From positions 310,001 through 374,000 of the forward strand of contig JAHBXN010000003.1 in the NCBI GenBank assembly GCA_019636475.1: a stretch of 64,000 nt of DNA, written 5' to 3'. A program made the translations under genes and the position numbers. Origin of the DNA: Phycisphaerae bacterium (GTDB lineage: Bacteria; Planctomycetota; Phycisphaerae; UBA1845; UTPLA1). The first letter of the stretch is position 1. Each line of letters begins with the position of its first letter. The notes below the pieces were generated by a model. That model had not been told where the DNA came from. It saw only the letters and a program-made list of their open reading frames with translations, and ran no database searches. Shown in pieces: positions 1-64,000 of this stretch.

Positions 1-50
1 TCGACCGCGGCGACGTCGTTGCTCCAGTCCGTTGAATTCGGTTCAGCCAT
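1..50 (-). CDS. N-terminal end of an unidentified protein (partial)
   Basis: Reading leftwards from an ATG at 48-50, the frame stays open to the window edge and begins MAEPNSTDWSNDVAAV. An AAGGA ribosome-binding site sits about six bases upstream of this ATG, which is why I accept so short a fragment. It lies 149 bases downstream of the squalene-oxidase-repeat gene on the same strand, so it is probably the next gene of that operon. Sixteen residues are not enough to name a family. Confidence 0.45.
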   Translation of the reverse strand, partial: MAEPNSTDWSNDVAAV

Positions 51-198
51 GCCAGTCCTTCTTTCTATGGATGTATTCCATCGCTGCCGCATCCGCGCGC
101 CGCCAATGAAAAATCTCTGAACAGCCATTTCGCATTGAAGCGTATGTCAGGAGGATCGCTGGACGCACGGTATTAACAGCAAGCCGATCTGCGGTGTT

Positions 199-1275
199 TC
201 ACCGCTGCATAATAGGTAGATTGTTGTAGGGGAGTTGCAGGATAATCAGTGCAATGGCCGTTCCATACACGGTCCCGACGGAATCACCATTCCACGATCC
301 GTCGTCATCCTGGGTGGAAAGCAGAAAGTCCCTCATCTTCGGATAGTATTTGCTCCATTCCTTGTCTCCCGCAAGGTACATCACCTGCGACAGATAAAGG
401 TGTGCATAAAAAAAGTGTCCCCACACGCCCTGTTGAGACTGGCCATAGCCGATCTCGCGTTTGCAGTAGCGAAGCGCCTTCAATGCCTTCGGATCGTCAT
501 AAAGCCCCGCATTGAACCAGCATGCGACCGCGGCGGCCGTGATCGGCGGACGCGAACCCACCATCCCGACGCGATACGCGATCCCGCCGTCCGGCTGGAT
601 GGACTTTTCGAGGTATTTCATCGCATTATTAATGACTTTCTTCGGCACTGCGACGCCCGCGTTTCGAGCGGCGCGAAGCGCCTGAACCTGCGTGACCGTC
701 ACACTGCCTTCGTCACCGCCCATGTCGGGTGTGTACAGCCAGCCGCCAAGCCTGCTTTGCGACCGGTCCGTCAGTTCCACGCCTTTCTGCAGGACACGGC
801 GAATCCGCTCCATCCGCTCCGGATCCTCTTCGGTTCCCATTACTTCGGAAAGAAACAACATCCCAAATCCATGCCCGTACATCGATCGTGTTTCTTCATC
901 ATTGCCGGGACGACAGATCAGACCGTCGCGCTGAGCCGAATCGAGTACATAGGTGACGGCCTTTCTCAGATTCTTCGCATATTGGCCTTCGGTCGGAGTG
1001 CTTCCCGAAGCAAGAGTCGCCATGCCGGCAAGCGACGTCATCGTGACAGGATACGTACCCATCGTGCCGGAGTCTCGATATGATCCGTCGGAGCTTTGTC
1101 GCGAGGCAAGGTACTTCAGAGCCTTCTCGATCGCCTCTTCGGTCTTTTCCGTCACCATCGGGGGGCGTTGGGGCGGCATTTGAGCAATCGCCGTGACGCG
1201 CGTTCCCGTCAAAGCGACCAGCATCGCCGCCAGCCTCACGATGAAGATCCGCGTTCGCTTATGCCTCTCAGTCAT
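199..1275 (-). CDS. Exported prenyltransferase/squalene-oxidase-repeat protein
   Basis: A secreted protein of about 358 residues made of alpha/alpha-barrel repeats of the prenyltransferase/squalene-oxidase type. The repeats are visible as recurring GGWLY-, GGIAYR- and DGSWNGDS-like turns, each after an ALKYL-type helix. Proteins of this shape are common in Planctomycetota and lack the DxDD motif of true cyclases; I see none here, so a binding or scaffold role is likelier than terpene chemistry. A basic N-terminus followed by a hydrophobic stretch is a signal peptide. I chose the ATG at 1275 because its ATGA overlaps the stop of the upstream giant gene, indicating translational coupling; the longer upstream reading would run into that gene. 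Confidence 0.85.
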   Translation of the reverse strand: MTERHKRTRIFIVRLAAMLVALTGTRVTAIAQMPPQRPPMVTEKTEEAIEKALKYLASRQSSDGSYRDSGTMGTYPVTMTSLAGMATLASGSTPTEGQYAKNLRKAVTYVLDSAQRDGLICRPGNDEETRSMYGHGFGMLFLSEVMGTEEDPERMERIRRVLQKGVELTDRSQSRLGGWLYTPDMGGDEGSVTVTQVQALRAARNAGVAVPKKVINNAMKYLEKSIQPDGGIAYRVGMVGSRPPITAAAVACWFNAGLYDDPKALKALRYCKREIGYGQSQQGVWGHFFYAHLYLSQVMYLAGDKEWSKYYPKMRDFLLSTQDDDGSWNGDSVGTVYGTAIALIILQLPYNNLPIMQR

Positions 1276-4200
1276 TGATCTGCCCCATTCCGGGTTTCGT
1301 CCTTCGCCTTCGGAGCCATCATGCCGGCATCGCTCAGCACGAAAAATCCTTCCGGCGCGACACACACAATTCGATCATTCAACACAATGACATCAATCAA
1401 ACGGCGAGAGGCATTCAACGGCGACGTGGCCGCCAGACGCTCGTCACCCAACTGGCCCTCCGCAAATTCGTACGGCCTGATTGACAACAGTCGCCCTGTT
1501 GATTTATCGATGAGCTCCAGTTTGGGAGGCAGCATCGGATCGAACTCCGGCACGAACCGCTGAATCCGACGACCACCGAGGTCCGGCGGCATCGCATTTC
1601 GGACAGCGGCGACGAAATGTGGCGATGCCCGCAACATCTGACGGCTGATCGTCGCAAGCGGCCCCAGGTCACGCCGCCAGGGCAATTCGGCCGGATCGAG
1701 CGGAAACGACTCGAGCACAAATTCCGGTGGGCTCTCATCCTTTCGGGTGAACAATACCAACCGGCCGCCACCCGAACCCTGAGTCGAAGCGTCAAGCACC
1801 GCGTCGATCGGCGGCATGGACAATCCGGCTGTCGACCAGCGACGGGCAATTTCGCCCGTTTCAACCCGCACGAGCGCGAAACCGGCCGTCCCATGCGAAA
1901 CGCCCGCCCACTCGTGACCAAGTTCGAATACACCATTGATCATGTCGCCGAATTCGCGATCCGGCCAAACGCTCTTGCCGGTCTTTGAATCGACACCGAT
2001 CAATCGGCTGCCAACGCTCCGCACCACGACATCACCAATAATCGCCAGATGGACATCCGACTCCGAGCTTTCAACACTCCCCGCATCAGCAGTATCTTCT
2101 CCCGGAACGAGTGAATACTCTGCCCGCACTCGGCCGCTCCCCAGATCGATCACAAACACCTTGATCGCATTTCGATCGACGGCAATCAGGGAGCCACCGT
2201 CGATTTTCATCGAGCGAAGCGAATGCCGGGGCCAGCTTCGCCGCCAGATCGGACCGTTGTCATCGCGAGCGTAGGCGGCGACGAGTGTATGCGGGTCGCT
2301 TGCGACGACCACGATGCCGTCCGCTCCGGCGACCGCCGGCGACGGAAGCCGTCCCATGCCCTGCTCGAGCGAAATCTGCGGCCACATGAACCGTCCGGAA
2401 GCCAGCCCCACCGCACACACCTGCACCGGCGTCGCGAGCACCGCAACTCTGCCGCAAATCGCAGCGTCGTAGGCATTGGCCTCACGCTGTTCAATCTGCG
2501 GCATCGAATCCTCAAGTGGACTTCGCTGCGAGCTCACCCAGCAGTCCGGCTGATCGACTTCCGCCTTCACATCCAACCCGCGAAGTTCGCCATTTAGTTG
2601 AATCGGAATCACCTCGTCGTCCGGATCATTCGGACGTTTCGGATCGTAGAAGGAAGCGCCGTCGCTTGTTTGGAGCCGGTTGGCCTCTGAGGAGATGACT
2701 TCGCGCAAGAGACCCAGGCGCGTCGCTTCCACCAGGATCCGCGGCATCGCTCGACCGTTCATCTCCACCGAATCCGGCAACGTCGATCGTATCTCGGCTG
2801 CCCAGTCGCTCACGCGAGTGCCTGCCGTCGTCCCCGTCAGTTGAGCCACCGCGGCAGGCAGAGTGTCGCTCCCGAATTCGCGCTCGAGCTCCGCCAGCTT
2901 CCGGCGCGCCGATGCGATGTCGGCCGGTAACGAATCGCCCGGGAAACGATAGGCCACGACGAGTCGAAGCAGCGGCTCCAACCGGTCTCGCCGCTCCGGA
3001 GCGCGGCGCAATGCGCGCTCGAGGAAAAAGATGCTGGTTTCGTTCTCACCGGATTCCATCGCCGCGTTGGCAATTTCGAGATCAATGTGCCAGCCTCTCG
3101 GAATGAACTCCAGCGCATCTGCCAACTGCACCAACCCCGACCGGCCGGATCCACGGCGAGCCGCCCGAATCGCATCATTGATGATTTTGTCCGCGTCCCG
3201 GCGTTCTTCGGCATTCATCGAGTTCCACAATCGGCGGAGCTGGTCGCTGAGAAGTACGACCGTCTTCACGCGGAGATTGGGTTCAATCGAAACAGGTTCG
3301 TTTCCGATGGATGCCAACTGAGTAAGTCCGAACTGAAAACCGTCCGCAAACCGACCGGCCTCTTCCATGTGCTCGCAGTATGCAATGCACGCGGAAACGC
3401 GATCGGATTTCCGCCGTGCCACCGAGACCGCCTGCTCCAGCAGCCCGGTTCGCTCCGCATCCGAAACGTCGGCAGACATCTTCAACAGGGTGCTCACACG
3501 CTGATGGGAAATTCGGTCGGCTAAAACATTTTCGGTTTGGGCCTGCTGTTCCCATTGCGAACCATCGGTCGCAGACTGCGGCGTTTGAGCGAGAACACGA
3601 TCCGCGCGATCCAGGTAACCCATTGCGTCGGACCAGTTTCCCGCGATTGAGGCTAGCCACGACAGGCGAAGAATCGCGTCCATGTCGTTCGGGCTGCGCT
3701 CGAGTCGAGCCAGGGCCAATCGCCTCGTCTGCTCGGGATCGGGGAACTTCGCCAGCGTGTCCGCCGACACGCTATAGAGCGCGCCATCCATCGCGAACAG
3801 GTTTCCAAGTGCGACATCGGCCGCCGTCGGATCGCCGTCGGGAGCGCCTGTATCCGTCGAGAGCTTAAGCAGGCCCGCATTCGTCGGCACCATCACCTTC
3901 TGACCGCAAATGACCGCCCGTCCCGTGGGTTGAAATCTTGATGAACTCCACAACACGTCGCCGGTGCCTAACGACAGGGCCGCAACACGCGAGCCGCCGA
4001 TGTAGACGCGCTCATCATCCGCACCGATTACATAACGATGACCCTCCCGCTCGTGACGCCAGATTTCGCGGCCATCCTCCAGGTCAAAAGCCCGCAGATA
4101 ATCCGAATCCTGTGCGCCCAGAATCACGACGCCTCCGGCGATGACCGGCGGCGACGACAACCACTGGTCCGGCTGCGGAACGCCGACTCGATCATCCACC

Positions 4201-5969
4201 CACCATTGGCCGCCTCGGGCCTGCATATCGGCGAAGCGCTCGAAAGGGTCATATTTCGTCAGCCAGCGCAGGGAAAAATCGTAGGCATCCAATGCGACCA
4301 GCAGACCGGCGCCTGTCGGAATGTACAGAGTCCCGTCGTTCAGCGCCGGGGCGAGCACACCGTTCATCGGAAACAGACTGGCCCGGCCCGCCCCCAGCAG
4401 AACCTGGCGCACGAGCGTGCCATCCGGCGCCAGCACCGCCAGCATCAGATCGCCGACCTGCCGGTAGGGCACAACCAGATTTGAACCCACCGCAATCGGC
4501 GCGGCGCAGAACCGCGCTCCCCGAAGTTCGTCCGTGGTATCGCCGCCCCGGCCCCTGAACCACGTCGCCCTGCCGGTCGATGCCTCATAAGCACGGAGCG
4601 TATTGGGCAATGACAAGACTTCGTCACCCAGGTGCGCGTTCGGTGGCGCCGAACCCTCGTTCGTCGGATTCTGCTCTTCCGGCGGAGCCTCCTGTTCGAT
4701 GACAAACACGAGACCAAACGCAGTTGATACCTCGCCCTGGTACTCGTGAAACAACGCCTGCGTCGTGCTCTGATCCAGGCGAGGGGACGATTCCTCTTCA
4801 TCGATCATCTGAATCCGGCCACCGAGATTCACCATCATCCGATGCTCGGTGATGCGAGGATCACGCGACGAAATCTTGGGAAAGGACTGCCAGAGCAGGT
4901 CAAACGTCGCCAGATCCCGCGCCTGCAATCCCCCTGGACCGGTGACGAACAATCTCGTGCCGTCACTGACGGCCTGCCAGACCGGCGGCCTCGCTCGTTT
5001 TCGCGAGACTTCGGCGATCTTCCCGGGATTAATTCGATCAGCTCCCGGCAGCGCCGCCTTGAATTCCATTTCCCCGGAGACCATCGGATCGATCGCAGGT
5101 AGCCGCCCGCTCCACTCCGAAGGCCCAAGTCGGTACTGCCAGACTCCGACCGTTGACTCCGTCATGCCCTGTGGATCCGCGCCGAAATCCTCGAAGAATC
5201 GAAGGACGCGCTCAACCCGCGCTGGCCAATCGGGAGGGACGGTCGGATCCGCGCCATCGAGAAGGGATCGCATGGCCTGAATCGTATTGCTCGCGCGCGT
5301 CCGCTGTCCGGACAGGATGTATGCGACAGCCTGCTTGTAAAGCAGTTCCCATTTCGGGATTCGGCAATGCGGCAGCGATTCCATCCGTGCCAGCAATTGC
5401 AGCGCTTCGCGGGCCTCACGACGATCGAGCAGCCACGATGAGAGCAGATTCATGGCATCGGGACCGATCGTGGTCATCGCATATCGACGAGCGACCAGCC
5501 GCAGCGCATCGAAATCGTAGTTATCAGTTGCCTGCTGATAGAGTCGAGAAGCGTCATGATCGTACAAGACCCGGTACGCGGCCAACCCATCAGCCGGCCA
5601 ACCCGCGATCTGCTGTTCCGCAAGCTGTCCGGCCGAGTAGTAATGTGCCCCGTCCAGCGACACGGTGCGGTCGCCGTGCTGCGCGACCACCCGCTCCAGC
5701 GTATCGGCGGCGAGTTTCCAATCGCCCTCGGCCGCCGCCTCCTTCGCGCGTTTCAACCATGACACGGCATCGACATCATTGGGAGGCTCGAGTCCCCAGC
5801 GGCGCGCGCCGACGAACTCGGAATTACCATTCGGTCCATTGACCTGAATCTGGACCTGTGCATGGGATGGAGCGCTGCGCGTCGCAAGCAATGCCATCAG
5901 AATCACGAAGGCGAGCATCTCTGCCCCATCGCTCGAACAATGCCGCGATCCTGTCAATCGAGCCTTCAT
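1272..5969 (-). CDS. Giant exported protein with two PQQ-like beta-propellers and TPR-like helices
   Basis: About 1565 residues. A signal peptide (hydrophobic MLAFVILMALLA then APSHA) is followed by a TPR-like helical region at roughly 60-260, a first PQQ-type propeller at roughly 330-770 (blades such as LRAFDLEDGREIWRHE and VAALSLGTGDVLW), a long helical TPR-like middle at roughly 790-1130, and a second propeller at roughly 1190-1560 (blades such as GVDSKTGKSVWPD). These blades resemble the BamB/quinoprotein dehydrogenase fold but I see no dehydrogenase catalytic signature, so a structural or protein-binding role in the periplasm is inferred. A GTG at 5987 that overlaps the upstream stop is an alternative start; I prefer the ATG at 5969 for its signal peptide. 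It is coupled to the next gene by ATGA. Confidence 0.85.
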   Translation of the reverse strand: MKARLTGSRHCSSDGAEMLAFVILMALLATRSAPSHAQVQIQVNGPNGNSEFVGARRWGLEPPNDVDAVSWLKRAKEAAAEGDWKLAADTLERVVAQHGDRTVSLDGAHYYSAGQLAEQQIAGWPADGLAAYRVLYDHDASRLYQQATDNYDFDALRLVARRYAMTTIGPDAMNLLSSWLLDRREAREALQLLARMESLPHCRIPKWELLYKQAVAYILSGQRTRASNTIQAMRSLLDGADPTVPPDWPARVERVLRFFEDFGADPQGMTESTVGVWQYRLGPSEWSGRLPAIDPMVSGEMEFKAALPGADRINPGKIAEVSRKRARPPVWQAVSDGTRLFVTGPGGLQARDLATFDLLWQSFPKISSRDPRITEHRMMVNLGGRIQMIDEEESSPRLDQSTTQALFHEYQGEVSTAFGLVFVIEQEAPPEEQNPTNEGSAPPNAHLGDEVLSLPNTLRAYEASTGRATWFRGRGGDTTDELRGARFCAAPIAVGSNLVVPYRQVGDLMLAVLAPDGTLVRQVLLGAGRASLFPMNGVLAPALNDGTLYIPTGAGLLVALDAYDFSLRWLTKYDPFERFADMQARGGQWWVDDRVGVPQPDQWLSSPPVIAGGVVILGAQDSDYLRAFDLEDGREIWRHEREGHRYVIGADDERVYIGGSRVAALSLGTGDVLWSSSRFQPTGRAVICGQKVMVPTNAGLLKLSTDTGAPDGDPTAADVALGNLFAMDGALYSVSADTLAKFPDPEQTRRLALARLERSPNDMDAILRLSWLASIAGNWSDAMGYLDRADRVLAQTPQSATDGSQWEQQAQTENVLADRISHQRVSTLLKMSADVSDAERTGLLEQAVSVARRKSDRVSACIAYCEHMEEAGRFADGFQFGLTQLASIGNEPVSIEPNLRVKTVVLLSDQLRRLWNSMNAEERRDADKIINDAIRAARRGSGRSGLVQLADALEFIPRGWHIDLEIANAAMESGENETSIFFLERALRRAPERRDRLEPLLRLVVAYRFPGDSLPADIASARRKLAELEREFGSDTLPAAVAQLTGTTAGTRVSDWAAEIRSTLPDSVEMNGRAMPRILVEATRLGLLREVISSEANRLQTSDGASFYDPKRPNDPDDEVIPIQLNGELRGLDVKAEVDQPDCWVSSQRSPLEDSMPQIEQREANAYDAAICGRVAVLATPVQVCAVGLASGRFMWPQISLEQGMGRLPSPAVAGADGIVVVASDPHTLVAAYARDDNGPIWRRSWPRHSLRSMKIDGGSLIAVDRNAIKVFVIDLGSGRVRAEYSLVPGEDTADAGSVESSESDVHLAIIGDVVVRSVGSRLIGVDSKTGKSVWPDREFGDMINGVFELGHEWAGVSHGTAGFALVRVETGEIARRWSTAGLSMPPIDAVLDASTQGSGGGRLVLFTRKDESPPEFVLESFPLDPAELPWRRDLGPLATISRQMLRASPHFVAAVRNAMPPDLGGRRIQRFVPEFDPMLPPKLELIDKSTGRLLSIRPYEFAEGQLGDERLAATSPLNASRRLIDVIVLNDRIVCVAPEGFFVLSDAGMMAPKAKDETRNGADQ

Positions 5970-5983
5970 CCAGATTCCCAGTT

Positions 5984-6346
5984 TCACACTCCGCGCCGGG
6001 ATTCGCCCAACTCGCGACCTACACGATGTCCCCGCAGTATCCTAGCACGCAGATCGACCTGCACCAACGCTCGACCCAGTGCTTGACTCAGCCTTGCCTG
6101 GTACACCCGACTGCCATTGATCGCTTGCAGCCTTGTCGTTTCAACGAAGCCGTCCGGCGTTTCTTTCCATCGGTTCGACACAGACTCCGACCACCACAGC
6201 CGAACGGAGTCTTCCGAAACGAATCGGCGCGAATCAACGCTGGCGTCAATTCGTCCTTCCGGTTCCAATTGGCCGGCTGATTCGATCGTGACGCCGCCCA
6301 ACTTTCGCGTCGGGGTCTGCAAATCGGGAGCGTGCCGAATATCCAT
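5984..6346 (-). CDS. Small protein of unknown function at the head of the propeller operon
   Basis: A 120-residue frame beginning MDIRHAPDLQTP and ending immediately before the giant propeller gene, so that its TGA overlaps a possible GTG start of that gene. Codons are consistent with coding (for example RLWWSESVSNRW and GFVETTRLQAIN segments read naturally). I recognise no domain, signal peptide or membrane segment. The same frame stays open further upstream to 6757, but there it lies antisense to the membrane protein on the plus strand and looks like a shadow, so I start it at 6346. The divergent gene begins 17 bases away, leaving almost no room for promoters. It could be spurious. Confidence 0.4.
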   Translation of the reverse strand: MDIRHAPDLQTPTRKLGGVTIESAGQLEPEGRIDASVDSRRFVSEDSVRLWWSESVSNRWKETPDGFVETTRLQAINGSRVYQARLSQALGRALVQVDLRARILRGHRVGRELGESRRGV

Positions 6347-6362
6347 TCTCCGCGAGTCTGCA

Positions 6363-7253
6363 ATGCCGGATGACCGAATCCAATCCATGAATGATTCTTC
6401 CGCCACAAGGGCCGGCCTGACGGCCCGCCTTGCGGCCGCGGTTCGCTTTCTCCTGCCGATTCCATCCAGTAACAGGCGAACGGCGGAAGAGCCCGCTTCA
6501 GACATCATCCCGTTCCTCGTTCCGATCGGTCTGATCATCGGACTTGCGTGGGCGGCATCCTTCAGATTCTCCTGGTGGCTATTCGGTGAAACCGCAAGCA
6601 TGCGGGTCGTGCCGAGTCTTGTCGTCATTCTTCTGGAATGTGTCTTCACCGGCCCGTTCCTCGCCCTTGGCCTTGCCAGAACCGCGCATATTCTGACCAC
6701 CGACGATCCAAAGATCCCCTCGGCCGATCGACTCCAGCCGCTTTCACCGGTCGGCACGCTCGCGTTGTGCCTGGCCGTGCTCGCTCAATATGTACTCTTG
6801 CTCAGTGTCCAGCACCGAGAGGGCTGGTGGCCGGCCCCGGACGACTGGCGAAGCTACTTCAACTTCCTGTATCCACGCCCCATCTTCCGTCCGTTGCTTC
6901 TTGCTCCCATTTGGGGACGCTGGGGCATTCTGCTCGCCTCGACACTCGGGGGCACCGCACGAAATGCCGACACTCAGACGCAGGGACTCAACCAGTCCAT
7001 GTCGCCGTCCCGCCTCTTCAAGCATTCGATACTTCCCGTTCTTTTGACGACCATCTATTGCAGTCGTTCCCAGAATTACTTGACGGGTGTCCTGATCGGG
7101 CTGATCGTATTCGCGGCGACTTATCTTGTGGCGGTCGCGATGGCCCGGCGTGGCGGCGGACACTCGCGCCACTCCCTGTTTGCAGCCGGGCAGATCGCAC
7201 AACTCGCGTTTCTCATGATCTATCGGGCCTGTTGGCGTCTTATTGATGCATGA
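6363..7253 (+). CDS. CobS-like polytopic membrane protein, probably not catalytic
   Basis: An integral membrane protein of about 296 residues with six or so hydrophobic segments. Three stretches match the landmarks of CobS (adenosylcobinamide-GDP ribazoletransferase): FTGPFLALGLARTAHIL lines up with the CobS loop LTGxLHLDGLADTADGL, LLLAPIWGRWGILLAS with LLLAPVLGRWxMVLA, and MARRGGGHSRHSLFAAGQI with RRxGGVTGDVLGAxNEL. The acidic residues of DGLADTADG and GD, which bind metal and substrate in CobS, are absent, so I infer a non-catalytic paralogue or one with a changed reaction. No other cobalamin gene is nearby. It is joined to comEC by an ATGA overlap. An ATG at 6387 is an alternative start. 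Confidence 0.6.
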   Translation: MPDDRIQSMNDSSATRAGLTARLAAAVRFLLPIPSSNRRTAEEPASDIIPFLVPIGLIIGLAWAASFRFSWWLFGETASMRVVPSLVVILLECVFTGPFLALGLARTAHILTTDDPKIPSADRLQPLSPVGTLALCLAVLAQYVLLLSVQHREGWWPAPDDWRSYFNFLYPRPIFRPLLLAPIWGRWGILLASTLGGTARNADTQTQGLNQSMSPSRLFKHSILPVLLTTIYCSRSQNYLTGVLIGLIVFAATYLVAVAMARRGGGHSRHSLFAAGQIAQLAFLMIYRACWRLIDA

Positions 7254-9973
7254 CTGATGCGGCGGTACACGTTCGAGATCCAGAGTCGGACCCGGCGAGT
7301 AAACCCAAACTCCCGGCCGCGCAAGGATCGACGGTTCGACAAACGCCGCCCGCCCAATCAAATCGGCCGGTCCCGCTGATACCGATCGCTATCGGTTTGA
7401 GCATGGGAATCATCGGCGATCACCTGGTCCAGCCGCACTGGTCTGTTCCCGTCACGATCGCCCTCTTCGGACTGGCTGCCTGTCTACCGATTGGCACCCG
7501 TCGACGACTTTCCGACCGGCGACTTCGTGTCGCAATCGTTCTGCTGTCAATTGCAGCCGGCCTTGCCCGTCATGGCTCGACGCGACTGTTCCCGGACGAT
7601 CATATTGCCCGATTCGCTCAGGCGGATTCGTCGATTGTGGTTCTAACAGGCCGGATTTCGTCACCACCGCAGATTATCACACCGCGAGCCGACATCCCGC
7701 GTGCGTACGCAACTCCTCCAAGAACAAAATTTCATCTTCACGTCTCAGCGATCGACGGCCGCGATGGACCGATTCCGGCAAGCGGAACCGTGATGGTCAG
7801 CATCAAAGAACCGGCGCCTGATTTGAGCGAACATGCGATCATTCGCGTTACGGGGTGGCTTTACAGAATTTCGCCGCCGCAGAACCCGGGCGCGTACAAC
7901 TGGGCAGCGCACTATCGTCGCAATCAGATTCTCGTCGGTCTCACGACCGACCACGCAGACGCTGTCCAAGTCGTACAAACCCCGCCGTCCAGCGGATTCG
8001 GCCGAACGATCGTGAATGTTCGCGCCCGGCTTAGACAGTATCTCGTCGATGCAGCGTTCCCGGACGATGAGGAATCAGCCGGCGTGCTGGCGGCGATGGT
8101 GCTCGGCCGCCGAAGCGGTGTGTCCGACGCGATGAACGAGGCCTTTCGGCGAACCGGTAATGCCCACTTCCTCGCTGCGAGCGGAATGCATGTCGCCTGG
8201 CTCGCATTTGTCGGCTGGGGGATTGCGCGGCTGCTGGGCGTTCATTACCGCACCGCTGCCGCCGGCGTGGCAGTGCTGATTGTGTGCTTCGTTGTGCTGG
8301 CCGAACCGCAGCCGTCGATTCTGCGAGCCGGCATCGTCGGCATCGCGGCCTGCGTGTCGATATTCCTGCGAGGCAGACACAACTCATTGAATGCCCTGGC
8401 GTTCGCCGCGATTGTGCTCTTGATCATCGATCCCACGAACTGGTTTCGAACGGGATTCCAGTTCACCTTTCTCGCCACGCTGGGCCTGATTCACTTCTGT
8501 CCGATCGTGTCAAATGTAATCGCCGCGCAACTCGCTCGTCTCGGCCAAATACAGCTTGCGAGGCGATTCATCATCGCTGACTTGAAGAGATTCGTCGAAG
8601 TCGGTTCGATCGATCCGGCGGACCTAATTGTTTCCAAAGTGCAGCGACCGGTCGTTGTCGATCGATTCCTCACTCTGATGGCCCGGCTCCTAGCCGTTTC
8701 CGTATCAGAGTGGTTCCTGACGGCGCCGCTGGGTTGCTACTACTTCAACCACTTCGCGCCCTGGGGGGCAATCGGAACTTTCCTCGTCGCCCCCTTCGCG
8801 ATGATCACCGCTTCGATCGGATTCATGACGATGATTGCAGGAACGCTGCTTCCCGTCACGTCCGCGATATTCGGACCGCTGCTCGGGCTCTCCTCGCATG
8901 TGATGATCGGGTTTGTGAATCTGCTTGCCGTGATTCCCGGTTCGCTGATCGACGGCCGCTCACCGGCGCTCTGGTGGGTGATTGCGTTCTACGCACTGAT
9001 CGGCACGTGGATCTACGGGTCCCAGACCATTCGGGCGAGGTTTCGCGTTCCGCTTCGGATTGCGGCATTGACGGTGTTCATCTGGTGGCTTGTTTCACCG
9101 TATCTCGGTCCGCGCGGCGATGGCGCTTTGAGGATCTGGCATCTTGCCGTCGGAGATGGAACGGGCACGGTGATCGAACTGCCGAACGGCAAGACGATTA
9201 TCTACGATTTCGGGACGCGCTCGGCCTTTGATGCCGGCGATGTGGCACTTGATTTTTTGCGTCAGCAAGGCATTCGCCGCATCGACGCCGCGATCATCTC
9301 ACATGCGGACTTCGACCACTATGGCGCGATTGAGGCGATCTCTCAGAGTGTTCCAATTGATCGAATCATCCTGAATGATCAGTTTGATCGATTCGTTGAA
9401 CCCAACTCCACCGCGGCCCAGTTCCTCGGCACGATGAGACGCGCAGGAATGCCCATCGAGATCATTTCAGGACAGACGTCGCTGAGTCTTTGTTCTGACG
9501 TGGACATTCGCACGATTTGGCCGCCGCCCGCGACGCAACATGCCAGCCCGACCGACAATGACTCATCAATCGTCCTGAGAATCGAATACCAAGGAAAATC
9601 CGTACTGCTTACCGGAGACATTGCCGAATTCGCAATCGGCGGGCTGCTGGCGCCGACGTCGCGAACGGCGAGCGACGCGGACAACGGAGACTGCCGGCTC
9701 GATGGCGCGGGGGCAACGGAAGCGATTTCTCTCCGCGCGGACGTTCTTTCGCTGCCGCATCACGGCAGCGTCGTTTCGAATACCCGGGCGTTCATCGATG
9801 CAGTGAATCCATCGATCTGCATCCGATCGACGGGGCAGAGGCGTCGCCTGACCACGAACGGAATCGAGACCATTGTCGGACCTGGCCGCCGCTATTTCAG
9901 CACGGCGGACGACGGCTGCATTCTTGTTGAGATCAAGAACGAAGAATTGAGCGCCCGTCGGGCGATGCCTTAG
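7250..9973 (+). CDS. comEC: ComEC/Rec2 DNA-uptake channel with C-terminal metallo-beta-lactamase domain
   Basis: 907 residues, the usual size for ComEC. Two N-terminal membrane helices are followed by the OB-like DUF4131 region (roughly 100-260), a polytopic competence domain beginning near the SGMHVAWLAF segment (roughly 270-600), and a C-terminal metallo-beta-lactamase-like domain with SHADFDHYGAI, LLTGD and LPHHGS motifs. The protein carries single-stranded DNA across the inner membrane during transformation; the C-terminal domain is thought to be a nuclease. No other competence gene lies in the window. It starts at an ATG overlapping the stop of the CobS-like gene and converges on the MFS gene with only six bases between the stops. 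Confidence 0.93.
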   Translation: MTDAAVHVRDPESDPASKPKLPAAQGSTVRQTPPAQSNRPVPLIPIAIGLSMGIIGDHLVQPHWSVPVTIALFGLAACLPIGTRRRLSDRRLRVAIVLLSIAAGLARHGSTRLFPDDHIARFAQADSSIVVLTGRISSPPQIITPRADIPRAYATPPRTKFHLHVSAIDGRDGPIPASGTVMVSIKEPAPDLSEHAIIRVTGWLYRISPPQNPGAYNWAAHYRRNQILVGLTTDHADAVQVVQTPPSSGFGRTIVNVRARLRQYLVDAAFPDDEESAGVLAAMVLGRRSGVSDAMNEAFRRTGNAHFLAASGMHVAWLAFVGWGIARLLGVHYRTAAAGVAVLIVCFVVLAEPQPSILRAGIVGIAACVSIFLRGRHNSLNALAFAAIVLLIIDPTNWFRTGFQFTFLATLGLIHFCPIVSNVIAAQLARLGQIQLARRFIIADLKRFVEVGSIDPADLIVSKVQRPVVVDRFLTLMARLLAVSVSEWFLTAPLGCYYFNHFAPWGAIGTFLVAPFAMITASIGFMTMIAGTLLPVTSAIFGPLLGLSSHVMIGFVNLLAVIPGSLIDGRSPALWWVIAFYALIGTWIYGSQTIRARFRVPLRIAALTVFIWWLVSPYLGPRGDGALRIWHLAVGDGTGTVIELPNGKTIIYDFGTRSAFDAGDVALDFLRQQGIRRIDAAIISHADFDHYGAIEAISQSVPIDRIILNDQFDRFVEPNSTAAQFLGTMRRAGMPIEIISGQTSLSLCSDVDIRTIWPPPATQHASPTDNDSSIVLRIEYQGKSVLLTGDIAEFAIGGLLAPTSRTASDADNGDCRLDGAGATEAISLRADVLSLPHHGSVVSNTRAFIDAVNPSICIRSTGQRRRLTTNGIETIVGPGRRYFSTADDGCILVEIKNEELSARRAMP

Positions 9974-9979
9974 ACGAAC

Positions 9980-11440
9980 TCACGCGCCGCGCGTGCCGGA
10001 GTTTGAATGCTTGAGCCACAGATATGTCATCAATCCCGTACCGATCAGGCCGAATGGCAGCATTGACGCAAACCAGATGGTCACATCTATCTTCGATGCG
10101 CCGCCCGTCGCAGCCGATGCGGCGTGGGCCCCGTATTTGTCAAAGATGATGCCGAGCAAGCCACCGGAAAGAATTGCACCGTAGTATTGGAACGAGTCGA
10201 TGATTCCCGCCGCGCAGCCTGCCATCTTCCGCCCACCGAGGTCCATCGCAGCGGCCGTGCCGAGAATCGAGTGCGTGGAATTGCACATCATGCTGATCAA
10301 GATGATCATGCTGACTGTCAGCCATGCAAAGAAATGTGACTGCGAACCGCTGGGCAGTAACATGACTATGACCGTGCACGCCGTTTGCGTGGCGTAGAGA
10401 ATCGCTGCGACCGGCGCCCGCCTCCCCTTGAAGAGCAAATCCGAAATAAATCCAGACGACAGTGATCCGATGAACGCGGTGACCGGCAGCCCGACAAAAA
10501 AGGCCGTGTAGTACCAGGACGTACGATCCGCGTTCAACACGTCGGACATGTAAACGGACCACCAGGATTCAATACCGCGCCGCACAAAACCGGTGCAGAA
10601 ATATGCGGCCGCAACGATCCAGACGACCGGATTTGATGCGATGATTCGAAATACATCGCGAAGCCGAACTTTTTCATCAGCCTGGCCATGCATCGTGTCC
10701 TCGTCACCATGATCGATCTGAAACCCCGCGTCTTCCGGGTTATTCTTAACCGCGAGGTTCATGAAAAAAACAATCACAAGCACCGCGATCGGCGGCAGGA
10801 AGAACATATAACGCCAATCCAGAGCGGGGATCGTGAGCGTAAAGAACAGCAACGGTACGGCCATCCCCTTAACCAGCGCGCCGCCCAGGGCGCCGGCTCC
10901 AATCGCACCAAGATTGATCATGGCTCCGAAGACACCGGCAAATGCGCCACGCTCCGCACGCTTGAACCAGGCCGTATTGATCTTGATGAAACCCGGCGCA
11001 CCGAACGCCTGCATATAACCATCGGCGGATCGAATGAGAACAAGCACCGGCAGGAGCAAAGAGAAATTCCACCAAGTGGTCCAGCCGAACAGCAAGTTCA
11101 GGACAACCGTGCCGATCGCGCCCACGGTCATCGCCATCTTTCCGCCGATGCGATCGGTGAATAGCCCGTTAACCATCTGCCCGACCGCATAGGCCCCATC
11201 CCGACCGGAGTTAATCATGCCGTACTGGGCATTATTGAAGCCAAGCTCGGATTTCAACTCCGGGGCCACCGGACTCAGGTTGTATCGACACAGATAGTAG
11301 GAGGCGTAGGTCAGTCCCAGGAAGAACCAGTTCTGTCCGCGCCGTTTCCGATAGCCCGGCGGATGGCCCGATGATGAACGATCGGCCGCCGCGTTTTCGA
11401 TCACTCCGGCGGATTCGCTTGGATTGTGATGAGCGCTCAT
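9980..11440 (-). CDS. MFS transporter, organophosphate:phosphate antiporter (GlpT/UhpC-like) family
   Basis: 486 residues with twelve predicted membrane helices. The N-terminal helix region YASYYLCRYNLSPVAPEL and the loop SGRDGAYAVGQMVNGLFTDR resemble the organophosphate:phosphate antiporter family (GlpT, UhpT, UhpC), which exchange phosphorylated C3 or C6 compounds for inorganic phosphate across the inner membrane. The substrate cannot be read from sequence. The ATG at 11440 (MSAHHNPSES) was chosen because the upstream extension is low in coding character. It is divergent from sucD across a 319-base gap and convergent with comEC. Confidence 0.85.
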   Translation of the reverse strand: MSAHHNPSESAGVIENAAADRSSSGHPPGYRKRRGQNWFFLGLTYASYYLCRYNLSPVAPELKSELGFNNAQYGMINSGRDGAYAVGQMVNGLFTDRIGGKMAMTVGAIGTVVLNLLFGWTTWWNFSLLLPVLVLIRSADGYMQAFGAPGFIKINTAWFKRAERGAFAGVFGAMINLGAIGAGALGGALVKGMAVPLLFFTLTIPALDWRYMFFLPPIAVLVIVFFMNLAVKNNPEDAGFQIDHGDEDTMHGQADEKVRLRDVFRIIASNPVVWIVAAAYFCTGFVRRGIESWWSVYMSDVLNADRTSWYYTAFFVGLPVTAFIGSLSSGFISDLLFKGRRAPVAAILYATQTACTVIVMLLPSGSQSHFFAWLTVSMIILISMMCNSTHSILGTAAAMDLGGRKMAGCAAGIIDSFQYYGAILSGGLLGIIFDKYGAHAASAATGGASKIDVTIWFASMLPFGLIGTGLMTYLWLKHSNSGTRGA

Positions 11441-11759
11441 GTACCGGCGGCTCCGAGTGGCGAAGACTTCAGCACGATTGGTGCAGCTCGCGGTGTGCGA
11501 ACTCCACACTTCGATCGAAAGCGAGATGGTATAACGCCGACCGTGGGTCGCAGCAAATGTCGCTCTGCACGCCTACAGCCGTTGCAGGGCTTAACATTCG
11601 CCACAGGTCCAGATCCGGCCGACCACGGCGTTTACCACCGAACCGGCTTGGGTTAATATTCAAATCCACGGCAGGCAGCCCGCAAAGGCCGTCGGGAATT
11701 CGAGCGACGCCGAAGCGATGCCTTACGCAAATAAAACGATAATTTCACAGGAACCGCGC
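11441..11759. other. Intergenic region between divergent MFS and sucD genes
   Basis: 319 bases without a convincing gene. It must carry promoters for both divergent genes. On the plus strand I see one candidate promoter (given separately) and, just before sucD, the AGGAA ribosome-binding site seven bases from the start. No clear minus-strand promoter was found. Confidence 0.5.
11631..11659 (+). promoter_or_regulatory. Candidate sigma70-type promoter for sucD
   Basis: TTTACC, a 17-base spacer and TAATAT, each four of six to consensus. The predicted start of transcription is about 90 bases before the sucD ATG. Placement between divergent genes supports it; no experimental signal. Confidence 0.35.
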
Positions 11760-12653
11760 ATGAGCATCCTTGTCGATAAGAACACCCGAGTCATCACGCA
11801 CGGCCTCACCGGAAAAGCAGGCGCCTTTCACAGCAGGCAGTGCCTTGAATACGGCACCAAGGTTGTCGGCGGCGTGGTTCCCGGCAAGGGTGGAACGCGC
11901 AGCGAGCACGATCTGCCCGTATTTGATACGGTCGAGGCCGCCATCAAGGAGACGGGGGCAAACTGTTCTTTGATATTCGTCCCGGCGGCTTACGCGGCCG
12001 ACAGTGCGATGGAAGCCGCGGCAGCGGGCATCAAGCTTCTTGTACTGATCACCGAAGGCGTCCCCACGCTCGACATGGTCAGGGCGAAGAAGTTCATCGA
12101 AGATTGCGGCAGCAAGCTTGTCGGGCCGAACTGTCCGGGTGTTATTACGCCGGGGCAGGCCAAGATCGGCATCATGCCCGGTTATATCCACCTGCCTGCC
12201 TCGCCCGGCTCCAAGAATGTCGGCATCATTTCACGCAGCGGAACGCTGACATACGAAGCCGTCTGGCAGTGCACGTCTCGAAAGATCGCTCAAACGACCT
12301 GCGTCGGCATCGGCGGTGATCCGGTCAAAGGTCTGAATTACATCGAACTGCTGACGATGTTCAACAACGATCCTGAGACACACGCCATCATTCTGATTGG
12401 GGAAATCGGCGGCAACGACGAGGAAAAAGCCGCTGAGTTCATCAAGGTGAATGTGAAGAAACCGGTCGTCGCATTTATCGCCGGCCGCACCGCCCCACCC
12501 GGGAAGCGAATGGGGCACGCCGGCGCAATTATCTCCGGCGGCGAGGGGACGGCGGAAAGCAAGATCGCCGCGCTCAAGGCGGCGAACATCCGCGTCGCCG
12601 AGTCTCCTGCGGAGATCGGTGCAAAGGCCGCTGAAGCACTCGGATTGTCTTAG
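11760..12653 (+). CDS. sucD: Succinyl-CoA ligase (ADP-forming) alpha subunit
   Basis: 297 residues, normal length. The N-terminal CoA-binding domain has [12 protein letters not shown] and the VPGKGG turn; the C-terminal ligase domain carries the active-site histidine in [17 protein letters not shown], which becomes phosphorylated while succinyl-CoA is converted to succinate with ATP or GTP formation in the citric acid cycle. The start at 11760 ([11 protein letters not shown]) has an AGGAA site at good spacing; the longer frame is discarded. The beta subunit gene sucC, normally just upstream, is missing here: the upstream neighbour is a divergent transporter and the downstream one a copper ATPase. 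Confidence 0.95.
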
Positions 12654-12779
12654 GCCGCCATCCGTCCCGATCAATAAGCGCCATCGCGAACATTTCCACT
12701 GGCCCACCCGGCGGGTGAGCCGTGTCCGCGCTTCCAATGCACTTGGTCGACAAATCGCCTCGCCGATATATTGCCGTGA

Positions 12780-14930
12780 ATGGAACCTTCGTCGCCGCAC
12801 GGCGCCCAGTGCGACTACTGCCATCTGCCGATACGCTCCCCGGCGACTGCCGCCACCCAGCCGCTCTATTGCTGTTTTGGTTGCAGCTTTGCTGCGCGTA
12901 TCACTCGTCAGCGCGGCGACCGTGGCGAGGCCGTCTGGATGCTGACCCGGCTCGGTTTCGCCGGCTTTCTATCGATGGCTGTCATGATGTTCAGTATTTT
13001 TCTTTACGGTCGCGAGATCTACGAGAAAGATGCCACGTCACCGCCGCTGTCGGCGCATCTGGCCGAGTTTTTTCGCTACTCCTCGCTGCTTTGCGCTACG
13101 CCCGTGCTGTTTCTCCTCGGAATCCCGATTCTGCAGAATGCCGCCGCACAATGGCGACGCCGGATTATTTCCACTGATGCACTCGTCGTGCTCGGCGTAG
13201 CATCCGCCTTTGCCTACTCATACGTGACCACGCTTCGAGACAATGGAAATACCTATTTCGAAACCGCCTGCATGATCCTCATGCTGGTCACGCTTGGTCG
13301 GTGGTTCGAGGCGGTTGGCAAGCTCCACGCCACCGAGCGCGTAAAATCACTGGAATCGCTTCTGCCGGACGATGTCCGCGTGCAAAGAGCAGATGGCGAG
13401 GCAATCATCCGCCGTGAACAACTCGTCGTGAACGATCTTGTGCTACTTCGCGCTGGTGAGCGAATTCCGGTCGACGGCACCATTGAGACCGGCCGTGCGA
13501 ATGTGGACGAGCAGCTCGTCACCGGCGAATCCATGCCCGTGGTGCGACGAAAAGGCGACACGGTTCAAGCCGGCACCATGAACCTCGACGGCGACCTTGC
13601 GGTTCGCGCGCGAGCGGTGGGCGGCGAGACCACGCTCGCTCGGCTGACCGCCCTGCTCGAAGCATCCCGCGCTTCCAAGGGTCGCTACGAACGTATGGCG
13701 GACCGCGTCGCCACGATCTTCCTACCCGTCACAATCGTCCTCGCCACAATCGCGGCGGTTCTGGGATTTAACAGAGCGGGAGTCGATGAAGCGATCATGT
13801 CCGCGCTCTCGGTACTGTTGATCGCCTGCCCCTGCGGACTGGGCATCGCGACACCGATGGCCGTGTGGGTCGCCCTGGGGCGAGGCGCATCCTTCGGTGT
13901 GCTGTTTCGTTCCGGCGAATCGATTGAACAGCTTGCTCGCGTTCAGGCCCTATTCTTCGACAAAACTGGGACGCTCACGACGGGCCGTCCGCGTGTCGCC
14001 TCATTCACACCGATCTCAGACTCTGCGAACGCCGACGCGCTGGCAGGTGCCGCCGCGCTTGCGGCCTCTTCGACTCACGCGGCATCGCGCGGCATCCTTG
14101 AGTATGTCGGCAGCCATCGAGTGAATTCGCCTGCACCGACCGACACACGAACAATCCCTGGACGCGGCATCACGGGAATGAGATTTGACAGTCGCATCCT
14201 GCTCGGCAACGTCGCCATGATGCAGGAAACCGGCCTGGATTTCACCGACACGTTGCGCCATGCAGTCGATGCGGCGATGGATGCGGGACGCGGAGTGGTG
14301 TGCATCGGTTGGGAAGGCATGGTTCGCGGAGTCTTCTCGCTCGATGAAGATCTGCGGCCCGCCGCGAAAGTGGCGATTCAATCGCTACGAGAGATGGGCT
14401 GCCGCATTTCCGTATTGACCGGTGATCACGCTCGTCGCGGCGAAATGATCGCAAGGCGTCTCGACGTGGAAACCCACGCGGAACTTCGGCCGGAGGACAA
14501 GGTACATTGCATCCAGGCGGAACGAGCCAAAGGCCGATACACAGCCTTCGTCGGCGACGGGCTTAACGATGCCCCGGCGATGGCTGCCGCAGACGTCGGC
14601 ATTGCGATGGGATGCGGCGCCGACGTCACACGTGAAGCCGCCTCCATTTGCCTGCTCGGCGATGATCATGCGACGCTCGCGCCGGTGCTGGCGCTCGCTC
14701 GGAAGACCGTCCGAACGATTCGCGTCAACCTCTTCTGGGCGTTTTTCTACAATGCATTCGGGTTGGCACTCGCCGTCTCCGGCCGGCTCAGTCCGGTCGT
14801 CGCCGCGGTCGCGATGGTCGCCAGCAGCCTCTTCGTCGTCGGTAATTCACTGCGATTAAACCAGGGGGACTCTTCCGCACCATCGGGTAAGCTCGCGCCG
14901 CTGGCCGCTACCGGAGGGACTCCGGCATGA
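12780..14930 (+). CDS. Copper-type P1B ATPase of the FixI/CcoI group
   Basis: 716 residues. The N-terminus has the cysteine-rich metal-binding domain of the FixI/CcoI group (C11-x2-C14, then C31-C32-x2-C35) but no GMxCxxC heavy-metal-associated domain. The ATPase core has LVTGES (phosphatase loop), the intramembrane metal site CPC at 350-352, the phosphorylated aspartate of DKTGT (about 394) and GDGLNDAPA. CPC predicts Cu(I) export; CcoI proteins supply copper to cbb3-type cytochrome oxidase. The coupled downstream SafE-like gene, as in ccoGHIS clusters, supports this, although no oxidase subunit genes are in the window. I see no clear ribosome-binding site at the ATG. Confidence 0.88.
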   Translation: MEPSSPHGAQCDYCHLPIRSPATAATQPLYCCFGCSFAARITRQRGDRGEAVWMLTRLGFAGFLSMAVMMFSIFLYGREIYEKDATSPPLSAHLAEFFRYSSLLCATPVLFLLGIPILQNAAAQWRRRIISTDALVVLGVASAFAYSYVTTLRDNGNTYFETACMILMLVTLGRWFEAVGKLHATERVKSLESLLPDDVRVQRADGEAIIRREQLVVNDLVLLRAGERIPVDGTIETGRANVDEQLVTGESMPVVRRKGDTVQAGTMNLDGDLAVRARAVGGETTLARLTALLEASRASKGRYERMADRVATIFLPVTIVLATIAAVLGFNRAGVDEAIMSALSVLLIACPCGLGIATPMAVWVALGRGASFGVLFRSGESIEQLARVQALFFDKTGTLTTGRPRVASFTPISDSANADALAGAAALAASSTHAASRGILEYVGSHRVNSPAPTDTRTIPGRGITGMRFDSRILLGNVAMMQETGLDFTDTLRHAVDAAMDAGRGVVCIGWEGMVRGVFSLDEDLRPAAKVAIQSLREMGCRISVLTGDHARRGEMIARRLDVETHAELRPEDKVHCIQAERAKGRYTAFVGDGLNDAPAMAAADVGIAMGCGADVTREAASICLLGDDHATLAPVLALARKTVRTIRVNLFWAFFYNAFGLALAVSGRLSPVVAAVAMVASSLFVVGNSLRLNQGDSSAPSGKLAPLAATGGTPA

Positions 14931-15649
14931 TCGAGTATGGCGCCGTCGTCGCGGGATCTTTCCTGGCATCCGCGCACTGTATCGGAATGTGCGGCGGGTT
15001 GGCCGTCGCGGTCGGCGCAACGCAGCGGAGCACATGGCCGCTCATTGAGCGACAGTTGATCTATACGGCGGGCCGCGTGTTCACCTACTCGTTTCTTGGC
15101 GCCGTCGGCGGTTTGGCCGGCCGGTCGCTTGCCCGCCTCGACACTACTTTCGTCTCAGTCCAGCAGGCGTTTTCGTTCATCGCCGGCGTCGCGATGGTAT
15201 TCGTCGGGCTTTCGTCGCTCGGCTGGCTACCGACTCGGCGAATTGGCGGACTGAGCGTTCTTTCCAGTGCGTGGTCGAGCCTCTTTCAGCAATTTCTGAA
15301 CGCACGAGGGCGCTTTGGCCACTTCATCGCGGGAATCGCCACGGGGTTTCTGCCGTGTGGCCTGGTTTATGCGTTTCTGGCGATGGCTGTCGCACGAGCT
15401 GATGCGATCAACGGTATGTTGTGGATGGCCGCGTTCGGAATCGGAACAGCGCCGGCCATGGTGACGATCGGCTGCGGTGGATCACTCCTCAGCCGCACCG
15501 CGCGCATCGGGATGCTTCGAACGGCGGGCTGCGCAATGATTCTCATGGGTGGCGTTTCGATCTATCGCGCGGTTCCCAAGGAGGCCCCGTGTTGCGAACC
15601 GAATCACTTTGACGCAGCGTCGCTCTCGGGTTCCACCGGCGGGAAATGA
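14927..15649 (+). CDS. SafE/UreH-type membrane protein beside the copper ATPase
   Basis: 240 residues with about six membrane helices. The N-terminal SAHCIGMCGGLAVAVG motif, with paired cysteines flanking a membrane segment, is diagnostic of the cytochrome-biogenesis/urease-accessory UreH-like domain (TauE/SafE superfamily). These proteins are regularly found next to FixI/CcoI ATPases and are thought to help move copper or support oxidase maturation. GFLPCGLVYAFL recurs as the second half of the domain's internal repeat. ATGA overlap with the ATPase gene indicates one operon. Its exact transport substrate is unknown. Confidence 0.85.
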   Translation: MIEYGAVVAGSFLASAHCIGMCGGLAVAVGATQRSTWPLIERQLIYTAGRVFTYSFLGAVGGLAGRSLARLDTTFVSVQQAFSFIAGVAMVFVGLSSLGWLPTRRIGGLSVLSSAWSSLFQQFLNARGRFGHFIAGIATGFLPCGLVYAFLAMAVARADAINGMLWMAAFGIGTAPAMVTIGCGGSLLSRTARIGMLRTAGCAMILMGGVSIYRAVPKEAPCCEPNHFDAASLSGSTGGK

Positions 15650-15739
15650 TCCGAGCACTCTTCGTGAACGGCAGGAAGACGCGCGCGAAGTCGCAATTGC
15701 CGGGGGCGCTTCGTTACCAGCCGGCGGCGCCGCGCTGCA

Positions 15740-16825
15740 TCAGTGGGCCGCGGACGCCGACTTGTGCGTGCCGCCTGCATCGGCTGCCGCTGACTTGAGC
15801 GCTCCGTCAATCATTGGCTTGAGAAACTCTCCGAGGTTTTGCCGATAGCCTTTTTGCTTGTGGATAATTTTCCCGTCCGGGCCGAGGACAAAGAGCGTCG
15901 GAAAGCTCGTGACACCGAACAGCCGCGCCGCATCGTCCTGTCCGAAATAAACGGGAAATGTGAATTTCCCCTGATCGATCACATTCTTCGCCTGGGCCAT
16001 CGACTTGTCGCGCTCGCTGCAGTTTACGCCGATCACGTCCACAGCCTGGCCCTTGAACTCCTCGTGCAATTTCTGAATCTCCGGCATGGACTTCTTGCAC
16101 CAGCCGCACCAACTCGCCCAGAAGCTCAGGACCACCACGCGGCCCTTCATGTCCGCCAACGAAACAACTTTGCCGTCGCCGGCCGTCAACCGGAATGCGG
16201 GGGCGTCTCCACCGGCGTCCGACACGACTGCCGCAACGCGCTGCCGCGGCGTCACAAACCCGGAATCGGCCGCTCGTTCGATCTGATCGAGCCGGGCGAT
16301 TGAATCGACGCGAAATACAAACTCATCAGTCAATTTACTGATCGCGGAAGTCAGTTCCTTGTCCATTTTCGATTGTGGCGTCGACTTCAACGCCTGCCCA
16401 TCCGTAGCATCTACGGACTTGGAATCAGTCGAATTCGACTTTGTTCCTATTGTCGCCCGGCGCTGCTTCGCACGGGAAACACAACTTTCGAGAATGGACT
16501 CAGCCACTCGCAGCTGGCCTTCATCGAATCCATATGCCGCCTTCGCGGCATCGAGGTATTTCGACCATGACGCTTCCGCCGGGATCGATTCATCCAGTTT
16601 GTACGGTTCCACCGAGCGAGTTTTCGACGCGCCGGACGATGCACTGAGCACCTTCGCGGCAACCGGGGGCCGGCCGGTTGACATCGCAGCGTCTTTCGTG
16701 GCCGCGACCGCATTCTCCTCGTCGGCGGCCATCACGGCCGAGAGCGGGGATGCGACGCCCCAGAGCAGGGCCGCGCCAATGACTGAGATCCTCAACACGC
16801 AATCAGGGAGTTGAATCCGATTCAT
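15740..16825 (-). CDS. Exported TlpA-like thioredoxin-fold protein
   Basis: 361 residues. A signal peptide is followed by a variable, Ser/Lys-rich region (about 30-150), a helical segment (about 150-210) and a C-terminal TlpA/redoxin domain with the active site SWCGWCKKS and the cis-proline segment TSFPTLFVL. This is a periplasmic or membrane-surface disulfide reductase; relatives reduce apocytochrome c, thiol-containing copper sites or scavenge peroxides. It ends convergently with the CcoI/SafE pair, only 90 bases away, which fits a role in metal-enzyme maturation. An AGGACC site precedes the ATG. The long N-terminal extension is not typical of simple TlpA and has no recognised domain. Confidence 0.85.
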   Translation of the reverse strand: MNRIQLPDCVLRISVIGAALLWGVASPLSAVMAADEENAVAATKDAAMSTGRPPVAAKVLSASSGASKTRSVEPYKLDESIPAEASWSKYLDAAKAAYGFDEGQLRVAESILESCVSRAKQRRATIGTKSNSTDSKSVDATDGQALKSTPQSKMDKELTSAISKLTDEFVFRVDSIARLDQIERAADSGFVTPRQRVAAVVSDAGGDAPAFRLTAGDGKVVSLADMKGRVVVLSFWASWCGWCKKSMPEIQKLHEEFKGQAVDVIGVNCSERDKSMAQAKNVIDQGKFTFPVYFGQDDAARLFGVTSFPTLFVLGPDGKIIHKQKGYRQNLGEFLKPMIDGALKSAAADAGGTHKSASAAH

Positions 16826-16948
16826 TCGTCGGTCCTATCTGAAATCCGCCGCTGCCGGCCGCGCGGGCGATCTTGCGAATGTCCATGAGCCGCAAGCCGA
16901 TGCGCAACACCCAATTCCGGCAACTGACAACGCCACTCTACCGCAATT

Positions 16949-19900
16949 CTATCGTCTGTCGCCCAATCCGGCTGCATGATGGCGTCTCGAATAGCAACCG
17001 AGCGCGCCCGGGCGAACACCCATCGCCATTCTAACGCTGATTCCACCATTCTCGGACTCGGGCAGCCGTCGCCGCCTGCTCCCACAAGCCCCAGGGGCTG
17101 ATTTCTCCAACGCCTCGATCGCTGTCATTACATTGTCACATTCGGCCAGATCCGATCGACACTCATCGAAGACGTATAGTTCCTCGTCATCGAGGCTGCC
17201 CGATTTCCGGCAGGTTTCATACGCGTCGACCGCCAATTCCAGGAATTGTCGAGCCCGCTCCGCATGGTTGTGTCGATCCGCGACGAGAAGTTCCTGAAGG
17301 CCGGCCATCGCGAGATGTGCACGACCCAGCGACTGGTAGTTAATCGCACGATTTCTGAGGACCTTTGGATCATGCGGCGTCCGCTCGAGAAGCATGCCGG
17401 CCAACTCGTCCGCCCGATTAAGAGCCGCCAGGCATTCGTCAAACCGCCCAGCCACGCGAAGCGCTTCGCCGAAGTTTCCCAGCACCGAGGCAAGATCCAG
17501 CCAGGTCATCGCGCTGGCGGGATCCGCTTCATAGAGCGATTCTGCGATTGCAACGGCCTGCCCGAACAGTTCGAGCGATTTATCAAGCCGCTTGGACTCC
17601 TGATGAAAGATGGCCAGGCTCGCCAGCGAGACATACAGGTCACGCTGCGCTTGAGCATCACCGGGATCGGCCTCCGCGAATTCCACCGTGATCCGATGTG
17701 AGGCCTCAAAATGGCGCAGTGCCTCATCGGAATCACCCAGCACGAAAGTAATCTTGGCGAGGCCGTCATGCGCGATGCTGCAACCACGCTTGGCGCGGGC
17801 ATTGTCGGGTTCGATTTCAAGAATCTCCTGATTGATATCCAGCACCTGTCGATATGCGGCCAGAGCCTCCTCCAGTTTTCCGGCTGCAATCTGTACGTCA
17901 GCGATTTTTTGAACAGCAACTGAGAAACTGTACTTGTGCGACAGGCGTGACGGCTCGGCCTTGCAAGCGCGCGAACACAAGTCCCGCGCTCGTTCAAGGG
18001 CTGACAGCGCCTCGGGTAGACGCCGCTGTCGCAGGTGCTGTTCGCCGATTCGGCTGTAGGATGTAGCCAGATCGTGCAAAGCGGTTGCATCGTCCGGGTG
18101 CCGCTCGAGAAGACTCTCGAACTCATCTCGAGACTTCAGATAGTGCGCGAATGCCTGTTCCGGCTCGCCGACCTGGGAATAGACGTCTCCTTCGCAGTTG
18201 ATCAGTACCGCGCGGTTTCGCCGATCTTCGTCTTCGTTGCTCTGGTCATGCTTGAGAAGATCCTCCAGCAATTCGCGCCCGAGCCGGTAACTTTCCATGG
18301 CGCCAACCCGGTCGCCGATGTTCGCATAGCCTGCTCCGCTCTGGACATCGCCGACGCGTTTGTAGGCCACCGAAAGCTCGCGCAGGAGGCCTGCATCCGC
18401 AGATGCAGACTGACGCAGTCCGTCGAGATACTCCAACGCCTTTGTGACGAGTAACTGCCGGGCCGGCAGCGAGCCTGACAAATTCACAATCTTGTCGTGG
18501 AAGTCAAAAATAAATGCGTTGGCGAGGGAGCGAAGATCGTCAAACCGCTGTTTGGCCAGCGCTTCGGCCCGCAATGCCCGGTCGCGTTCCTGGCGGCTCC
18601 GCTCCTCAGCCTCCACTGCACGGTCACGCTGCCGCTGGGCGGCATCTGCTTCACGCTGTGCGTGCTCCCAGAGGTTTCGCACGTTGCCGTACATGAAAGT
18701 GAGCGCGACGACCGAGACCATGACGATCGCCACGATCGTTCCGCCGACTGCAACCGGCACCCTGTGACGGCGCACGGTCTTCTTCAGGACGTACCAGTTG
18801 CTGTCGCGCTTCGCATCGATGGGCTCGCCCGCGAGGTAGTGCCGAATATCCCGTGCCAGCTCACCGGCACTTTGATAACGCCGCTCCCGTTCCTTCGCGA
18901 GCGACTTCAGCAGAATCGTCTCAACCTCGTCGTCAATCGGGCAGATCTTGCTCTGGACCCGACCGACGGATGACATGATTCGCGAGACGCCTGAATGCGG
19001 ATCCCACGCCTTCGTCGGCGACTGCGGCTCCGTGTGGGTGATGTTCCGAAGCACCTCGGCCATTTCCCCCTGCACCGCGTAGGGGTAGCGTCCGGTGAGC
19101 ATCTCATAGATAATGACACCCAGCGCATACACATCCGTTCGGATATCGATCTCCTCGCTCTTGCCTCGGGCCTGCTCCGGCGACATGTACGGCAGCGTGC
19201 CGACCACCTGGCCCGACATCGACAACATCGGATCCACTTTGTCGACAACGGTCTTGGCCAACCCGAAATCCAGTATCTTTGGATTGCCTTCCGAATCCAC
19301 CACGATGTTCCACGGCTTCAGATCGCGATGGATCACTCCGCGCTGGTGAGCGTAGTTCACCGCATCGCAGACGCGAATAAACAACTCCATCGCCTCGCGC
19401 AGTGAGAGCTTTCGATCTCGAACAAATTGTTCCAGACGGACGCCCGGTACGTAGTCCATGACGTAAAACTGTCGCCCGTCGGACGTCACGCCGGAGTCAA
19501 AAATCGCCACGATATTCGGGTGCTTGAGGCCGGCAATCAGGTCGATCTCACGCTCAAACCGCCGCTTCGCATTTCGCGATGCAAACGGTCCTTCAAGTAG
19601 CACCTTGATCGCCACCTTGCGCTTTGTTGACTGTTGAATCGCCTGGTAAACCACGCCCTGGCCACCATGATGAATCTCTCGGACGATCTCATAGCCGGGA
19701 AAAACGCTGCTCGGCGGCAAAGCCGGCTCCCGTCCGGCCGAGCCGCCTGAATCCGACCTGCCTGCAGCAGGCCGTTTCCCGGCGTGCAGGATATCCAGAT
19801 CGGCTCCGGAGAGATTCAGGCCGCGAATATGCTGAATCAAGTCGTCCATGCGGTCGACTGCGCGTGCCGCAAGATCGGCACACTTCTGACACAAGGTGAG

Positions 19901-19987
19901 ATGCGCCCGCATTCGGGATTCATCGTCGGGGCTTGCATCGCCCGCATGAAGCTGATCAAGTTCATCTCGGGTCAGGCAGTCGCTCAT
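16949..19987 (-). CDS. Fusion of anti-sigma zinc finger, Ser/Thr protein kinase, membrane helix and TPR repeats
   Basis: 1012 residues. Residues 1-45 hold a zinc-finger anti-sigma signature (H29 then C33-x2-C36 in HLTLCQKCADLA). The Hanks-type kinase domain spans about 100-380: lysine 128 (AIKVL), HRDLKPWN with catalytic Asp 222, DFG and a PYMSPEQARG activation segment. A membrane helix lies near 420 and is followed by a coiled-coil rich in Arg/Glu and then about ten TPR-like helices to about 940. The kinase faces the cytoplasm. It starts six bases after the ECF sigma factor gene, so the pair is surely cotranscribed. The last 35 residues (Arg-, Ser- and Gly-rich) look unlike the rest. Confidence 0.92.
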   Translation of the reverse strand: MSDCLTRDELDQLHAGDASPDDESRMRAHLTLCQKCADLAARAVDRMDDLIQHIRGLNLSGADLDILHAGKRPAAGRSDSGGSAGREPALPPSSVFPGYEIVREIHHGGQGVVYQAIQQSTKRKVAIKVLLEGPFASRNAKRRFEREIDLIAGLKHPNIVAIFDSGVTSDGRQFYVMDYVPGVRLEQFVRDRKLSLREAMELFIRVCDAVNYAHQRGVIHRDLKPWNIVVDSEGNPKILDFGLAKTVVDKVDPMLSMSGQVVGTLPYMSPEQARGKSEEIDIRTDVYALGVIIYEMLTGRYPYAVQGEMAEVLRNITHTEPQSPTKAWDPHSGVSRIMSSVGRVQSKICPIDDEVETILLKSLAKERERRYQSAGELARDIRHYLAGEPIDAKRDSNWYVLKKTVRRHRVPVAVGGTIVAIVMVSVVALTFMYGNVRNLWEHAQREADAAQRQRDRAVEAEERSRQERDRALRAEALAKQRFDDLRSLANAFIFDFHDKIVNLSGSLPARQLLVTKALEYLDGLRQSASADAGLLRELSVAYKRVGDVQSGAGYANIGDRVGAMESYRLGRELLEDLLKHDQSNEDEDRRNRAVLINCEGDVYSQVGEPEQAFAHYLKSRDEFESLLERHPDDATALHDLATSYSRIGEQHLRQRRLPEALSALERARDLCSRACKAEPSRLSHKYSFSVAVQKIADVQIAAGKLEEALAAYRQVLDINQEILEIEPDNARAKRGCSIAHDGLAKITFVLGDSDEALRHFEASHRITVEFAEADPGDAQAQRDLYVSLASLAIFHQESKRLDKSLELFGQAVAIAESLYEADPASAMTWLDLASVLGNFGEALRVAGRFDECLAALNRADELAGMLLERTPHDPKVLRNRAINYQSLGRAHLAMAGLQELLVADRHNHAERARQFLELAVDAYETCRKSGSLDDEELYVFDECRSDLAECDNVMTAIEALEKSAPGACGSRRRRLPESENGGISVRMAMGVRPGALGCYSRRHHAAGLGDRR

Positions 19988-19993
19988 ATTCGG

Positions 19994-20578
19994 TCATCCA
20001 GCCGATTCACCTTCGTCCGTCAGCTCGCGCATCTTTTCGCCAAGGCGCAGGGTGATGCGGTACTTTGCCTTATGCACCTGGTTCGCGTTCACATCCAGCA
20101 GCCTGCAGATCTCGTCAACCGGCATCTCATCGATCACATAAAGCTTGAACGCCCGGAATGTCTTTTCCTCGACTTCCTGTCGCACCTGATGCAGCGCATA
20201 GCGCAGATGCTCATCCATCCACACCTTGTCAAACAACTCCTCTGGCGAGCCGCCCTTATCTGACAGGACCTTGAACTCGACGCTGTCCGCCGCTCGTTCT
20301 CGCCGATCCCGAAAGAGATTCCGAATCCGATTGTTCACCAGCGTCTTGAGCCATCCCTTGAAACGCCCCCGCGTCTGGTCGTATTCGAACGTGCTGATGT
20401 GCTGGTGAACCGCAATCATACAATGCTGAACCACATCCTCCGCCTCGGTTGAATTCGCGCCCGACAGCGTCGCAAATCGACGCAGCATCGGCCGGTAAAT
20501 CGTATCAAACTCCTGCCATGCCGAAGAATCCTGTCGATTGCGAATTCGAATCAGGAGACTTGCACGCGTGGTATTCAT
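19994..20578 (-). CDS. ECF-family RNA polymerase sigma factor
   Basis: 194 residues, standard for ECF sigma factors. Region 2 contains AEDVVQHCMIAVHQ and the helix that binds the -10 element; region 4 contains MPVDEICRLLDVNANQVHKAKYR, a helix-turn-helix for the -35 element. The translation start at 20578 (MNTTRASLL) discards a non-coding N-terminal extension. It lies immediately upstream of the zinc-finger/kinase fusion, an arrangement seen in Planctomycetota where sigma activity may be controlled by the fused anti-sigma finger or by phosphorylation rather than by a free anti-sigma factor. Its target promoters are unknown. Confidence 0.9.
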   Translation of the reverse strand: MNTTRASLLIRIRNRQDSSAWQEFDTIYRPMLRRFATLSGANSTEAEDVVQHCMIAVHQHISTFEYDQTRGRFKGWLKTLVNNRIRNLFRDRRERAADSVEFKVLSDKGGSPEELFDKVWMDEHLRYALHQVRQEVEEKTFRAFKLYVIDEMPVDEICRLLDVNANQVHKAKYRITLRLGEKMRELTDEGESAG

Positions 20579-20857
20579 GCCCGACGCTCCCGTGATGGCG
20601 ACATGCGGTCCCGATTGCCCGTTACCCTCGCATTGTAACAAACCGCCTGCCCTGATGTGGCGCGACGGCCGACGCCCTCCACGGTCAGACATCAGACGGT
20701 ACCCGCTTCGGCCGAGATTCTGCCTCAGGTTTTGAGCTTTCGCGGGAGCAAGCCTGCTCCCCAATCGAATGAGATGCGAAGTTTGCGGCGCACACGCTGC
20801 GCATTTGTCTTTGCGGGGGATGCCCTCGACGATCCCAAATGGACGAGACCGTGTCCG

Positions 20858-21085
20858 TCAGAGTCCGAGCAAGTTCTGAACGATGATGGTAACCGTATTG
20901 ATCAGGATCGAATTCACCAGCGACTGAAGCTCGAAATTAAGCCCGCCGATCAGATCGGGGAAACAGCCGGTCGCCTGGCATATCGGCAGAGCGGCCGCGA
21001 ACGCTATGATCCGCCGCCTTCGCCCGGCGGAAGCAAGATACCGAAACCAACCGCACTTTCGCCGCAGCGTCTTGCCGTTTTTCAT
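20858..21085 (-). CDS. Small lipoprotein-like protein, tandem copy 1
   Basis: 75 residues: a very basic N-terminus, a hydrophobic segment, a cysteine in QATGCFPDL that resembles a lipobox, and a hydrophobic tail (LINTVTIIVQNLLGL). I do not recognise a named family. The same plan (basic, hydrophobic, small residue-Gly-Cys, then Pro, then a hydrophobic helix) recurs in the next two genes upstream, suggesting divergent paralogues. The stop of the upstream copy is 12 bases before this start, and a weak AGGACG site precedes the ATG. It lies 280 bases before the ECF sigma gene on the same strand. Confidence 0.5.
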   Translation of the reverse strand: MKNGKTLRRKCGWFRYLASAGRRRRIIAFAAALPICQATGCFPDLIGGLNFELQSLVNSILINTVTIIVQNLLGL

Positions 21086-21097
21086 CGGTTCGTCCTG

Positions 21098-21289
21098 TCA
21101 AATCACGCCGAACAGCGTGTTGAAGATGATGGATGTGATCGTTTGAATCGCCACTGCCGCCGTGAGCACGATGTTCTCGGCGAACACTTGAGCAAATGCG
21201 TTGTTCGGAAGGCATCCGATCGACTGGTATAGCCCGAGGACGGGCAGGAGCTTCGCGGCCCGCAACAGCGTGCGACGATATTTGTACAT
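21098..21289 (-). CDS. Small lipoprotein-like protein, tandem copy 2
   Basis: 63 residues with basic N-terminus MYKYRRTLLRAAK, a short hydrophobic core, the cysteine-containing segment YQSIGCLPNNAFA and a long hydrophobic tail ending IIFNTLFGVI. If the signal is a lipobox, the mature protein would be only some 38 residues anchored by lipid and able to insert in a membrane. It resembles copies 1 and 3 in layout more than in exact sequence. Function unknown; its size and amphipathic tail would suit a membrane-associated peptide. Confidence 0.55.
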   Translation of the reverse strand: MYKYRRTLLRAAKLLPVLGLYQSIGCLPNNAFAQVFAENIVLTAAVAIQTITSIIFNTLFGVI

Positions 21290-21484
21290 TCCCAGGCTTC
21301 CTTAGCGGCGAGGTCTTAACACGGCGGTTCGGAAAATCGTCGCTCCCAAGCGCGTCCCGACCACCCAAGCTGACTCCGGCAATCTGCGGCGCCAAAAAAC
21401 AACCACCGCGCAATAAAACAAGCCAGAAAGGCATCCGTCAATGCCCTTCCGGCCTGCGATAGTAACGACTTACGGCAGCACGGT

Positions 21485-21745
21485 CTACGCAAAGAATGCG
21501 TGCGTCACGTCGTGAATCACCTGTACGACCGGCTGGCTGGTGCTGCTTGCTTGCTGGAGCGACAGGAAGAATGCGTTCACGATCGAGGTGAGCAGCGTGG
21601 AAAACGAGGCCTGAAGGCCGCTCAGTACGGCCGTTCGCACCTCGGGGTCGCAACCGCCCAGATTGAACTGCAAAGCAAGCCCGCCCAACACGAACGGCGC
21701 CCAGCGTTTGGTGGTCAACATCCACGATCGACGACGCGGCTTCAT
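21485..21745 (-). CDS. Small lipoprotein-like protein, tandem copy 3
   Basis: 86 residues from the ATG at 21745, which has a textbook AAGGAGA ribosome-binding site at the right distance; the longer upstream reading is rejected. A basic N-terminus and hydrophobic core lead to a canonical LGGC lipobox (NLGGCDPEV), so this copy is the best lipoprotein candidate of the three. The mature part is helical and hydrophobic (LLTSIVNAFFLSL) with a short polar tail. No database family is recognised. It is the first gene of the three-gene tandem. Confidence 0.6.
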   Translation of the reverse strand: MKPRRRSWMLTTKRWAPFVLGGLALQFNLGGCDPEVRTAVLSGLQASFSTLLTSIVNAFFLSLQQASSTSQPVVQVIHDVTHAFFA

Positions 21746-22045
21746 AGTAATCTCCTTTTCGAGCCCGCGGGGGCCTGTCAAATTAAGTCGCCCTTCTTCG
21801 ACGGGCGGCGGCGGATTTGGCTTACCGGGGTTATCCAAAGCCTACAATACGCACTGTTCAGGGGGACAGCCTGGCTTGCGGCACGGGCCTCGCACGGCCC
21901 CATAACCACAGCAGCGCCCCATGTTACACATCGGCTATGGGACAGTTGCATATTAGATTCAGAAGTCGATTCGCCTGTATCAGCCCCGCTTTCGAGAAAA
22001 ACCGGCACGATCGCGCGCGGGAGCGAGAATTATCAGACCCGCCAT

Positions 22046-23266
22046 TCACGAAACGAGACGCGCCGAACCGCCGACCGGCGGCGCATTTACGGATGACGGT
22101 ATTGTCACCGGAGCGTGGACGCCGACGAGCGACGTGGTGGGAGTTCTCTCGACCCGTGAGCCGAGCAGGCAGGTCACTTCATAGGGAATTGTGTTCATTC
22201 GCTTCGCGATCCCGGCCACAGAGTTCGGTCGGCCAGGCTTGTCGTCGATTAAAGTAACCGGGGTACCAACGCCCATCGGAGGAAGGTCCGTCAGATCAAC
22301 CGCGAATTGATCCATACTGACGCGCCCGACGACCGGTGCGTCACCGCCGGGCGTGCCGACGACCGCATTGTTGGAGAGCATGCGAATGAACCCGTCGAAA
22401 TATCCTGCCGGAATGATCCCGATGCGCGTTGGTCGTTTTGTCGTGAAAGTCTGACCATATCCCACACAATGCCCCACGGGCAGTTCCTTGACCGAAGCAA
22501 GATGGGTCGTCAACCGCAGAACCGGCTTGAGATAGATCAGTTCTGCCATGTGTGAGGCCGGATAATACCCATAGAGGGCAAGCCCCGGGCGCACCATGTC
22601 GAGATGCGCGTCGGGCATGGCGATGGTCGCGGCGCTGTTCGAAATGTGCTTGATCACGCCGGGCGGCAGGTTGACCCGAATCGCCGTCAAAACGTGATTG
22701 AAGAGCGAAAGCTGTTTGCGTGCCAACTCGCGCTGCTTCATGTCAGCTGTCGCGAAGTGGGAATAGATACCGACAAACTGCAAACACCGGGCGACTCGAA
22801 TGCTCCGCACCAACTCGCCGACTCGGTCCGGCATCACTCCCATACGGCCCATGCCGGTATCAACCTTCACGTGAACACGCACCCCCGTCGGCGGGTTGTG
22901 CTCGCGCAGGTGCCGGACTGTTTCCTCGTCAACAACCGTCAGCGTCAGGTCATGTTCGACGACCGCGTCGATCCGTTCCCGTCGCTCCTTCTCATCCGCG
23001 ACGGCCAGCACATTTCCCAGCACCAGAATCGGCTTCACCCAGCCGACCGCTCTGAGTTCAATCGCCTCCGTCAAATTGGCGACCGCGCCGTAATCCGCAC
23101 CTGCGGCATGAAGAGCCGGGGCGACGATTTTGAGCCCGTGGCCGTACGCATCCGCCTTCAGCGGCGCGCAGAGTTTGACGAGATGGGATCGACAGGCCTC
23201 TCTGAGCGATCGAAAGTTATGTACCAGGTTGTCGATGCTGATGTGAGCTACGAGATCCGATCTCAT
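22046..23266 (-). CDS. alr: Alanine racemase
   Basis: 406 residues. PLP-dependent enzyme making D-alanine for peptidoglycan. The N-terminal TIM-barrel domain carries the PLP lysine 37 in PLKADAYGHG; the second domain holds the GRVSMDQF motif around the catalytic tyrosine partner region and a conserved C-terminal PYEVTCLLGSRV. The ATG at 23266 (MRSDLVAHISIDNL) has a GGAAGG site; about 85 upstream codons in the same frame are not homologous-looking and are excluded. Its presence fits the recent view that Planctomycetota make peptidoglycan. It is divergent from the peptidase gene. Confidence 0.95.
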   Translation of the reverse strand: MRSDLVAHISIDNLVHNFRSLREACRSHLVKLCAPLKADAYGHGLKIVAPALHAAGADYGAVANLTEAIELRAVGWVKPILVLGNVLAVADEKERRERIDAVVEHDLTLTVVDEETVRHLREHNPPTGVRVHVKVDTGMGRMGVMPDRVGELVRSIRVARCLQFVGIYSHFATADMKQRELARKQLSLFNHVLTAIRVNLPPGVIKHISNSAATIAMPDAHLDMVRPGLALYGYYPASHMAELIYLKPVLRLTTHLASVKELPVGHCVGYGQTFTTKRPTRIGIIPAGYFDGFIRMLSNNAVVGTPGGDAPVVGRVSMDQFAVDLTDLPPMGVGTPVTLIDDKPGRPNSVAGIAKRMNTIPYEVTCLLGSRVERTPTTSLVGVHAPVTIPSSVNAPPVGGSARLVS

Positions 23267-23542
23267 GGTCGTCTGCCTTCCGTGGACCAAGCGAGCATAC
23301 CAGATCATCGGCGTATTCGACAATGACAGACGACTTGGCTGTGTTTTACATGCGACGGGATGAAGGCTATTGGTTTCATCGGACCAAATCTCGATCAGGC
23401 GACGGAGTGCCGTCCGCCGTTCCAAAGTGAGTCTGTGCGAAGCACTTGCGAGCGCCGGTTCGCTACGACCGGCATTTCCCTTAATCAGACCTGTGCGTCT
23501 ATACTCCGCGGCCATTATCAATTTCAGTTCGGAGCTCTGATC

Positions 23543-25834
23543 GTGAAAACTCGACGCCCTCCTATTCGCTTCCTCTTTCGGATGCTCGGACTCCAGCTGC
23601 TGGTCGCGCTGTCGGCGCTTGGTGCATCGTGGGGCTGCTCTGCCGCCCGACCGGCCGGGGCTGATGCACCGATTGACACGAGCTTCCTCCTCGAACTGTC
23701 CGTCACGCGAAACTATTCGAATGGCCGGCCATCGCGAATATCCCTCACGCCGGACGGATCGGCGGTTCTGTTCCTGCGCAGCGGACCACGCGATGTCGTC
23801 CAGAGTCTTTATGAAATGGACGTAGCCACCCAGGAAGTGCGGTGCTTTCTTCGCGCGGAAGATCTGCTCGCCGGCAAACGAGAGGCACTCTCCGCCGAGG
23901 AACGTGCCGCACGCGAACGCAGCCGGGAGTCCCGACAGGGTCTGACATGGTACGAATTATCACAAGACGGCGCCAGCATACTCACCGGCCTGAGCGGCGA
24001 TCTCTACGTCATTCGCCGCGCGGATGGACACATCACCAAGCTTGCCAGACTTGATCAACCCGCCCGCGACGCCCGCTTCTCACCCGATGGCCAGTTCGTC
24101 TCGTGTATTCGAGGATATGACCTTCATGTTATCAATCTGAAGACCAACGAAGACAGCGCGCTGACGACCGGAGGCACCCAGGACCGCGCGTTCGGCACCG
24201 CCGAGTTTGTGGCAGCTGAGGAAATGGACCGTCGGACCGGATACTGGTGGACAGGTGATTCCCGGCACCTTGCATACACCGAAGTCGATCAAACCCAGGT
24301 GCCGACTCGCTACATATTCAACCCAATCCACCCGAACGATCCAGCGCAGGGCTGGCGGTATCCGAACGCAGGCGCGAGCAACGCTCGTGTACGGCTGGGT
24401 ATCGTAAGCGTCACCGGAGGCGATACCTCATGGGTGGAGTGGGACTCGGCGGCTTATCCTTATCTGGCGACCGTCCGAAGTGAGAAGGACATGCCGCTCA
24501 CCATGTACGTTCAGACACGCGACCAAACCGAAGCGATATTGTATCGCATAGACGCCACAACCGGTGAGAAAAGCGAACTCCTTCGCGAACACGACGACGC
24601 GTGGATCAACATCGACCCATCGATGCCGAAGTGGATCGATGAAGGATCGAGATTCCTCTGGACCAGCGAGCGAACGGGGGAAACCCGCCTGGAACTTCGC
24701 GATGACGACGGACGCTTCGTCAATGCGTACGCCTTCGACGCCGCGCGTTTTGCCGGTGTCGTCTCGGTACAGCACGCTCGAAAGGAACTGGTCGCGCGCG
24801 TTGCGTCGCGACCGGGGCAGTCCCAACTTGTCCGCCTCCGAATCGACGGCAGCGGCGCGGTCCGAATCACCGAAGGTGTCGGTTCTCATGGCGGCACATT
24901 CTCCCGCGATGGAGATAACTGGGTGCATAGCGCTTCTCTGGTTGACGGCCGAGAGATACTCGCCGTTCGGAATCGCGGCGGCGAACACCTCGTGGACCTG
25001 CCGTCGGAGGCTCAGCAGCCGCCGTTCATGCCAAATGTGGAATGGACGCAGGTTCGATTCGAAGGTCGCGAGTTTGAGGCGGTCATTCAGCGGCCGCGAG
25101 ATTTCAGGCCCGGCCGGAAGTATCCGGTCATCGAGTCCGTCTACGGAGGACCGGGGCATTCCGTCGTTTCGTCGGCGGCTCGAAGCTATTTGCGGAATCA
25201 ATGGATGGCGGACCAGGGATTCATCGTCGTGCAGTGCGATACACGCGGCACACCCGGGCGCGATCGTGATTGGGAACGAACGATCAAAGGTGATGTGATT
25301 GACACGCCGCTACAAGAACACGCCGGGATCGTGACGGAACTCTGCCGGCGCTACGGTGAGATGGATGCCCGCCGCATCGGCATTTACGGATGGTCCTTTG
25401 GCGGCTATTTCTCGGCGATGGCCGTGCTCCGACAGCCAAGCGTTTATCATGCAGCAGTCGCGGGTGCGCCGGTGACGGACTGGATCGACTACGACACGCA
25501 CTACACAGAGCGCTATCTTGGCGTTCCCCCGACCGCCGAAGACCTCTCGGCGGCGAATGGCGCGGAGGCGGCGGAGACGGTCGCCGAGGCGTATCGCCGC
25601 TGCGATGCAAACACCTACGCCGAACAGCTCACCCGCCCGCTTCTGCTGATCCACGGAACGACCGATGATAATGTGTACTTCCAGCACACACTGAAACTGC
25701 ATGATGCGTTATTCCGCGCCGGCCGGCACCACGAGTTGCTCGTCCTGTCGGGCTTCACCCATATGGTGCCGGACCCGATTGTCACCACTCGGCTCAACGA
25801 ACGCATCGTTCGATTCTTCAAAATGAACCTGTGA
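23543..25834 (+). CDS. Exported S9B (dipeptidyl-peptidase IV-like) serine peptidase
   Basis: 763 residues. A signal segment with a weak lipobox-like SWGC is followed by an eight-bladed beta-propeller (DPP IV N-terminal domain, about 50-480) and an alpha/beta-hydrolase domain. The nucleophile is Ser 618 in GWSFGGYFS, the aspartate is in TTDDNVY and the histidine in GFTHMV. DPP IV-type enzymes cleave dipeptides, often Xaa-Pro, from peptide N-termini, so a role in peptide scavenging is likely. The GTG at 23543 has a GGAG site eight bases upstream; a longer ATG-initiated frame has no such site. A TATACT box at 23500-23505 lies upstream without a clear -35. Confidence 0.9.
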   Translation: MKTRRPPIRFLFRMLGLQLLVALSALGASWGCSAARPAGADAPIDTSFLLELSVTRNYSNGRPSRISLTPDGSAVLFLRSGPRDVVQSLYEMDVATQEVRCFLRAEDLLAGKREALSAEERAARERSRESRQGLTWYELSQDGASILTGLSGDLYVIRRADGHITKLARLDQPARDARFSPDGQFVSCIRGYDLHVINLKTNEDSALTTGGTQDRAFGTAEFVAAEEMDRRTGYWWTGDSRHLAYTEVDQTQVPTRYIFNPIHPNDPAQGWRYPNAGASNARVRLGIVSVTGGDTSWVEWDSAAYPYLATVRSEKDMPLTMYVQTRDQTEAILYRIDATTGEKSELLREHDDAWINIDPSMPKWIDEGSRFLWTSERTGETRLELRDDDGRFVNAYAFDAARFAGVVSVQHARKELVARVASRPGQSQLVRLRIDGSGAVRITEGVGSHGGTFSRDGDNWVHSASLVDGREILAVRNRGGEHLVDLPSEAQQPPFMPNVEWTQVRFEGREFEAVIQRPRDFRPGRKYPVIESVYGGPGHSVVSSAARSYLRNQWMADQGFIVVQCDTRGTPGRDRDWERTIKGDVIDTPLQEHAGIVTELCRRYGEMDARRIGIYGWSFGGYFSAMAVLRQPSVYHAAVAGAPVTDWIDYDTHYTERYLGVPPTAEDLSAANGAEAAETVAEAYRRCDANTYAEQLTRPLLLIHGTTDDNVYFQHTLKLHDALFRAGRHHELLVLSGFTHMVPDPIVTTRLNERIVRFFKMNL

Positions 25835-25849
25835 TTCGAACAAGTCCAA

Positions 25850-26905
25850 CTACCTGTTAGGGCCCAGTTTGCTCAGACCGGCAAGCGTATCAAGGGAACC
25901 CTGTAGCAGGATCGTATCACCGTCCTGAAGCATCGTATCCGGCCCGGGGAAAAGCCTTCGGACGCCGCGGCCGTGGCCAGGTGTCACCTCGATTACACTG
26001 CATGAGTACGCATCGAGCACGCCAGCGACGGTGCGATTGCAGAGCGGACCGCCGGATTTGACCTCCCACGACTGCGCTGCGACGAGTTGATCGCCCATCA
26101 CGAAACTGTTGACGGTCCCCGGCGAAATCGCAGACATCGCGAACATCGGAGCGGAAATCGCCGACTGGGACATCGCTTCGTGTATGTTGAATCCATCCCT
26201 GACTTTGTCGGCCATATTCTGATCAAACATGCGCAGTACGACCCGAACTTCCGGATTTGCACGCCGTGCATCGAGTGCAATTTCGAGATTGGCCAGATCG
26301 TCGGTCGTCGCAAGCAGGATGCTCCGCGCGGCCTGTATGTTCGCGTCTTCCAGAATCGCCTCGCGTCGCGCATCGCCGATGAATAGCGGCGTACCGTCAC
26401 GACGAACATCTTCAAGGAATTGATTGTCGGGCTGTCGTTCGATGACGACCACGCGCTGCCCCAGTTGCCGAAGCAGTTGATAGGTCTTGTAGCCGAGCCG
26501 TCCCAGTCCCACTAGTACGATATGGTTGCGATAGGCCGACGCCATCATGGAACACCATCCTCGCTCATTGCGCCTACGGTCGCGCAGCATCAGCGCGAAA
26601 TCGACGATCCCTTCGATGATCAGCGTTAATCCCAGGACCGGAATTACAAAGAAAAGAAGCTGGAGCCACCCGGACTGCGGAAAATCCTCAGGCGGCTCGC
26701 CGAAGATCAGCAGCCAGGTGAAGTAAACCGCCTCCTGAGGCGTGTGCGACTTCTCCGGCTCAAGCTCAATGAATGCGATCGCTCCAAAGCTGAGGATGAT
26801 GAGCATCAACCAGAGCCGAATACGAAAATGAGAAAACGCGACTCGGTAGAAACACCACTCACGCCAGAGCCGGGCTTTCCAACTTTCCTGATGACGCAGC
26901 GGCAC
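25850..26905 (-). CDS. Two-TM ion-channel-like protein with TrkA-N (RCK) domain
   Basis: 351 residues. Helices at about 32-48 and 80-104 frame a short re-entrant segment, then a TrkA-N Rossmann domain (GLGRLG at 133-138, GDARRE, SILLATTDDLANLE) and a TrkA-C-like tail. That is the layout of MthK-type K+ channels gated by ligand binding to RCK domains. The residues where TVGYGD should stand read TWLLIFGEPPEDFP (63-76), so ion selectivity is unlikely to be that of a classical K+ channel. Start is a GTG with GAGGA seven bases away. It is divergent from the RluA gene. Confidence 0.8.
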   Translation of the reverse strand: MPLRHQESWKARLWREWCFYRVAFSHFRIRLWLMLIILSFGAIAFIELEPEKSHTPQEAVYFTWLLIFGEPPEDFPQSGWLQLLFFVIPVLGLTLIIEGIVDFALMLRDRRRNERGWCSMMASAYRNHIVLVGLGRLGYKTYQLLRQLGQRVVVIERQPDNQFLEDVRRDGTPLFIGDARREAILEDANIQAARSILLATTDDLANLEIALDARRANPEVRVVLRMFDQNMADKVRDGFNIHEAMSQSAISAPMFAMSAISPGTVNSFVMGDQLVAAQSWEVKSGGPLCNRTVAGVLDAYSCSVIEVTPGHGRGVRRLFPGPDTMLQDGDTILLQGSLDTLAGLSKLGPNR

Positions 26906-27098
26906 GCTTGATCCTCAGCAGCGACAGCCGCCGATCGTCGTCTCGCACGTCGAGGGCGAGCGTCCGGCGAACCGCGACCTGGACATTGAGGCCGGGAAGT
27001 ATAATCGAATCACCGAAATGGAGGATTCCCGAACCTTCGCTCGATACGCCCGGTCCTCGCGGATTGGCGGAAGGCCACGCGCGTGCTATCGTAGGTCT

Positions 27099-27833
27099 AT
27101 GCAGGAACTCAGCGTCTCTCCCAACCCGGCGGTGCCTCACCGAATCGTCTTTCGCGACGAACATCTGCTTGTCGTTGAAAAGCCCTCGGGTGTTGTCACT
27201 CAACCCGGGAAAAAACATGAACACGATAGCCTGCTCAATGGACTGTTCGCACAGTTCGGTAACCGTCTTCAAAACCTGGGGGAATCGCGCGATTGGGGAT
27301 TGCTGCATCGACTGGACAAAGACACTTCAGGGCTGGTCATCGTCGCACTGACCGTCCCGGCCTTCGAAAACCTGCTCGATCAATTCAAGCGAAGGCTAAT
27401 CAAGAAACTCTATTGGGCAATCGTCCTTGGATCGCCCCGCCCCGCACAGGGTGTCATCCAGAAGCCTATTCGGGAGGCCGTCGGCCTGCGCAAGCGGGCT
27501 GTCATCGATCGAGACGGGGAGCAGGCGGTCACGGCTTACAAGGTGCTCGAGTCTGGCGAGGGCGTTTCTCTCATCGAAGCCCGCCCGAAGACCGGGCGCC
27601 TTCATCAGATTCGCGTCCACATGGCATCTCTGGGAAATCCCGTCCTGGGTGACCATGAATACAGCGCGCGCCTCAAGCTGCCAAACGTTCGGCGTCTCTG
27701 CCTGCATGCCGCCGCCCTGTCATTCCTGCACCCGGCCACTTCGCATCGCCAGATCGTGGAATCAGCGTGGCCGGTTGACCTCCACAAGACCCTTAAGCGG
27801 TTTGGACTGCATGAGCCGTCCTTACCGGGCTGA
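27099..27833 (+). CDS. RluA-family pseudouridine synthase
   Basis: 244 residues. Converts uridine to pseudouridine in rRNA or tRNA. The catalytic aspartate is Asp 73 in HRLDKDTSGLV, and the family motif ARPKTGRLHQIRVHM follows. No S4 domain precedes the catalytic domain, which suggests an RluA/TruC-like rather than RluD-like enzyme. The start at 27099 (MQELSVSPNP) was preferred to a longer reading that overlaps the divergent promoter region. Target site cannot be assigned. Confidence 0.9.
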   Translation: MQELSVSPNPAVPHRIVFRDEHLLVVEKPSGVVTQPGKKHEHDSLLNGLFAQFGNRLQNLGESRDWGLLHRLDKDTSGLVIVALTVPAFENLLDQFKRRLIKKLYWAIVLGSPRPAQGVIQKPIREAVGLRKRAVIDRDGEQAVTAYKVLESGEGVSLIEARPKTGRLHQIRVHMASLGNPVLGDHEYSARLKLPNVRRLCLHAAALSFLHPATSHRQIVESAWPVDLHKTLKRFGLHEPSLPG

Positions 27834-28170
27834 GGCAGGATGATTTGAACCCATCGCAAGCTGGCTCGGACCGCAACCACCGATCGACTCGACGCATAGT
27901 TTCACATGGCCGAAAGCGGACAGGATTCTATCGGAAACCTCTACGCCCCATCTGTTTAGAACAACTTCACCTCAACCGAACGACCGATATTCTTGAAACG
28001 CACGGGGTGAATTGATACTATGCTAGCCAGATGGGAAAGACCGCCATCGAGCCATTGCCGCCGATGGTCGATATCAACCCAGGCTGACGGGAATCCCGCC
28101 CGCAGAGGTCAGTGACCGCGACGATACTGATGCAGCCGGAACGAACCACGCCGATCGCCGAGGGGGCGAA
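27834..28170. other. Intergenic region with a candidate promoter
   Basis: 337 bases. It holds a good candidate promoter at 27993-28021 and, after it, an 18-codon frame at 28031-28087 that could be a leader peptide or chance. A GAGGGGG ribosome-binding sequence precedes the next gene's TTG. I see no other feature. Confidence 0.4.
27993..28021 (+). promoter_or_regulatory. Candidate sigma70-type promoter for the Lnt-like gene
   Basis: TTGAAA, a 17-base spacer and TACTAT. Five of six and four of six to consensus at optimal spacing, about 140 bases before the gene start. Confidence 0.4.
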
Positions 28171-28872
28171 TTGGTCCGATCAATAAACATACAAGCTTCG
28201 CGTCCGATTTTACCGCACCTACCGCGCGCGCTGAAGATCGCGATCGCTTCGTTTTCGGTGCTCGCAAGCGCGGCCGCCATGGTCACCATCTCCCGCTCGC
28301 CCGGGCAAGGATGGCTGGCGTTTTTCGCGCTAATTCCGCTGCTCCAGATCGTTCGGATTGGCTCGATTAGATTCTCAACAGCCATGGGCGCGCTCTGGGG
28401 CGCGGGTCTGTTGGGCATGCTCGCACTGACTCAGTTTCCAGGGGTCCGGATTTCGGTCGAATCCTGCGGGCTGCTGATTATCGTGCCCACGGCCTTTGCC
28501 TTGTCGACATCATTAATCGTCAGGCGAATCGGATTCAACCCGTTCGTCATCGCGGTCGTTTGGACCCTGGTCGAACTTGCGCTTCGGCCGGTCGGACTTC
28601 CGCTCGGCTTGGCTGCCGGCGCGGTGGGTTCGGGTGCCCTGATGTCGTTGATTGGTGGGGCACTCGGTTACATTCTGGTTGCATTTCTGGTGATATGGGC
28701 CAACTCGGCCATTCTCTCGCTACTGAATCGCGTCTGCATCAGACTGCCGATGCCGATCGTGCAATTCGTCGTTCTTCCGACAATTCGAACCGCCGCGTAT
28801 GAGCGGGCGGTCGCTCCCATCCGCAACGATTCAATCTGCATCGCACGGCCGCGCGCCCCGCCGATATCCTGA
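28171..28872 (+). CDS. Integral membrane protein resembling the membrane half of apolipoprotein N-acyltransferase
   Basis: 233 residues, five or six hydrophobic helices. The opening, with SPGQGWLAFFALIPLLQI and then GALWGAGLLGMLAL, is like the N-terminal helices of Lnt, but the nitrilase catalytic domain that follows in Lnt is absent: the protein ends with a short basic tail. It may be a truncated derivative or an unrelated membrane protein of similar composition. The TTG start follows a strong GAGGGGG site. It lies alone between a pseudouridine synthase and a protease gene. Confidence 0.6.
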   Translation: MVRSINIQASRPILPHLPRALKIAIASFSVLASAAAMVTISRSPGQGWLAFFALIPLLQIVRIGSIRFSTAMGALWGAGLLGMLALTQFPGVRISVESCGLLIIVPTAFALSTSLIVRRIGFNPFVIAVVWTLVELALRPVGLPLGLAAGAVGSGALMSLIGGALGYILVAFLVIWANSAILSLLNRVCIRLPMPIVQFVVLPTIRTAAYERAVAPIRNDSICIARPRAPPIS

Positions 28873-29044
28873 GCGGCTGTGTGTTTCCAAGCGGAGCACC
28901 GAACGAGTGCGTCGTAAGGACGGCGCCGTTCTCCCTCCAACAACCTGATCCCCATCGAATTGACAGGCCACGGCTGTTTCGCGCCTGGATCAGAAAACAA
29001 GTTCAATAGAACCGGATATTCATTTTAACTAGGAGACTTGATTC

Positions 29045-30304
29045 ATGAACCTCAGAAAACTCTGTTACGCGGCCACCGTTATCGCCGCCAGCGTGTTCTC
29101 AGCAAATCCTTCACTCGCCAAGGCGCCGCTCGACGCATCGCTGTCGCCGGTCGCGCTTGACTCGGGCGCGATGAACAACACGCAGGCCGCCCCGCAAGTC
29201 GTCTGGGAAGACGTCGTCACATTCGGCGACGCCGCCTGGTGTTGGGTCGAACTGAGCGACGTGACTCTGCCCGCGGGCAGTCTTGTCCGCTTCACCGGCC
29301 TGCTCGATAACGAAACACAGACGCTTGACACAGCCCAGCTCGCCGATTGGAACTTCCGATCCGCTCGCTTCAACGGCGCTTCCGTCAAGATCGAGTTGAT
29401 CGCCGGCCCCAATACCACCTCAAATCGCGTGAAGGTGACGCAGGCGATGGTCAGCAACCAGATTATTGATGATGGTTCCCCGCGTGCGATCTGCGGCGGT
29501 ACCGACGATCGAATTCCGTCCGCCAACGGCGCAGTTGGCCGGTGGATCGCCAACACCGGACTTTGCACCGGCTGGATGATGGAACTGAATGCAGGCGGTC
29601 CCGATCGCTGCTTCTCAACAGCCGGACACTGCGCACAGGGTTTCACGTCGGGCTCGATGGAATTCAACGTGCCCAATTCGCTTGCAAATTGCAACACCGT
29701 GGCTCCGCCGGTCGCGGACCAGTTTCCGATTCTCGCCGCGAGCGTCATCTTTCAGAATACCGGCCCCGGCGCCGACTGGGCCGTCTATCGATGTGGAACA
29801 AATAACCTGGGTCAAACCGCCTTTCAGCGATACGGCGTCGCCATTCCGCTCGCCACCACCGGCATCACCAACGGCACGGCGGTTCGACACATTGGATATG
29901 GCGCCGACGGCGGAAACTCCTGCACCTGCGCGGGATCAAACGGGACAGCCAACGCCACACGACAGCAGTCTGACGGTGTCCTTTCCGGTGTGACGACGAA
30001 CGACATCCAGCATAATTGCGATATCTGCGGCGGTGACTCCGGTGGCGTCGTGATTCGGATCTCCGACGGATTCGCAGTCGGAAACACCACCCACGATTTC
30101 GGCGCGAATTGCCCCGGCTCCAGCATCAACGGCGGCACGCGGATCACGCAGGCCAGTTGGACTTCCGCACGAGCGCAGTGTGCAGGAAGTCTGCCCGTGA
30201 ACGATCAGGTTCCCGCGATGTCGACTGAGGGAATGCTTGTGTTGCTTGCTCTGATGGCCGTTGCGGGAGTGCTGGTTCTGCGCGGTCGACAGGCTGTGGC
30301 CTGA
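29045..30304 (+). CDS. Secreted trypsin-like serine protease with IPTL-CTERM-like sorting tail
   Basis: 419 residues. A signal peptide (to about residue 26) is followed by a beta-sandwich-like domain (about 45-135) and a trypsin-fold domain with triad motifs STAGHC (His), ADWAVY (Asp) and GGDSGGV (Ser); several cysteine pairs suggest disulfides. The C-terminus, VPAMSTEGM then a hydrophobic helix then RGRQ, has the layout of IPTL-CTERM sorting signals, normally processed by an exosortase-like enzyme (none is in the window). A TAGGAG site precedes the ATG. A strong terminator follows. Confidence 0.85.
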   Translation: MNLRKLCYAATVIAASVFSANPSLAKAPLDASLSPVALDSGAMNNTQAAPQVVWEDVVTFGDAAWCWVELSDVTLPAGSLVRFTGLLDNETQTLDTAQLADWNFRSARFNGASVKIELIAGPNTTSNRVKVTQAMVSNQIIDDGSPRAICGGTDDRIPSANGAVGRWIANTGLCTGWMMELNAGGPDRCFSTAGHCAQGFTSGSMEFNVPNSLANCNTVAPPVADQFPILAASVIFQNTGPGADWAVYRCGTNNLGQTAFQRYGVAIPLATTGITNGTAVRHIGYGADGGNSCTCAGSNGTANATRQQSDGVLSGVTTNDIQHNCDICGGDSGGVVIRISDGFAVGNTTHDFGANCPGSSINGGTRITQASWTSARAQCAGSLPVNDQVPAMSTEGMLVLLALMAVAGVLVLRGRQAVA

Positions 30305-30338
30305 AAAACGCTCCGATTGATCTGTGCAGTTAAACCGA

Positions 30339-30374
30339 GACCCACTCAGGCGACTGAGTGGGTCTTTTTCTTTT
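30339..30374 (+). terminator. Rho-independent terminator after the trypsin-like protease
   Basis: A perfect 11-base-pair stem, GACCCACTCAG with CTGAGTGGGTC, a four-base loop, then TTTTTCTTTT. It closes the protease transcript and, read on the other strand, sits just past the end of the convergent PilZ gene. Confidence 0.93.
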
Positions 30375-30421
30375 ACCGGGAAGCGGTCGCGGAGATGCAG
30401 GGATCTGCCACGATCGTGGAT

Positions 30422-30829
30422 CTACAGTCCGACTGGCGACAACCGGAGCCGATCCGAGAATTGAATTCCCAGTCCGGTGCGGCCGGGTCTTCCGTCCGCG
30501 GCGCCGATGAATTCGACTCGGGTGACACGACCGCTGCACGTAGCGCGGCAGGATTCAGAAGAAACACCCTCGGCGGGCGGCAGCATCATTTCAATCTCAA
30601 GCGGATCACCCATGCGAAAGGCGTCGCCCTCCATTTCGACGAGAATCCCCGTCGAGCTGATGTTCCGCGAACAGGTGTGCAGGATGCGCGGCCGATCCTG
30701 GCCGAAACCGCGCAGTTCAACCGGGATTCGCATATCCATGCGCCGGGAAGTTCGGCGATCATGTCCAGCCGATATCTCGCGATGGGCCGTGGTCGATGAC
30801 GTTTCGTCCGCCGTGAGTGAATCGTGCAT
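30422..30829 (-). CDS. PilZ-domain protein
   Basis: 135 residues. The PilZ c-di-GMP-binding signature is visible: an Arg-rich start (DRRTSRRMDMR, with RxxxR), then CSRNISSTGILVEME, close to the NxSxxG motif, and beta-strands around GDPLEIEM and GRTGLGIQF. PilZ proteins transmit c-di-GMP signals to motility, polysaccharide or other outputs. It is the last gene of the minus-strand rex-resB-ccsA block, 195 bases after ccsA; a GGAAAG site precedes the ATG at 30829. The partner is unknown. Confidence 0.8.
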   Translation of the reverse strand: MHDSLTADETSSTTAHREISAGHDRRTSRRMDMRIPVELRGFGQDRPRILHTCSRNISSTGILVEMEGDAFRMGDPLEIEMMLPPAEGVSSESCRATCSGRVTRVEFIGAADGRPGRTGLGIQFSDRLRLSPVGL

Positions 30830-31024
30830 GGTTCTTGCTTTCCGATGCGCTCGTTGAGGATGCACTTGCCGACCGCGCCTGATCGGCGGTTGTCGGTACT
30901 TCGATCAATGTCGGCTTATTCTGAATGCAAATTGAGTTATCGGAAATGTGTAACTGGAAATCGGCTGCGAAAGTGCGAACTTCGCGCCGCCACAAAACCA
31001 CACACTCCGGAATGCCTCCGCGAG

Positions 31025-33178
31025 TCATGCGTAGCTATGCAGCCCGACGATGAAGAAATTCACGAAGCACCAGTTGAACGCCATCATCAGGCATCCTGCA
31101 ACACTCAGCCACGCGGTCCACAGACCTCGATTCTTCGCGACGAATCGAACGTGCATGAGAATGGCGTAGATGATCCATGTGTTCAGGGCGAATACTTCCT
31201 TTGGATCCCATCCCCACGGACGCCCCCAGGAATAGTCCGCCCACACGGCACCGAGAATGATCCCGACGAACAGCATGATAAATACCATGTTGAGAATAAT
31301 CAGGTGACTCCAATCGAAACGATGCAGCCAGTCCGGCAACGATGCCGATCCTTCGTCACCTGGGGCGGCCCCCGCCAGCACCGGCCGATCCGATCGTCGC
31401 AATCGATGGGAGTCCGCGACGTAACCGCCCGGCAGAATCGTCGAAGCATGCGCGGCGGTCGCCAGAATCGGTTGTCCGAGGGCTCGGGCCAGTCCACCAG
31501 CATTCGCCGCCACGGGCAAGCCGGCGCGCGCTCTTCGTACAATGCCGATCCAGTTCAGCAGCGCCCAGACCGATCCGGTACCAGCCAGCGAATAGCCCAT
31601 TCCGACCGCAAATCCTGAATTCCCAATCGCCAGCGTGAGGCAAAGCACAAACAAATTCACCATTGAAGCGAGCCAGATCGCGCCGCTGTTGCGCCCGGTC
31701 CAGAGGAGCAGCACACCGGATGCGGCCGTCGCCCACCAAAAGTAATTTGCTGCGGTGACGTTCTTAACCAGCCCGCTGACGTGTTCGGCACCCTCCTGAA
31801 ATACGAATCCTTCCAGAAGCCAGATCGCCACGCCGCCGAAAGCCGTGATCAGGCCGACCAAGGCGGACCCCCCGGGTGAAATGTGGTGGTAATACCCGAA
31901 CAGATAAACGATGGCGATGATCGAAGCCAGGAATATGAGCGCATATGATGCGATGATCAGCACCGTGTGAATGCGCAGCATGACGTCATCCAGTATGCCC
32001 ATGATCGTCGTGAGCGTTCCGCCACCGGGAATCACGTACCCACCCAGCACGAGCGCGAGAAAACCCGTGACGTGTGCGCCCAGCAGAAATACGCGCGTCT
32101 TGTACCTCCATTCCGCCAGCAGCGCCATTGCGATGCCGATCCAGGCCGACCCCACCACCGCTTCAAACATGTTGGCCACTGGAATGCGGCCGAGTATGTA
32201 CCAGCGTAGACTGATGCCGTAAGCGTGGATCAGCATCGCGACGATCAGCAGAAGCATCGAGATGCGCCGCGGCGTGGGCCACTCCGTCACCAGCGCCCAG
32301 ACGCCAAGAATCGCCCCCACAAGATAGAACCAGTACCCCCACGTTAGCTTACCAAGAGAATAATAACTTGCTTCGGCCGCTCGCTGAGAATGGCTTGGAT
32401 ACACGCCGGCTGCCGCCAGTGTCGGCAGCGTCCCAGCCAGATCGTCGAGGCTCTCCTGAACTTTTCCCGCATCAGCTGCGGTCCAGCCCTTCCAGAGATT
32501 CGCCCAGCTTCCCATGACCGCGACGGCCTGGGACTCCGGCACACCCGGCACACCGGACGCCTGCGCCGATCGAAGATTCGCTGGCAGGTTTCCACGAAGC
32601 GCCTCGGGAGTAAACCACGGATCATCCTTCGCGCCGCCCGGCGAGGGTACAATTCGAATCAATCGATCCAGCGCTTCAACAATGACCTGGGCATCCCGAA
32701 CGCGACGCATGGCGGTCACCATCGTGTTCTTGGGCTCAAGTTCCGCAAGGCGCGTCTGAACAGTTCGATCCGCCAGTTCACGCGGTGTCATCAACCCTTT
32801 GTCCTGGATGCGCCGCCGGATCGACTCCGGAAAATGCGCCGACAAGTGGATCTGAACGCCCCGATCCTTGATGCGCACAATCGGCTCATCCAGATAGGCC
32901 GAACGATTGAACATCCATTCGAACAGGGATGCGAGTGGGCTAAGGCCCGGAAGATGTTCACGCCCCGTCATCGCCGTCATCGATTCACGAGCGAATGAAT
33001 CAAGCGTCTTGTAGCGGCCGGCATCCTGAACGGCGATCAGACGGGCTTCGCTCCAGTTGATTCGTGAATCGAGATAGGCCGCTTTCTCCGATGCGGACAA
33101 CGGCGTCTCAGCAGCCGACGCAATCGAAGCCAAGATCGCATTCACCAGCAGCACGACAGCAACGTTTCGAACGAGCAT
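31025..33178 (-). CDS. ccsA: Cytochrome c biogenesis protein CcsA/ResC-type
   Basis: 717 residues. A signal peptide (AILASIASA) precedes a periplasmic N-terminal region of some 250 residues, then multiple membrane helices. The heme-handling WWD-like domain carries WGRPWGWDPKEVFAL, diagnostic for CcsA/ResC/CcmF. With ResB it forms the System II complex that carries heme across the membrane and attaches it to CxxCH of apocytochrome c. The long soluble N-terminal region is larger than in classic CcsA. It begins 58 bases downstream of the resB stop. Confidence 0.92.
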   Translation of the reverse strand: MLVRNVAVVLLVNAILASIASAAETPLSASEKAAYLDSRINWSEARLIAVQDAGRYKTLDSFARESMTAMTGREHLPGLSPLASLFEWMFNRSAYLDEPIVRIKDRGVQIHLSAHFPESIRRRIQDKGLMTPRELADRTVQTRLAELEPKNTMVTAMRRVRDAQVIVEALDRLIRIVPSPGGAKDDPWFTPEALRGNLPANLRSAQASGVPGVPESQAVAVMGSWANLWKGWTAADAGKVQESLDDLAGTLPTLAAAGVYPSHSQRAAEASYYSLGKLTWGYWFYLVGAILGVWALVTEWPTPRRISMLLLIVAMLIHAYGISLRWYILGRIPVANMFEAVVGSAWIGIAMALLAEWRYKTRVFLLGAHVTGFLALVLGGYVIPGGGTLTTIMGILDDVMLRIHTVLIIASYALIFLASIIAIVYLFGYYHHISPGGSALVGLITAFGGVAIWLLEGFVFQEGAEHVSGLVKNVTAANYFWWATAASGVLLLWTGRNSGAIWLASMVNLFVLCLTLAIGNSGFAVGMGYSLAGTGSVWALLNWIGIVRRARAGLPVAANAGGLARALGQPILATAAHASTILPGGYVADSHRLRRSDRPVLAGAAPGDEGSASLPDWLHRFDWSHLIILNMVFIMLFVGIILGAVWADYSWGRPWGWDPKEVFALNTWIIYAILMHVRFVAKNRGLWTAWLSVAGCLMMAFNWCFVNFFIVGLHSYA

Positions 33179-33236
33179 CTGACGATTCTCCGAGGTCGTT
33201 TTCGATCATTCGCATCCGGCCGCAGCCGTCAGGAGA

Positions 33237-35519
33237 TCAAACAGACATTGTCTCTAATTCAGCGTCTTCGGTCACTTCCGAGGCAACCAGCGCCGATGCC
33301 CGTCTCGCGGCCGCCGCGCGTCGGCCGGACGCCGCGGCGCGTTTCAGCAGGACGGGCTTTACATAGAAAGCGAAAAGACATCCGAACGTAATCATGACAC
33401 AACCCAGAACCATGGGAATGATTCCATTGCGATTCCCGACTCCCAGAATCGTGTAACCCCAGCCATCCTGGGATGCGCCGCTCTGGTAAAGTGTCCACTC
33501 CCCGGTGGACATGGTCTGATTCGTAAGCACCTCACCGGACTCGACCGGCTGCCCCGCGCGAACCACTTTGAAATCGCTGCGCCAGGATTCCACATTTTCG
33601 CGGCCGGGAAAGTGCTTCACGCTCAGCTTGCCGGGCACAAGCCGGGCATTCAGCGGCCGCTCGAGACGCGAGTACAGAACGCGCCATTTCCCTCCCGTGG
33701 GAGGCGCAACCTCGACGGGCCGTGCGGTCGGATCGTCAGGATACATGCTGAAAAGACTCCACCGGCTTTCGCTCCAGCCCGATGCCGCACCCCGGCCGAC
33801 GAACTTTATGCGAATCGCCGAGACCGATCGCGCTGCAAGATTCGGCCGCCTCGATTCCGGCGGCACCAGCACCGGCTTCAAGAGTGTCTGTCCACTCTGG
33901 TACAGGCCCTCGATTGTCGTGGCGAGTTCGACGCCGAGCACGTTCAGCGACGACGGCTCACCGACCGTAAGGTCGTACTCGCGGATCTGACCATTGAAGT
34001 CGGCGACAAATGCCTTCGGAGAGACGCTTGGGCCCGCCGCAATGGTCACCCAACCGTCACCGCAAGCGCGATAACGAAGCACCAGGTTCGGATCGTACGG
34101 CGCGTCCCGGTGCCGCACGCCCTGCTCGTCGATGTCCTGCGACAACTCCGGGAATCGCTGAATCACCGTGCGGTTGTATTTCTTCTCGCCGTTCGTTACA
34201 TCCACCGAAGCCATTGGTGACGACGCCCCCTCATAACCCGGCGTCATCATCGGCCAATCGGGCCGGAGTTCGCTGATCTTCAACTCGTACGGTGTACCCT
34301 CCACGGCAATCGTTTGACCGAGGCTGACCGCCAGCCGCATTTTCGCGGGAGGATCCTTCACCTCGATCTCTAGTTCGTGCGGACCCGCGCGGTCTTCGGC
34401 CATTGGCGCAAATTGATCGGCATTTTCCACCCATTTGAACTCGACCGGCACGCCAAGAAACGCGACCGACTGCGCGGGATTCATTGCAAATAGGCTCACG
34501 GCGCGTGATTCACTACCTAAGGCGAACCGCACCTTGATCGCCGGGTTCAACGGGCCGCTCCCCTCGCCGACATCCGCATCCAAACGCCCAACATACGGAA
34601 CAAAGCCGGTGATCTCGATATCAAACGGCGCGTCCTTCGGTGAGATGCGGATCGGCAAACGCCAGGACTCGAAAATCGTCGTCGGGATGCTCAAGCCGGC
34701 GATCTCCATGTGAGGCGTGCTGCGCCTCGATGGAACAGGCCGGCTATCCGTATCAACGAGCGTGTCTCCTTCATCGAGATATCGCGCACTGTAGAGCGGC
34801 AAACCGTGAATTGCTTCAACCGCGCGGTCCCCGCCCTCCGCACGAGAGAGATACAGGGCGGGTACTTCGTCGTCATAGAATCGATCCGCGGGACCTGAGA
34901 CGGTCAGCCGAAGTACCAGTCGGCCGTCGCCGATCATTTCAGCCGATTGGTTTGCGATGAGTTGAGCCACTTGCGGTTCACTGGTCGCGCCGACCTGATA
35001 TCGCACGCCGGCCGATGTGATTTCGCCAAGTGCATTCCGTTCGACATTCTGTACTTCGGCCCGGACTTCGCCGCCGAATGCCGGCATGAAGGTCGACCAC
35101 GCGCTGCCTTCCTCGGCCAGGAACTCCGCAATGGTTCGTTCGTTCATGCCCGACAGGCTGGAAAGCCGGATTCGCGGGGACTCCAGTTTGACGTCGCCTT
35201 CAACTTTCGTTCCGAAGTAGTAGATCGATCCTCCAACCAGCATGAGCAGTCCCAGATGCACCGTCAGCACGCCCGCATTCACGATTTTGAATGGGATGCG
35301 AACCAGCGTGGCGACGATCAGAACCACCGAAAACGCGATCATCAGACCGCTGAATAGCCAATGTCGGAAAACGTCCATTTCCGACAGTTCGACCGCGCCG
35401 CGTATCTGAGGCAGCGCCGAACCGACGGATGCATAAACGAGAATCAGCGCCAGCAAAATGATGCCGACTCGCACGCTGGACAGATACCGAATGATCGCAT
35501 GACGCCGGGACTTGGACAT
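33237..35519 (-). CDS. resB: Cytochrome c biogenesis protein ResB
   Basis: 760 residues, somewhat larger than the usual ResB/Ccs1. Three N-terminal helices (about 15-35, 55-75, 82-102), a large exported domain and a final helix near 710 precede an alanine- and arginine-rich tail. The SSVRVGIILLALILVYASVG opening is typical of ResB. It is the partner of CcsA in System II heme delivery. Order resB-ccsA on one strand supports the assignment. The start has a GGAGGG site. Confidence 0.9.
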   Translation of the reverse strand: MSKSRRHAIIRYLSSVRVGIILLALILVYASVGSALPQIRGAVELSEMDVFRHWLFSGLMIAFSVVLIVATLVRIPFKIVNAGVLTVHLGLLMLVGGSIYYFGTKVEGDVKLESPRIRLSSLSGMNERTIAEFLAEEGSAWSTFMPAFGGEVRAEVQNVERNALGEITSAGVRYQVGATSEPQVAQLIANQSAEMIGDGRLVLRLTVSGPADRFYDDEVPALYLSRAEGGDRAVEAIHGLPLYSARYLDEGDTLVDTDSRPVPSRRSTPHMEIAGLSIPTTIFESWRLPIRISPKDAPFDIEITGFVPYVGRLDADVGEGSGPLNPAIKVRFALGSESRAVSLFAMNPAQSVAFLGVPVEFKWVENADQFAPMAEDRAGPHELEIEVKDPPAKMRLAVSLGQTIAVEGTPYELKISELRPDWPMMTPGYEGASSPMASVDVTNGEKKYNRTVIQRFPELSQDIDEQGVRHRDAPYDPNLVLRYRACGDGWVTIAAGPSVSPKAFVADFNGQIREYDLTVGEPSSLNVLGVELATTIEGLYQSGQTLLKPVLVPPESRRPNLAARSVSAIRIKFVGRGAASGWSESRWSLFSMYPDDPTARPVEVAPPTGGKWRVLYSRLERPLNARLVPGKLSVKHFPGRENVESWRSDFKVVRAGQPVESGEVLTNQTMSTGEWTLYQSGASQDGWGYTILGVGNRNGIIPMVLGCVMITFGCLFAFYVKPVLLKRAAASGRRAAAARRASALVASEVTEDAELETMSV

Positions 35520-35821
35520 TTGGCCGACTGCCCTCCGCTAAAAAACACCCGATGACGATCAAAGCCGCATCGGAAAACGGTTCAATGACGCCCAGTATGG
35601 CAAAAGGCCTGCCGATCGCGTCGCCCGGCCTCGGAATTGTCGAAAATGCCTTTAATTCACCGCCACCAAGCGAATGCTGGGAGCAGAATCTGCAAGCCTT
35701 CGCGTCTGATTTTCAACGACTCCCGGAGACATCCGCTCGATTGCGGAAAATTCAGCAGTGGTGCGCGCAGTTATTGCGGCAACGAAAGTTGCCGGATGAT
35801 AGTGGCTGCGACAACGAGCGA
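35520..35821. other. Gap between rex and resB with a tetraloop hairpin
   Basis: 302 bases. Apart from the 7-base-pair hairpin at 35777-35794 I see no gene or strong promoter. A weak minus-strand candidate (TTGAAC, 17 bases, TTGATC) lies nearer resB. Whether resB is cotranscribed with rex is open. Confidence 0.35.
35777..35794. repeat. Perfect hairpin just downstream of rex
   Basis: CGGCAAC, loop GAAA, GTTGCCG: seven perfect pairs, a GNRA tetraloop on the plus strand. No T-tract follows on either strand, so it is not a standard Rho-independent terminator; it may act as an RNA stability element or attenuator after rex. Confidence 0.5.
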
Positions 35822-36541
35822 CTATATCTCGTGACTCATGTCGAGAATTCGATCACCGACGGACTGCCGCAATCCCACGCGAAACGACAACTGCTCCAGT
35901 TGGACAGCGAGATCGATCGTCGAGACGGCAACGTTGGACGCAAGATTGAGATTCACCGGCGCAAAATTGAAGAGGCCCTGAATTCCCGCTCGAACCAGAA
36001 TGTCGGCAACCTCCTGCGCAGCCTCCGCCGGAACGGCGTTGATCGCGAGTCGGATATCCTTCTGACGAATGGCCTTCGTTACATCACTCAAAGGCTGGAC
36101 GATCAGGTCGGCATTCGAAGAAATCGGTTTGCCAATTTTCTTCGGATCGACATCGAAGATCGCCACGAGCCTGAAGCCCTTCTTTGCAAAACCACGATAT
36201 GCCGACAAGGCCGAACCGAGGTTCCCAGCACCGACCAGCAGCACGTTCCATGTTCGGTCCGTGCCGAGAATCCGCCGGATCGTGGTCGTCAGTTCAGCGA
36301 CGTCGTATCCGACTCCGGGATGTCCGAATTGCCCGAAGTATGCAAGGTCCTTACGGATTTGCGTGTCTGTGACTTTCAATGCGGCGCCGAGTTGTTTCGA
36401 GGAGACGGTGTGCTGATCCGCTCGCCAAAGGCTTTCAAGCTGACGCAGGTAGAGGCTCAATCGCCGAACCGTCGGAAGCGGAATCGCGTTCGTGGCCCGA
36501 GACGGTTGAGCCTTCTTGGAATGACCTCGCTTTGGAGCCAT
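35822..36541 (-). CDS. rex: Redox-sensing transcriptional repressor Rex
   Basis: 239 residues. A winged helix-turn-helix (about 25-78, with VRRLSLYLRQLE and DTQIRKDLAYFGQFG) is followed by a Rossmann domain with VGAGNLGSA (103-111) that senses the NADH/NAD+ ratio. Rex releases DNA when NADH rises and typically represses respiratory, fermentative and cytochrome genes. Its place upstream of resB-ccsA on the same strand suggests it regulates cytochrome c maturation. A strong candidate promoter places the transcript start only about seven bases from this ATG. No palindrome TTGTGAA-n4-TTCACAA was found nearby. Confidence 0.92.
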   Translation of the reverse strand: MAPKRGHSKKAQPSRATNAIPLPTVRRLSLYLRQLESLWRADQHTVSSKQLGAALKVTDTQIRKDLAYFGQFGHPGVGYDVAELTTTIRRILGTDRTWNVLLVGAGNLGSALSAYRGFAKKGFRLVAIFDVDPKKIGKPISSNADLIVQPLSDVTKAIRQKDIRLAINAVPAEAAQEVADILVRAGIQGLFNFAPVNLNLASNVAVSTIDLAVQLEQLSFRVGLRQSVGDRILDMSHEI

Positions 36542-36554
36542 CGGAATGCGGCTG

Positions 36555-36583
36555 ATAATATCTGGCCCGCCGGTTCCCAACAA
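36555..36583 (-). promoter_or_regulatory. Candidate promoter for rex
   Basis: On the minus strand: TTGTTG, exactly 17 bases, TATTAT. The start of transcription would fall near 36548, leaving a leader of only about seven bases before the rex ATG. Confidence 0.5.
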
Positions 36584-36645
36584 GGCGACCGGATTCTCAC
36601 AGCGCGCACAACCCTCGATCCGGCAATGGATTTCGCGCGATGCCC

Positions 36646-36675
36646 TTGACACCATTCGGCATCACTTGCTACGGT
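36646..36675 (+). promoter_or_regulatory. Possible promoter for the 36804 gene
   Basis: A perfect -35 box TTGACA, an 18-base spacer and a weak -10 TACGGT. It is about 120 bases before the start. The -35 is strong but the -10 is poor. Confidence 0.3.
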
Positions 36676-36803
36676 TGACGGAAATGACAGCCCGACGTGA
36701 GGCCCACGGCCCGCGTGCGCACGCACGACAAGGCGGCCTGATCGCTCCATGAATGGCACGGGCGGGGGTGTCTTCCACTATTGCCAAGGACGTGAATCAC
36801 CCA

Positions 36804-37835
36804 ATGACTGGAAGCCGGACGCCGTATCTGCTTGTTGCGATGGTACTCGCGCTGTGCGCCGCGCCTCGCGCATCGCTTGCCAAAGATGAGTTGGATTCCA
36901 TCGTTAAGAAGGACAAGTTGTCCGACGGCGACGTCGCCACGATCGATACCGTGGTTGAACAACGCGTCAGAAAACTCTCTGACGCAGCGAAGAATCCCAA
37001 GCAGCTCCGCGACGCGCGTGACGCGCTCATCGCGACCGCGACGGTCAAGCAAGCCACGCCGGCCGGGCTGGACGCCTATGCTGCGTCCTGCTCAAAATCG
37101 CTGATCGGGCCGGTGCTGAGTGAAAATCTGGCGGTTGGCCTCGAAGCCACTCGCGTACTTACCGAATTGTCCAACGCCCGCTGCATCGAAACGCTCACTT
37201 CGGCGCTCCGGTCGCCGCATGCCGCCGTGCGGTATCGAGCGGCCATCGGCATTCGCGATCTACATACGAAGATTGCCCCAAATCGTGCAGCCGCGAGACC
37301 GACGCTCAGCGCCCTGGGAAGTGCGGGGGCGCTCGAGGAGAACGAGTTGGTCCTTCGATCGATTTACGAAGCGATCGATTTCAAGAAATCGGCGTCCACC
37401 TTTCAATTCGGCGATGATTCTGCCGCCGCCCTTTCCGAGATTTTCACGGCTCGCCTTGCTGCACTTGATCGCGGAAGCCGCGATGAATCGAAAGACACCG
37501 CCGGACTCGAAGCCGCTGGAAGATGCTTTGCAGACGCAAATGATGCCCACAAGGCCGAGATCGTGGCTGCCCTCATTGCATTTCTGGGCAAGCAGGTTGA
37601 CCGCTACTGCGCAGCGGATACCGCCCCCGAGTATGTTCCGTCCCTCCAGCCCGTCGCACGAACCACGGAGGGCTCCCTCAAGAATGCCCTTGATTCCGCG
37701 AGAGTTGCAGCGCCCGATTTCCCCGTTTCACGGAATATGGCTCAAAAAGTCACCGACGCCGCACGGAAGGCCACCCGAGATGGCCTCGAAGAGTGGCGAT
37801 CCGCTGTGAACAAGTCGCCTTGGCCGGTTCGGTAG
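36804..37835 (+). CDS. Exported protein with HEAT-like helices, unknown function
   Basis: 343 residues from the ATG at 36804 (MTGSRTPYLLV). A signal peptide ending ASLAK is followed by an all-helical region; paired helices such as EATRVLTELSNARCIETLTSALRS and HAAVRYRAAIGIRD, with the AVRYRAA turn, resemble HEAT repeats, which bind other proteins. No catalytic motif. It is divergent from rex across 262 bases. Role unknown. Confidence 0.7.
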   Translation: MTGSRTPYLLVAMVLALCAAPRASLAKDELDSIVKKDKLSDGDVATIDTVVEQRVRKLSDAAKNPKQLRDARDALIATATVKQATPAGLDAYAASCSKSLIGPVLSENLAVGLEATRVLTELSNARCIETLTSALRSPHAAVRYRAAIGIRDLHTKIAPNRAAARPTLSALGSAGALEENELVLRSIYEAIDFKKSASTFQFGDDSAAALSEIFTARLAALDRGSRDESKDTAGLEAAGRCFADANDAHKAEIVAALIAFLGKQVDRYCAADTAPEYVPSLQPVARTTEGSLKNALDSARVAAPDFPVSRNMAQKVTDAARKATRDGLEEWRSAVNKSPWPVR

Positions 37836-38203
37836 TCTTGTCCTGCCCCACTTGGATTTCAACGCGTCGGCATGCCCGGCTTAGGTTCGTTCTGACCGTG
37901 AGCCCCCCATGCGGAATTCGTTCACCCAGAGACGTCGGGAACCTGGGTTCCCATGGGATGGAAAGCCGCGCATCGCTGCACGCCGGGTACGCCGCTGCAC
38001 CTGCGAGCTGATTCTTGGAAATCGGTCCCGTTCGGGTTCTGTCCACTCACGGCCGTCCCGCTAATATATCGCCTTGACCGTGACGAATCAGGCCCCGTTC
38101 CCCCACGCGATATCGAACGCCTGTGGGCGTTCGTCGCGATAGGCCGGGATGACCGGCCCAAGGGCGATGAACTCGAAACGAGACAGTTCATTACAGCATC
38201 GAG
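37836..38203. other. Intergenic region with a structured leader
   Basis: 368 bases with no convincing gene on either strand. It contains a small inverted repeat near 37938-37953 and a stronger hairpin at 38106-38139 just before the next start. A TAATAT box near 38062 has no clear -35. Confidence 0.4.
38106..38139 (+). promoter_or_regulatory. Hairpin in the leader of the 38204 gene
   Basis: A seven-pair stem, GAACGCC and GGCGTTC with a TGTG loop, extended outwards by a second five-pair stem (CGCGA with TCGCG) after a small internal loop. It ends about 65 bases before the ATG, where a leader RNA structure could regulate expression; no riboswitch class is recognised. Confidence 0.4.
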
Positions 38204-40045
38204 ATGACACACATCGGTAAAACTCTCTTAGTAGCAACTGATTCCGTTCGATCGAGGTTCGGTCGAGTCGCGCCCGCAGTGCTTCTGCTTCTCGGAATTC
38301 ATGCAGCAGCGGCTTCGGAGCGGGCAATTGAGCGGGTGCCGATGGACGCCGTGGGCGTTCTCACCTTCAAGAATCTCGAAGCCTCCGACGGCCGCCTGAC
38401 CAAGCTTATTCAAACATTAAATCCGAGATTCGAGGGACTTCCGCTCGCGGATCTGGAGGCGACGCTTGGATTCGCCCCGGGAACGATCGACTTGTCCAAG
38501 CGACTCACATTGATCTTCCTGCACCCGGACGAAGTGACTGAGTTCACGCAAGGAACGGGGATCAACGATGTTGCGCCCTTTCCGGTGATTGCTTTCACGC
38601 CGAAACAGACGGACGGCTCTGCGGGCTTCGAGGATAGTCCGGATCGTCGCATCCGAAGCCGGCAAGGTACATGGTGTGAGTACTCCTATTTCGTCGATGA
38701 CAACACTGTTTTCGTTTCCAATCGCCGTAGGGCGCTGAGAACCATACTCCGTACCGACAAGGCCCAGTCTCTCGCCGCCCAGCTAAACGTCGAAACGCGC
38801 GCCGTTTGGGATTCCTGCGATCTGGCCGCTCACATCCCAATGTCTCCATGGCGAAACCGGATAGCCCCCTATGTCGCGATGGCGGGCAACCTGATCAAAC
38901 TGGGTGCAATGGCCCAACAGGTACCGGAACGCATGGACGAGTATCAGCGAATTCTGAATTGGCTCGTCGGCAGCTCAACCGACGTGATCAATCAGGTGTC
39001 GGCGACGACCATCGCCGTTCAACTCGATGGCGAGCACGTCCGACTGCACCATCTTCATGAATTCGATCGAAATCGCTGGTTCGCCGACTATCTGGCTAAC
39101 GTCAGGCGCGGGGGCGGCCGGGCGTTCGCCGCCTTTCCCGATCGGCCGTTCCTGGTTGTGGGCTATTCGGACTGGCGTTGCCCACCGCAAGACTCGATGA
39201 CCCATCGCGTGATGGAGCAGGTGGTCGAACTGCCAAGCGTTAAACGGCGATTCTCCGAAAAGACGCGATCGCAACTCCTCGAAGCCAGCCTTCAAAGCGT
39301 CGATCGCCTGAGTTTCGCAGAATTCATGGTTTGCAACACGTCACCGAGCCTCATGCCGTTTGAAATCTACGGCAGCTACCTCACGGCGAATCCGTCCGAG
39401 GCGATGGAGACCTATATCGCGCTCTACCAGCACTCGAACGAGTTACTCTCATTTGTGTCGGCCGGCGGACCGGGGTTTCCGGGCCAGTTTACCAGGATTC
39501 GAGTCAACGGAATCGACATCAGAGAGATGAAATTCGACGAGGCCGGCGCACCGGAGCATCTAATCCAGCAAGTCAAACAGGCCTACGGCGAATCCGTCGT
39601 TTTTCAACTGGCAACCGACGGCAAGGACCATTTGATCTATTCAATCGGCCGACCGGAGTCCGGCGTCCATAAACTAATCGAAGCCCGGTCCAGTGGGCGG
39701 TCCATCGAAAAGAACCCCCGGGTTGACGAGGTTCGGCGATTGCTTCCAGCGGATTCCAATGTGCTGATCATTACGGATTTGGGGCGTTTGATCGAAAGTG
39801 CGAGGACTTTCGTCGGGATGCCGCCCCACGCGGATATCGAAGCCTCCAGCAGGAAGGACGCCCCACCAACTGCGGACAAACACCCCAATTCACCGGAAAC
39901 ACCAGCCAGTCTGCTTGCCGGCTGGTCGTGCGCTGCCCGCAAAAACGTTCTATGCGGGCAGTTAGTGATCCGGGCGGACGCACTGTGCCGGATATTCGCC
40001 GGAAGCGCCTCGGCGCATGACAAGGCCCCTCTTCGCGCCCCCTGA
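38204..40045 (+). CDS. Large exported protein of unknown function
   Basis: 613 residues. A signal peptide (AVLLLLGIHAAAAS) is followed by an opening, IERVPMDAVGVLTFKNLE, that is like the start of DUF3352-type exported proteins, with mixed alpha/beta segments throughout (for example RKTRSQLLEASLQSV-like helices and IYGSYLTANPSEAM). The C-terminal 60 residues are Ser/Pro-rich and low in structure. No enzymatic motif is visible and the DUF3352 likeness is weak. It follows a structured leader and precedes a strong promoter. Confidence 0.65.
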   Translation: MTHIGKTLLVATDSVRSRFGRVAPAVLLLLGIHAAAASERAIERVPMDAVGVLTFKNLEASDGRLTKLIQTLNPRFEGLPLADLEATLGFAPGTIDLSKRLTLIFLHPDEVTEFTQGTGINDVAPFPVIAFTPKQTDGSAGFEDSPDRRIRSRQGTWCEYSYFVDDNTVFVSNRRRALRTILRTDKAQSLAAQLNVETRAVWDSCDLAAHIPMSPWRNRIAPYVAMAGNLIKLGAMAQQVPERMDEYQRILNWLVGSSTDVINQVSATTIAVQLDGEHVRLHHLHEFDRNRWFADYLANVRRGGGRAFAAFPDRPFLVVGYSDWRCPPQDSMTHRVMEQVVELPSVKRRFSEKTRSQLLEASLQSVDRLSFAEFMVCNTSPSLMPFEIYGSYLTANPSEAMETYIALYQHSNELLSFVSAGGPGFPGQFTRIRVNGIDIREMKFDEAGAPEHLIQQVKQAYGESVVFQLATDGKDHLIYSIGRPESGVHKLIEARSSGRSIEKNPRVDEVRRLLPADSNVLIITDLGRLIESARTFVGMPPHADIEASSRKDAPPTADKHPNSPETPASLLAGWSCAARKNVLCGQLVIRADALCRIFAGSASAHDKAPLRAP

Positions 40046-40347
40046 TTCGTCACCGACCCCAGCGGGAGTCGGCCGCTCCTCCGCCGTCCGCGCGTGGAAT
40101 ATCCGGAAAATGTGAAAGGCCGGATCGATGTCCTGTTTCGATGTCGAATCGTAATTACATGACCTATTTGATGTTATGTAGCACCAAACGGCGCATCGGT
40201 AGGCCGCTGTACATTGTGAAAATCGGAACAGATTATTTTGTTGAAGCGGCTGTATTGCCCCAGATATAATGATCCCGAAACGCTTCGGGAGCGTAGGATC
40301 TGAAGCGTCATGTGTCGCAACCCCTGCAATTGTAAAAGGATGCTGCC
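40046..40347. other. Intergenic region with a strong promoter
   Basis: 302 bases. It holds the near-consensus promoter at 40241-40270 and an AAAGGA ribosome-binding site before the next TTG start. AT content rises across the promoter. Nothing else is seen. Confidence 0.5.
40241..40270 (+). promoter_or_regulatory. Strong sigma70-type promoter
   Basis: TTGAAG, an 18-base spacer and a perfect TATAAT. This is the best promoter match in the window; the transcript would start near 40277, about 70 bases before the DUF2617-like gene. Confidence 0.75.
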
Positions 40348-40914
40348 TTGGAGCTCGGCCTTACCAAACAACGAAGTTCAGACCTCAGTTTCTTTCTGTA
40401 TCGCCGGGCGCTGCATCCGGAGCTTTTCCGTATCTATCTGGAGAAGCACATCGAGTACAGCAACTTTCAGGCGGATATCTGGATCGTGGGCCTCAACCAC
40501 GTCGTCACGGTTCAGGCGAACAACGTCCTGGTGACGGAATTGACCGGCGTCCCCTGTGATTTACTCACGGATCGCAATCTGGTTACTCAGTTTCGCTTCC
40601 GCGGGGAGCGCGATTTCCAGTACCGCTTCAGCGAGGGGATGCGGTATATCTTCAGCAGCCAGGTCGAAGAAACGACTGAGCACATTTTCCGCACGACTTA
40701 CCGTGATCTGTCAAACTACGCCCAGAAACGTGGCCTTTATGTCCCGTACGAGCAGTGGACGACCAACGGGCTTGTTCCGTTCTCGTACATCGACTACGAA
40801 ACCCGGCAATACGAATTGCATGTGCATGCCTATCATGCATTCCCCGGCGAGTGGCGGTTCCTGCGGACCCAGTCGATTTTTGAAACTCGGCCGAACAGTC
40901 GGCCCGCCAAGTGA
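40348..40914 (+). CDS. DUF2617-like cytoplasmic protein
   Basis: 188 residues, no signal or membrane segment. The order of segments (FFLYRRALHPELFRIY, then DIWIVGLNHVVTVQ, then RYIFSSQVEETTEHIF) recalls the DUF2617 family found in Planctomycetota and Actinomycetota, whose role is unknown; the match is from memory and uncertain. The TTG start is chosen for the AAAGGA site seven bases upstream. It has its own strong promoter and a terminator-like hairpin after it, so it is probably transcribed alone. Confidence 0.65.
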   Translation: MELGLTKQRSSDLSFFLYRRALHPELFRIYLEKHIEYSNFQADIWIVGLNHVVTVQANNVLVTELTGVPCDLLTDRNLVTQFRFRGERDFQYRFSEGMRYIFSSQVEETTEHIFRTTYRDLSNYAQKRGLYVPYEQWTTNGLVPFSYIDYETRQYELHVHAYHAFPGEWRFLRTQSIFETRPNSRPAK

Positions 40915-40953
40915 TGCGGGCATCCACGAATCGCCTCAACCATGAATAAATCG

Positions 40954-40998
40954 CGCGGCTCCGGGGGTCATCGACGACTTCCGGAGCCGCGTCTCTTT
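40954..40998 (+). terminator. Terminator-like hairpin after the DUF2617-like gene
   Basis: An 11-pair GC-rich stem (CGCGGCTCCGG with CCGGAGCCGCG) around a 16-base loop, followed by the pyrimidine-rich TCTCTTTC. The T-tract is imperfect, so termination may be partial. Confidence 0.65.
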
Positions 40999-41038
40999 CA
41001 CATTGTCACAGCGGCCCCTAGTTGCGAGGATCAGACCT

Positions 41039-41950
41039 ATGTCAGCCCAGTCTGGTCGCGTCCCGAAAACGATCAGGACGATGCTCCTACTTCTCACTAT
41101 TGCAGTGACCACCCAACAAGCGATAGGCCAGCCCCGCGGCCGCGGCGGTACCCCACGTGACATCGGCCGGCCGGGCGAAAAGGACCCAACGGACGACGCG
41201 GAGCGCAACGCGAAGCTTCAGGCCAAAGCGCAGAAAATTTACGCCGAAGGCGAGGCCGCGCTGGCCAAGGACCGCATTCCGTATGCGAAGATGAAGTTCC
41301 GTTCAGTGGTCGAACTGGTCGGAGTGAGTGGGGTCGGAGAGTCCGCACTTTCGGCGCTGAAACAGATTCAGGCGCGAGGACAGGAAGCGCTGAATGATGC
41401 CCGAAGTCTGTACGAGAAGAAGGATTACGTCCTTGCGATCGAAAAGGCCCGATTCGTTCAACGGAACTATGCAAATATTCTTGGCGGCCTGAGCGTGGGA
41501 GGCGATGCGCCGAATCTCGCGACCCTCGCGGTCGACCTGATCAAGCAAATCGAGTCCGACCCGGCGGCCAAGCCCACGCTTCAAGAAGAACAGGCTCGCC
41601 CCCTTGCCAAACGGATTGAACGGTTCGAAAAGCAGGCTCGCACGGACAAGTCCCGGTTACTGGACGTGTACGATACATGCAGGAAACTGGCTTCCAAGTT
41701 TCCCGATTGTCCGACAGCAAAGACCTGCGTCGCGCGCTCCGAAACGCTTCGGAAGGACAAGAAAAACTGGAGTATCATCTCGCGCGAACGCGACCGGCGC
41801 GATGTTCTGTCACAACTCGGAAAGATCGAAGAACTTGAGAAGGCCGGTGAAGATGCAGCCGCCCGCAAAGCGCTGGATCGATTACTCATCAAACACCCGG
41901 GTAAGACTCGACAGGATTTGGAGAGGCTCTCAAGGACCAAGGTTGAATAG
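41039..41950 (+). CDS. Exported helical protein with TPR-like repeats, unknown function
   Basis: 303 residues from the ATG at 41039 with GAGGA nine bases upstream. A basic N-terminus and hydrophobic helix (TMLLLLTIAVTTQQAIG) form a signal peptide, followed by lysine- and glutamate-rich helices such as ALAKDRIPYAKMKFRSVVEL and DARSLYEKKDYVLAIEKARF, which have the spacing of TPR motifs. The C-terminal helix ends with a coil-like KIEELEKAGEDAAARKAL. Partner unknown. It precedes the 6S-like RNA gene. Confidence 0.75.
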   Translation: MSAQSGRVPKTIRTMLLLLTIAVTTQQAIGQPRGRGGTPRDIGRPGEKDPTDDAERNAKLQAKAQKIYAEGEAALAKDRIPYAKMKFRSVVELVGVSGVGESALSALKQIQARGQEALNDARSLYEKKDYVLAIEKARFVQRNYANILGGLSVGGDAPNLATLAVDLIKQIESDPAAKPTLQEEQARPLAKRIERFEKQARTDKSRLLDVYDTCRKLASKFPDCPTAKTCVARSETLRKDKKNWSIISRERDRRDVLSQLGKIEELEKAGEDAAARKALDRLLIKHPGKTRQDLERLSRTKVE

Positions 41951-42106
41951 CGCTTTCATTTCGCATTACATGATTCCGCGACGCACCGTTTTCGATTGAC
42001 TGCGCATTTCGTGAAAGTCAAGTCATTCCTGTTCGGATTGCGCGCAAAATCGAATAACTCCGAAACGAAGCGGCCGCTATTGTGCGCCGATGTTACGTAC
42101 GGGCCG
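41951..42106. other. Spacer before the 6S-like RNA
   Basis: No gene. An imperfect inverted repeat (TTGACT with AGTCAA around TTTC/GAAA) near 41995-42021 may be the end signal of the preceding gene, though it lacks a T-run. Confidence 0.35.
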
Positions 42107-42135
42107 TTGCAATTCGTAATCGGGGATGCTAAGAA
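42107..42135 (+). promoter_or_regulatory. Promoter for the 6S-like RNA
   Basis: TTGCAA, exactly 17 bases, TAAGAA (followed by T). It predicts a transcript start near 42143. It stands in front of a structured RNA with its own terminator. Confidence 0.65.
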
Positions 42136-42143
42136 TGAGTAGT

Positions 42144-42366
42144 TGGAAACGGTTGCTTCACTGCCATGCTCGAGACCGAGGGTGGCATTTCGTTGAACCG
42201 ATGCTGTTTGAACCCCGGGGACTTCGCGGTGCATGTATGCCGGGCGTACTCCGATGCGATCGGAGAGGTCCAGCCGACCCGCACGGTTCCCACCTATCAA
42301 GCGAAGGGTTCAAAGGAATTTGCCTTCGAACGGCATTGCGGTGGTGATGCAAACCCTCCGGCACAC
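42144..42366 (+). ncRNA. ssrS: Probable 6S RNA
   Basis: A roughly 220-base RNA gene between a promoter and a terminator, with no coding frame that fits. It folds like 6S RNA, the RNA that mimics an open promoter and binds the housekeeping sigma-RNA polymerase. A closing stem pairs GAGGGT (42178-42183) with ACCCTC (42353-42358), then GCAT with ATGC. A large central bubble follows, whose 3' side carries a small hairpin (42321-42335). An upper stem pairs TTTGAACC (42207-42214) with GGTTCAAA (42307-42314) and CTTCGC with GCGAAG, and a 7-pair apical hairpin lies at 42249-42265. The segment CTTCGCGGTGCATGTATGCC also resembles the apical arm of E. coli 6S RNA. Exact ends are inferred. RNase P, tmRNA and SRP RNA signatures are absent. 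Confidence 0.65.
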
Positions 42367-42367
42367 G

Positions 42368-42404
42368 GCCCGCTCGCGCGCCAGCGCCTGCGGGCTTTTA
42401 TTTT
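42368..42404 (+). terminator. Terminator of the 6S-like RNA
   Basis: Stem GCCCGC with GCGGGC around a GC-rich loop that can itself pair, followed by TTTTATTTT. It lies 15 bases before the convergent pgpA stop and so may also serve that gene on the other strand poorly. Confidence 0.75.
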
Positions 42405-42419
42405 GGAACACGGACTCGA

Positions 42420-42950
42420 TCAAAAAGACAGACTCGGAACCAGTGCGACTACCGCGTGCAGGATCGCGAGCGTGTACAGCCCCGCCACAACATCATCCAG
42501 CACGACTCCCCAGCCACCGGGCAGTTTTCGTTCGATCAGGTTGGCCGGCCAGACCTTTGCGATGTCGATCGCCCGCTCAATGAAAAACGCCGCAGTCACA
42601 AGTTGCCATTTCACCGGCAAACCAACCAGGGCGATGAGATACCCCGGAAGTTCGTCGATGACGTTTCGCTTGCTGTCTTTCTCATCGAGCACGCGGTCGG
42701 CATGTCCGGCGATCCAGATCGCGAAGAACGTAAAAGCCACGACAACGCCGACATATGCAGACGTGGAAAGTTGAAGCCAAAGAGTCAATCCGAGATAGAG
42801 CGGAACGCCGACCACCAATACAGCCACGGTCCCTGATGCGAACGGGACAAATCCGAGATATGCAAGCGAACCAATGAACAGCAGGGCGCGATCGCGGATG
42901 GTTCGCGGCGATGGATCCTGCGCTCCGGCATGGGACGATGGCTGAGTCAT
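42420..42950 (-). CDS. pgpA: Phosphatidylglycerophosphatase A
   Basis: 176 residues with four or so membrane helices. PgpA removes the phosphate of phosphatidylglycerophosphate to give phosphatidylglycerol at the inner membrane. Family motifs are visible: GFVPFASGTVA near the N-terminus, VIDELPGYLIAL with the acidic pair, and FFIERAIDIAKVWPANLIER with a conserved ending around GWGVVLDDVVAGLY. The ATG at 42950 (MTQPSSHAG) is chosen over a longer frame. It is 90 bases downstream of the MTA phosphorylase gene on the same strand. Confidence 0.92.
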   Translation of the reverse strand: MTQPSSHAGAQDPSPRTIRDRALLFIGSLAYLGFVPFASGTVAVLVVGVPLYLGLTLWLQLSTSAYVGVVVAFTFFAIWIAGHADRVLDEKDSKRNVIDELPGYLIALVGLPVKWQLVTAAFFIERAIDIAKVWPANLIERKLPGGWGVVLDDVVAGLYTLAILHAVVALVPSLSF

Positions 42951-43040
42951 GGGTGATTCGATCACAGTTTGGGCCGGCCCTGGTTTCGCGACCGCATGGG
43001 CTGAATCCCTTCGCGGGTAAGAAGGGGGACGCACAACTCT

Positions 43041-43934
43041 CTACGAACAGAAGCGGCTCAGGATCGGCCAGAGCCTGGACCGGAGTGATGGATCGATGCC
43101 ATCCGGTTTCGTCCAAATTGCCAGGTCGAGTGAACGACCGCAGGCACACGGCGCAAGCGGTTTCTCAACCATCGCCGACAGCGTCTTCTTGATCAACTCC
43201 ACTGAATGCGCTGTCGCATCCTCAACGTTGCTGATGATCTCCTTCAAGAGCTCATTCGGCTTGACCGACGGATCATGCGGCCGCCAGCAGTCGTAATCGG
43301 TCGGTAAGGCAATGAGCACGTAGCACATCTCGGCCTCGCGTGCAAGCTTGGCCTCGGGCATGCAGGTCATGCCGATGAGGTCGCCTCCCCACGATCGGTG
43401 CATTCGACTTTCCGCGACCGTCGAGAAGGCCGGACCCTCCATGCAGACATAGGTGCCGCCATCGTGGGTGGTGGTGGCGATGTGTTTCGCGGCCTCAATA
43501 AAACGTTGCCGCAGCATGGGACAGAATGGATGCGAAAACTCGACGTGCGCGGCCAAGCCGGGCTGATCGAAAAACGTCGTGACGCGCCGGTTCGTTTTGT
43601 CGATAACCTGATCGGGTATGACCAGATCGCGCGGGCGTATCTCCTCTCGGAGGCTGCCCGTCGCACCGCTCGCAATGATGTGCGTCGCGCCGAGCTGTTT
43701 TAGCGCAAAGATGTTGGCCCGGTATGGAACGGCGGACGGCGGCAGCGTGTGATGCGGACCATGCCGAGGCAGAAAGATGACTTCGACGCCCTGCCAGCTT
43801 CCGCGCAGGATGGTCGAACTCGGCGGACCGAATGGCGTGTCGACCGCGACCTGCTCGCCATGGACTTCCTTCGCGAGGGCTTGGCCGAGTCCGGTGCCTC
43901 CGATCAATCCGATGACAGGCTTTGGGGCGCTCAC
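43041..43934 (-). CDS. mtnP: S-methyl-5'-thioadenosine phosphorylase
   Basis: 297 residues. Cleaves methylthioadenosine from polyamine and S-adenosylmethionine metabolism with phosphate, giving adenine and methylthioribose-1-phosphate. Motifs: LIGGTGLG and LPRHGPHHTLPP (phosphate and base loop), IASGATGSLRE and the MEGPAFSTVAESRM signature typical of the MTAP family. The GTG at 43934 is chosen because GGAAGG stands eight bases before it; a further upstream ATG at 43970 has no such site. Nearby polyamine or methionine-salvage genes are not in the window. Confidence 0.9.
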   Translation of the reverse strand: MSAPKPVIGLIGGTGLGQALAKEVHGEQVAVDTPFGPPSSTILRGSWQGVEVIFLPRHGPHHTLPPSAVPYRANIFALKQLGATHIIASGATGSLREEIRPRDLVIPDQVIDKTNRRVTTFFDQPGLAAHVEFSHPFCPMLRQRFIEAAKHIATTTHDGGTYVCMEGPAFSTVAESRMHRSWGGDLIGMTCMPEAKLAREAEMCYVLIALPTDYDCWRPHDPSVKPNELLKEIISNVEDATAHSVELIKKTLSAMVEKPLAPCACGRSLDLAIWTKPDGIDPSLRSRLWPILSRFCS

Positions 43935-44061
43935 GGGGTCTGCCTTCCTCCGGCTACGCGAATGAATCATTACTCGATGAGATCGAAGTCTATCAAGGGT
44001 AGCAGGGATTTCCAGTCGCCGGCCGTGCCCTGAGGACCGGTTCCTTCTACACTATTACGTC

Positions 44062-45108
44062 ATGTCACGCCAGCGTGAGAAATTCCAGCCGGACGAACTG
44101 GCCGAGGTATTGAAGCACTACGAGATCGGGAAGTTCACGGAGGTGACCGAGTTCGCAAGAGGATCCCACGCCGCGCCCAAGTTGATCCTCACTACGGATC
44201 GAGGCAAGTTTCTTCTGAAGCGACGGCCTCAATCCGACATGGACCCTTTCCGAGTGGCGTTCTCGCATTCGCTGCAACGGTACCTTGTCTCGAAGAACTT
44301 TCCGCTTCCGCATCTGATCGGAACGCGTGATGAAAACAACTCGATGCTCAAATTGGATCGCCGCATCTACGAAATGTACGAGTTCATCGACGGCGAACAT
44401 TACAATCAGAGCTGGATCGCCACATACGAAGCGGGCAAGACCCTCGCACTTTACCACAGCCTGGTTGAGCATTTTCATTCCGAGTTCGAGCCGCCCAAGG
44501 GCCACTTTCACGATTCAAAGATGGTATATGACTCCTTTCGCCAGATGGGCGAACTGATGATCCAGCGGCCTGCGCTGGCCGGTCGCGGGAGGGAGTTGAT
44601 AGCGCTGCTGAAGGACCTGAAGCGGGCATATAACCGCGCAGCCCGCGCGGCGAACCGGCTGGGCGTCTCGAATTGGAAACCGCAGATCGTGCATTCGGAT
44701 TGGCATCCGGGGAATCTCCTATTTCAGGGGGATCACGTTGTTGCGGTCATCGACCACGACTCGGCGCGCATTCGTCCGCGAGCCATGGACGTGGCCAACG
44801 GCTGTCTTCAATTTTCCATGGTCACGGGCGGGCGCGACTTATCGACGTGGGAAGCGCGGACGGATATCGTGCGTGCGAAGCGATTTCTTCGCGGCTACGA
44901 CGAGACAAACGTGCTTTCGAAGGCGGAACTAAGCACGTTGCCCCATCTGATGCAGGAGGTGTTGATCGCGCAGGCGGTTCCGCCAATCCTCCGGACAGGA
45001 ACGTTCGCGGGGCTGGAAGGCTTCGAATTCCTGAAAGTGGTTCTCGCGAAAATGGAGTGGCTGCGGGAAAACGATTCATTCATCGATCTCGATTCGGAAG
45101 ACGCATGA
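44062..45108 (+). CDS. Phosphotransferase of the aminoglycoside phosphotransferase/homoserine kinase-2 fold
   Basis: 348 residues. The kinase core is visible: a hydrophobic strand with lysine near GKFLLKRRP, the catalytic VHSDWHPGNLLF motif, and the metal-binding VIDHDSA motif. Relatives phosphorylate small molecules (CotS-like, fructosamine- or choline-type kinases), so the substrate cannot be named; antibiotic resistance is not implied. Its ATGA overlaps moaD, so it is the first gene of the moaD-moaE-DUF4149-nth operon. Whether its product acts in molybdopterin or other cofactor metabolism is open. Confidence 0.75.
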   Translation: MSRQREKFQPDELAEVLKHYEIGKFTEVTEFARGSHAAPKLILTTDRGKFLLKRRPQSDMDPFRVAFSHSLQRYLVSKNFPLPHLIGTRDENNSMLKLDRRIYEMYEFIDGEHYNQSWIATYEAGKTLALYHSLVEHFHSEFEPPKGHFHDSKMVYDSFRQMGELMIQRPALAGRGRELIALLKDLKRAYNRAARAANRLGVSNWKPQIVHSDWHPGNLLFQGDHVVAVIDHDSARIRPRAMDVANGCLQFSMVTGGRDLSTWEARTDIVRAKRFLRGYDETNVLSKAELSTLPHLMQEVLIAQAVPPILRTGTFAGLEGFEFLKVVLAKMEWLRENDSFIDLDSEDA

Positions 45109-45374
45109 CACAACTCGAAGGACGACGAACAATTCGCGTGACGATCAGATTCTTCGGACCGGCTCGAGATTCGGCCGGTGCTGATTCGAACGATGTAACG
45201 ATTGACGACGGGCAATGCGCCGGCGACCTTCTCGCGAAGCTCCAGGAGCAATATCCCGCGATCGCGGCGCTGGGAGGCGTCCGGCTCGCCGTGAATCGGA
45301 AATACGCGGCCGCGAACCAACGGCTGCAGGACGGCGACGAAATCGCGGTGATTCCGCCAGTGTCTGGAGGTTGA
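45105..45374 (+). CDS. moaD: Molybdopterin synthase sulfur-carrier subunit MoaD
   Basis: 89 residues with ubiquitin-like fold. The C-terminus ends with PPVSGG, the Gly-Gly tail that is thiocarboxylated and supplies sulfur to make molybdopterin from cyclic pyranopterin. The FFGPARDSAG start and the NRKYAAANQRLQDGDEI region are typical. It is coupled to the phosphotransferase gene by ATGA and followed by moaE. The length matches the family. Confidence 0.93.
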   Translation: MTQLEGRRTIRVTIRFFGPARDSAGADSNDVTIDDGQCAGDLLAKLQEQYPAIAALGGVRLAVNRKYAAANQRLQDGDEIAVIPPVSGG

Positions 45375-45376
45375 CA

Positions 45377-45796
45377 TTGGGATCCATTGTGCTGAATCAA
45401 AGTCCGATCGATCTCCGTGCGACCGTCGATGGCCTGTCCCGTGAGGGCACCGGCGCCGTGGCGACTTTCGAAGGAATCGTACGACCGGAGACTCGTAACG
45501 GCGTCGCGCTGGTCGCACTCTACTATCATGCTTACGAAGAGATGGCGGCGGAGCAGATGCAGAACATTCGAAGTCAGGCGTGCGCTCGCTTTGATATCGT
45601 CGATGCGTCGATTGTGCATCGGCTTGGCCATCTAAAAATTGGTGAAGCGTCCATCGTGGTGGCCGTTTCAGCAGCACACCGGGCACCTGCATTTGATGCC
45701 TGTCGTTGGATCGTTGACACAGTCAAATCCGACGTGCCGATCTGGAAGCAGGACCGATGGTCCGACGGAGCGAATTCATGGGTGGAACCGAACTAG
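45377..45796 (+). CDS. moaE: Molybdopterin synthase catalytic subunit MoaE
   Basis: 139 residues from the TTG at 45377, which has GGAGG six bases upstream; an earlier TTG at 45371 overlaps the moaD stop. MoaE uses the MoaD thiocarboxylate to insert two sulfurs. Motifs: GAVATFEGIVRPETRNG near the start, YHAYEEMA, HRLGHLKIGEASIVVAV, HRAPAFDAC and the final VPIWKQD with the active-site lysine. Its 3' end overlaps the next gene by 19 bases. No molybdoenzyme gene is in the window. Confidence 0.92.
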   Translation: MGSIVLNQSPIDLRATVDGLSREGTGAVATFEGIVRPETRNGVALVALYYHAYEEMAAEQMQNIRSQACARFDIVDASIVHRLGHLKIGEASIVVAVSAAHRAPAFDACRWIVDTVKSDVPIWKQDRWSDGANSWVEPN

Positions 45797-46302
45797 CCAG
45801 GGGCATCATGCGCTCGTTTGCGACGACGGCCGCCGGCGCATGGCTCGGCGGAATGATTCTGATTGCGATCGTGGCACAGACGACATTCTCCGAGATGCGG
45901 GCGACGGGCGTTGAACAGCCCAATGCAATCGCCGGCCGCGTGATGGCGAAAAACTTCGTGCGATTTGACACCGTCCAGTGGGTGTTGGCCGGCACACTCG
46001 TTGTTGCCCAGATCGGCCGGATCGCCCTGGGAGAGCGGTCCGGTGTGGAGTGGCTGCGTATGGTCCTGTGCCTCGGCGCGACAGGCGTGCTGGCCTACGG
46101 CGCGCTGTATCTTACACCGCAAATCGTCAACATGCAGGCGACCGCGGCTGCGCCGGACCCCGATGCCGCCGTGAGATCTATTTTTGAATCCTTTCATCAG
46201 ACGAGCGTCAGGCTCGCCAAATTGAATCTGGTGGTCGTGTTCGCGATCGTGCTGAGTCTATCCTGGAATGTCCGGCGCGCGCCGGCCGGAGACATGGCGT
46301 GA
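45778..46302 (+). CDS. DUF4149-like small membrane protein
   Basis: 174 residues with four hydrophobic helices and DUF4149-like features (a repeated helix-loop with GGMILIAIVAQ, then ASVRF-type loop QPNAIAGRVMAKNFVRFD). No enzymatic motif. The family is widespread but uncharacterised. It overlaps moaE by 19 bases and shares one base with nth, so translation is tightly coupled within this operon; a role with the cofactor genes is guilt by association. Confidence 0.7.
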   Translation: MGGTELARGIMRSFATTAAGAWLGGMILIAIVAQTTFSEMRATGVEQPNAIAGRVMAKNFVRFDTVQWVLAGTLVVAQIGRIALGERSGVEWLRMVLCLGATGVLAYGALYLTPQIVNMQATAAAPDPDAAVRSIFESFHQTSVRLAKLNLVVVFAIVLSLSWNVRRAPAGDMA

Positions 46303-47114
46303 TGCCGAAGCGAACTTTGTCCATGTCGAGGAAAAAGGCGCCGCGAAATCCGGAGCCTCCGAGATCCTCGCCTTCGTGCGATGTCAGCGCCATTCGCACG
46401 CGCGCCAATCGTGTGATTTCGCTGTTGAAGCCGCTTTATCCTCGTGCGCAGTGCGCCTTGACGCATGAGTCGCCGTTGCAACTTCTGATTGCGACGATCC
46501 TGTCGGCTCAATGCACGGATGATCGAGTCAACAAAGTGACACCCTCTTTGTTCGCCCGGTACCGCACGGCCGAGCAGTTTGCCGCGGCTGACACCTCCGA
46601 GTTGGAGTCGCTGATCCAATCTACGGGGTTTTTCCGCAACAAGGCCAGAAACATCATCGGCGCGGCGCGGGTTATCTGCGAGCAATTCGGGGGACATGTG
46701 CCGGACACGATGGACGCCCTGCTCAGGCTGCCGGGGGTCGCCCGCAAGACGGCCAACGTCGTGCTCGGCAGCGCTTTTGGAAAGAACGACGGCGTCGTTG
46801 TGGATACACACATCGGGCGACTTTCGCATCGTCTGGGGCTGACCTGGAGATCGAGGGACAGCAAGGACGCTGTGAGAATCGAACGGGATTTGATGGAAGT
46901 GGTACCTCAGGCGGAGTGGACCTACTTCGGACACGCAATGATCCTTCATGGCCGGCGCGTATGCCGTGCGAGAAAGCCGGCATGCGCGGATTGCGTGCTG
47001 AAGGACATCTGCCCTTCGGCGGACCTCGGCGAGTCCAAGCTCTCAGCGGCGGCAAACCGTCGACGCGCGAAAATTGCCTCGAAGGCCGGGCTGTCTAGTG
47101 GGCGACGCGCTTAA
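46302..47114 (+). CDS. nth: Endonuclease III
   Basis: 270 residues including a basic N-terminal extension of about 35. DNA glycosylase/AP lyase for oxidised pyrimidines. Helix-hairpin-helix LPGVARKTANVVL contains catalytic lysine 149, and VVDTHIGRLSHRLGL contains the catalytic aspartate 168. The [4Fe-4S] ligands are in CRARKPACADCVLKDIC. The last gene of the operon begun by the phosphotransferase. The ATG overlaps the DUF4149 stop by one base. Confidence 0.94.
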   Translation: MPKRTLSMSRKKAPRNPEPPRSSPSCDVSAIRTRANRVISLLKPLYPRAQCALTHESPLQLLIATILSAQCTDDRVNKVTPSLFARYRTAEQFAAADTSELESLIQSTGFFRNKARNIIGAARVICEQFGGHVPDTMDALLRLPGVARKTANVVLGSAFGKNDGVVVDTHIGRLSHRLGLTWRSRDSKDAVRIERDLMEVVPQAEWTYFGHAMILHGRRVCRARKPACADCVLKDICPSADLGESKLSAAANRRRAKIASKAGLSSGRRA

Positions 47115-47120
47115 TCGCAA

Positions 47121-48005
47121 TCAGGGCAGGTCCTTGATCGGATTCTCCGGGTAGCAATCCATTCGCCACTGATCGCCGCGAAGCACCCAGTAGTTCGGAT
47201 AATTCGATGACAGATTTGACTGGCCCTTCAAGTAGATGGTTGAAGCATGTCCATCCACGAATGTCACGTTGAATCGTTGCATCTTGGCGTGCCAGCCTTT
47301 GACGGAATAGGTCGGTGCATTCCACTTTGCGACCTCCGCCAGCGTTTCCTCCAGGATTACGGTTTCGGACGCGCTCGGAACGCGCGTCTTGGGCCTTAGG
47401 TAAGGCCCGTAGAAATACTGGCTGAATCCGGACCCGCCTAGAAAATCGATGTGGTTGTTCAGGCGGTAGCTCGTTCCTGCGAGATCGAAGATTTTCTTGT
47501 TGATATATGCCGGTTCGACAAAGAACGGCTCGAAGTCCACGGGAGCATCGGGCACGCCGTTGTCGCCCGGGCATTCATAAATCTGGAGCGACGCGCTCAT
47601 GGCATTGCCGAAGATGTATTTATTGAGAATCCGATTCTCCTGCCGAAAATCCGGATCCCCCATGACATCCATTCCGGTCTTTCCGCCATATTCATACTCG
47701 CCGTCGTAGAGCCAATCGGTCTCGGCCTTGGGATGAACCGGCGAGGTATAGCCGCGTTCGTCGTCCATCGAGTAGGTTTCGAGGGCCTGGCCCAGCGCGC
47801 GCATGTTGGCAAGGCACCGCGTTCGAGTGCCTTCATTGCGACTTGAAGTGAGCGCGGGCAGCAGAATGGCCAGCAGGATCGCGATGATGCCGATGACAAC
47901 CAGCAGTTCAATCAGCGTGAAGGCACGGCATCGCCGGGCAAAAAATGAACGGCTCTCCCGCGCGATCTGCGCAATTCGCGCGCGGCGTGTGCGACATGAT
48001 TGCAT
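47121..48005 (-). CDS. Prepilin-type secreted protein with DUF1559-like features
   Basis: 294 residues. A basic leader is followed by a prepilin peptidase site, [19 protein letters not shown], giving a type IV pilin/type II pseudopilin helix and then a globular domain with a late FVDGHA motif near the C-terminus, as in the DUF1559/H-X9-DG family so abundant in Planctomycetota. These proteins are exported by type II-like systems and form extracellular or periplasmic structures of unknown role. The ATG at 48005 has a GGAG site. It converges on nth. Confidence 0.85.
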
Positions 48006-48147
48006 GACCGACCACTCCACCGATTATCGATCCGGACGTGCCCGGGCCCGCACCGGCTGATCGACATCTCCGGTCATTATAACCGGATCTCTCCGCGCCG
48101 CTCGGAAATGTCGTGCCAGTGCAGGTCCAGTCCGATCGCCACGCCCG

Positions 48148-50586
48148 TCAAGGCGCGATCAGGAGATCGACGTAGGCGGCGATGTCCGCGTCATCGAGCG
48201 TGCCCAACGGGGCCGCCAGGTCGGCGCAGTCGCTGTAGTTCGGACTTTGGACGTGAGCATCCGTGAAACCTTGAAGGTCGCTTCCGTCGACGATTCCATC
48301 ACCGTTGAAATCACCCAGGAGCGAAAGCGTGCCCGAATCACTGGCGCTGAGGGGACTACAACCAGCCGTATTGCACGCCTTGACCCAGTAGAAGTACGTG
48401 GAGCCGTAGATGGCGGTTGAATCGTCCATTGTCGTGCCGACAACACCGCTAGCGATCATCGCGGCTGTTCCCGGATTGTTTACCACGTTTCGCCAGATCT
48501 CGTAGTCATCAGCCCCCTCGGATGCGCTCCAGGTCACCTGAATAGACGCACATGATGCGCCATCCTGGGCTGCAACCCCCGTCGGAGCCGGCGGCGGAAC
48601 GATCAACAGCGTCTCAAGGACATCGCCGGTCGCAATCAAGGCAAAGCCCTGAAGACCCTGGGCCACTGTCGTCGCCGAAACCCGAGCGGTCCACTGACCG
48701 ACGGCAGGACCGTTGATATGCACCTGTTCCACGTTGTTCTTCGCATCTCGCGTGCCGCCGGGAATCGAGACGCCGCCGCTGAAGACGTTGCCGCGATAGG
48801 TCGTTGAAATTGGCGAAATGACTTGCAGATCAAGATCATTGACCGATGCATTGCCAGTGCCGGTGCTGGCAGAGGCCGGCGGCTCAGTCCAGACAAGCGT
48901 CACGCGGAGCTGCTCCGAGTTGGAATCAACCTGGAACGTGTATTCAAGCATCTGTCCGGTTGACAGGCCGCTGGCGTTGCGGACATCGTCCAGCACGAGG
49001 AGCTTACGGGTGTCGCCGGGGAAATACAGAGCGTTATCAAGCAGTACGCGGCCCCATCCTTCCTGATTGCTCGGGTAGCCGGCAATGCCGGTCATGTCGA
49101 CCGACGTGTTGATGAGCGTCGCCTTGAGCAACGCTCCGGTCGGCGTAAACGTGTTGGCGGCCGTCGCGACGCCGGTCGGGTAATACCCTTCAGTGAAATA
49201 CTGGCGGACCAGCGCGGCAGCGCCGGCGACCGCGGGTGATGCCATGGATGTGCCGGTCAAGTTGGTTGTACCGCAGCTTCCGGGTGTCGCAGAAGTCGTC
49301 AAGCATCCGGGGGCATAGACCTCCGGCTTGCGGCGGCCGTCCGCGGTGGGTCCCGTGCCGCCGGAACAGTGATTCGCCTGATTCGGCGTATCCTGCGACG
49401 CGCCCACCGCCAGGAGGTTCTTCGCATTTTCCGGATTCTTGAGGGAACTCAGATTGGTAACCGCGAGCATAACGATGTTGTCTTCCTGGGCGTAGACGAA
49501 TGCATCGATCCCACGAGCAAGACCGTCGTAGCTGGTTGTGCCGTCGTTGCCCCAACTGTTCGTGTGCATCCGCGCGCCCTGATTCGCGTGTGTGGTGAGT
49601 GCGGTGTTGACGGACGACTCCGTCAGACTGGGAGTCAGGTTGAACGCGATATTCGCTTCATAGGCGACGCCGCGCGTGTTGTCGTTCACACCGGCGTTGC
49701 CGGCAGCAGTACAGGACACATGCGTGCCATGCTGGTTGTCGATGCCTTCCGACACGTTATAAAAGAGAATCTTGGTGCCGTTCAGCGAACAATGCTGACG
49801 GTCCGCCCGGCCGTCCAGCACGCCGATGATCTGCCCGGCGCCACGAATGCCGGCGTTGTAGACAGGCGTCACATTCAACAAATTGCTCTGGACGATCCAG
49901 CGATTCGAGCTGTTCCGCAGGGTGATTTCCGGGGCGGGCTCGATGTACTGCACCGACGCCAGATTCGCGATCGCGTCGACCTTGTCGCGGGGAATCTCCG
50001 CAACAATCTCGAACCAGTCGGCAAGAGGCTCTGCACGATGGATCATCGCGCCGTCGAGATTCTCCAGCGCTTCGAGCGCTTCGGTCGGATTCGCTCCGGC
50101 AAAGACCGTTACAGTCGTCGGCAGTCGATCGGCAATCGTGATCGCCTGCATTTCGGGTGTTGTGTAAACACGGGAATACAGCTCCGGATCGATTTTCCAC
50201 TCCGGGCGGAACATGCCGACAAAACGGACATATCCGGTTGCACGCAAGTCATCCGCGGCGACTGTTCCGAGCCGAGCGACATAGGCATTCAGCGGGAGAT
50301 AGTCGTAGAGCGCAACCCCCATCCCCTCTAGTTCGGCGCGGCGATCCGCGGTGATCGGGCCGTCGAGCATCAGGACATAGGCCTGTTCCGCGTCGAACAC
50401 CGCGCCCGGATCGTCGAGGAGATTCAGCAAATCGTCCACTGCGACCGCGCCCGTGTTGAAGTAAACAATCCCCGGCTGAAGTTCGGCTTGTGCCCGATTG
50501 ATTTCCTGCGCCGTTGCGGCGGCAGCGCCCGTTAGAATGGTAAAAGTAAAAATAGCCGCGACCCACCCACTCCCCTTGTTGGACAT
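48148..50586 (-). CDS. Secreted S8 (subtilisin-like) peptidase with FN3 and dockerin-like tail
   Basis: 812 residues. A signal peptide ending ATAQ is followed by an inhibitor/propeptide-like region (to about 230), the subtilase domain with IIGVLDGRAD (Asp), HGTHVSCTAA (His) and LTGTSMASPAVAG (Ser), a beta domain, a fibronectin type III-like segment (PAPTGVAAQDG onward), and a C-terminal EF-hand-like DFNGDGIVDGSDLQGF unit as in dockerin-type modules. The first catalytic motif has DGR rather than DTG, otherwise the triad is intact. Degrades extracellular protein or processes surface proteins. A GGGAGG site precedes the ATG. Confidence 0.9.
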   Translation of the reverse strand: MSNKGSGWVAAIFTFTILTGAAAATAQEINRAQAELQPGIVYFNTGAVAVDDLLNLLDDPGAVFDAEQAYVLMLDGPITADRRAELEGMGVALYDYLPLNAYVARLGTVAADDLRATGYVRFVGMFRPEWKIDPELYSRVYTTPEMQAITIADRLPTTVTVFAGANPTEALEALENLDGAMIHRAEPLADWFEIVAEIPRDKVDAIANLASVQYIEPAPEITLRNSSNRWIVQSNLLNVTPVYNAGIRGAGQIIGVLDGRADRQHCSLNGTKILFYNVSEGIDNQHGTHVSCTAAGNAGVNDNTRGVAYEANIAFNLTPSLTESSVNTALTTHANQGARMHTNSWGNDGTTSYDGLARGIDAFVYAQEDNIVMLAVTNLSSLKNPENAKNLLAVGASQDTPNQANHCSGGTGPTADGRRKPEVYAPGCLTTSATPGSCGTTNLTGTSMASPAVAGAAALVRQYFTEGYYPTGVATAANTFTPTGALLKATLINTSVDMTGIAGYPSNQEGWGRVLLDNALYFPGDTRKLLVLDDVRNASGLSTGQMLEYTFQVDSNSEQLRVTLVWTEPPASASTGTGNASVNDLDLQVISPISTTYRGNVFSGGVSIPGGTRDAKNNVEQVHINGPAVGQWTARVSATTVAQGLQGFALIATGDVLETLLIVPPPAPTGVAAQDGASCASIQVTWSASEGADDYEIWRNVVNNPGTAAMIASGVVGTTMDDSTAIYGSTYFYWVKACNTAGCSPLSASDSGTLSLLGDFNGDGIVDGSDLQGFTDAHVQSPNYSDCADLAAPLGTLDDADIAAYVDLLIAP

Positions 50587-50956
50587 CCAATGCCTCCCTG
50601 TCTTGTCTTGATCGTCCCGAGGAATGAACGTCACGGGGGACGAACTAAATTAACCCAGAGCCGATATCAGTATAATCCGGACATCCCCGCGTGCATAACA
50701 AAAAGCCACTCGAAGCCCCAAAAACCGATTTCATGCCGCGTGGATGCACAAAAACCTTATAAACGGTCGTCTTGCGGCCGCTCCGCCTGCTAAATGGTAG
50801 AACGTCGATAAGCCGCGATTATTGCGGACCTGCGAACTCCATCCGTCGGGGAGTCGGCTCCAGGGTTGGTAAGTGCCGTCTAAGCATCAAGATCGACGTA
50901 TAATCCGCCTGTGGCCCAAACTAAACCAGCCTCCCTGAAAACGAAAGTGTGCAGTC
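50587..50956. other. Divergent promoter region between the S8 peptidase and the MORN lipoprotein
   Basis: 370 bases without a gene. Plus-strand TATAAT boxes lie at 50671-50676 and 50899-50904, neither with a good -35 at proper spacing. On the minus strand TATACT at 50669-50674 may be a -10 for the peptidase, again with a poor -35. No longer repeat was found. Confidence 0.4.
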
Positions 50957-51343
50957 ATGAGCAGATCCAGCCTTCTTGCTTCGCTTGTCGGCATCGCACT
51001 GGTCACCATCTCCGGCTGCGCGTCGGGCGACAAGATTATTACCAAAGAGGAAACGTACCCCGACGGCAGGCTGAAGAGCCGCGTCGAATACCGCATTCGC
51101 GACGGCAACGAAGTGCTGTGGGGCAAAGCGATCTACTACTTCGACAACGGCGCCGTCGAGCTTCAGTGCGAGTACGCGAACGGCAAGCGACATGGCAAAT
51201 ACGAGGCATTCCATCCCAACGGAAATCCGAAGGAGTCCGGCGAATTCGCCTTCGGCCTGCGCGAAGGCGAATGGACAGAGTGGGACATCGACGGCGGGAT
51301 GAAGAAGAGAACCTACAAAGCCGGTGAGGAAGTGAAACAGTGA
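50957..51343 (+). CDS. MORN-variant lipoprotein
   Basis: 128 residues. A signal peptide ends in the lipobox TISGC (Cys 21 or so), so the protein is lipid-anchored. The rest has short beta-hairpin repeats of the MORN variant type: YPDGRLKSRVEY, YYFDNGAVELQCEY, ANGKRHGKYEAFHPNGNPK, ending EGEWTEWDIDG. Such repeats are found in toxin-antitoxin or phosphatidylinositol-kinase-like proteins, but here a binding role on the membrane surface is all that can be said. It stands alone between a divergent peptidase gene and a convergent VWA gene. Confidence 0.75.
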   Translation: MSRSSLLASLVGIALVTISGCASGDKIITKEETYPDGRLKSRVEYRIRDGNEVLWGKAIYYFDNGAVELQCEYANGKRHGKYEAFHPNGNPKESGEFAFGLREGEWTEWDIDGGMKKRTYKAGEEVKQ

Positions 51344-51397
51344 AACCGGCTTCTCAGCGATCAAACCGGGTGACCGGCCCATGCCGCACGTCGACGG

Positions 51398-53161
51398 CTA
51401 GCCGACGATAAACCGGCGGCGCTTCAGGTAATCCCAGACGACATATCGATCCAGATCGCGTCCCCCCACGAAGAAGACGCGACCGCTTGTGCTCTCCGCG
51501 AGTCGATTCGCGAATTTCACGTCCTCCTCCGACTGAGCCCAACCGGCCAGAAGGAAGACATTGATCGTGATGCCACTCTCGCGGCATAACAACCCCTCCC
51601 GAAGTGTTTCGGTCTCGGTCCGCGAATGCGGAGGATAGAGCAGATAGAGCCATTCGCCCTCGAAATGGGCGGTGGGGAGCCCGTCCGTGATGAGAATAAT
51701 CTGCCGGTTGGGCGTGTCCTGAACCTGCAGGACCTGCCGGGCAAGCCGCAGACCGTGCTGAATGTTCGTGAAGTGCGGCGGGATATCGCGCTCCGAAATG
51801 TTCGGATCGCTCATATCAGCCTTCAATCGCACCCATGGGTCATGAACCGTCACAGGCCTTGGCAGCAGCAAGGGGACTTCGGAGATGTGCCGCCGCTTCG
51901 GCAGGGTGCAGATTTCAACAAAGTCTACAAAATCACCGGGATATTCGGACCGGATCAGGCCGTGCAACGCAAGCGCCATGCGTTTGACATTGACGTACTG
52001 ACCATTCCATCGCATGGATCCGCTCATGTCCATGCAGAGAACCGTTGCGCACTTGGGCGTATTGCGCGTGACATGAATTTCCATGTCCTTGGACAGAATG
52101 CGCAGCGCGGCTCGGCCAGTGAGCGGGTCGCTCATGCTTTCTCGAATCTGAGCGTTAATGACCGTCTGCACGACATCCAGATTTGCAAGCGAATCACCGA
52201 ATTCGTACGGCTTGGTCCGCTGGGTCTCAACGGCGCCATTGCCTGAAATCTCCACGCGGTGCCGTCCGAACTTCGCGGCTTGAAGATCCGAAAAGATATG
52301 ATCGAGAAGCCTGCCCTGGAACAGTTTGAATGCCTTTGGTGAGATCGTGTACTTACCGCCCTCTTGCTGAAGGCCCTGCTGCCGTGCAAGATGCTCAAGG
52401 AGCGATTGCACCTGCTGCTGCAATTGCTGCATGTCCGAGATCCGTTTCTCATCGACGAATCGCGAAAGTTCATCCAGATCGATCAGGTACACCTTGGCAT
52501 TCTTTGCGGCATCCTTGAGTTGTTCGATCAACCGATCGATCGTTTCCAGTTCTTCCTTGATCTCCAGCGCGGACTCCACGTCCAATTCGTTTCGGCCAGT
52601 GAACGCGTACCTGGCAGCGAGTTGCTCAATTTCGAAATAGTTCCCGAGGTGCCCCATCAATGACATCACCTGTCCCGCGAATTCACCGCGTTCGTCAAGG
52701 CGATACCAGAGTCGTTCAAGTTCGACGATCTGCCGCGAGCGAACCGCCGCATCAAACAACGGTTTCACCGCCTTCGGCGGCCTGGCGCGCCCGACCGCCT
52801 CGTGAAATGCCCGGTCGGCCGCACGCCGGGCGGCGATGGTTTCGTAGGATTCCAGAATCCGGCGTTTGCGTTCCTCAAGAATTGCAAGAAGCGACGCGAT
52901 GCTCGGGCCCAGACCGGCAATCTGGGAAGGATCGATTTCGACAGCTTCGGCGAGTTGCTCCGACGTCAGGTCGGAAAGCGATCCATACTGGAGCAGATGA
53001 TTAAATGCCGGCGTCACAAGGTCCGGCGCCCCGGCGGTCGGCATCGGAAACCGTTGTGGGTCATACCCAAGATAGGTATGGACAATGCCGCCCGGTGATG
53101 GAGACTCGCCGGTGTGAGCCAGCCGATTGTCCGGCTTGCCTTGATGGTCTCGTGTGGACAT
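51398..53161 (-). CDS. VWA-domain protein of unknown function
   Basis: 587 residues, no signal peptide or membrane helix. A mostly helical N-terminal region of some 300 residues (coiled-coil stretch about 195-260, rich in Glu/Gln) precedes a von Willebrand A domain with the metal-ion site DMSGSM and the downstream TDG motif (ITDGLPTAHF). Similar CoxE/YehP-like proteins work with MoxR ATPases as chaperones, but no MoxR gene is nearby. The start at 53161 (MSTRDHQGKP) is chosen over an upstream ATG. It is downstream of the asparaginase gene on the same strand. Confidence 0.8.
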   Translation of the reverse strand: MSTRDHQGKPDNRLAHTGESPSPGGIVHTYLGYDPQRFPMPTAGAPDLVTPAFNHLLQYGSLSDLTSEQLAEAVEIDPSQIAGLGPSIASLLAILEERKRRILESYETIAARRAADRAFHEAVGRARPPKAVKPLFDAAVRSRQIVELERLWYRLDERGEFAGQVMSLMGHLGNYFEIEQLAARYAFTGRNELDVESALEIKEELETIDRLIEQLKDAAKNAKVYLIDLDELSRFVDEKRISDMQQLQQQVQSLLEHLARQQGLQQEGGKYTISPKAFKLFQGRLLDHIFSDLQAAKFGRHRVEISGNGAVETQRTKPYEFGDSLANLDVVQTVINAQIRESMSDPLTGRAALRILSKDMEIHVTRNTPKCATVLCMDMSGSMRWNGQYVNVKRMALALHGLIRSEYPGDFVDFVEICTLPKRRHISEVPLLLPRPVTVHDPWVRLKADMSDPNISERDIPPHFTNIQHGLRLARQVLQVQDTPNRQIILITDGLPTAHFEGEWLYLLYPPHSRTETETLREGLLCRESGITINVFLLAGWAQSEEDVKFANRLAESTSGRVFFVGGRDLDRYVVWDYLKRRRFIVG

Positions 53162-53226
53162 TCGGACAATTGTAGCACACAAGACGATCCCGCTTCCGGC
53201 GCAAGCGGTTTCGGGGCGGCAATCCG

Positions 53227-54357
53227 TCAGTCAACTTCCGTCCCATCCGATTCAAACAGGAATGCGCACGGCTCCACACGCGCGCCCTTCTCGTCATTGA
53301 CCGCAAACTGGGCCCTCGGGCCGGACCACATCGACGCCGACCCGTAGCTACCGTCCTTCGCGACCGCATACAATCGCAGATTGAATGCGGGACGCCCCTG
53401 CTTGCCGCGAAGGCGCGGCTCAGTCCGATCGGCGATCCGTTTCATTACTTCCATGCACGCTTCGCCAGGACTCTTGCCGGACCGCATCAATTCGACCACC
53501 AGAAACGAGGAACAGTTCTGAAGATTGGCCTCGCCCCGACCAGTCGATCCGGCCGCGCCCACGTCGTTATCAACATAAAGCCCCGCACCGATTATGGGAG
53601 AATCACCGACCCGGCCGGGAATCTTGTATGACAGTCCACTGGTGGTCGTGACGCCCGCGATGTCCCCGTTGGAATTCACGGCGCAGCAATTGATAGTGCC
53701 GTAAGTATGACGCCATCGACGTCGACCCACCGCATGAGAACCGGTCTGGGTGTCTGACTCAGGAGAAAGCCAGTCGTCGTTGTCAGAATGGGATTCCCTC
53801 CACTTCAGCCACTCGCGGCGTGATTCCTCGGTAAGAAGGTCTTCCTCCTTGAATCCGTGAGCCCTGGCAAACCTTAAGGCGCCCTCGCCGACAATCAGCA
53901 CATGATCCGTTCGAGTCATCACGAGCTTTGCGACTTTCGACGGATTACGGATTCCACGAAGCGCTGCGACCGCTCCGGCCTTGCGTGTCGGTCCGTGCAT
54001 GACCGAGGAGTCCAACTCAACCACGCCATCTTCATTGGGCAAACCGCCCAGCCCCACCGAAGTGTCGTCGGGATCGTCTTCCACGATGTTGACCCCGGCG
54101 ATCACCGCGTCCAAAGGATCCCCACCGGACTTTAGAATCGCCATCGCCTCTTCGATGCACGAAGCCGGGCGACCTTTCGGCCGATTGTGCCCGTTCATGC
54201 TCGAAATCACGATCGGTCGCGAGCCGCCTCTGTGAGACGCTGCGACAGCTGCCTGAGTCCCGGGTGTTGAATCCAGCGCAAGCAGCGACCCACCGGCAAT
54301 CGCCGCGGCAGTCGTTTGAATGAACGTACGGCGATTGAGATCAGTTCGATCGGGCAT
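53227..54357 (-). CDS. Tat-exported N4-(beta-N-acetylglucosaminyl)-L-asparaginase (aspartylglucosaminidase-type)
   Basis: 376 residues. A twin-arginine signal (NRRTFIQTT then a hydrophobic AAAIAGGSLLAL) sends the folded protein to the periplasm. The Ntn-hydrolase core autocleaves before Thr 221 in HTYGTINCC, which becomes the nucleophile; conserved VGDSPIIGAG and GRGEAN segments surround the active site. The family cleaves asparagine-linked GlcNAc or isoaspartyl/asparagine bonds. It is likely a degrader of glycopeptides. It is divergent from the second ECF sigma gene. Confidence 0.92.
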   Translation of the reverse strand: MPDRTDLNRRTFIQTTAAAIAGGSLLALDSTPGTQAAVAASHRGGSRPIVISSMNGHNRPKGRPASCIEEAMAILKSGGDPLDAVIAGVNIVEDDPDDTSVGLGGLPNEDGVVELDSSVMHGPTRKAGAVAALRGIRNPSKVAKLVMTRTDHVLIVGEGALRFARAHGFKEEDLLTEESRREWLKWRESHSDNDDWLSPESDTQTGSHAVGRRRWRHTYGTINCCAVNSNGDIAGVTTTSGLSYKIPGRVGDSPIIGAGLYVDNDVGAAGSTGRGEANLQNCSSFLVVELMRSGKSPGEACMEVMKRIADRTEPRLRGKQGRPAFNLRLYAVAKDGSYGSASMWSGPRAQFAVNDEKGARVEPCAFLFESDGTEVD

Positions 54358-54689
54358 AACGTTAAAACCTCATAGTTCAGCCCCGCGACGCGAGGCGGGA
54401 AGGCAACGCGTTTCGCGAATTCAGGCGGAATCGGGAATGACGACCGACAGGCGCCTGAACGCGCGCTTGACGGTTCGGCACCGTAATACGCGATTCATAG
54501 CAGAACATGACCGAGACGAACAGCCAGTGTTCCGCCACAATTTGACGAAACACGGTCCGGAAATTGCCGGACGCGGGCGATGGCTGTAAGATACGATCCC
54601 GTTGTGAGTTAGGCACAAAATGAGACCCGCGTCGGGTCGTCGTTCACCAAGTTTTACCTAACGGACGCCCACTTCATGTGTCCTGATCT
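54358..54689. other. Intergenic region with a promoter for the second ECF system
   Basis: 332 bases. Holds the 54564-54592 promoter and a small inverted repeat (GACCC-GC-GTCGGGTC-like) after it in the predicted leader. No convincing gene on either strand; the minus-strand promoter of the asparaginase gene is not clear. Confidence 0.4.
54564..54592 (+). promoter_or_regulatory. Candidate promoter for the second ECF sigma gene
   Basis: TTGCCG, exactly 17 bases, TAAGAT. The start of transcription would be near 54599, about 90 bases upstream of the sigma ATG. ECF genes often have a second, self-recognised promoter, which I could not identify. Confidence 0.5.
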
Positions 54690-55307
54690 ATGAGCGAAGC
54701 GCCGTTGCAGTATGACGCAGAACGCCAGGAAGCTGCACAGCGCGACGCGGATGATGTCGCCAAAACGCTTTCGGGCGACCTGTCGGCCTACGACCGACTG
54801 ATTGAGCGATATCAGCGCCGTGCGGTTGCGGTAAGTTACCGGCTGATCGGCAAAGTGGACGATGCAATGGACGTGGCGCAGGATGCATTCCTGCGAGCGT
54901 TCAAGTCGCTCGCCACGCTGGAACAGGCTGAACGGTTCGGCCCGTGGCTGATGCGAATTGTCAGCAATCTGTCGCTGAATTTTCGACGCTCGCGACGCCC
55001 GACCCTGTCGCTGTCAGCGGGCGACGACGAAGGTGCCCGGGAGGACCTCGATCTGGCAGGACGGCGCGGTACGCATGATCGCCCGGACGATGTGCTACAG
55101 ACCAGCGAGTCAGAGTCCGCGATTACCAGAGCGATCGAGTCCCTTCCGGAGAAGCAGCGTCTGGCGTTGATTCTGTTTGCAATCGAGCAGGTGCCGCAGA
55201 AAGAAGTGGCGGAAATACTTGATTGCACGGTCGAGATGGTGAAATGGAACGTGTTTCAGGCACGTAAGACACTGAAGAAGCTATTGGCGGAGTTGATTGA
55301 GGAATGA
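54690..55307 (+). CDS. ECF-family RNA polymerase sigma factor
   Basis: 205 residues. Region 2 contains DDAMDVAQDAFLRAFKSL and the -10-binding helix; region 4 contains PQKEVAEILDCTVEMVKWNVFQAR. Acidic linker between the domains (SAGDDEGAREDLD). Coupled by an ATGA overlap to the next gene, which has the position and shape of its anti-sigma factor. The likely target is an envelope response, because the following gene is exported. Confidence 0.92.
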   Translation: MSEAPLQYDAERQEAAQRDADDVAKTLSGDLSAYDRLIERYQRRAVAVSYRLIGKVDDAMDVAQDAFLRAFKSLATLEQAERFGPWLMRIVSNLSLNFRRSRRPTLSLSAGDDEGAREDLDLAGRRGTHDRPDDVLQTSESESAITRAIESLPEKQRLALILFAIEQVPQKEVAEILDCTVEMVKWNVFQARKTLKKLLAELIEE

Positions 55308-55972
55308 CTGATCCCCGCGAACATCTTGAGTTTCTCATCGCCCGCGCAACCGATGGCGACCTGACCGGCGAAGAGCGGGAGATCATTTCGAAGGCTGTCG
55401 CAAATGACACCGATCTCGCCGATGAGATTCGCCGGTACGAACGCGTGAACGCGGTGATCGCCAACTGGCGGACAGTTCCGCACGACATGGATTGGGCGGG
55501 CTTTCGGCGCTCGGTGTCGGACGCAGTCACCGACGATGCGATGGCGACCGTCGATGAAACGATTCGCGGCGTGGTGGGTTCGATGCCGCCCGTAGATTGG
55601 GATGCGTTCCGTTCGCGTGTTTCGTCGGCGGTTCGTGCCGAGGCTGTGCAAACGGGCCGGGCGGCTCCGTATCGCATGCAGGCATTTCGACACGCTCGCT
55701 GGCTGGCCCCCCTTGCAGCGGCGGCGGCCATTGCGATCGCGGTGTTTCGCGGAGGTTTCGATCCGCAAGGCGTTGTGCCGACGGGGGTCGATCGAGAACC
55801 GTCCCTGCTCGTTGTTTCGTTGGATGTACCGGAGTCCACCGGGAAAATCGCGGTGATGTTCGACGAATCGCCCGCGCCTGAAATGGTTGCCGAGATCGGC
55901 CCGTCGTCTGCCTTTGTTTCGACCGGCGGCGCCCTTGTGATTGAAGATGTCGACGACGGATACATGTTCTAG
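55304..55972 (+). CDS. Putative anti-sigma factor with one membrane helix
   Basis: 222 residues. A cytoplasmic N-terminal half of about 125 residues is rich in short helices with acidic and arginine residues; a helix near 130-145 (APLAAAAAIAIAVF) crosses the membrane, and a periplasmic tail of some 75 residues contains beta-like segments and ends in an acidic stretch. No HxxxCxxC zinc finger is present, unlike the fused finger of the first system, so it may be of a different anti-sigma class. Assignment rests on gene order and topology. Confidence 0.7.
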   Translation: MTDPREHLEFLIARATDGDLTGEEREIISKAVANDTDLADEIRRYERVNAVIANWRTVPHDMDWAGFRRSVSDAVTDDAMATVDETIRGVVGSMPPVDWDAFRSRVSSAVRAEAVQTGRAAPYRMQAFRHARWLAPLAAAAAIAIAVFRGGFDPQGVVPTGVDREPSLLVVSLDVPESTGKIAVMFDESPAPEMVAEIGPSSAFVSTGGALVIEDVDDGYMF

Positions 55973-56236
55973 CGATTTAACGACTTGATGTGCGTCATCG
56001 GCGCGAGCGCCATGACAGCAGTGCTGCTTTACGGGTCAAATCGACCTGGATGCAGCTTGTGTGCGAATCGGAAGTTTTTGGTGACCTTAACGTCGGTGAC
56101 CTGCGACGCTTGCGGTCCGGTCAACTTGAGTCGATGGAAGCCTCCAACGAGTTCCATTCCGGGCGCGCTCTATCCGAACGCGCTCGCCGGTCTCGTGCGC
56201 GGGGGCTGATTGCATTGGAATCGTGGGTATTTGATC

Positions 56237-57391
56237 ATGCGAAGCGCCATAATGTCACACATGTTCCTACTGGCTTGTCTGTTCGCGTTTCAATCGACGG
56301 CTCGCGGTGAATCCGGCGGCGCGGACATTGCGAGAGCGCTGGATCAGACGCTGCCTCAGATCACAATCAGCGATCAGGAATTGCCGGATGCCCTCGACGC
56401 CCTGGGCAGGCAGGCGGCGATCACAATGACGCTGGATGAAAATTCGGCGGACCTGCTGCCGTGGGGACGCCGAACCCGATTGAAGACGCTGACGGTGCAG
56501 AACAAGTCGCTTCGTGAGGTGCTGCCGCAGATACTCGGCGTGCTTGGAATGGTCTATGAGATTCGCGAGAACGATCTGCTGGTCGTCGCCGGCGAGCCGC
56601 TCAAGCGGATCAATCGCCGTGCGACGTGGGACGACTTGAAGCTGCTTCGTGAGCTGAACGAGACGGAATTCTCCGTTGAGAATATGGAGAAGTTCAGGAT
56701 TCAGTATCGAATCACCGCAAAGCTCGATGCCCCGGGACTGCTCAACGCGCAGCTGCTCAAGGCCGGACGCGGCAGCATCGCACAAAATCTGGAGACCGCG
56801 ACCGGCGCGCTGGGCTGGGTCTGGTTTCCGAACGGCGATCACATCGCGATTCGTACGTCCGAGGCGCAGATCGCGAATCGACTCTCGCGGCGCATCACGG
56901 TGCGATATGCAAACGAACCGCTGACCAAGATTATCGTGGACCTTGGCGATCGAGCCGAGACGTTCATAAGTTTCGATCCCGGGCTGCTGCTCCGGCTTCC
57001 GCCCCGCGTCGCGCAGGGCACCACACTGAATCTGGAGCGGACGTCCATTCGGCAGGCGCTTGAATTGCTGGTGGCGGAGACCGGAATCAAGTACGAGATC
57101 CGCCGCACCGGCATTCATATCAGCGCGTCGGATACTGCCGCTGGAGCGGCACTGGGCGACAGCGCCTCGGCGGGTGAACCGGCCCGGCGGGCCGCCAGCT
57201 CGTATGTCGGGAAAATCTCGATTCCGAGCGGCGACGGCACCTATTCGTATGAATTTCTACTTCGGGCGGATGAATTGCCGGACGACATCCTGGAATATCG
57301 CCGTCAGCTGCTCGAGGCGTACATTCAGAAAATCCGGGCGGACATGGCGCCAGTCGAGGGCGACAACTCACCGGGCGGCGCCGGGGAATAG
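56237..57391 (+). CDS. Exported protein with two STN-like modules downstream of an ECF system
   Basis: 384 residues. A signal peptide (MSHMFLLACLFAFQS) is followed by two copies of an STN-type fold: ITISDQELPDALDALGRQAA with DLLVVA, and later VRYANEPLTKIIVDLGDRAE with VAETGIKYEI and IHIS. STN domains sit at the start of TonB-dependent receptors and secretins, where they signal through anti-sigma factors. No barrel or secretin follows here. Two STN modules next to sigma and anti-sigma genes suggest a stand-alone signal input. A TTG at 56210 is an alternative start; the ATG at 56237 or 56252 fits a signal peptide. Confidence 0.8.
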   Translation: MRSAIMSHMFLLACLFAFQSTARGESGGADIARALDQTLPQITISDQELPDALDALGRQAAITMTLDENSADLLPWGRRTRLKTLTVQNKSLREVLPQILGVLGMVYEIRENDLLVVAGEPLKRINRRATWDDLKLLRELNETEFSVENMEKFRIQYRITAKLDAPGLLNAQLLKAGRGSIAQNLETATGALGWVWFPNGDHIAIRTSEAQIANRLSRRITVRYANEPLTKIIVDLGDRAETFISFDPGLLLRLPPRVAQGTTLNLERTSIRQALELLVAETGIKYEIRRTGIHISASDTAAGAALGDSASAGEPARRAASSYVGKISIPSGDGTYSYEFLLRADELPDDILEYRRQLLEAYIQKIRADMAPVEGDNSPGGAGE

Positions 57392-57402
57392 ACGATAGTC
57401 CG

Positions 57403-57681
57403 TCAGGCAAGAACTCCGGCCAGACGAGATTCAACCTCTGCCGGTTCCATTCGCTCGCCGTTATTCAGTTCCCTGAGGATCTCAGCGAGCAGCCGCTTGC
57501 CCTCATCACGGGATAACTCCTTGATGAATCCATCGTAGAAGTGTTCACCTGCCATCGCGCGGTTTATCTCGCGTTCCTTGTTGTGCTCGTCCAGCTCGGT
57601 AAAGAATACGACCCTGAAACGGCGGTCGTAGTCCGCTTCCCGATAGATTTCAAACATGATCCGATCTGACGGCGAAGGCAT
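57403..57681 (-). CDS. Small protein of unknown function
   Basis: 92 residues from an ATG with a strong AGGAG site five bases away. It starts MPSPSDRIMFEIYREADYD and is rich in acidic and basic residues with long helices (EREINRAMAGEHFYDGFIKE). No signal, membrane helix or known domain. It is convergent with the STN gene with 11 bases between the stops. Codon use looks like a genuine gene. Confidence 0.6.
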   Translation of the reverse strand: MPSPSDRIMFEIYREADYDRRFRVVFFTELDEHNKEREINRAMAGEHFYDGFIKELSRDEGKRLLAEILRELNNGERMEPAEVESRLAGVLA

Positions 57682-57827
57682 GACTCTCCTCACATTGAGC
57701 GGCCCGGCGGACGGCCTGACGCTACGGATTCTATCCCAGCCCCCGCACGACTTGTAGATTGGACGCCGACTCGACCCACGCGATCACAAGTGAAACTTCC
57801 GAACGGGTTCCGCCTCGCGGTCGTCGG

Positions 57828-58082
57828 CTACTTTCCGGGGTTGCTCAGCAAAGTGATTCGCGTGTCTTGATCGAGGTTGAAATCCACCAACTCCCCGTCG
57901 TCGCGGCGGAGGCGGAGACGCGTGAGCCAGAGCTTGTCGCCTTTGCCGTGGGCAAACCAGCTCCCCGTCGGTCTGGCTTGCATGGATACGACCTCGCCTT
58001 CCGTAACAGCCGATTTCCAGTCACCCTCACGGGTGTGAATCGAATGTTGTATCCGGACGCGTTGTTTAGGCTGTAGTTGCAA
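57828..58082 (-). CDS. Small conserved-looking cytoplasmic protein
   Basis: 84 residues starting at TTG, with GGGAGG five bases upstream. The sequence has a beta-barrel-like feel: VRIQHSIHTREGDW, then ARPTGSWFAHGKGDKLWLTRLRLRRDDGE, which resembles a small family I recall from Planctomycetota but cannot name. No signal or membrane helix. It lies 146 bases upstream of the previous small gene on the same strand and may share its transcript. Confidence 0.55.
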   Translation of the reverse strand: MQLQPKQRVRIQHSIHTREGDWKSAVTEGEVVSMQARPTGSWFAHGKGDKLWLTRLRLRRDDGELVDFNLDQDTRITLLSNPGK

Positions 58083-58550
58083 TCCAACCTCCCATTCCGC
58101 GATCGATCTGGCAGCCGGCGAGCGCCAAGGGTCGCGGGCAGCTTACCAAGAAAATCTTCGAACACCTTAGCAAGTCGCGCCAAACCGTCAAATTGCGTCG
58201 ATTTCCGCCATGAGTCTTACCAAATCGAGCCGGATCGGTTCGACTCTCAAGAAAACCGGGGCACCGTTTACAGACAACGCGTTGGCCTCGATTCTGGATG
58301 TCCGGACTTGACCGAAGCGAACTATTCCTCTAAGAATCGATTGATCAGGCGGTGGAGATTTGCCGTTTGCGGACGCCCTTGACGGAACCTCGCCCTTCCT
58401 CACCGGAGCCCCGTCAGAGCCTCCGCGGCATTGGCCCGTTTTATCGAACGGGACCGTAGGGAAACGGTTCCGACGGGCGTGCCGGTCTTTTGCGGCGCAG
58501 GTTTGCCCGCGACAGGATGCGTTCGACCGCCGGTTCGAGCGCACATCGTA
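58083..58550. other. Long intergenic region before the glycosyltransferase
   Basis: 468 bases. Frames on either strand are low in coding character. A weak plus-strand promoter candidate (TTGACC, 17 bases, TAAGAA, 58308-58336) lies about 215 bases before the glycosyltransferase start. No terminator with a T-tract or repeat family was found. It may contain an unrecognised leader. Confidence 0.35.
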
Positions 58551-59480
58551 ATGAAATACCCGACGGTCAGTGTCATTATTCCGACTTTCAATCGCCTTCG
58601 CTTCCTTCGCGAGGCGCTCGATTCCGTCTGCGCACAAACTGCGCCGCCGAATGAGATCATCGTCGTTGACGACGGTTCTCAGGAAGATATCGCCGGCGGC
58701 ATCGCGGATCATCCGGCGCGAGCGCGCGTCATTCGGCAAGATCAGCAGGGTCCTGGCGCCGCCAGAAATCGTGGACTCAGCGAAGCGACGGGCGAATACA
58801 TTGCATTCCTCGACAGCGATGATCTCTGGCTTCCATCGAAACTTGAAATCTATCTGGGCCGTATCGCCGCGTCGAAGGCGGATGCCGTCTATTACGGGCC
58901 CATGTCGCCGATCGACGCCGATGGACGACCGATGCAGGGGCGAACCAAGCCCTGTCATACCGGCAGCATCACGCGAGCGCTTTTTGACAGCAGCTTCGTG
59001 CATGTGCCGACGGTTGTTTGCAGTCGCGAGTTGTTAAACACCGTCGGGGGATTTAACGCGGCATTGCCGGTCTGCGAGGATTACGATCTTTGGCTACGCA
59101 TGAGCACCCGGTTACCTTTCGAGCTGGTCAAACAGCCCTTGGCGCTTCGCCGGTTACATGACGCTCGTTTGAGCAAGGCGCGAATGGACCGCAATCTGCT
59201 TGTGAAATCTCGGGTATTGCGGGAATTCTACGAATTGTCGAAGAATCGCGGCATCCTCGAAGACGGCAGCGCGCGTGCCCGCCTCGCTAGGGTATTCCAC
59301 GCTGCTTCACGCGCTGCCATGCGCGTCGGCCGATATCAGCAAGCCCTGAATCTCATTCGTCAAAGCCGCGAATACGGAAATACGAGGCTGCGAGCAGCCC
59401 CGATCGTCGTCGGCGCGACTGCGATGTCCTTCCTGCGTTCCGACAAGCCGGATATTCGACTGCAACCGACCAGTCATTGA
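58551..59480 (+). CDS. Family 2 glycosyltransferase
   Basis: 309 residues. A GT-A fold opens with VSVIIPTFNRLRFLREAL, followed by VVDDGS and the nucleotide-sugar/metal motif FLDSDDLW (DxD). The later EDYDLWLR segment is typical of GT2 enzymes making exopolysaccharide or O-antigen-like chains. No membrane helix. Start at 58551; the longer frame from 58431 is not supported. No other polysaccharide gene is adjacent. Confidence 0.85.
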   Translation: MKYPTVSVIIPTFNRLRFLREALDSVCAQTAPPNEIIVVDDGSQEDIAGGIADHPARARVIRQDQQGPGAARNRGLSEATGEYIAFLDSDDLWLPSKLEIYLGRIAASKADAVYYGPMSPIDADGRPMQGRTKPCHTGSITRALFDSSFVHVPTVVCSRELLNTVGGFNAALPVCEDYDLWLRMSTRLPFELVKQPLALRRLHDARLSKARMDRNLLVKSRVLREFYELSKNRGILEDGSARARLARVFHAASRAAMRVGRYQQALNLIRQSREYGNTRLRAAPIVVGATAMSFLRSDKPDIRLQPTSH

Positions 59481-59693
59481 CTCGAAATCGCCTCTCAAAT
59501 CGCAATCAGACGCTCGTTTCTCAAATGAAAATTCCGCTCGTCAGTCGAATCCGGGGTGTGAATTCCGTGGTTATGCCGCTTCCATCCCAGCAACCAATGC
59601 CTAAAATCGCGACGGGGTTTGGCGAAATTCGTCGTCATTCATTCCTAATGAAGGCTCAATAGGGCCCAAGCGACGCAGGGAATCAGATAAGCC

Positions 59694-60758
59694 GTGTCCG
59701 AGTCTCCAATTGCACCCTACCTGGCAAACAGCGGCGCCTGGCCTTGGCTCTCAGTCGCGGCCTTGGTTTGCGCCGTAATGATTTACGCAATTTCGGTTCG
59801 TCGCCGCGCGTTGGCAATTTTTGCGTCGATGCGGGTTCAGGGATTCCTTGTGCCCTTTGTCAGTTGGCCGCGGCAATATTTTCGGGTCGCGCTGGTCACA
59901 TTGGCGGCGCTCGCCGTTTCATTGGCGTTGCTCGGTCCTCGATGGGGTGTTTACTACGAGGAAGCGCGAATGAAACAGCTCGATCTGATGATCTGTCTCG
60001 ATGTTTCTCGCAGCATGCTCGCCGAGGACGCGGGCATGTCGAGGCTGAATCGAGCAAAAGATGATATCAATCGCCTGCTGGACCGCATGGCTGGGGCAAG
60101 CATCGGACTCGTGGCGTTCGCCGGCAAAGCTCAGCTGGTTTGCCCATTGACGGATGACTATGAGTTCTATCGATTGGAGTTGGAGGATGTCGGCCCGCAC
60201 AGTGCGCCGCTCGGTGGAACCAACATCAGCGAAGCCCTAATTGCCGCGCGCCGTAGCTTCGGACCTCCGGCGGCCAGGGAACGAGCGATCGTGCTGATCA
60301 CCGACGGCGAGGATCAGGGAGGCACCGCGACGGACGAAGCCCATGCTGCATTTAACGATCAAAACATTCGAGTCTTCGCAATCGGCATCGGCGACGACCG
60401 GGACGGCGCCTTCATTCCGATCGAAAACGACGGAATGCGCTCGCTGCTTTCCTATCAAGGCGAGCCTGTCCGAACGAAGCTCAATCCGGAAAAGCTTCAT
60501 GCGATCGCCCGCGCCGGCGGAGGCGAATACCAACCGAGCGGGCAGGTGACATCGCGTGAACGCACACTCGAATGGATTTACCGCAATCGCCTGCTTCCGA
60601 GCCTGAAGGAAAATGAATCGGAGCAGCAATCCGAGAGACTGTACGATCGAGCGCATTGGTTCGCCATTGCGGCTCTTGCGCTGCTACTAATCGAGATGTT
60701 CATGGACGACCGGCGCAGCACGCCGCTGGAGACCGAAATCGGCGGGAGTCTGACATGA
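59694..60758 (+). CDS. batB: BatB-type VWA membrane protein
   Basis: 354 residues with a GTG start. Two N-terminal helices (about 15-32 and 62-82), a periplasmic VWA domain with MIDAS motif DVSRSM (Asp 103) and a C-terminal helix (about 322-340, AHWFAIAALALLLIEMFM). The Bat (Bacteroides aerotolerance) proteins form a membrane complex tied to oxidative stress. ATGA overlap with the next gene. A second VWA gene (batA) and MoxR, usual partners, are not adjacent. Confidence 0.9.
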   Translation: MSESPIAPYLANSGAWPWLSVAALVCAVMIYAISVRRRALAIFASMRVQGFLVPFVSWPRQYFRVALVTLAALAVSLALLGPRWGVYYEEARMKQLDLMICLDVSRSMLAEDAGMSRLNRAKDDINRLLDRMAGASIGLVAFAGKAQLVCPLTDDYEFYRLELEDVGPHSAPLGGTNISEALIAARRSFGPPAARERAIVLITDGEDQGGTATDEAHAAFNDQNIRVFAIGIGDDRDGAFIPIENDGMRSLLSYQGEPVRTKLNPEKLHAIARAGGGEYQPSGQVTSRERTLEWIYRNRLLPSLKENESEQQSERLYDRAHWFAIAALALLLIEMFMDDRRSTPLETEIGGSLT

Positions 60759-61939
60759 TTCGAGGCGATTTCGCGATCATGGGTGACGAGATGACTGGCG
60801 GGCAGCAATTGCCCACTCATGCAGTCCGCCCGAAAAGAATGTTCCCTGGCGTCGCGGTCATGCTCATCGCCGCGATCTGCCTGGCGCCGAAATTCGCGAT
60901 GGCTGAAACGCTTCCCCGTGAGGCGGCGAGACTGATCAACGAAGGCGCGGCGCTCCTGGCCGCTGACAAGCCTGACGAGGCGTTGAAGGTGTTTGACCAC
61001 GCGGCGGATCTTGCTCCGCGCTCGGCCGAGATTGCATTTAATCGAGGCATCGCGCTCTATCGTCTGGGAGAATTTGATAAGGCCCAGATCGCGTTTCAGA
61101 ACGCGATCCGATCGCAGCGCCCTGATCTGGCGGCCAAAGCAAAATACAACCGCGCCAGATCGCTCCAGGAAAACGCGATTCGCGATCGACTTGAGCCCGA
61201 ACGCGCGCTGAAACAACTGCAGGAATCCATCAAGCTCTACGACGAATCCCTGGCACTGAACAAGGACGACGCGGACGCGCGGCAGAATCGTGATTCCGCT
61301 GATCGCATGGCTCAGTACTTTACCTGGCTTTTGGAGCAAATGAAGAAACAGCCCCCGCCATCGGAACAAAACCAGGGGGGCGACGAAAAGAACTCGGAGC
61401 AGAGCTCCAATCAGCAACAGAAAGGTTCACAATCGCCTTCGACCCAGCAGTCCGACGACGGAAAACAGCCGCCGTCCGAACAGAATCAGGAGGGCAACGA
61501 ACAGAACTCGGAGCAGAACTCCGATCAGCAACAAGAAGGTTCACCCTCGACTTCATCTGATAATTCCGACAGCGGGAATCCGCCGAAAGACGGTGAAGAA
61601 TCTCAGCCCGACGTCAAACAAAATGGCGAATCGACGCCGGAATCAAGCGAGTCGCCCAAGTCGAATGATGGACAAGAGGACGAAAAGACCGATCGCGAAC
61701 AGTCCGAGTTGTCAGCGGGCGAGGAGGGTGCGGCATCGGAAACGACATCGCAGCCTGCGACCCAACCCACCACAATGCCCTCACAAAACGCAAGAGACGC
61801 ATCCCAAAGCGACAGCTCTCAGGAACACGCGCTGCGACTTCTGCAGGAGATCCGCGATGCCGAACGCGAACGACGGAAGATGCAGAGGGAAGCGCAATTA
61901 CGGCGGCAAGGCCGCATGAAGGTGGACAAGGACTGGTAG
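60755..61939 (+). CDS. batC: BatC-type TPR protein with repetitive tail
   Basis: 394 residues. A membrane helix near the start (about 30-50, VAVMLIAAICLAPKFAMA), then about three TPR repeats (EALKVFDHAADLAPRSAEIAFN and following), then a long Gln/Ser/Glu-rich low-complexity tail of some 190 residues with a 38-codon tandem duplication, ending with a charged helix. BatC partners BatB and BatD. The start overlaps the batB stop by ATGA. Confidence 0.88.
   Translation: MIRGDFAIMGDEMTGGQQLPTHAVRPKRMFPGVAVMLIAAICLAPKFAMAETLPREAARLINEGAALLAADKPDEALKVFDHAADLAPRSAEIAFNRGIALYRLGEFDKAQIAFQNAIRSQRPDLAAKAKYNRARSLQENAIRDRLEPERALKQLQESIKLYDESLALNKDDADARQNRDSADRMAQYFTWLLEQMKKQPPPSEQNQGGDEKNSEQSSNQQQKGSQSPSTQQSDDGKQPPSEQNQEGNEQNSEQNSDQQQEGSPSTSSDNSDSGNPPKDGEESQPDVKQNGESTPESSESPKSNDGQEDEKTDREQSELSAGEEGAASETTSQPATQPTTMPSQNARDASQSDSSQEHALRLLQEIRDAERERRKMQREAQLRRQGRMKVDKDW
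61355..61582 (+). repeat. 114-base tandem repeat inside batC
   Basis: Two tandem units, 61355-61468 and 61469-61582, each 38 codons, encode a PPSEQNQ-to-QQQ-type block and differ at many synonymous and some coding positions. Length variation here would change the protein's disordered linker without shifting frame. Confidence 0.8.
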
Positions 61940-61945
61940 TCGCCA

Positions 61946-63814
61946 ATGCGCTTGATACCAACAAAAACAATCCATACGCGTGATGTCACGATCGGTTCTC
62001 AAGGCCGTTGGAACCAGACCGGGATTTCGCGCGCCGTGGTACCGTTGATTGTCGCCGCTTTGGCAGTAGCGTTCATGGCGCCATCGGTCCATGCCGCGGA
62101 GATGACGGTCGGAGTATCCACGAACGAATGTTCGCTTGAAGAAACGATCACGATTCAGGTTTCGGTCATCAACCCAACCCAGGCATCCACGCCGATTCCC
62201 GACAACACACCGGACTTTCAGATTCGACTGTCACCCGGAATGGCGAACCCCGCGCGATCAAGCAACGTGACCATCATCAATGGCCAGATGGATTCGACGG
62301 TCACGTACTTGTACACCTTTGAGGCCCGACCGCTTCGCGCGGGTCGATTGATGCTGCCCTCCTTCAAGCTCAATGACGCCGGCACGACACTTCAGACCGA
62401 ACCGATCGCGGTTTCGGTCACCAAGCGCGCGAGTAACGCGGCGGACGCTGTTTTCTGTAAGATCGTCGTCCCGCGGCCGACAGCCTACATCGGTGAACCG
62501 GTCAGCGTGAAGCTCGAAGTCTATGTGCGGCAGTATCAGCAGGAAGGGATACAGCCTTTCAATGCGCAGATGTCGTTAAATCTATCCCGATTCAATGTGT
62601 CGCGATTCGGGGTCTTCACCGATGCACTGTCGAACTCCCCGAACTATCGAACAGTCAAACTACGTGACGAGCGCGGCATCCTCACTGATCACTTCGTGTT
62701 CTCGTGGGAAACCACCATTTACCCAAGCAAGATCGGTCCATTCGATTTCGGAGACATATTGATCGGATGGTCTTATCCGACGTGGCTTCGGCGGGGATTC
62801 ATGACCCTTGAACACGGACGGCCTGAGCGGCAGTTCCGCTTGCGGCCCACTATCCCGCCGTTCGAGATCAAGCCGCTACCCACAGATGGCCGCCCCGCCG
62901 ACTTCAACGGTGCAATTGGACGATTCAATTTCACGACCACGGCCACGCCGGTCTCTGTTCCAGTCGGTGATCCGATTACCTTGACGATGACCGTTCGGGG
63001 CAGCGCCGCACTCGATCGAATCAGTCCCCCGCTGCTGGATCGAGTCGACGCGTTGACTGATCGATTCGAATTGTCCGGAGAAGCGCTGACCGGTGAGATG
63101 ACACAGGCATCCAAGTCATTCATCCAGACAATTCGCGCGCTGCGGACAGGCGTCACGGAAATCCCATCGCTACCGTTCAGCTACTTTGATCCGGAATCCG
63201 GCGCCTACGGTACCGCCTGGAGCGCCGCGATCCCGATTTCGGTTCGGCCCGCGGAGCGCGTCGCAATGCCTGACGGCGCAGCCGGCGGTAGCGCGCCGAC
63301 CATGACGCCACTCTCGGAAACCGCTTCCGGGCTGCGGGCAAACTACTCGAATCTTGATGGGCTGCTCGCTGACCAGTCCGGGCGCATCGGTGTCTTGCCG
63401 CTGGCGTTCGCCGCCGGAATGCCCGTGATCTACCTCGGGGCGCTCGTGATGGTTCGAAGATCGGATCGATATCGTTTGGATGCGGCGCTCGCACGACGTC
63501 GATCAGCACGCTCGAATGCATTCCGGTGTCTTGCGCGCGCTAAGAGCGATTCGAGTTCCGAGAAGGTCGCTCACGCTCTGATAAATTACATCGCTGATCG
63601 CATCAATCTTCCGGGCGCGGGATTAACACGCGTCGAGGCTGTCGATCAGCTCAAAACACGACTTGTCGAGAGCGAATTGATAACCGAAGCCGATCTTCTG
63701 CTTGAAGAACTGGAGATGATACGTTACGCAGGCGGGGTCACGAAGTCCGCGGCAAATGCCGCTGATCGGGCGCAACGCCTGATCGACGCACTGGAGAGAA
63801 TTGATCTGACATGA
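61946..63814 (+). CDS. batD: BatD-like membrane protein
   Basis: 622 residues. A signal peptide (ending SVHAAEMT) is followed by several beta-sandwich domains in the periplasm (for example VVPRPTAYIGEPVSVKLEVY), then a membrane helix near 490 (GVLPLAFAAGMPVIYLGALVM) and a short cytoplasmic helical tail. This is the standard layout of BatD (oxygen tolerance family). Spacing from batC is six bases; its ATGA overlaps batE. Confidence 0.9.
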   Translation: MRLIPTKTIHTRDVTIGSQGRWNQTGISRAVVPLIVAALAVAFMAPSVHAAEMTVGVSTNECSLEETITIQVSVINPTQASTPIPDNTPDFQIRLSPGMANPARSSNVTIINGQMDSTVTYLYTFEARPLRAGRLMLPSFKLNDAGTTLQTEPIAVSVTKRASNAADAVFCKIVVPRPTAYIGEPVSVKLEVYVRQYQQEGIQPFNAQMSLNLSRFNVSRFGVFTDALSNSPNYRTVKLRDERGILTDHFVFSWETTIYPSKIGPFDFGDILIGWSYPTWLRRGFMTLEHGRPERQFRLRPTIPPFEIKPLPTDGRPADFNGAIGRFNFTTTATPVSVPVGDPITLTMTVRGSAALDRISPPLLDRVDALTDRFELSGEALTGEMTQASKSFIQTIRALRTGVTEIPSLPFSYFDPESGAYGTAWSAAIPISVRPAERVAMPDGAAGGSAPTMTPLSETASGLRANYSNLDGLLADQSGRIGVLPLAFAAGMPVIYLGALVMVRRSDRYRLDAALARRRSARSNAFRCLARAKSDSSSEKVAHALINYIADRINLPGAGLTRVEAVDQLKTRLVESELITEADLLLEELEMIRYAGGVTKSAANAADRAQRLIDALERIDLT

Positions 63815-64000
63815 TACATCTTCTGGCCTGCGTCATCTCGTTTTTCGCATTTTTCGAGCCGGCGAAGCCGTCGGTCGGCGCGCCGGATTCAACGATTGCC
63901 GCCGTGGGACTGGATCGCCGCGCGATGCTCCAGGACGCATTGAGGATGTTCGATCAGGCACTCACCTTCAAGGATCCTCATGGCGAAGATGCACGGAAGC
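63811..64000 (+). CDS. batE: BatE-like protein (partial, cut by the window end)
   Basis: Sixty-three codons are visible, beginning with a hydrophobic signal (HLLACVISFFAFFEP) then a helix MLQDALRMFDQALTF that is the first TPR-like helix of BatE. Overlaps batD by ATGA. The rest of the gene lies beyond the window. The name is by position in the Bat operon. Confidence 0.65.
   Translation, partial: MIHLLACVISFFAFFEPAKPSVGAPDSTIAAVGLDRRAMLQDALRMFDQALTFKDPHGEDARK

Follow-up and report, generated by a model that had tools for sequence, protein, structure and literature searches.

The stretch analysed here is almost certainly a single-copy 6S RNA (ssrS) gene of a Phycisphaerae-like planctomycete, working by the general 6S mechanism, and an unusually strong switch built into this 6S RNA may help to release RNA polymerase. 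6S RNA is a small RNA that mimics an open promoter and restrains RNA polymerase; it acts as a global brake on bacterial transcription and has been studied chiefly in Proteobacteria and Firmicutes. As a gene it is ordinary, being one more member of a known RNA family. As a phylum-level case the locus is modestly interesting, since it comes from a phylum in which some genera were reported to be without 6S RNA.

A search with RF00013, the Rfam family for 6S RNA and the check that the initial annotation had named, returned a match at 42155-42348 on the plus strand that spans model positions 1-187, the full length of the model, with a score of 46.8 bits (E 2.9e-6), the gathering score being 46.4. 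We take these positions as the core of the 6S RNA. No other Rfam family reached its cut-off anywhere in the window, by which we mean the whole 64,000-nt stretch of DNA that was analysed, and 6S was the only family with an E-value of up to 0.5 at this locus. Elsewhere in the window, the Guanidine-III riboswitch model (RF01763) gave a hit at 28878-28929 on the plus strand that lies below threshold, at 25.2 bits where the gathering score is 36 (E 0.38), and is probably due to chance. When the whole genome was searched with RF00013, 42155-42348 was the sole copy. Because the RF00013 match clears the cut-off by a thin margin of 0.4 bits, we built a model, R1, from 30 planctomycete sequences (alignment A3) with a hand-set structure; these sequences derive from RF00013 matches in 34 of 61 genomes, comprising the genome of the window and 60 relatives. 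R1 scores the present gene at 117 bits (42160-42347) and detects a 6S gene in 52 of the 61 genomes, and among the good genomes in 43 of 47. One relative (G048) carries two 6S genes of 137 and 132 bits (L002 and a second place at C1:1228698-1228873), while the other matching genomes have one. With E. coli ssrS, fetched as a control, R1 produced an end-to-end match of 52.9 bits (E 2.4e-13 in 801 bases), and the R1 training set contains no proteobacterial sequence. Taken with the RF00013 match at this locus, the R1 match to E. coli ssrS indicates homology in both directions. The initial annotation had proposed a probable 6S RNA gene with part of its apical arm resembling E. coli 6S; the first proposal is upheld by the RF00013 match, the recovery of E. 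coli ssrS by R1 and the covariation described below, and the alignment supports the second and extends the likeness along the whole length of the RNA.

The region from 42140 to 42410 folds at -119.9 kcal/mol, and none of 200 dinucleotide shuffles folds as well (z -3.56), which bears out the strong self-complementarity first noticed in the sequence. All of the elements of the fold that follow are on the plus strand. The fold and the covariation define a closing stem whose 5' arm (42151-42199) includes the 5' strand of helix P2 (TTGAACC, 42193-42199) and whose 3' arm (42306-42355) includes the P2 3' strand (GGTTCAA, 42307-42313) as well as the 3' strand of a predicted central bubble collapse helix (GGGTTCAAA, 42306-42314). 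The 5' side of the central bubble occupies 42200-42216 and contains the 5' strand of the predicted collapse helix, TTTGAACCC, at 42207-42215, and the 3' side of the bubble, seen in the fold and in the E. coli alignment, occupies 42292-42306. Above the bubble, the 5' strand of the upper stem (42217-42223) pairs with its 3' strand (42285-42291) to form helix 7, in which 94.5% of cells are paired. An apical hairpin at 42242-42271, GGGC-GUA-CUCCGA-loop-UCGGAG-AG-GUCC, is found in the fold, as helices 8 and 9 and in the E. coli alignment. Of the layout first described, the closing stem, central bubble, upper stem and apical hairpin stand, but the 3' side of the bubble forms a poor hairpin in this RNA, with a duplex energy of about -2.4 kcal/mol, and the stronger alternative pairing of the bubble is with its 5' side.

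Covariation was scored over 41 pairs in alignment A4, which holds 67 sequences realigned with the covariance model. Across these pairs 87.9% of cells are paired, compared with at most 48% in slid controls; the fitting of A4 to the structure works in favour of the paired fraction. Changes on both sides occur in 28 of the 41 pairs, and compensatory change was observed in 336 cells, compared with 111 in shuffled alignments and no more than 126 after one strand had been slid. A plain MAFFT alignment of 30 sequences gave the same verdict, with 84.4% of cells paired and at most 53% in slid controls. The covarying parts are the closing stem, P2, the upper stem and the apical hairpin. Since RNAalifold, given the plain MAFFT alignment, recovered no helix beyond the closing stem and P2, the upper stems were set by hand before realignment with the covariance model. 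The paired positions are conserved in relatives, with strong compensatory change in both the 30 and the 67 related sequences. Of the two outcomes that the initial annotation had listed as refuting it, failure to match any 6S model and unconserved pairing in relatives, neither was observed.

The gene has its own promoter and terminator, as the initial annotation had described. The promoter, read from the sequence, lies at 42107-42135 on the plus strand and consists of TTGCAA (42107-42112), a 17-base spacer and TAAGAA (42130-42135); a TG at 42127-42128, upstream of TAAGAA, makes this an extended -10 element, TGCTAAGAAT. At a similar distance from the gene, relatives most often carry TGCTA or TGGTATA, preceded in the nearest of them by TTGCAT or TTGCTT. 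A simple promoter scanner found nothing at this promoter because TAAGAA deviates from the pattern that the scanner requires. The intrinsic terminator (42368-42404, plus strand) comprises a GC-rich stem seen in the fold, 42368-42373 with 42390-42395, followed by the T-run TTTTATTTT at 42396-42404. It too was missed by a simple scanner, probably because of its interior loop, and a similar stem and T-run follow the 6S gene in most relatives. From the positions of the two elements, transcription is predicted to start near 42142, giving a putative primary transcript of 42142-42404 on the plus strand.

The neighbors of the RNA gene are convergent, in agreement with the initial reading. Upstream, an open frame of 315 amino acids on the plus strand (41003-41950) ends at 41950, and downstream, a gene for PgpA (PF04608) on the opposite strand ends at 42420. 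A Pfam search with the 315-residue protein yielded no match; the place of its gene near the 6S gene is constant across several relatives. The convergent pgpA gene is kept beside the 6S gene in some relatives and the 315-residue gene in others, one or both being nearby at L008, L009, L020, L023, L024, L027, L031, L032, L034 and L035. Those relatives found via PgpA that have names are Phycisphaerae and other Planctomycetota metagenome bins, and this gives the window its taxonomic position. One of the sequences, L035 (CP030884.1), is labelled Planctomycetaceae, a label that may be loose; its PgpA and its 6S RNA are close to the Phycisphaerae-like group of the window.

Several other readings of this locus deserve consideration. 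Open frames at 42166-42774 (plus strand, 202 amino acids), 42233-42583 (plus strand) and 41956-42300 (minus strand) would allow the stretch to be protein-coding. However, the tblastn similarity of the plus-strand frames in relatives falls mostly outside the RNA part, antisense to pgpA, and is weak over the RNA itself; the matching part is split into two pieces in L014, and the changes in the stems are compensatory. We rejected the protein-coding reading on the position of the similarity and on the compensatory changes, and give it virtually no chance of being correct. An RNA of the Ms1 kind would also be 6S-shaped, binding core RNA polymerase without a sigma factor, and Ms1 is structurally related to 6S RNA (PMC9130861). 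Against an Ms1-like RNA stand the sequence identities shared with E. coli 6S, which lie in the bubble and near the product RNA start, the standing of 6S as the sole Rfam family at the locus with an E-value of up to 0.5, and the description of Ms1 from actinobacteria, and we consider it very improbable. Finally, some other structured element, such as a leader or the terminator-rich spacer of a convergent gene pair, might match 6S by chance, an idea that the barely sufficient Rfam score and the convergent intergenic site would favor. The match is nevertheless full-length, the detection of E. coli ssrS is reciprocal, the compensatory cells number in the hundreds, and relatives have a promoter and a terminator of their own at the gene. 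A chance match is extremely unlikely, and the recovery of E. coli ssrS together with the compensatory change refutes it as far as computation can.

In E. coli 6S RNA the template for the product RNA starts at U44, within GAGCCGAU. The sequence aligned to this region is GAACCGAU, which ends at T42202, and the alignment suggests that the product RNA should begin AUCGGUUCA, as compared with AUCGGCUCA in E. coli. The predicted template of a 14-nt product RNA, 5'-AUCGGUUCAACGAA, is 42189-42202 on the plus strand, with synthesis starting opposite T42202. At the level of sequence, the 5' bubble contains the product-start motif (CCGAU, aligned with E. coli U44) that places GG at product positions 4 and 5, and GG at these positions is a feature of the E. 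coli, A. aeolicus and R. sphaeroides product RNAs (PMC8414754).

On the general 6S mechanism, the long stem with its central bubble would mimic melted promoter DNA, and the RNA would sit in the active site of the RNA polymerase holoenzyme with the housekeeping, sigma-70-type factor; RpoD is encoded in the same genome (366 bits). When nucleotides return, the polymerase would start at U42202 and transcribe the 5' strand of the bubble into the short product RNA (AUCGGUUCAACGAA...), and this synthesis would open helix P2 (42193-42199 with 42307-42313). The freed 3' strand, GGGUUCAAA, could then form 9 bp with the repeat of its complement that the 5' bubble carries, UUUGAACCC, and the new helix would collapse the bubble and aid release of the polymerase. 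The binding, the product RNA synthesis and the collapse on release are inferred, and we judge the involvement of the collapse helix in release to be about evenly balanced.

The collapse helix arises from a second copy of TTGAACC in the 5' bubble, where 42207-42215 is a perfect 9-bp partner of 42306-42314. The calculated duplex energies for this RNA are -12.4 kcal/mol for the collapse helix and -9.6 kcal/mol for P2, compared with -5.3 and -14.5 kcal/mol, respectively, for the corresponding helices of E. coli 6S. In the fold of the free RNA, P2 has a probability of 0.87 and the collapse helix 0.01, the preference for P2 being due to the support of the long closing stem. When the product RNA template was blocked during folding, the collapse helix accounted for about 25-35% in this RNA, with other local pairings competing, whereas it was dominant in most RNAs of the order, with a mean of 6.1 pairs. 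We also carried out a permutation test with one sequence per family (37 families), in which pairing of a family's own bubble was compared with pairing to the P2 strands of other families. The z values are about -4.9 for the collapse helix, -10.6 for P2, -2.4 for the 3' hairpin and -0.6 for a control segment pair. Pairing of the collapse helix with its own partner therefore beats pairing with permuted partners across the 37 families, although the permutation limits the effect of relatedness and does not remove it. The helix pairs despite changes in its letters, with GAACCC:GGGUUC in this order, CCGCAG:CUGCGG in L165 and ACCCC:GGGGU in L149, so that both of the alternative helices, P2 and the collapse helix, covary. 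A direct pair count is weaker, with 68% of cells paired compared with 50-52% for the nearest slides, partly because the register of the collapse helix varies.

The repeat in the bubble could also have another origin in a genuine 6S RNA, namely the sequence demands of contact with the polymerase, with no release switch involved. Some bases of the B. subtilis 5' bubble do matter for binding itself (PMC8876501), and in this RNA the blocked-template fold favors the collapse helix weakly. Demands of contact are less readily reconciled with the joint change of the 5' and 3' strands between families, as in L165 and L149 compared with this RNA. We regard an origin in polymerase contact alone as a serious possibility, if a somewhat doubtful one.

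At an E-value of 0.001, RF00013 matched 97 of 195 sampled Planctomycetota genomes, which are spread over the phylum, 53 of them above the Rfam cut-off, and R1 matches were found in 65 of the 195. The 6S RNA gene is thus widespread in Planctomycetota, often below the Rfam cut-off, and since only 53 of the 97 matching genomes reach that cut-off, screens that depend on it will miss many. The literature that we found on planctomycetes and 6S RNA consists of reports of absence only, from Thermogutta (PMC5673643) and, in a 2014 screen as cited in that paper, from Pirellula and Rhodopirellula. The wide occurrence of the gene does not directly contradict the published absence in these three genera.

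Two fates have been described for the P2 3' strand once it is freed: in E. coli it forms a hairpin within the 3' bubble, and its partner in B. subtilis and A. aeolicus is the distal 5' bubble, with which it forms the central bubble collapse helix (PMC8876501). Both of these known release designs seem to be present in Planctomycetota. When the families are classed by their medians, a strong collapse helix without a strong 3' hairpin is seen in 13 families, the reverse in 7 groups (six planctomycete families and E. coli), neither in 18 and both in none; what counted as "strong" was decided by hand, and families that are related are not independent of one another. Both helices are strong in 2 of 116 individual sequences. 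The 6S RNAs of one family, f37 (L171-L182), are short, at about 155 nt; every one scores below the Rfam cut-off, and R1 misses most of them. Their 3' bubble contains a hairpin like that of E. coli, CCUGGAACC...GGUUCCGGG. In the f37 alignment this pairing lies on the 3' side, and the 5' side is without a strong partner.

Tentatively, and at a little under an even chance, we propose that the 6S RNAs of Planctomycetota fall into two groups by release design, with no co-occurrence of the two designs. In the first group, which as part of the same proposal would include this RNA with all of its order and several further families, the repeat of the P2 5' strand in the 5' bubble would collapse the bubble; the alternative helices of this group would be close competitors, and the RNA would therefore lie near a two-state switch. 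In the second group (f37, f35, f22, f56 and others), the repeat would lie in the 3' bubble and form the E. coli-like hairpin. With both release designs in one phylum, the causes of the choice between them would be open to direct study.

Compared with known systems, this RNA shares with E. coli 6S (RF00013) its length, closing stem, central bubble, and upper and apical stems, as well as the product-start motif GAnCCGAU with its GG at product positions 4/5. The two differ in that E. coli 6S has an extended hairpin in the 3' bubble (-11.8 kcal/mol) that is weak here (-2.4 kcal/mol), whereas the partner of the P2 3' strand here sits in the 5' bubble. The gene order also differs, being zapA-ssrS-fau in E. 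coli, whereas the present gene sits between convergent genes. Ms1 RNA of actinobacteria has the general 6S-like outline and is bound by RNA polymerase (PMC9130861); it binds the core enzyme. In the bubble, this RNA resembles B. subtilis 6S-1 and A. aeolicus 6S, in which, as here, the distal 5' bubble is complementary to the P2 3' strand (PMC8876501). The B. subtilis collapse helix, compared by its description, includes G:U pairs and is weak at an A:U end (PMC8876501), whereas that of the present RNA has 9 uninterrupted Watson-Crick pairs and forms a duplex stronger than P2.

Follow-up and report, generated by a model that had tools for sequence, protein, structure and literature searches.

A plus-strand cluster of three genes in a planctomycete genome encodes an ECF sigma factor, an anti-sigma factor and an exported protein with two STN modules. 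We propose, at close to an even chance, that these genes form a self-amplifying envelope-signaling unit that needs no TonB receptor and in which the STN protein would serve as a cap. The cluster occupies positions 54690 to 57391 of the analyzed stretch of 64,000 nucleotides (here called the window), which belongs to a genome of 4.4 Mb in 18 contigs that is 95% complete. The trio recurs across much of a planctomycete class and constitutes a good test case for the passage of signals across the cell envelope. Planctomycetes are rich in little-studied ECF systems, and they gain with this cluster an ECF system with a defined promoter-like site. The following features were assigned.

54564 to 54592, + strand: possible housekeeping sigma-70-like promoter (TTGCCG-N17-TAAGAT), weak, seen by eye in 15 aligned upstream regions; a consensus scan of these positions gave no promoter-like site
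54658 to 54689, + strand: predicted ECF autoregulatory promoter CTAAC...GTCC (AAC-N17-GTCC), then 6 bases, then ATG
54690 to 55307, + strand: ECF sigma factor, 205 aa (Pfam Sigma70_r2 at 8.4e-15 and Sigma70_r4_2 at 5.1e-13; NCBIfam sigma70-ECF over the cut-off)
55304 to 55972, + strand: anti-sigma factor, 222 aa, overlapping the sigma gene by 4 bases
55973 to 56236, + strand: gap of 264 bases between the anti-sigma and STN open reading frames (ORFs)
56237 to 57391, + strand: exported double-STN protein, 384 aa, with STN1 at ~37 to 125, a half module at ~176 to 208 and STN2 at ~212 to 300 (Pfam STN, AlphaFold model, structure matches, internal repeats); a longer form starting with TTG at 56210 is possible

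The gap between the second and third genes (55973 to 56236) contained neither an Rfam match nor a copy of the ECF-type site. An RNA element in this region was considered and rejected for want of an Rfam match.

The window's anti-sigma protein matched no Pfam family up to an E value of 10 and reached the NCBIfam anti-sigma model only at 0.0037. Among 69 members of its family, however, 29 matched Pfam zf-HC2 and 2 matched RseA_N, while 34 matched the NCBIfam model "anti-sigma factor" and 10 the model "putative anti-sigmaE." RsiW (twice) and MucA made up the first three of five Foldseek matches of the predicted structure, which were weak (E 0.76 to 1.5). By its relatives, and weakly by its predicted fold, the second gene is an anti-sigma factor; it is probably of class I (RsiW/MucA-like) with one membrane helix. 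In the model (pLDDT 73), helices extend as far as the membrane-like helix, and most of the tail scores below 60. The protein can be divided into a helical anti-sigma domain (residues ~1 to 60), a second helical block (~61 to 120), a hydrophobic helix (~134 to 152) and a tail of ~70 residues that ends in YMF. A 19-residue stretch with a Kyte-Doolittle value of at least 1.6 was present in all 73 anti-sigma proteins, including that of the window, and the tail past this stretch measured 57 to 137 residues (median, 79; n = 73). No FecR or STN family was found in the relatives among the 25 Pfam families listed, out of 27. The last residue was hydrophobic in 55 of 74 anti-sigma proteins and aromatic in 32 of 74, compared to 127 and 39 of 654 mixed ORFs and to 33 and 0 of 73 sigma proteins; these counts ignore relatedness, and the mixed set includes six-frame ORFs that are not genes. 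Such a tail end would fit a tail-recognizing protease or a capping partner. By eye, the anti-sigma proteins of five loci (L089, L112, L102, L282 and L284) appear to contain two tandem anti-sigma domains, and that of the window contains one domain and a degenerate second block, with a repeated P-x-x-DW-x-x-F-like motif.

Scored as a whole, the third protein (384 aa) matched the Pfam STN family (PF07660) at 3.5e-8 (33.6 bits, compared to a cut-off of 28.4). The first-pass annotation had proposed two STN modules, to be confirmed by HMM. This was achieved for module 2, which alone passed at 0.01; the two stretches were listed separately only at a relaxed E value of 10, and the best single STN stretch in the whole-genome scan scored 22.5 bits, below the cut-off. 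Module 1 is weak in Pfam and therefore rests on its fold and on its repeat relation to module 2. The two modules are repeats of each other (hhalign, 99.2%; E 1.8e-19), and residues ~176 to 208 resemble the second half of a module (hhalign, 60 to 84%, depending on the part compared), so that the protein comprises two modules and probably a degenerate half module. At 0.01, Pfam STN was matched by 69 of 73 family members, including that of the window, and FecR_C by 19 of 73. A signal peptide (residues ~1 to 24) was recognized by eye. The C terminus (~320 to 371) forms a hairpin and a long helix and is conserved in the family; none of the listed structure rows covered this part alone, and they barely bear on it.

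The AlphaFold model of the STN protein had a mean pLDDT of 90.8, and VIA-align placed STN/N0 folds at residues 29 to 125 (module 1) and 212 to 300 (module 2). The matches included DotD (Z 11.2), EscC (11.0), the putative anti-sigma factor BDI_1681 (10.6) and PilQ (10.3), as well as PupR (8.8) and FpvA (7.8). Hub proteins of phages and injection systems were also matched, at Z 9 to 10, and the top rows of Foldseek, which gave zero matches at E ≤ 0.001, were hub proteins of contractile injection systems and phages. Both modules have the STN fold, but because these hub proteins match too, the fold alone is uninformative on function. When the family profile was compared to solved structures, the signaling domain of PupA came first (E 0.003). 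Neither a barrel nor a secretin channel domain nor the RseB family was matched by the STN protein in Pfam at E values up to 10. Taken together, Pfam, the fold and the signal peptide seen by eye bear out the original description of an ECF sigma factor and an anti-sigma factor followed by an exported, stand-alone double-STN protein that carries no barrel.

The system had also been called receptor-less. A search for the TonB-dependent receptor barrel (PF00593), which was positive in 3 of 14 control genomes, gave 0 candidates in the window's genome at 95% completeness, and two further STN matches of this genome look like secretins by eye. "Receptor-less" is therefore right for the window's genome, the one genome searched. 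The idea that this is a FecIR-type system with a detached input module had to be abandoned. An ECF sigma factor and an STN domain on a third protein are shared with FecIR-type systems, while the TonB barrel and the FecR-type anti-sigma factor are absent. Because the anti-sigma factor is not of the FecR type (no FecR or STN match and a short tail of ~70 residues), the cluster is not a FecIR system whose input module became detached.

In Pseudomonas aeruginosa, an ECF/anti-sigma pair has been described whose STN partner lacks a barrel; this partner, VreA, was mostly soluble when tagged (PMC2729926). The system to which it belongs, PUMA3 (VreA-VreI-VreR), resembles the window cluster in that an ECF sigma factor and a membrane anti-sigma factor are joined by an exported, barrel-less STN protein (PMC2729926). 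Such a partner is already known, and the window system is therefore a variant rather than a new category. VreA carries one STN domain and a TolA/TonB-like domain, whereas the window protein has two STN modules, a half module and a C-terminal hairpin and helix that may differ from the VreA domain. There, vreA and vreI seem to form one operon and vreR another unit, whereas the order in the window is sigma, anti-sigma, STN. The kind of anti-sigma factor differs as well, and P. aeruginosa has STN-bearing TonB receptors, in contrast to the window's genome with no barrel match.

FecIR, PupIR-PupB and FoxIR-FoxA share with the window an ECF sigma factor, a single-pass anti-sigma factor and a partner with an STN fold; however, that partner is a barrel receptor (PMC7186176, PMC11637429). 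The periplasmic region of PupR comprises residues 110 to 324 with a beta-solenoid and an STN domain (PMC7186176, in part), compared to a median tail of 79 residues in the window family. In the RpoE-RseA-RseB system, a single operon with an autoregulated promoter likewise encodes a sigma factor, a membrane anti-sigma factor and a protein exported to the periplasm (PMC8103513). A class I anti-sigma factor with one membrane helix is common to both, although the fold match is weak in the window. The third protein of the window differs from RseB in having an STN fold and, in Pfam, no RseB family match. Finally, the secretins PilQ, GspD/XcpQ and EscC carry N0 domains of the same STN/N0 fold, but the window protein matched no secretin domain and no secretion genes were recognized alongside it.

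Conservation of the gene order, which the first-pass annotation had named as a test of its proposal, was pronounced. The STN protein was matched in 83 of 101 genomes searched, including that of the window, and flanks were analyzed for 82 of these matches after the weak match G053 was dropped. Within the taxonomic order of the window, a sigma gene was found upstream on the same strand with one ORF in between in 75 of the 76 loci with enough flank. The middle ORF was similar to the window's anti-sigma gene in 70 of the 75 and was assigned by its place alone in 5. Two further loci (L041 and L079) had an anti-sigma-like ORF reaching the contig end, and four had no upstream sequence. The exception was G001, whose sigma/anti-sigma pair lies 26 kb from the STN gene. 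Outside the order, 40 loci of the class were inspected: of the 38 that were informative, 25 had both genes (the sigma of L183 being weaker), 1 had the anti-sigma gene alone and 12 had neither, and the remaining 2 had too little flank. Four of the 12 loci with neither gene had only 1.4 to 2.1 kb of upstream sequence. In six of the 12 (G163, G147, G246, G171, G205 and G169), sigma and anti-sigma genes were present elsewhere in the genome, and the other six (five of genus g92 and one of g124, family f11) had weaker ECFs only. In these six genomes, the STN protein must work without the cluster's sigma factor.

Across 397 genomes of the class, the STN protein was found in 137 (E ≤ 1e-20) and the sigma factor in 139 (E ≤ 1e-50). 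Both were present in 121, STN alone in 16 (which include fragmented assemblies), sigma alone in 18 and neither in 242. This association had a Fisher p of 4e-63 with relatedness ignored and with 5 to 7 candidates scored per genome. In a sample of the phylum, 3 of 392 genomes matched the STN protein at E ≤ 1e-15, namely, that of the window, one other class member and one from outside the class. No ORF cluster of at least 8 loci was consistently downstream of the STN gene; one 11-locus cluster was scattered on both sides. Secretion machinery was not recognized beside the STN gene among neighbor clusters of at least 8 loci, as judged by sequence starts.

The upstream regions of the sigma genes share a promoter-like site. 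AAC-N17/18-GTC[TC] was present in 71 of 75 regions, compared to a mean of 4.5 and a maximum of 12 in 50 shuffles; spacings of N17 and N18 accounted for 58 and 16 matches, respectively, compared to 2.8 and 2.7 in shuffles. The family consensus reads CTAACC...GTGTCTA (CTAAC-N17/18-GTCT in spaced form). The start codon lies exactly 6 bases past the site in 37 of 75 regions, 26 of them with ATG, and at other distances in the remainder, which suggests a leaderless message in the 37 six-base cases. Outside the order, the site was found at 29 of 32 sigma genes (from a tally of 31 of 35, in which 3 of the 35 lie within the order). All seven sigma genes examined whose STN gene is located elsewhere have kept it, and the search for the site revealed the displaced sigma gene of G001. 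The displaced STN gene of G169 carries its own CTAAC-N17-GTCT-N6-ATG at the same start distance; this was noticed post hoc among 11 upstream regions, of which the other 10 have no site there, and we estimate the chance at ~3e-4.

When 110 genomes were searched for the site close to an ATG, 30 matches were obtained, compared to 6 for a reversed control, and 13 loci were translated for this regulon search. By place, 21 of the 30 precede the sigma orthologue, including those of G001 and G405. The nine others appear to be near chance: six start ORFs of fewer than 40 aa, and no gene recurs among the nine. A control pattern with the wrong spacing gave 0 matches in the 110 genomes and its reversed control 4. 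The window's genome itself had 4 matches, compared to 5 for the control, and the pattern thus gives no sign of a large regulon there. A conserved target of the site beyond the operon was not found, either by the 110-genome pattern search or among relatives of L187. The latter (G000:C2:562743-562777) is one other site of the same geometry in the window's genome, which precedes a 566-aa secreted protein rich in Gly, Ser and Tyr. It was unmatched in 19 related loci (L200 to L218), apart from a loose, unrelated match in L217; these loci match mostly the C-terminal part of the L187 protein, and some may stop short of its start.

How might the three proteins work together? In the capping model that we favor, the anti-sigma factor would tether the sigma factor to the inner membrane, and the exported STN protein, via one or both modules, would bind the short, apparently unstructured anti-sigma tail and shield it from a periplasmic protease. 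An envelope signal would loosen this cap, upon which the anti-sigma factor would be cut stepwise. The freed sigma factor could then transcribe its own operon, including the STN gene, from the CTAAC-N17/18-GTCT promoter, and expression of the operon would rebuild the cap and reset the response. The domains and folds, the linkage and co-occurrence of the genes, the site upstream of the sigma gene and the zero barrel matches in the window's genome speak for such a unit. We infer use of the site by this sigma factor, as well as the binding, the protection from proteolysis, its sign, the protease and the signal. A cap that shields the tail is favored because of the FoxA and RseB precedents, the separate exported STN protein and the short, hydrophobic-ended tail modeled at low confidence. 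Overproduction of the FoxA signaling domain stabilizes FoxR against proteolysis and blocks sigma activity (PMC11637429, in part), and RseB, encoded in the rpoE operon, binds and guards RseA (PMC8103513, in part). PupR and FoxR, however, bind their partners through an STN domain of their own, which the window's anti-sigma factor does not have, and this difference counts against a cap. So do the 16 of 137 STN-bearing class genomes with no sigma match at E ≤ 1e-50, the 18 genomes that have the sigma factor but no strong STN match, and the failure of the site searches to reveal a regulon outside the operon. More tentatively, a diffusible periplasmic protein may here unite both STN halves of the receptor/anti-sigma contact, read the envelope and gate proteolysis of a tail-only anti-sigma factor, as a class-wide, receptor-independent arrangement in bacteria without TonB receptors.

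An opposite sign is conceivable if improbable: the STN protein might be a soluble periplasmic sensor that, upon meeting a ligand, engages the anti-sigma factor and causes it to be cleaved. The classical model of cell-surface signaling works in this way, and the same has been proposed for VreA. The PupA signaling domain as the best solved structure for the profile, the CSS domains among the fold matches and a parts list equal to that of PUMA3 (PMC2729926, in part) are in keeping with such a sensor. Against this, the Fox work found the signaling domain to be protective and not activating (PMC11637429), neither a ligand nor a cognate receptor is known, and the window's genome gave zero matches to receptor barrels. 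Where the STN domain is part of an outer-membrane receptor, as in the classical systems, its influence on the anti-sigma factor can hardly be told apart from transport. The module described here occurs free in nature, in many genera and in a genome with no receptor barrel match, which makes the question of protection or triggering directly testable.

The STN protein could instead be an output of the system: a factor for envelope or secretin assembly, akin to secretin N0 arrays, that always belongs to the regulon. We consider this rather unlikely. Its best evidence is that at least 6 genomes keep the STN gene without the sigma gene; in addition, the modules match the N0 domains of PilQ, EscC and XcpQ, 5 to 9 of 73 members weakly match type IV pilus secretin models, the window's genome has the two secretin-like STN proteins, and a site of its own precedes the STN gene of G169, as expected of any target gene. 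The constant place behind the anti-sigma gene over many families speaks against it, as does the lack of consistent downstream ORFs and of recognizable secretion machinery among clusters of at least 8 loci. That the protein is a truncated TonB-dependent receptor, with its barrel lost or located elsewhere, is scarcely credible. STN is indeed established as the N-terminal domain of such receptors, but the relatives are similar in size, the C-terminal part is conserved and barrel candidates number zero; on these grounds, a truncated receptor was rejected for the window's genome within its 95% completeness.

Several minor observations were made at related loci. G025 (L279) and G035 (L280) keep the sigma gene but have no strong STN match and no recognized adjoining anti-sigma gene, and joint loss of both is possible. 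Three loci of family f11 (L176, L177 and L184) have the STN gene without the cluster's sigma gene, directly behind an enzyme gene that we take to encode adenylosuccinate lyase. The sigma gene of G405 is seemingly in two pieces, far apart on the same contig (L290 and L231), with an adjoining stretch of N, possibly due to an assembly fault. A divergent gene, presumably for prolipoprotein diacylglyceryl transferase, recurs in 27 loci (L038, for example) and lies 3.6 to 3.9 kb upstream of the STN gene and upstream of the sigma gene. L087 (G008:C8) encodes an exported protein of 273 aa that contains a single STN-like stretch and whose gene lies close to a signal-peptide-peptidase-like gene; stand-alone STN proteins may be commoner in this group. 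Elsewhere in the window, the minus strand encodes a large secreted protein (48148 to 50634) that by eye has the look of a subtilisin-type protease and a dockerin-like end. Positions 59694 to 63814 (+ strand) encode a membrane protein with a von Willebrand domain, then a protein rich in repeats and another, large membrane protein, the first gene alone having been scanned with Pfam; this set resembles Bat operons.
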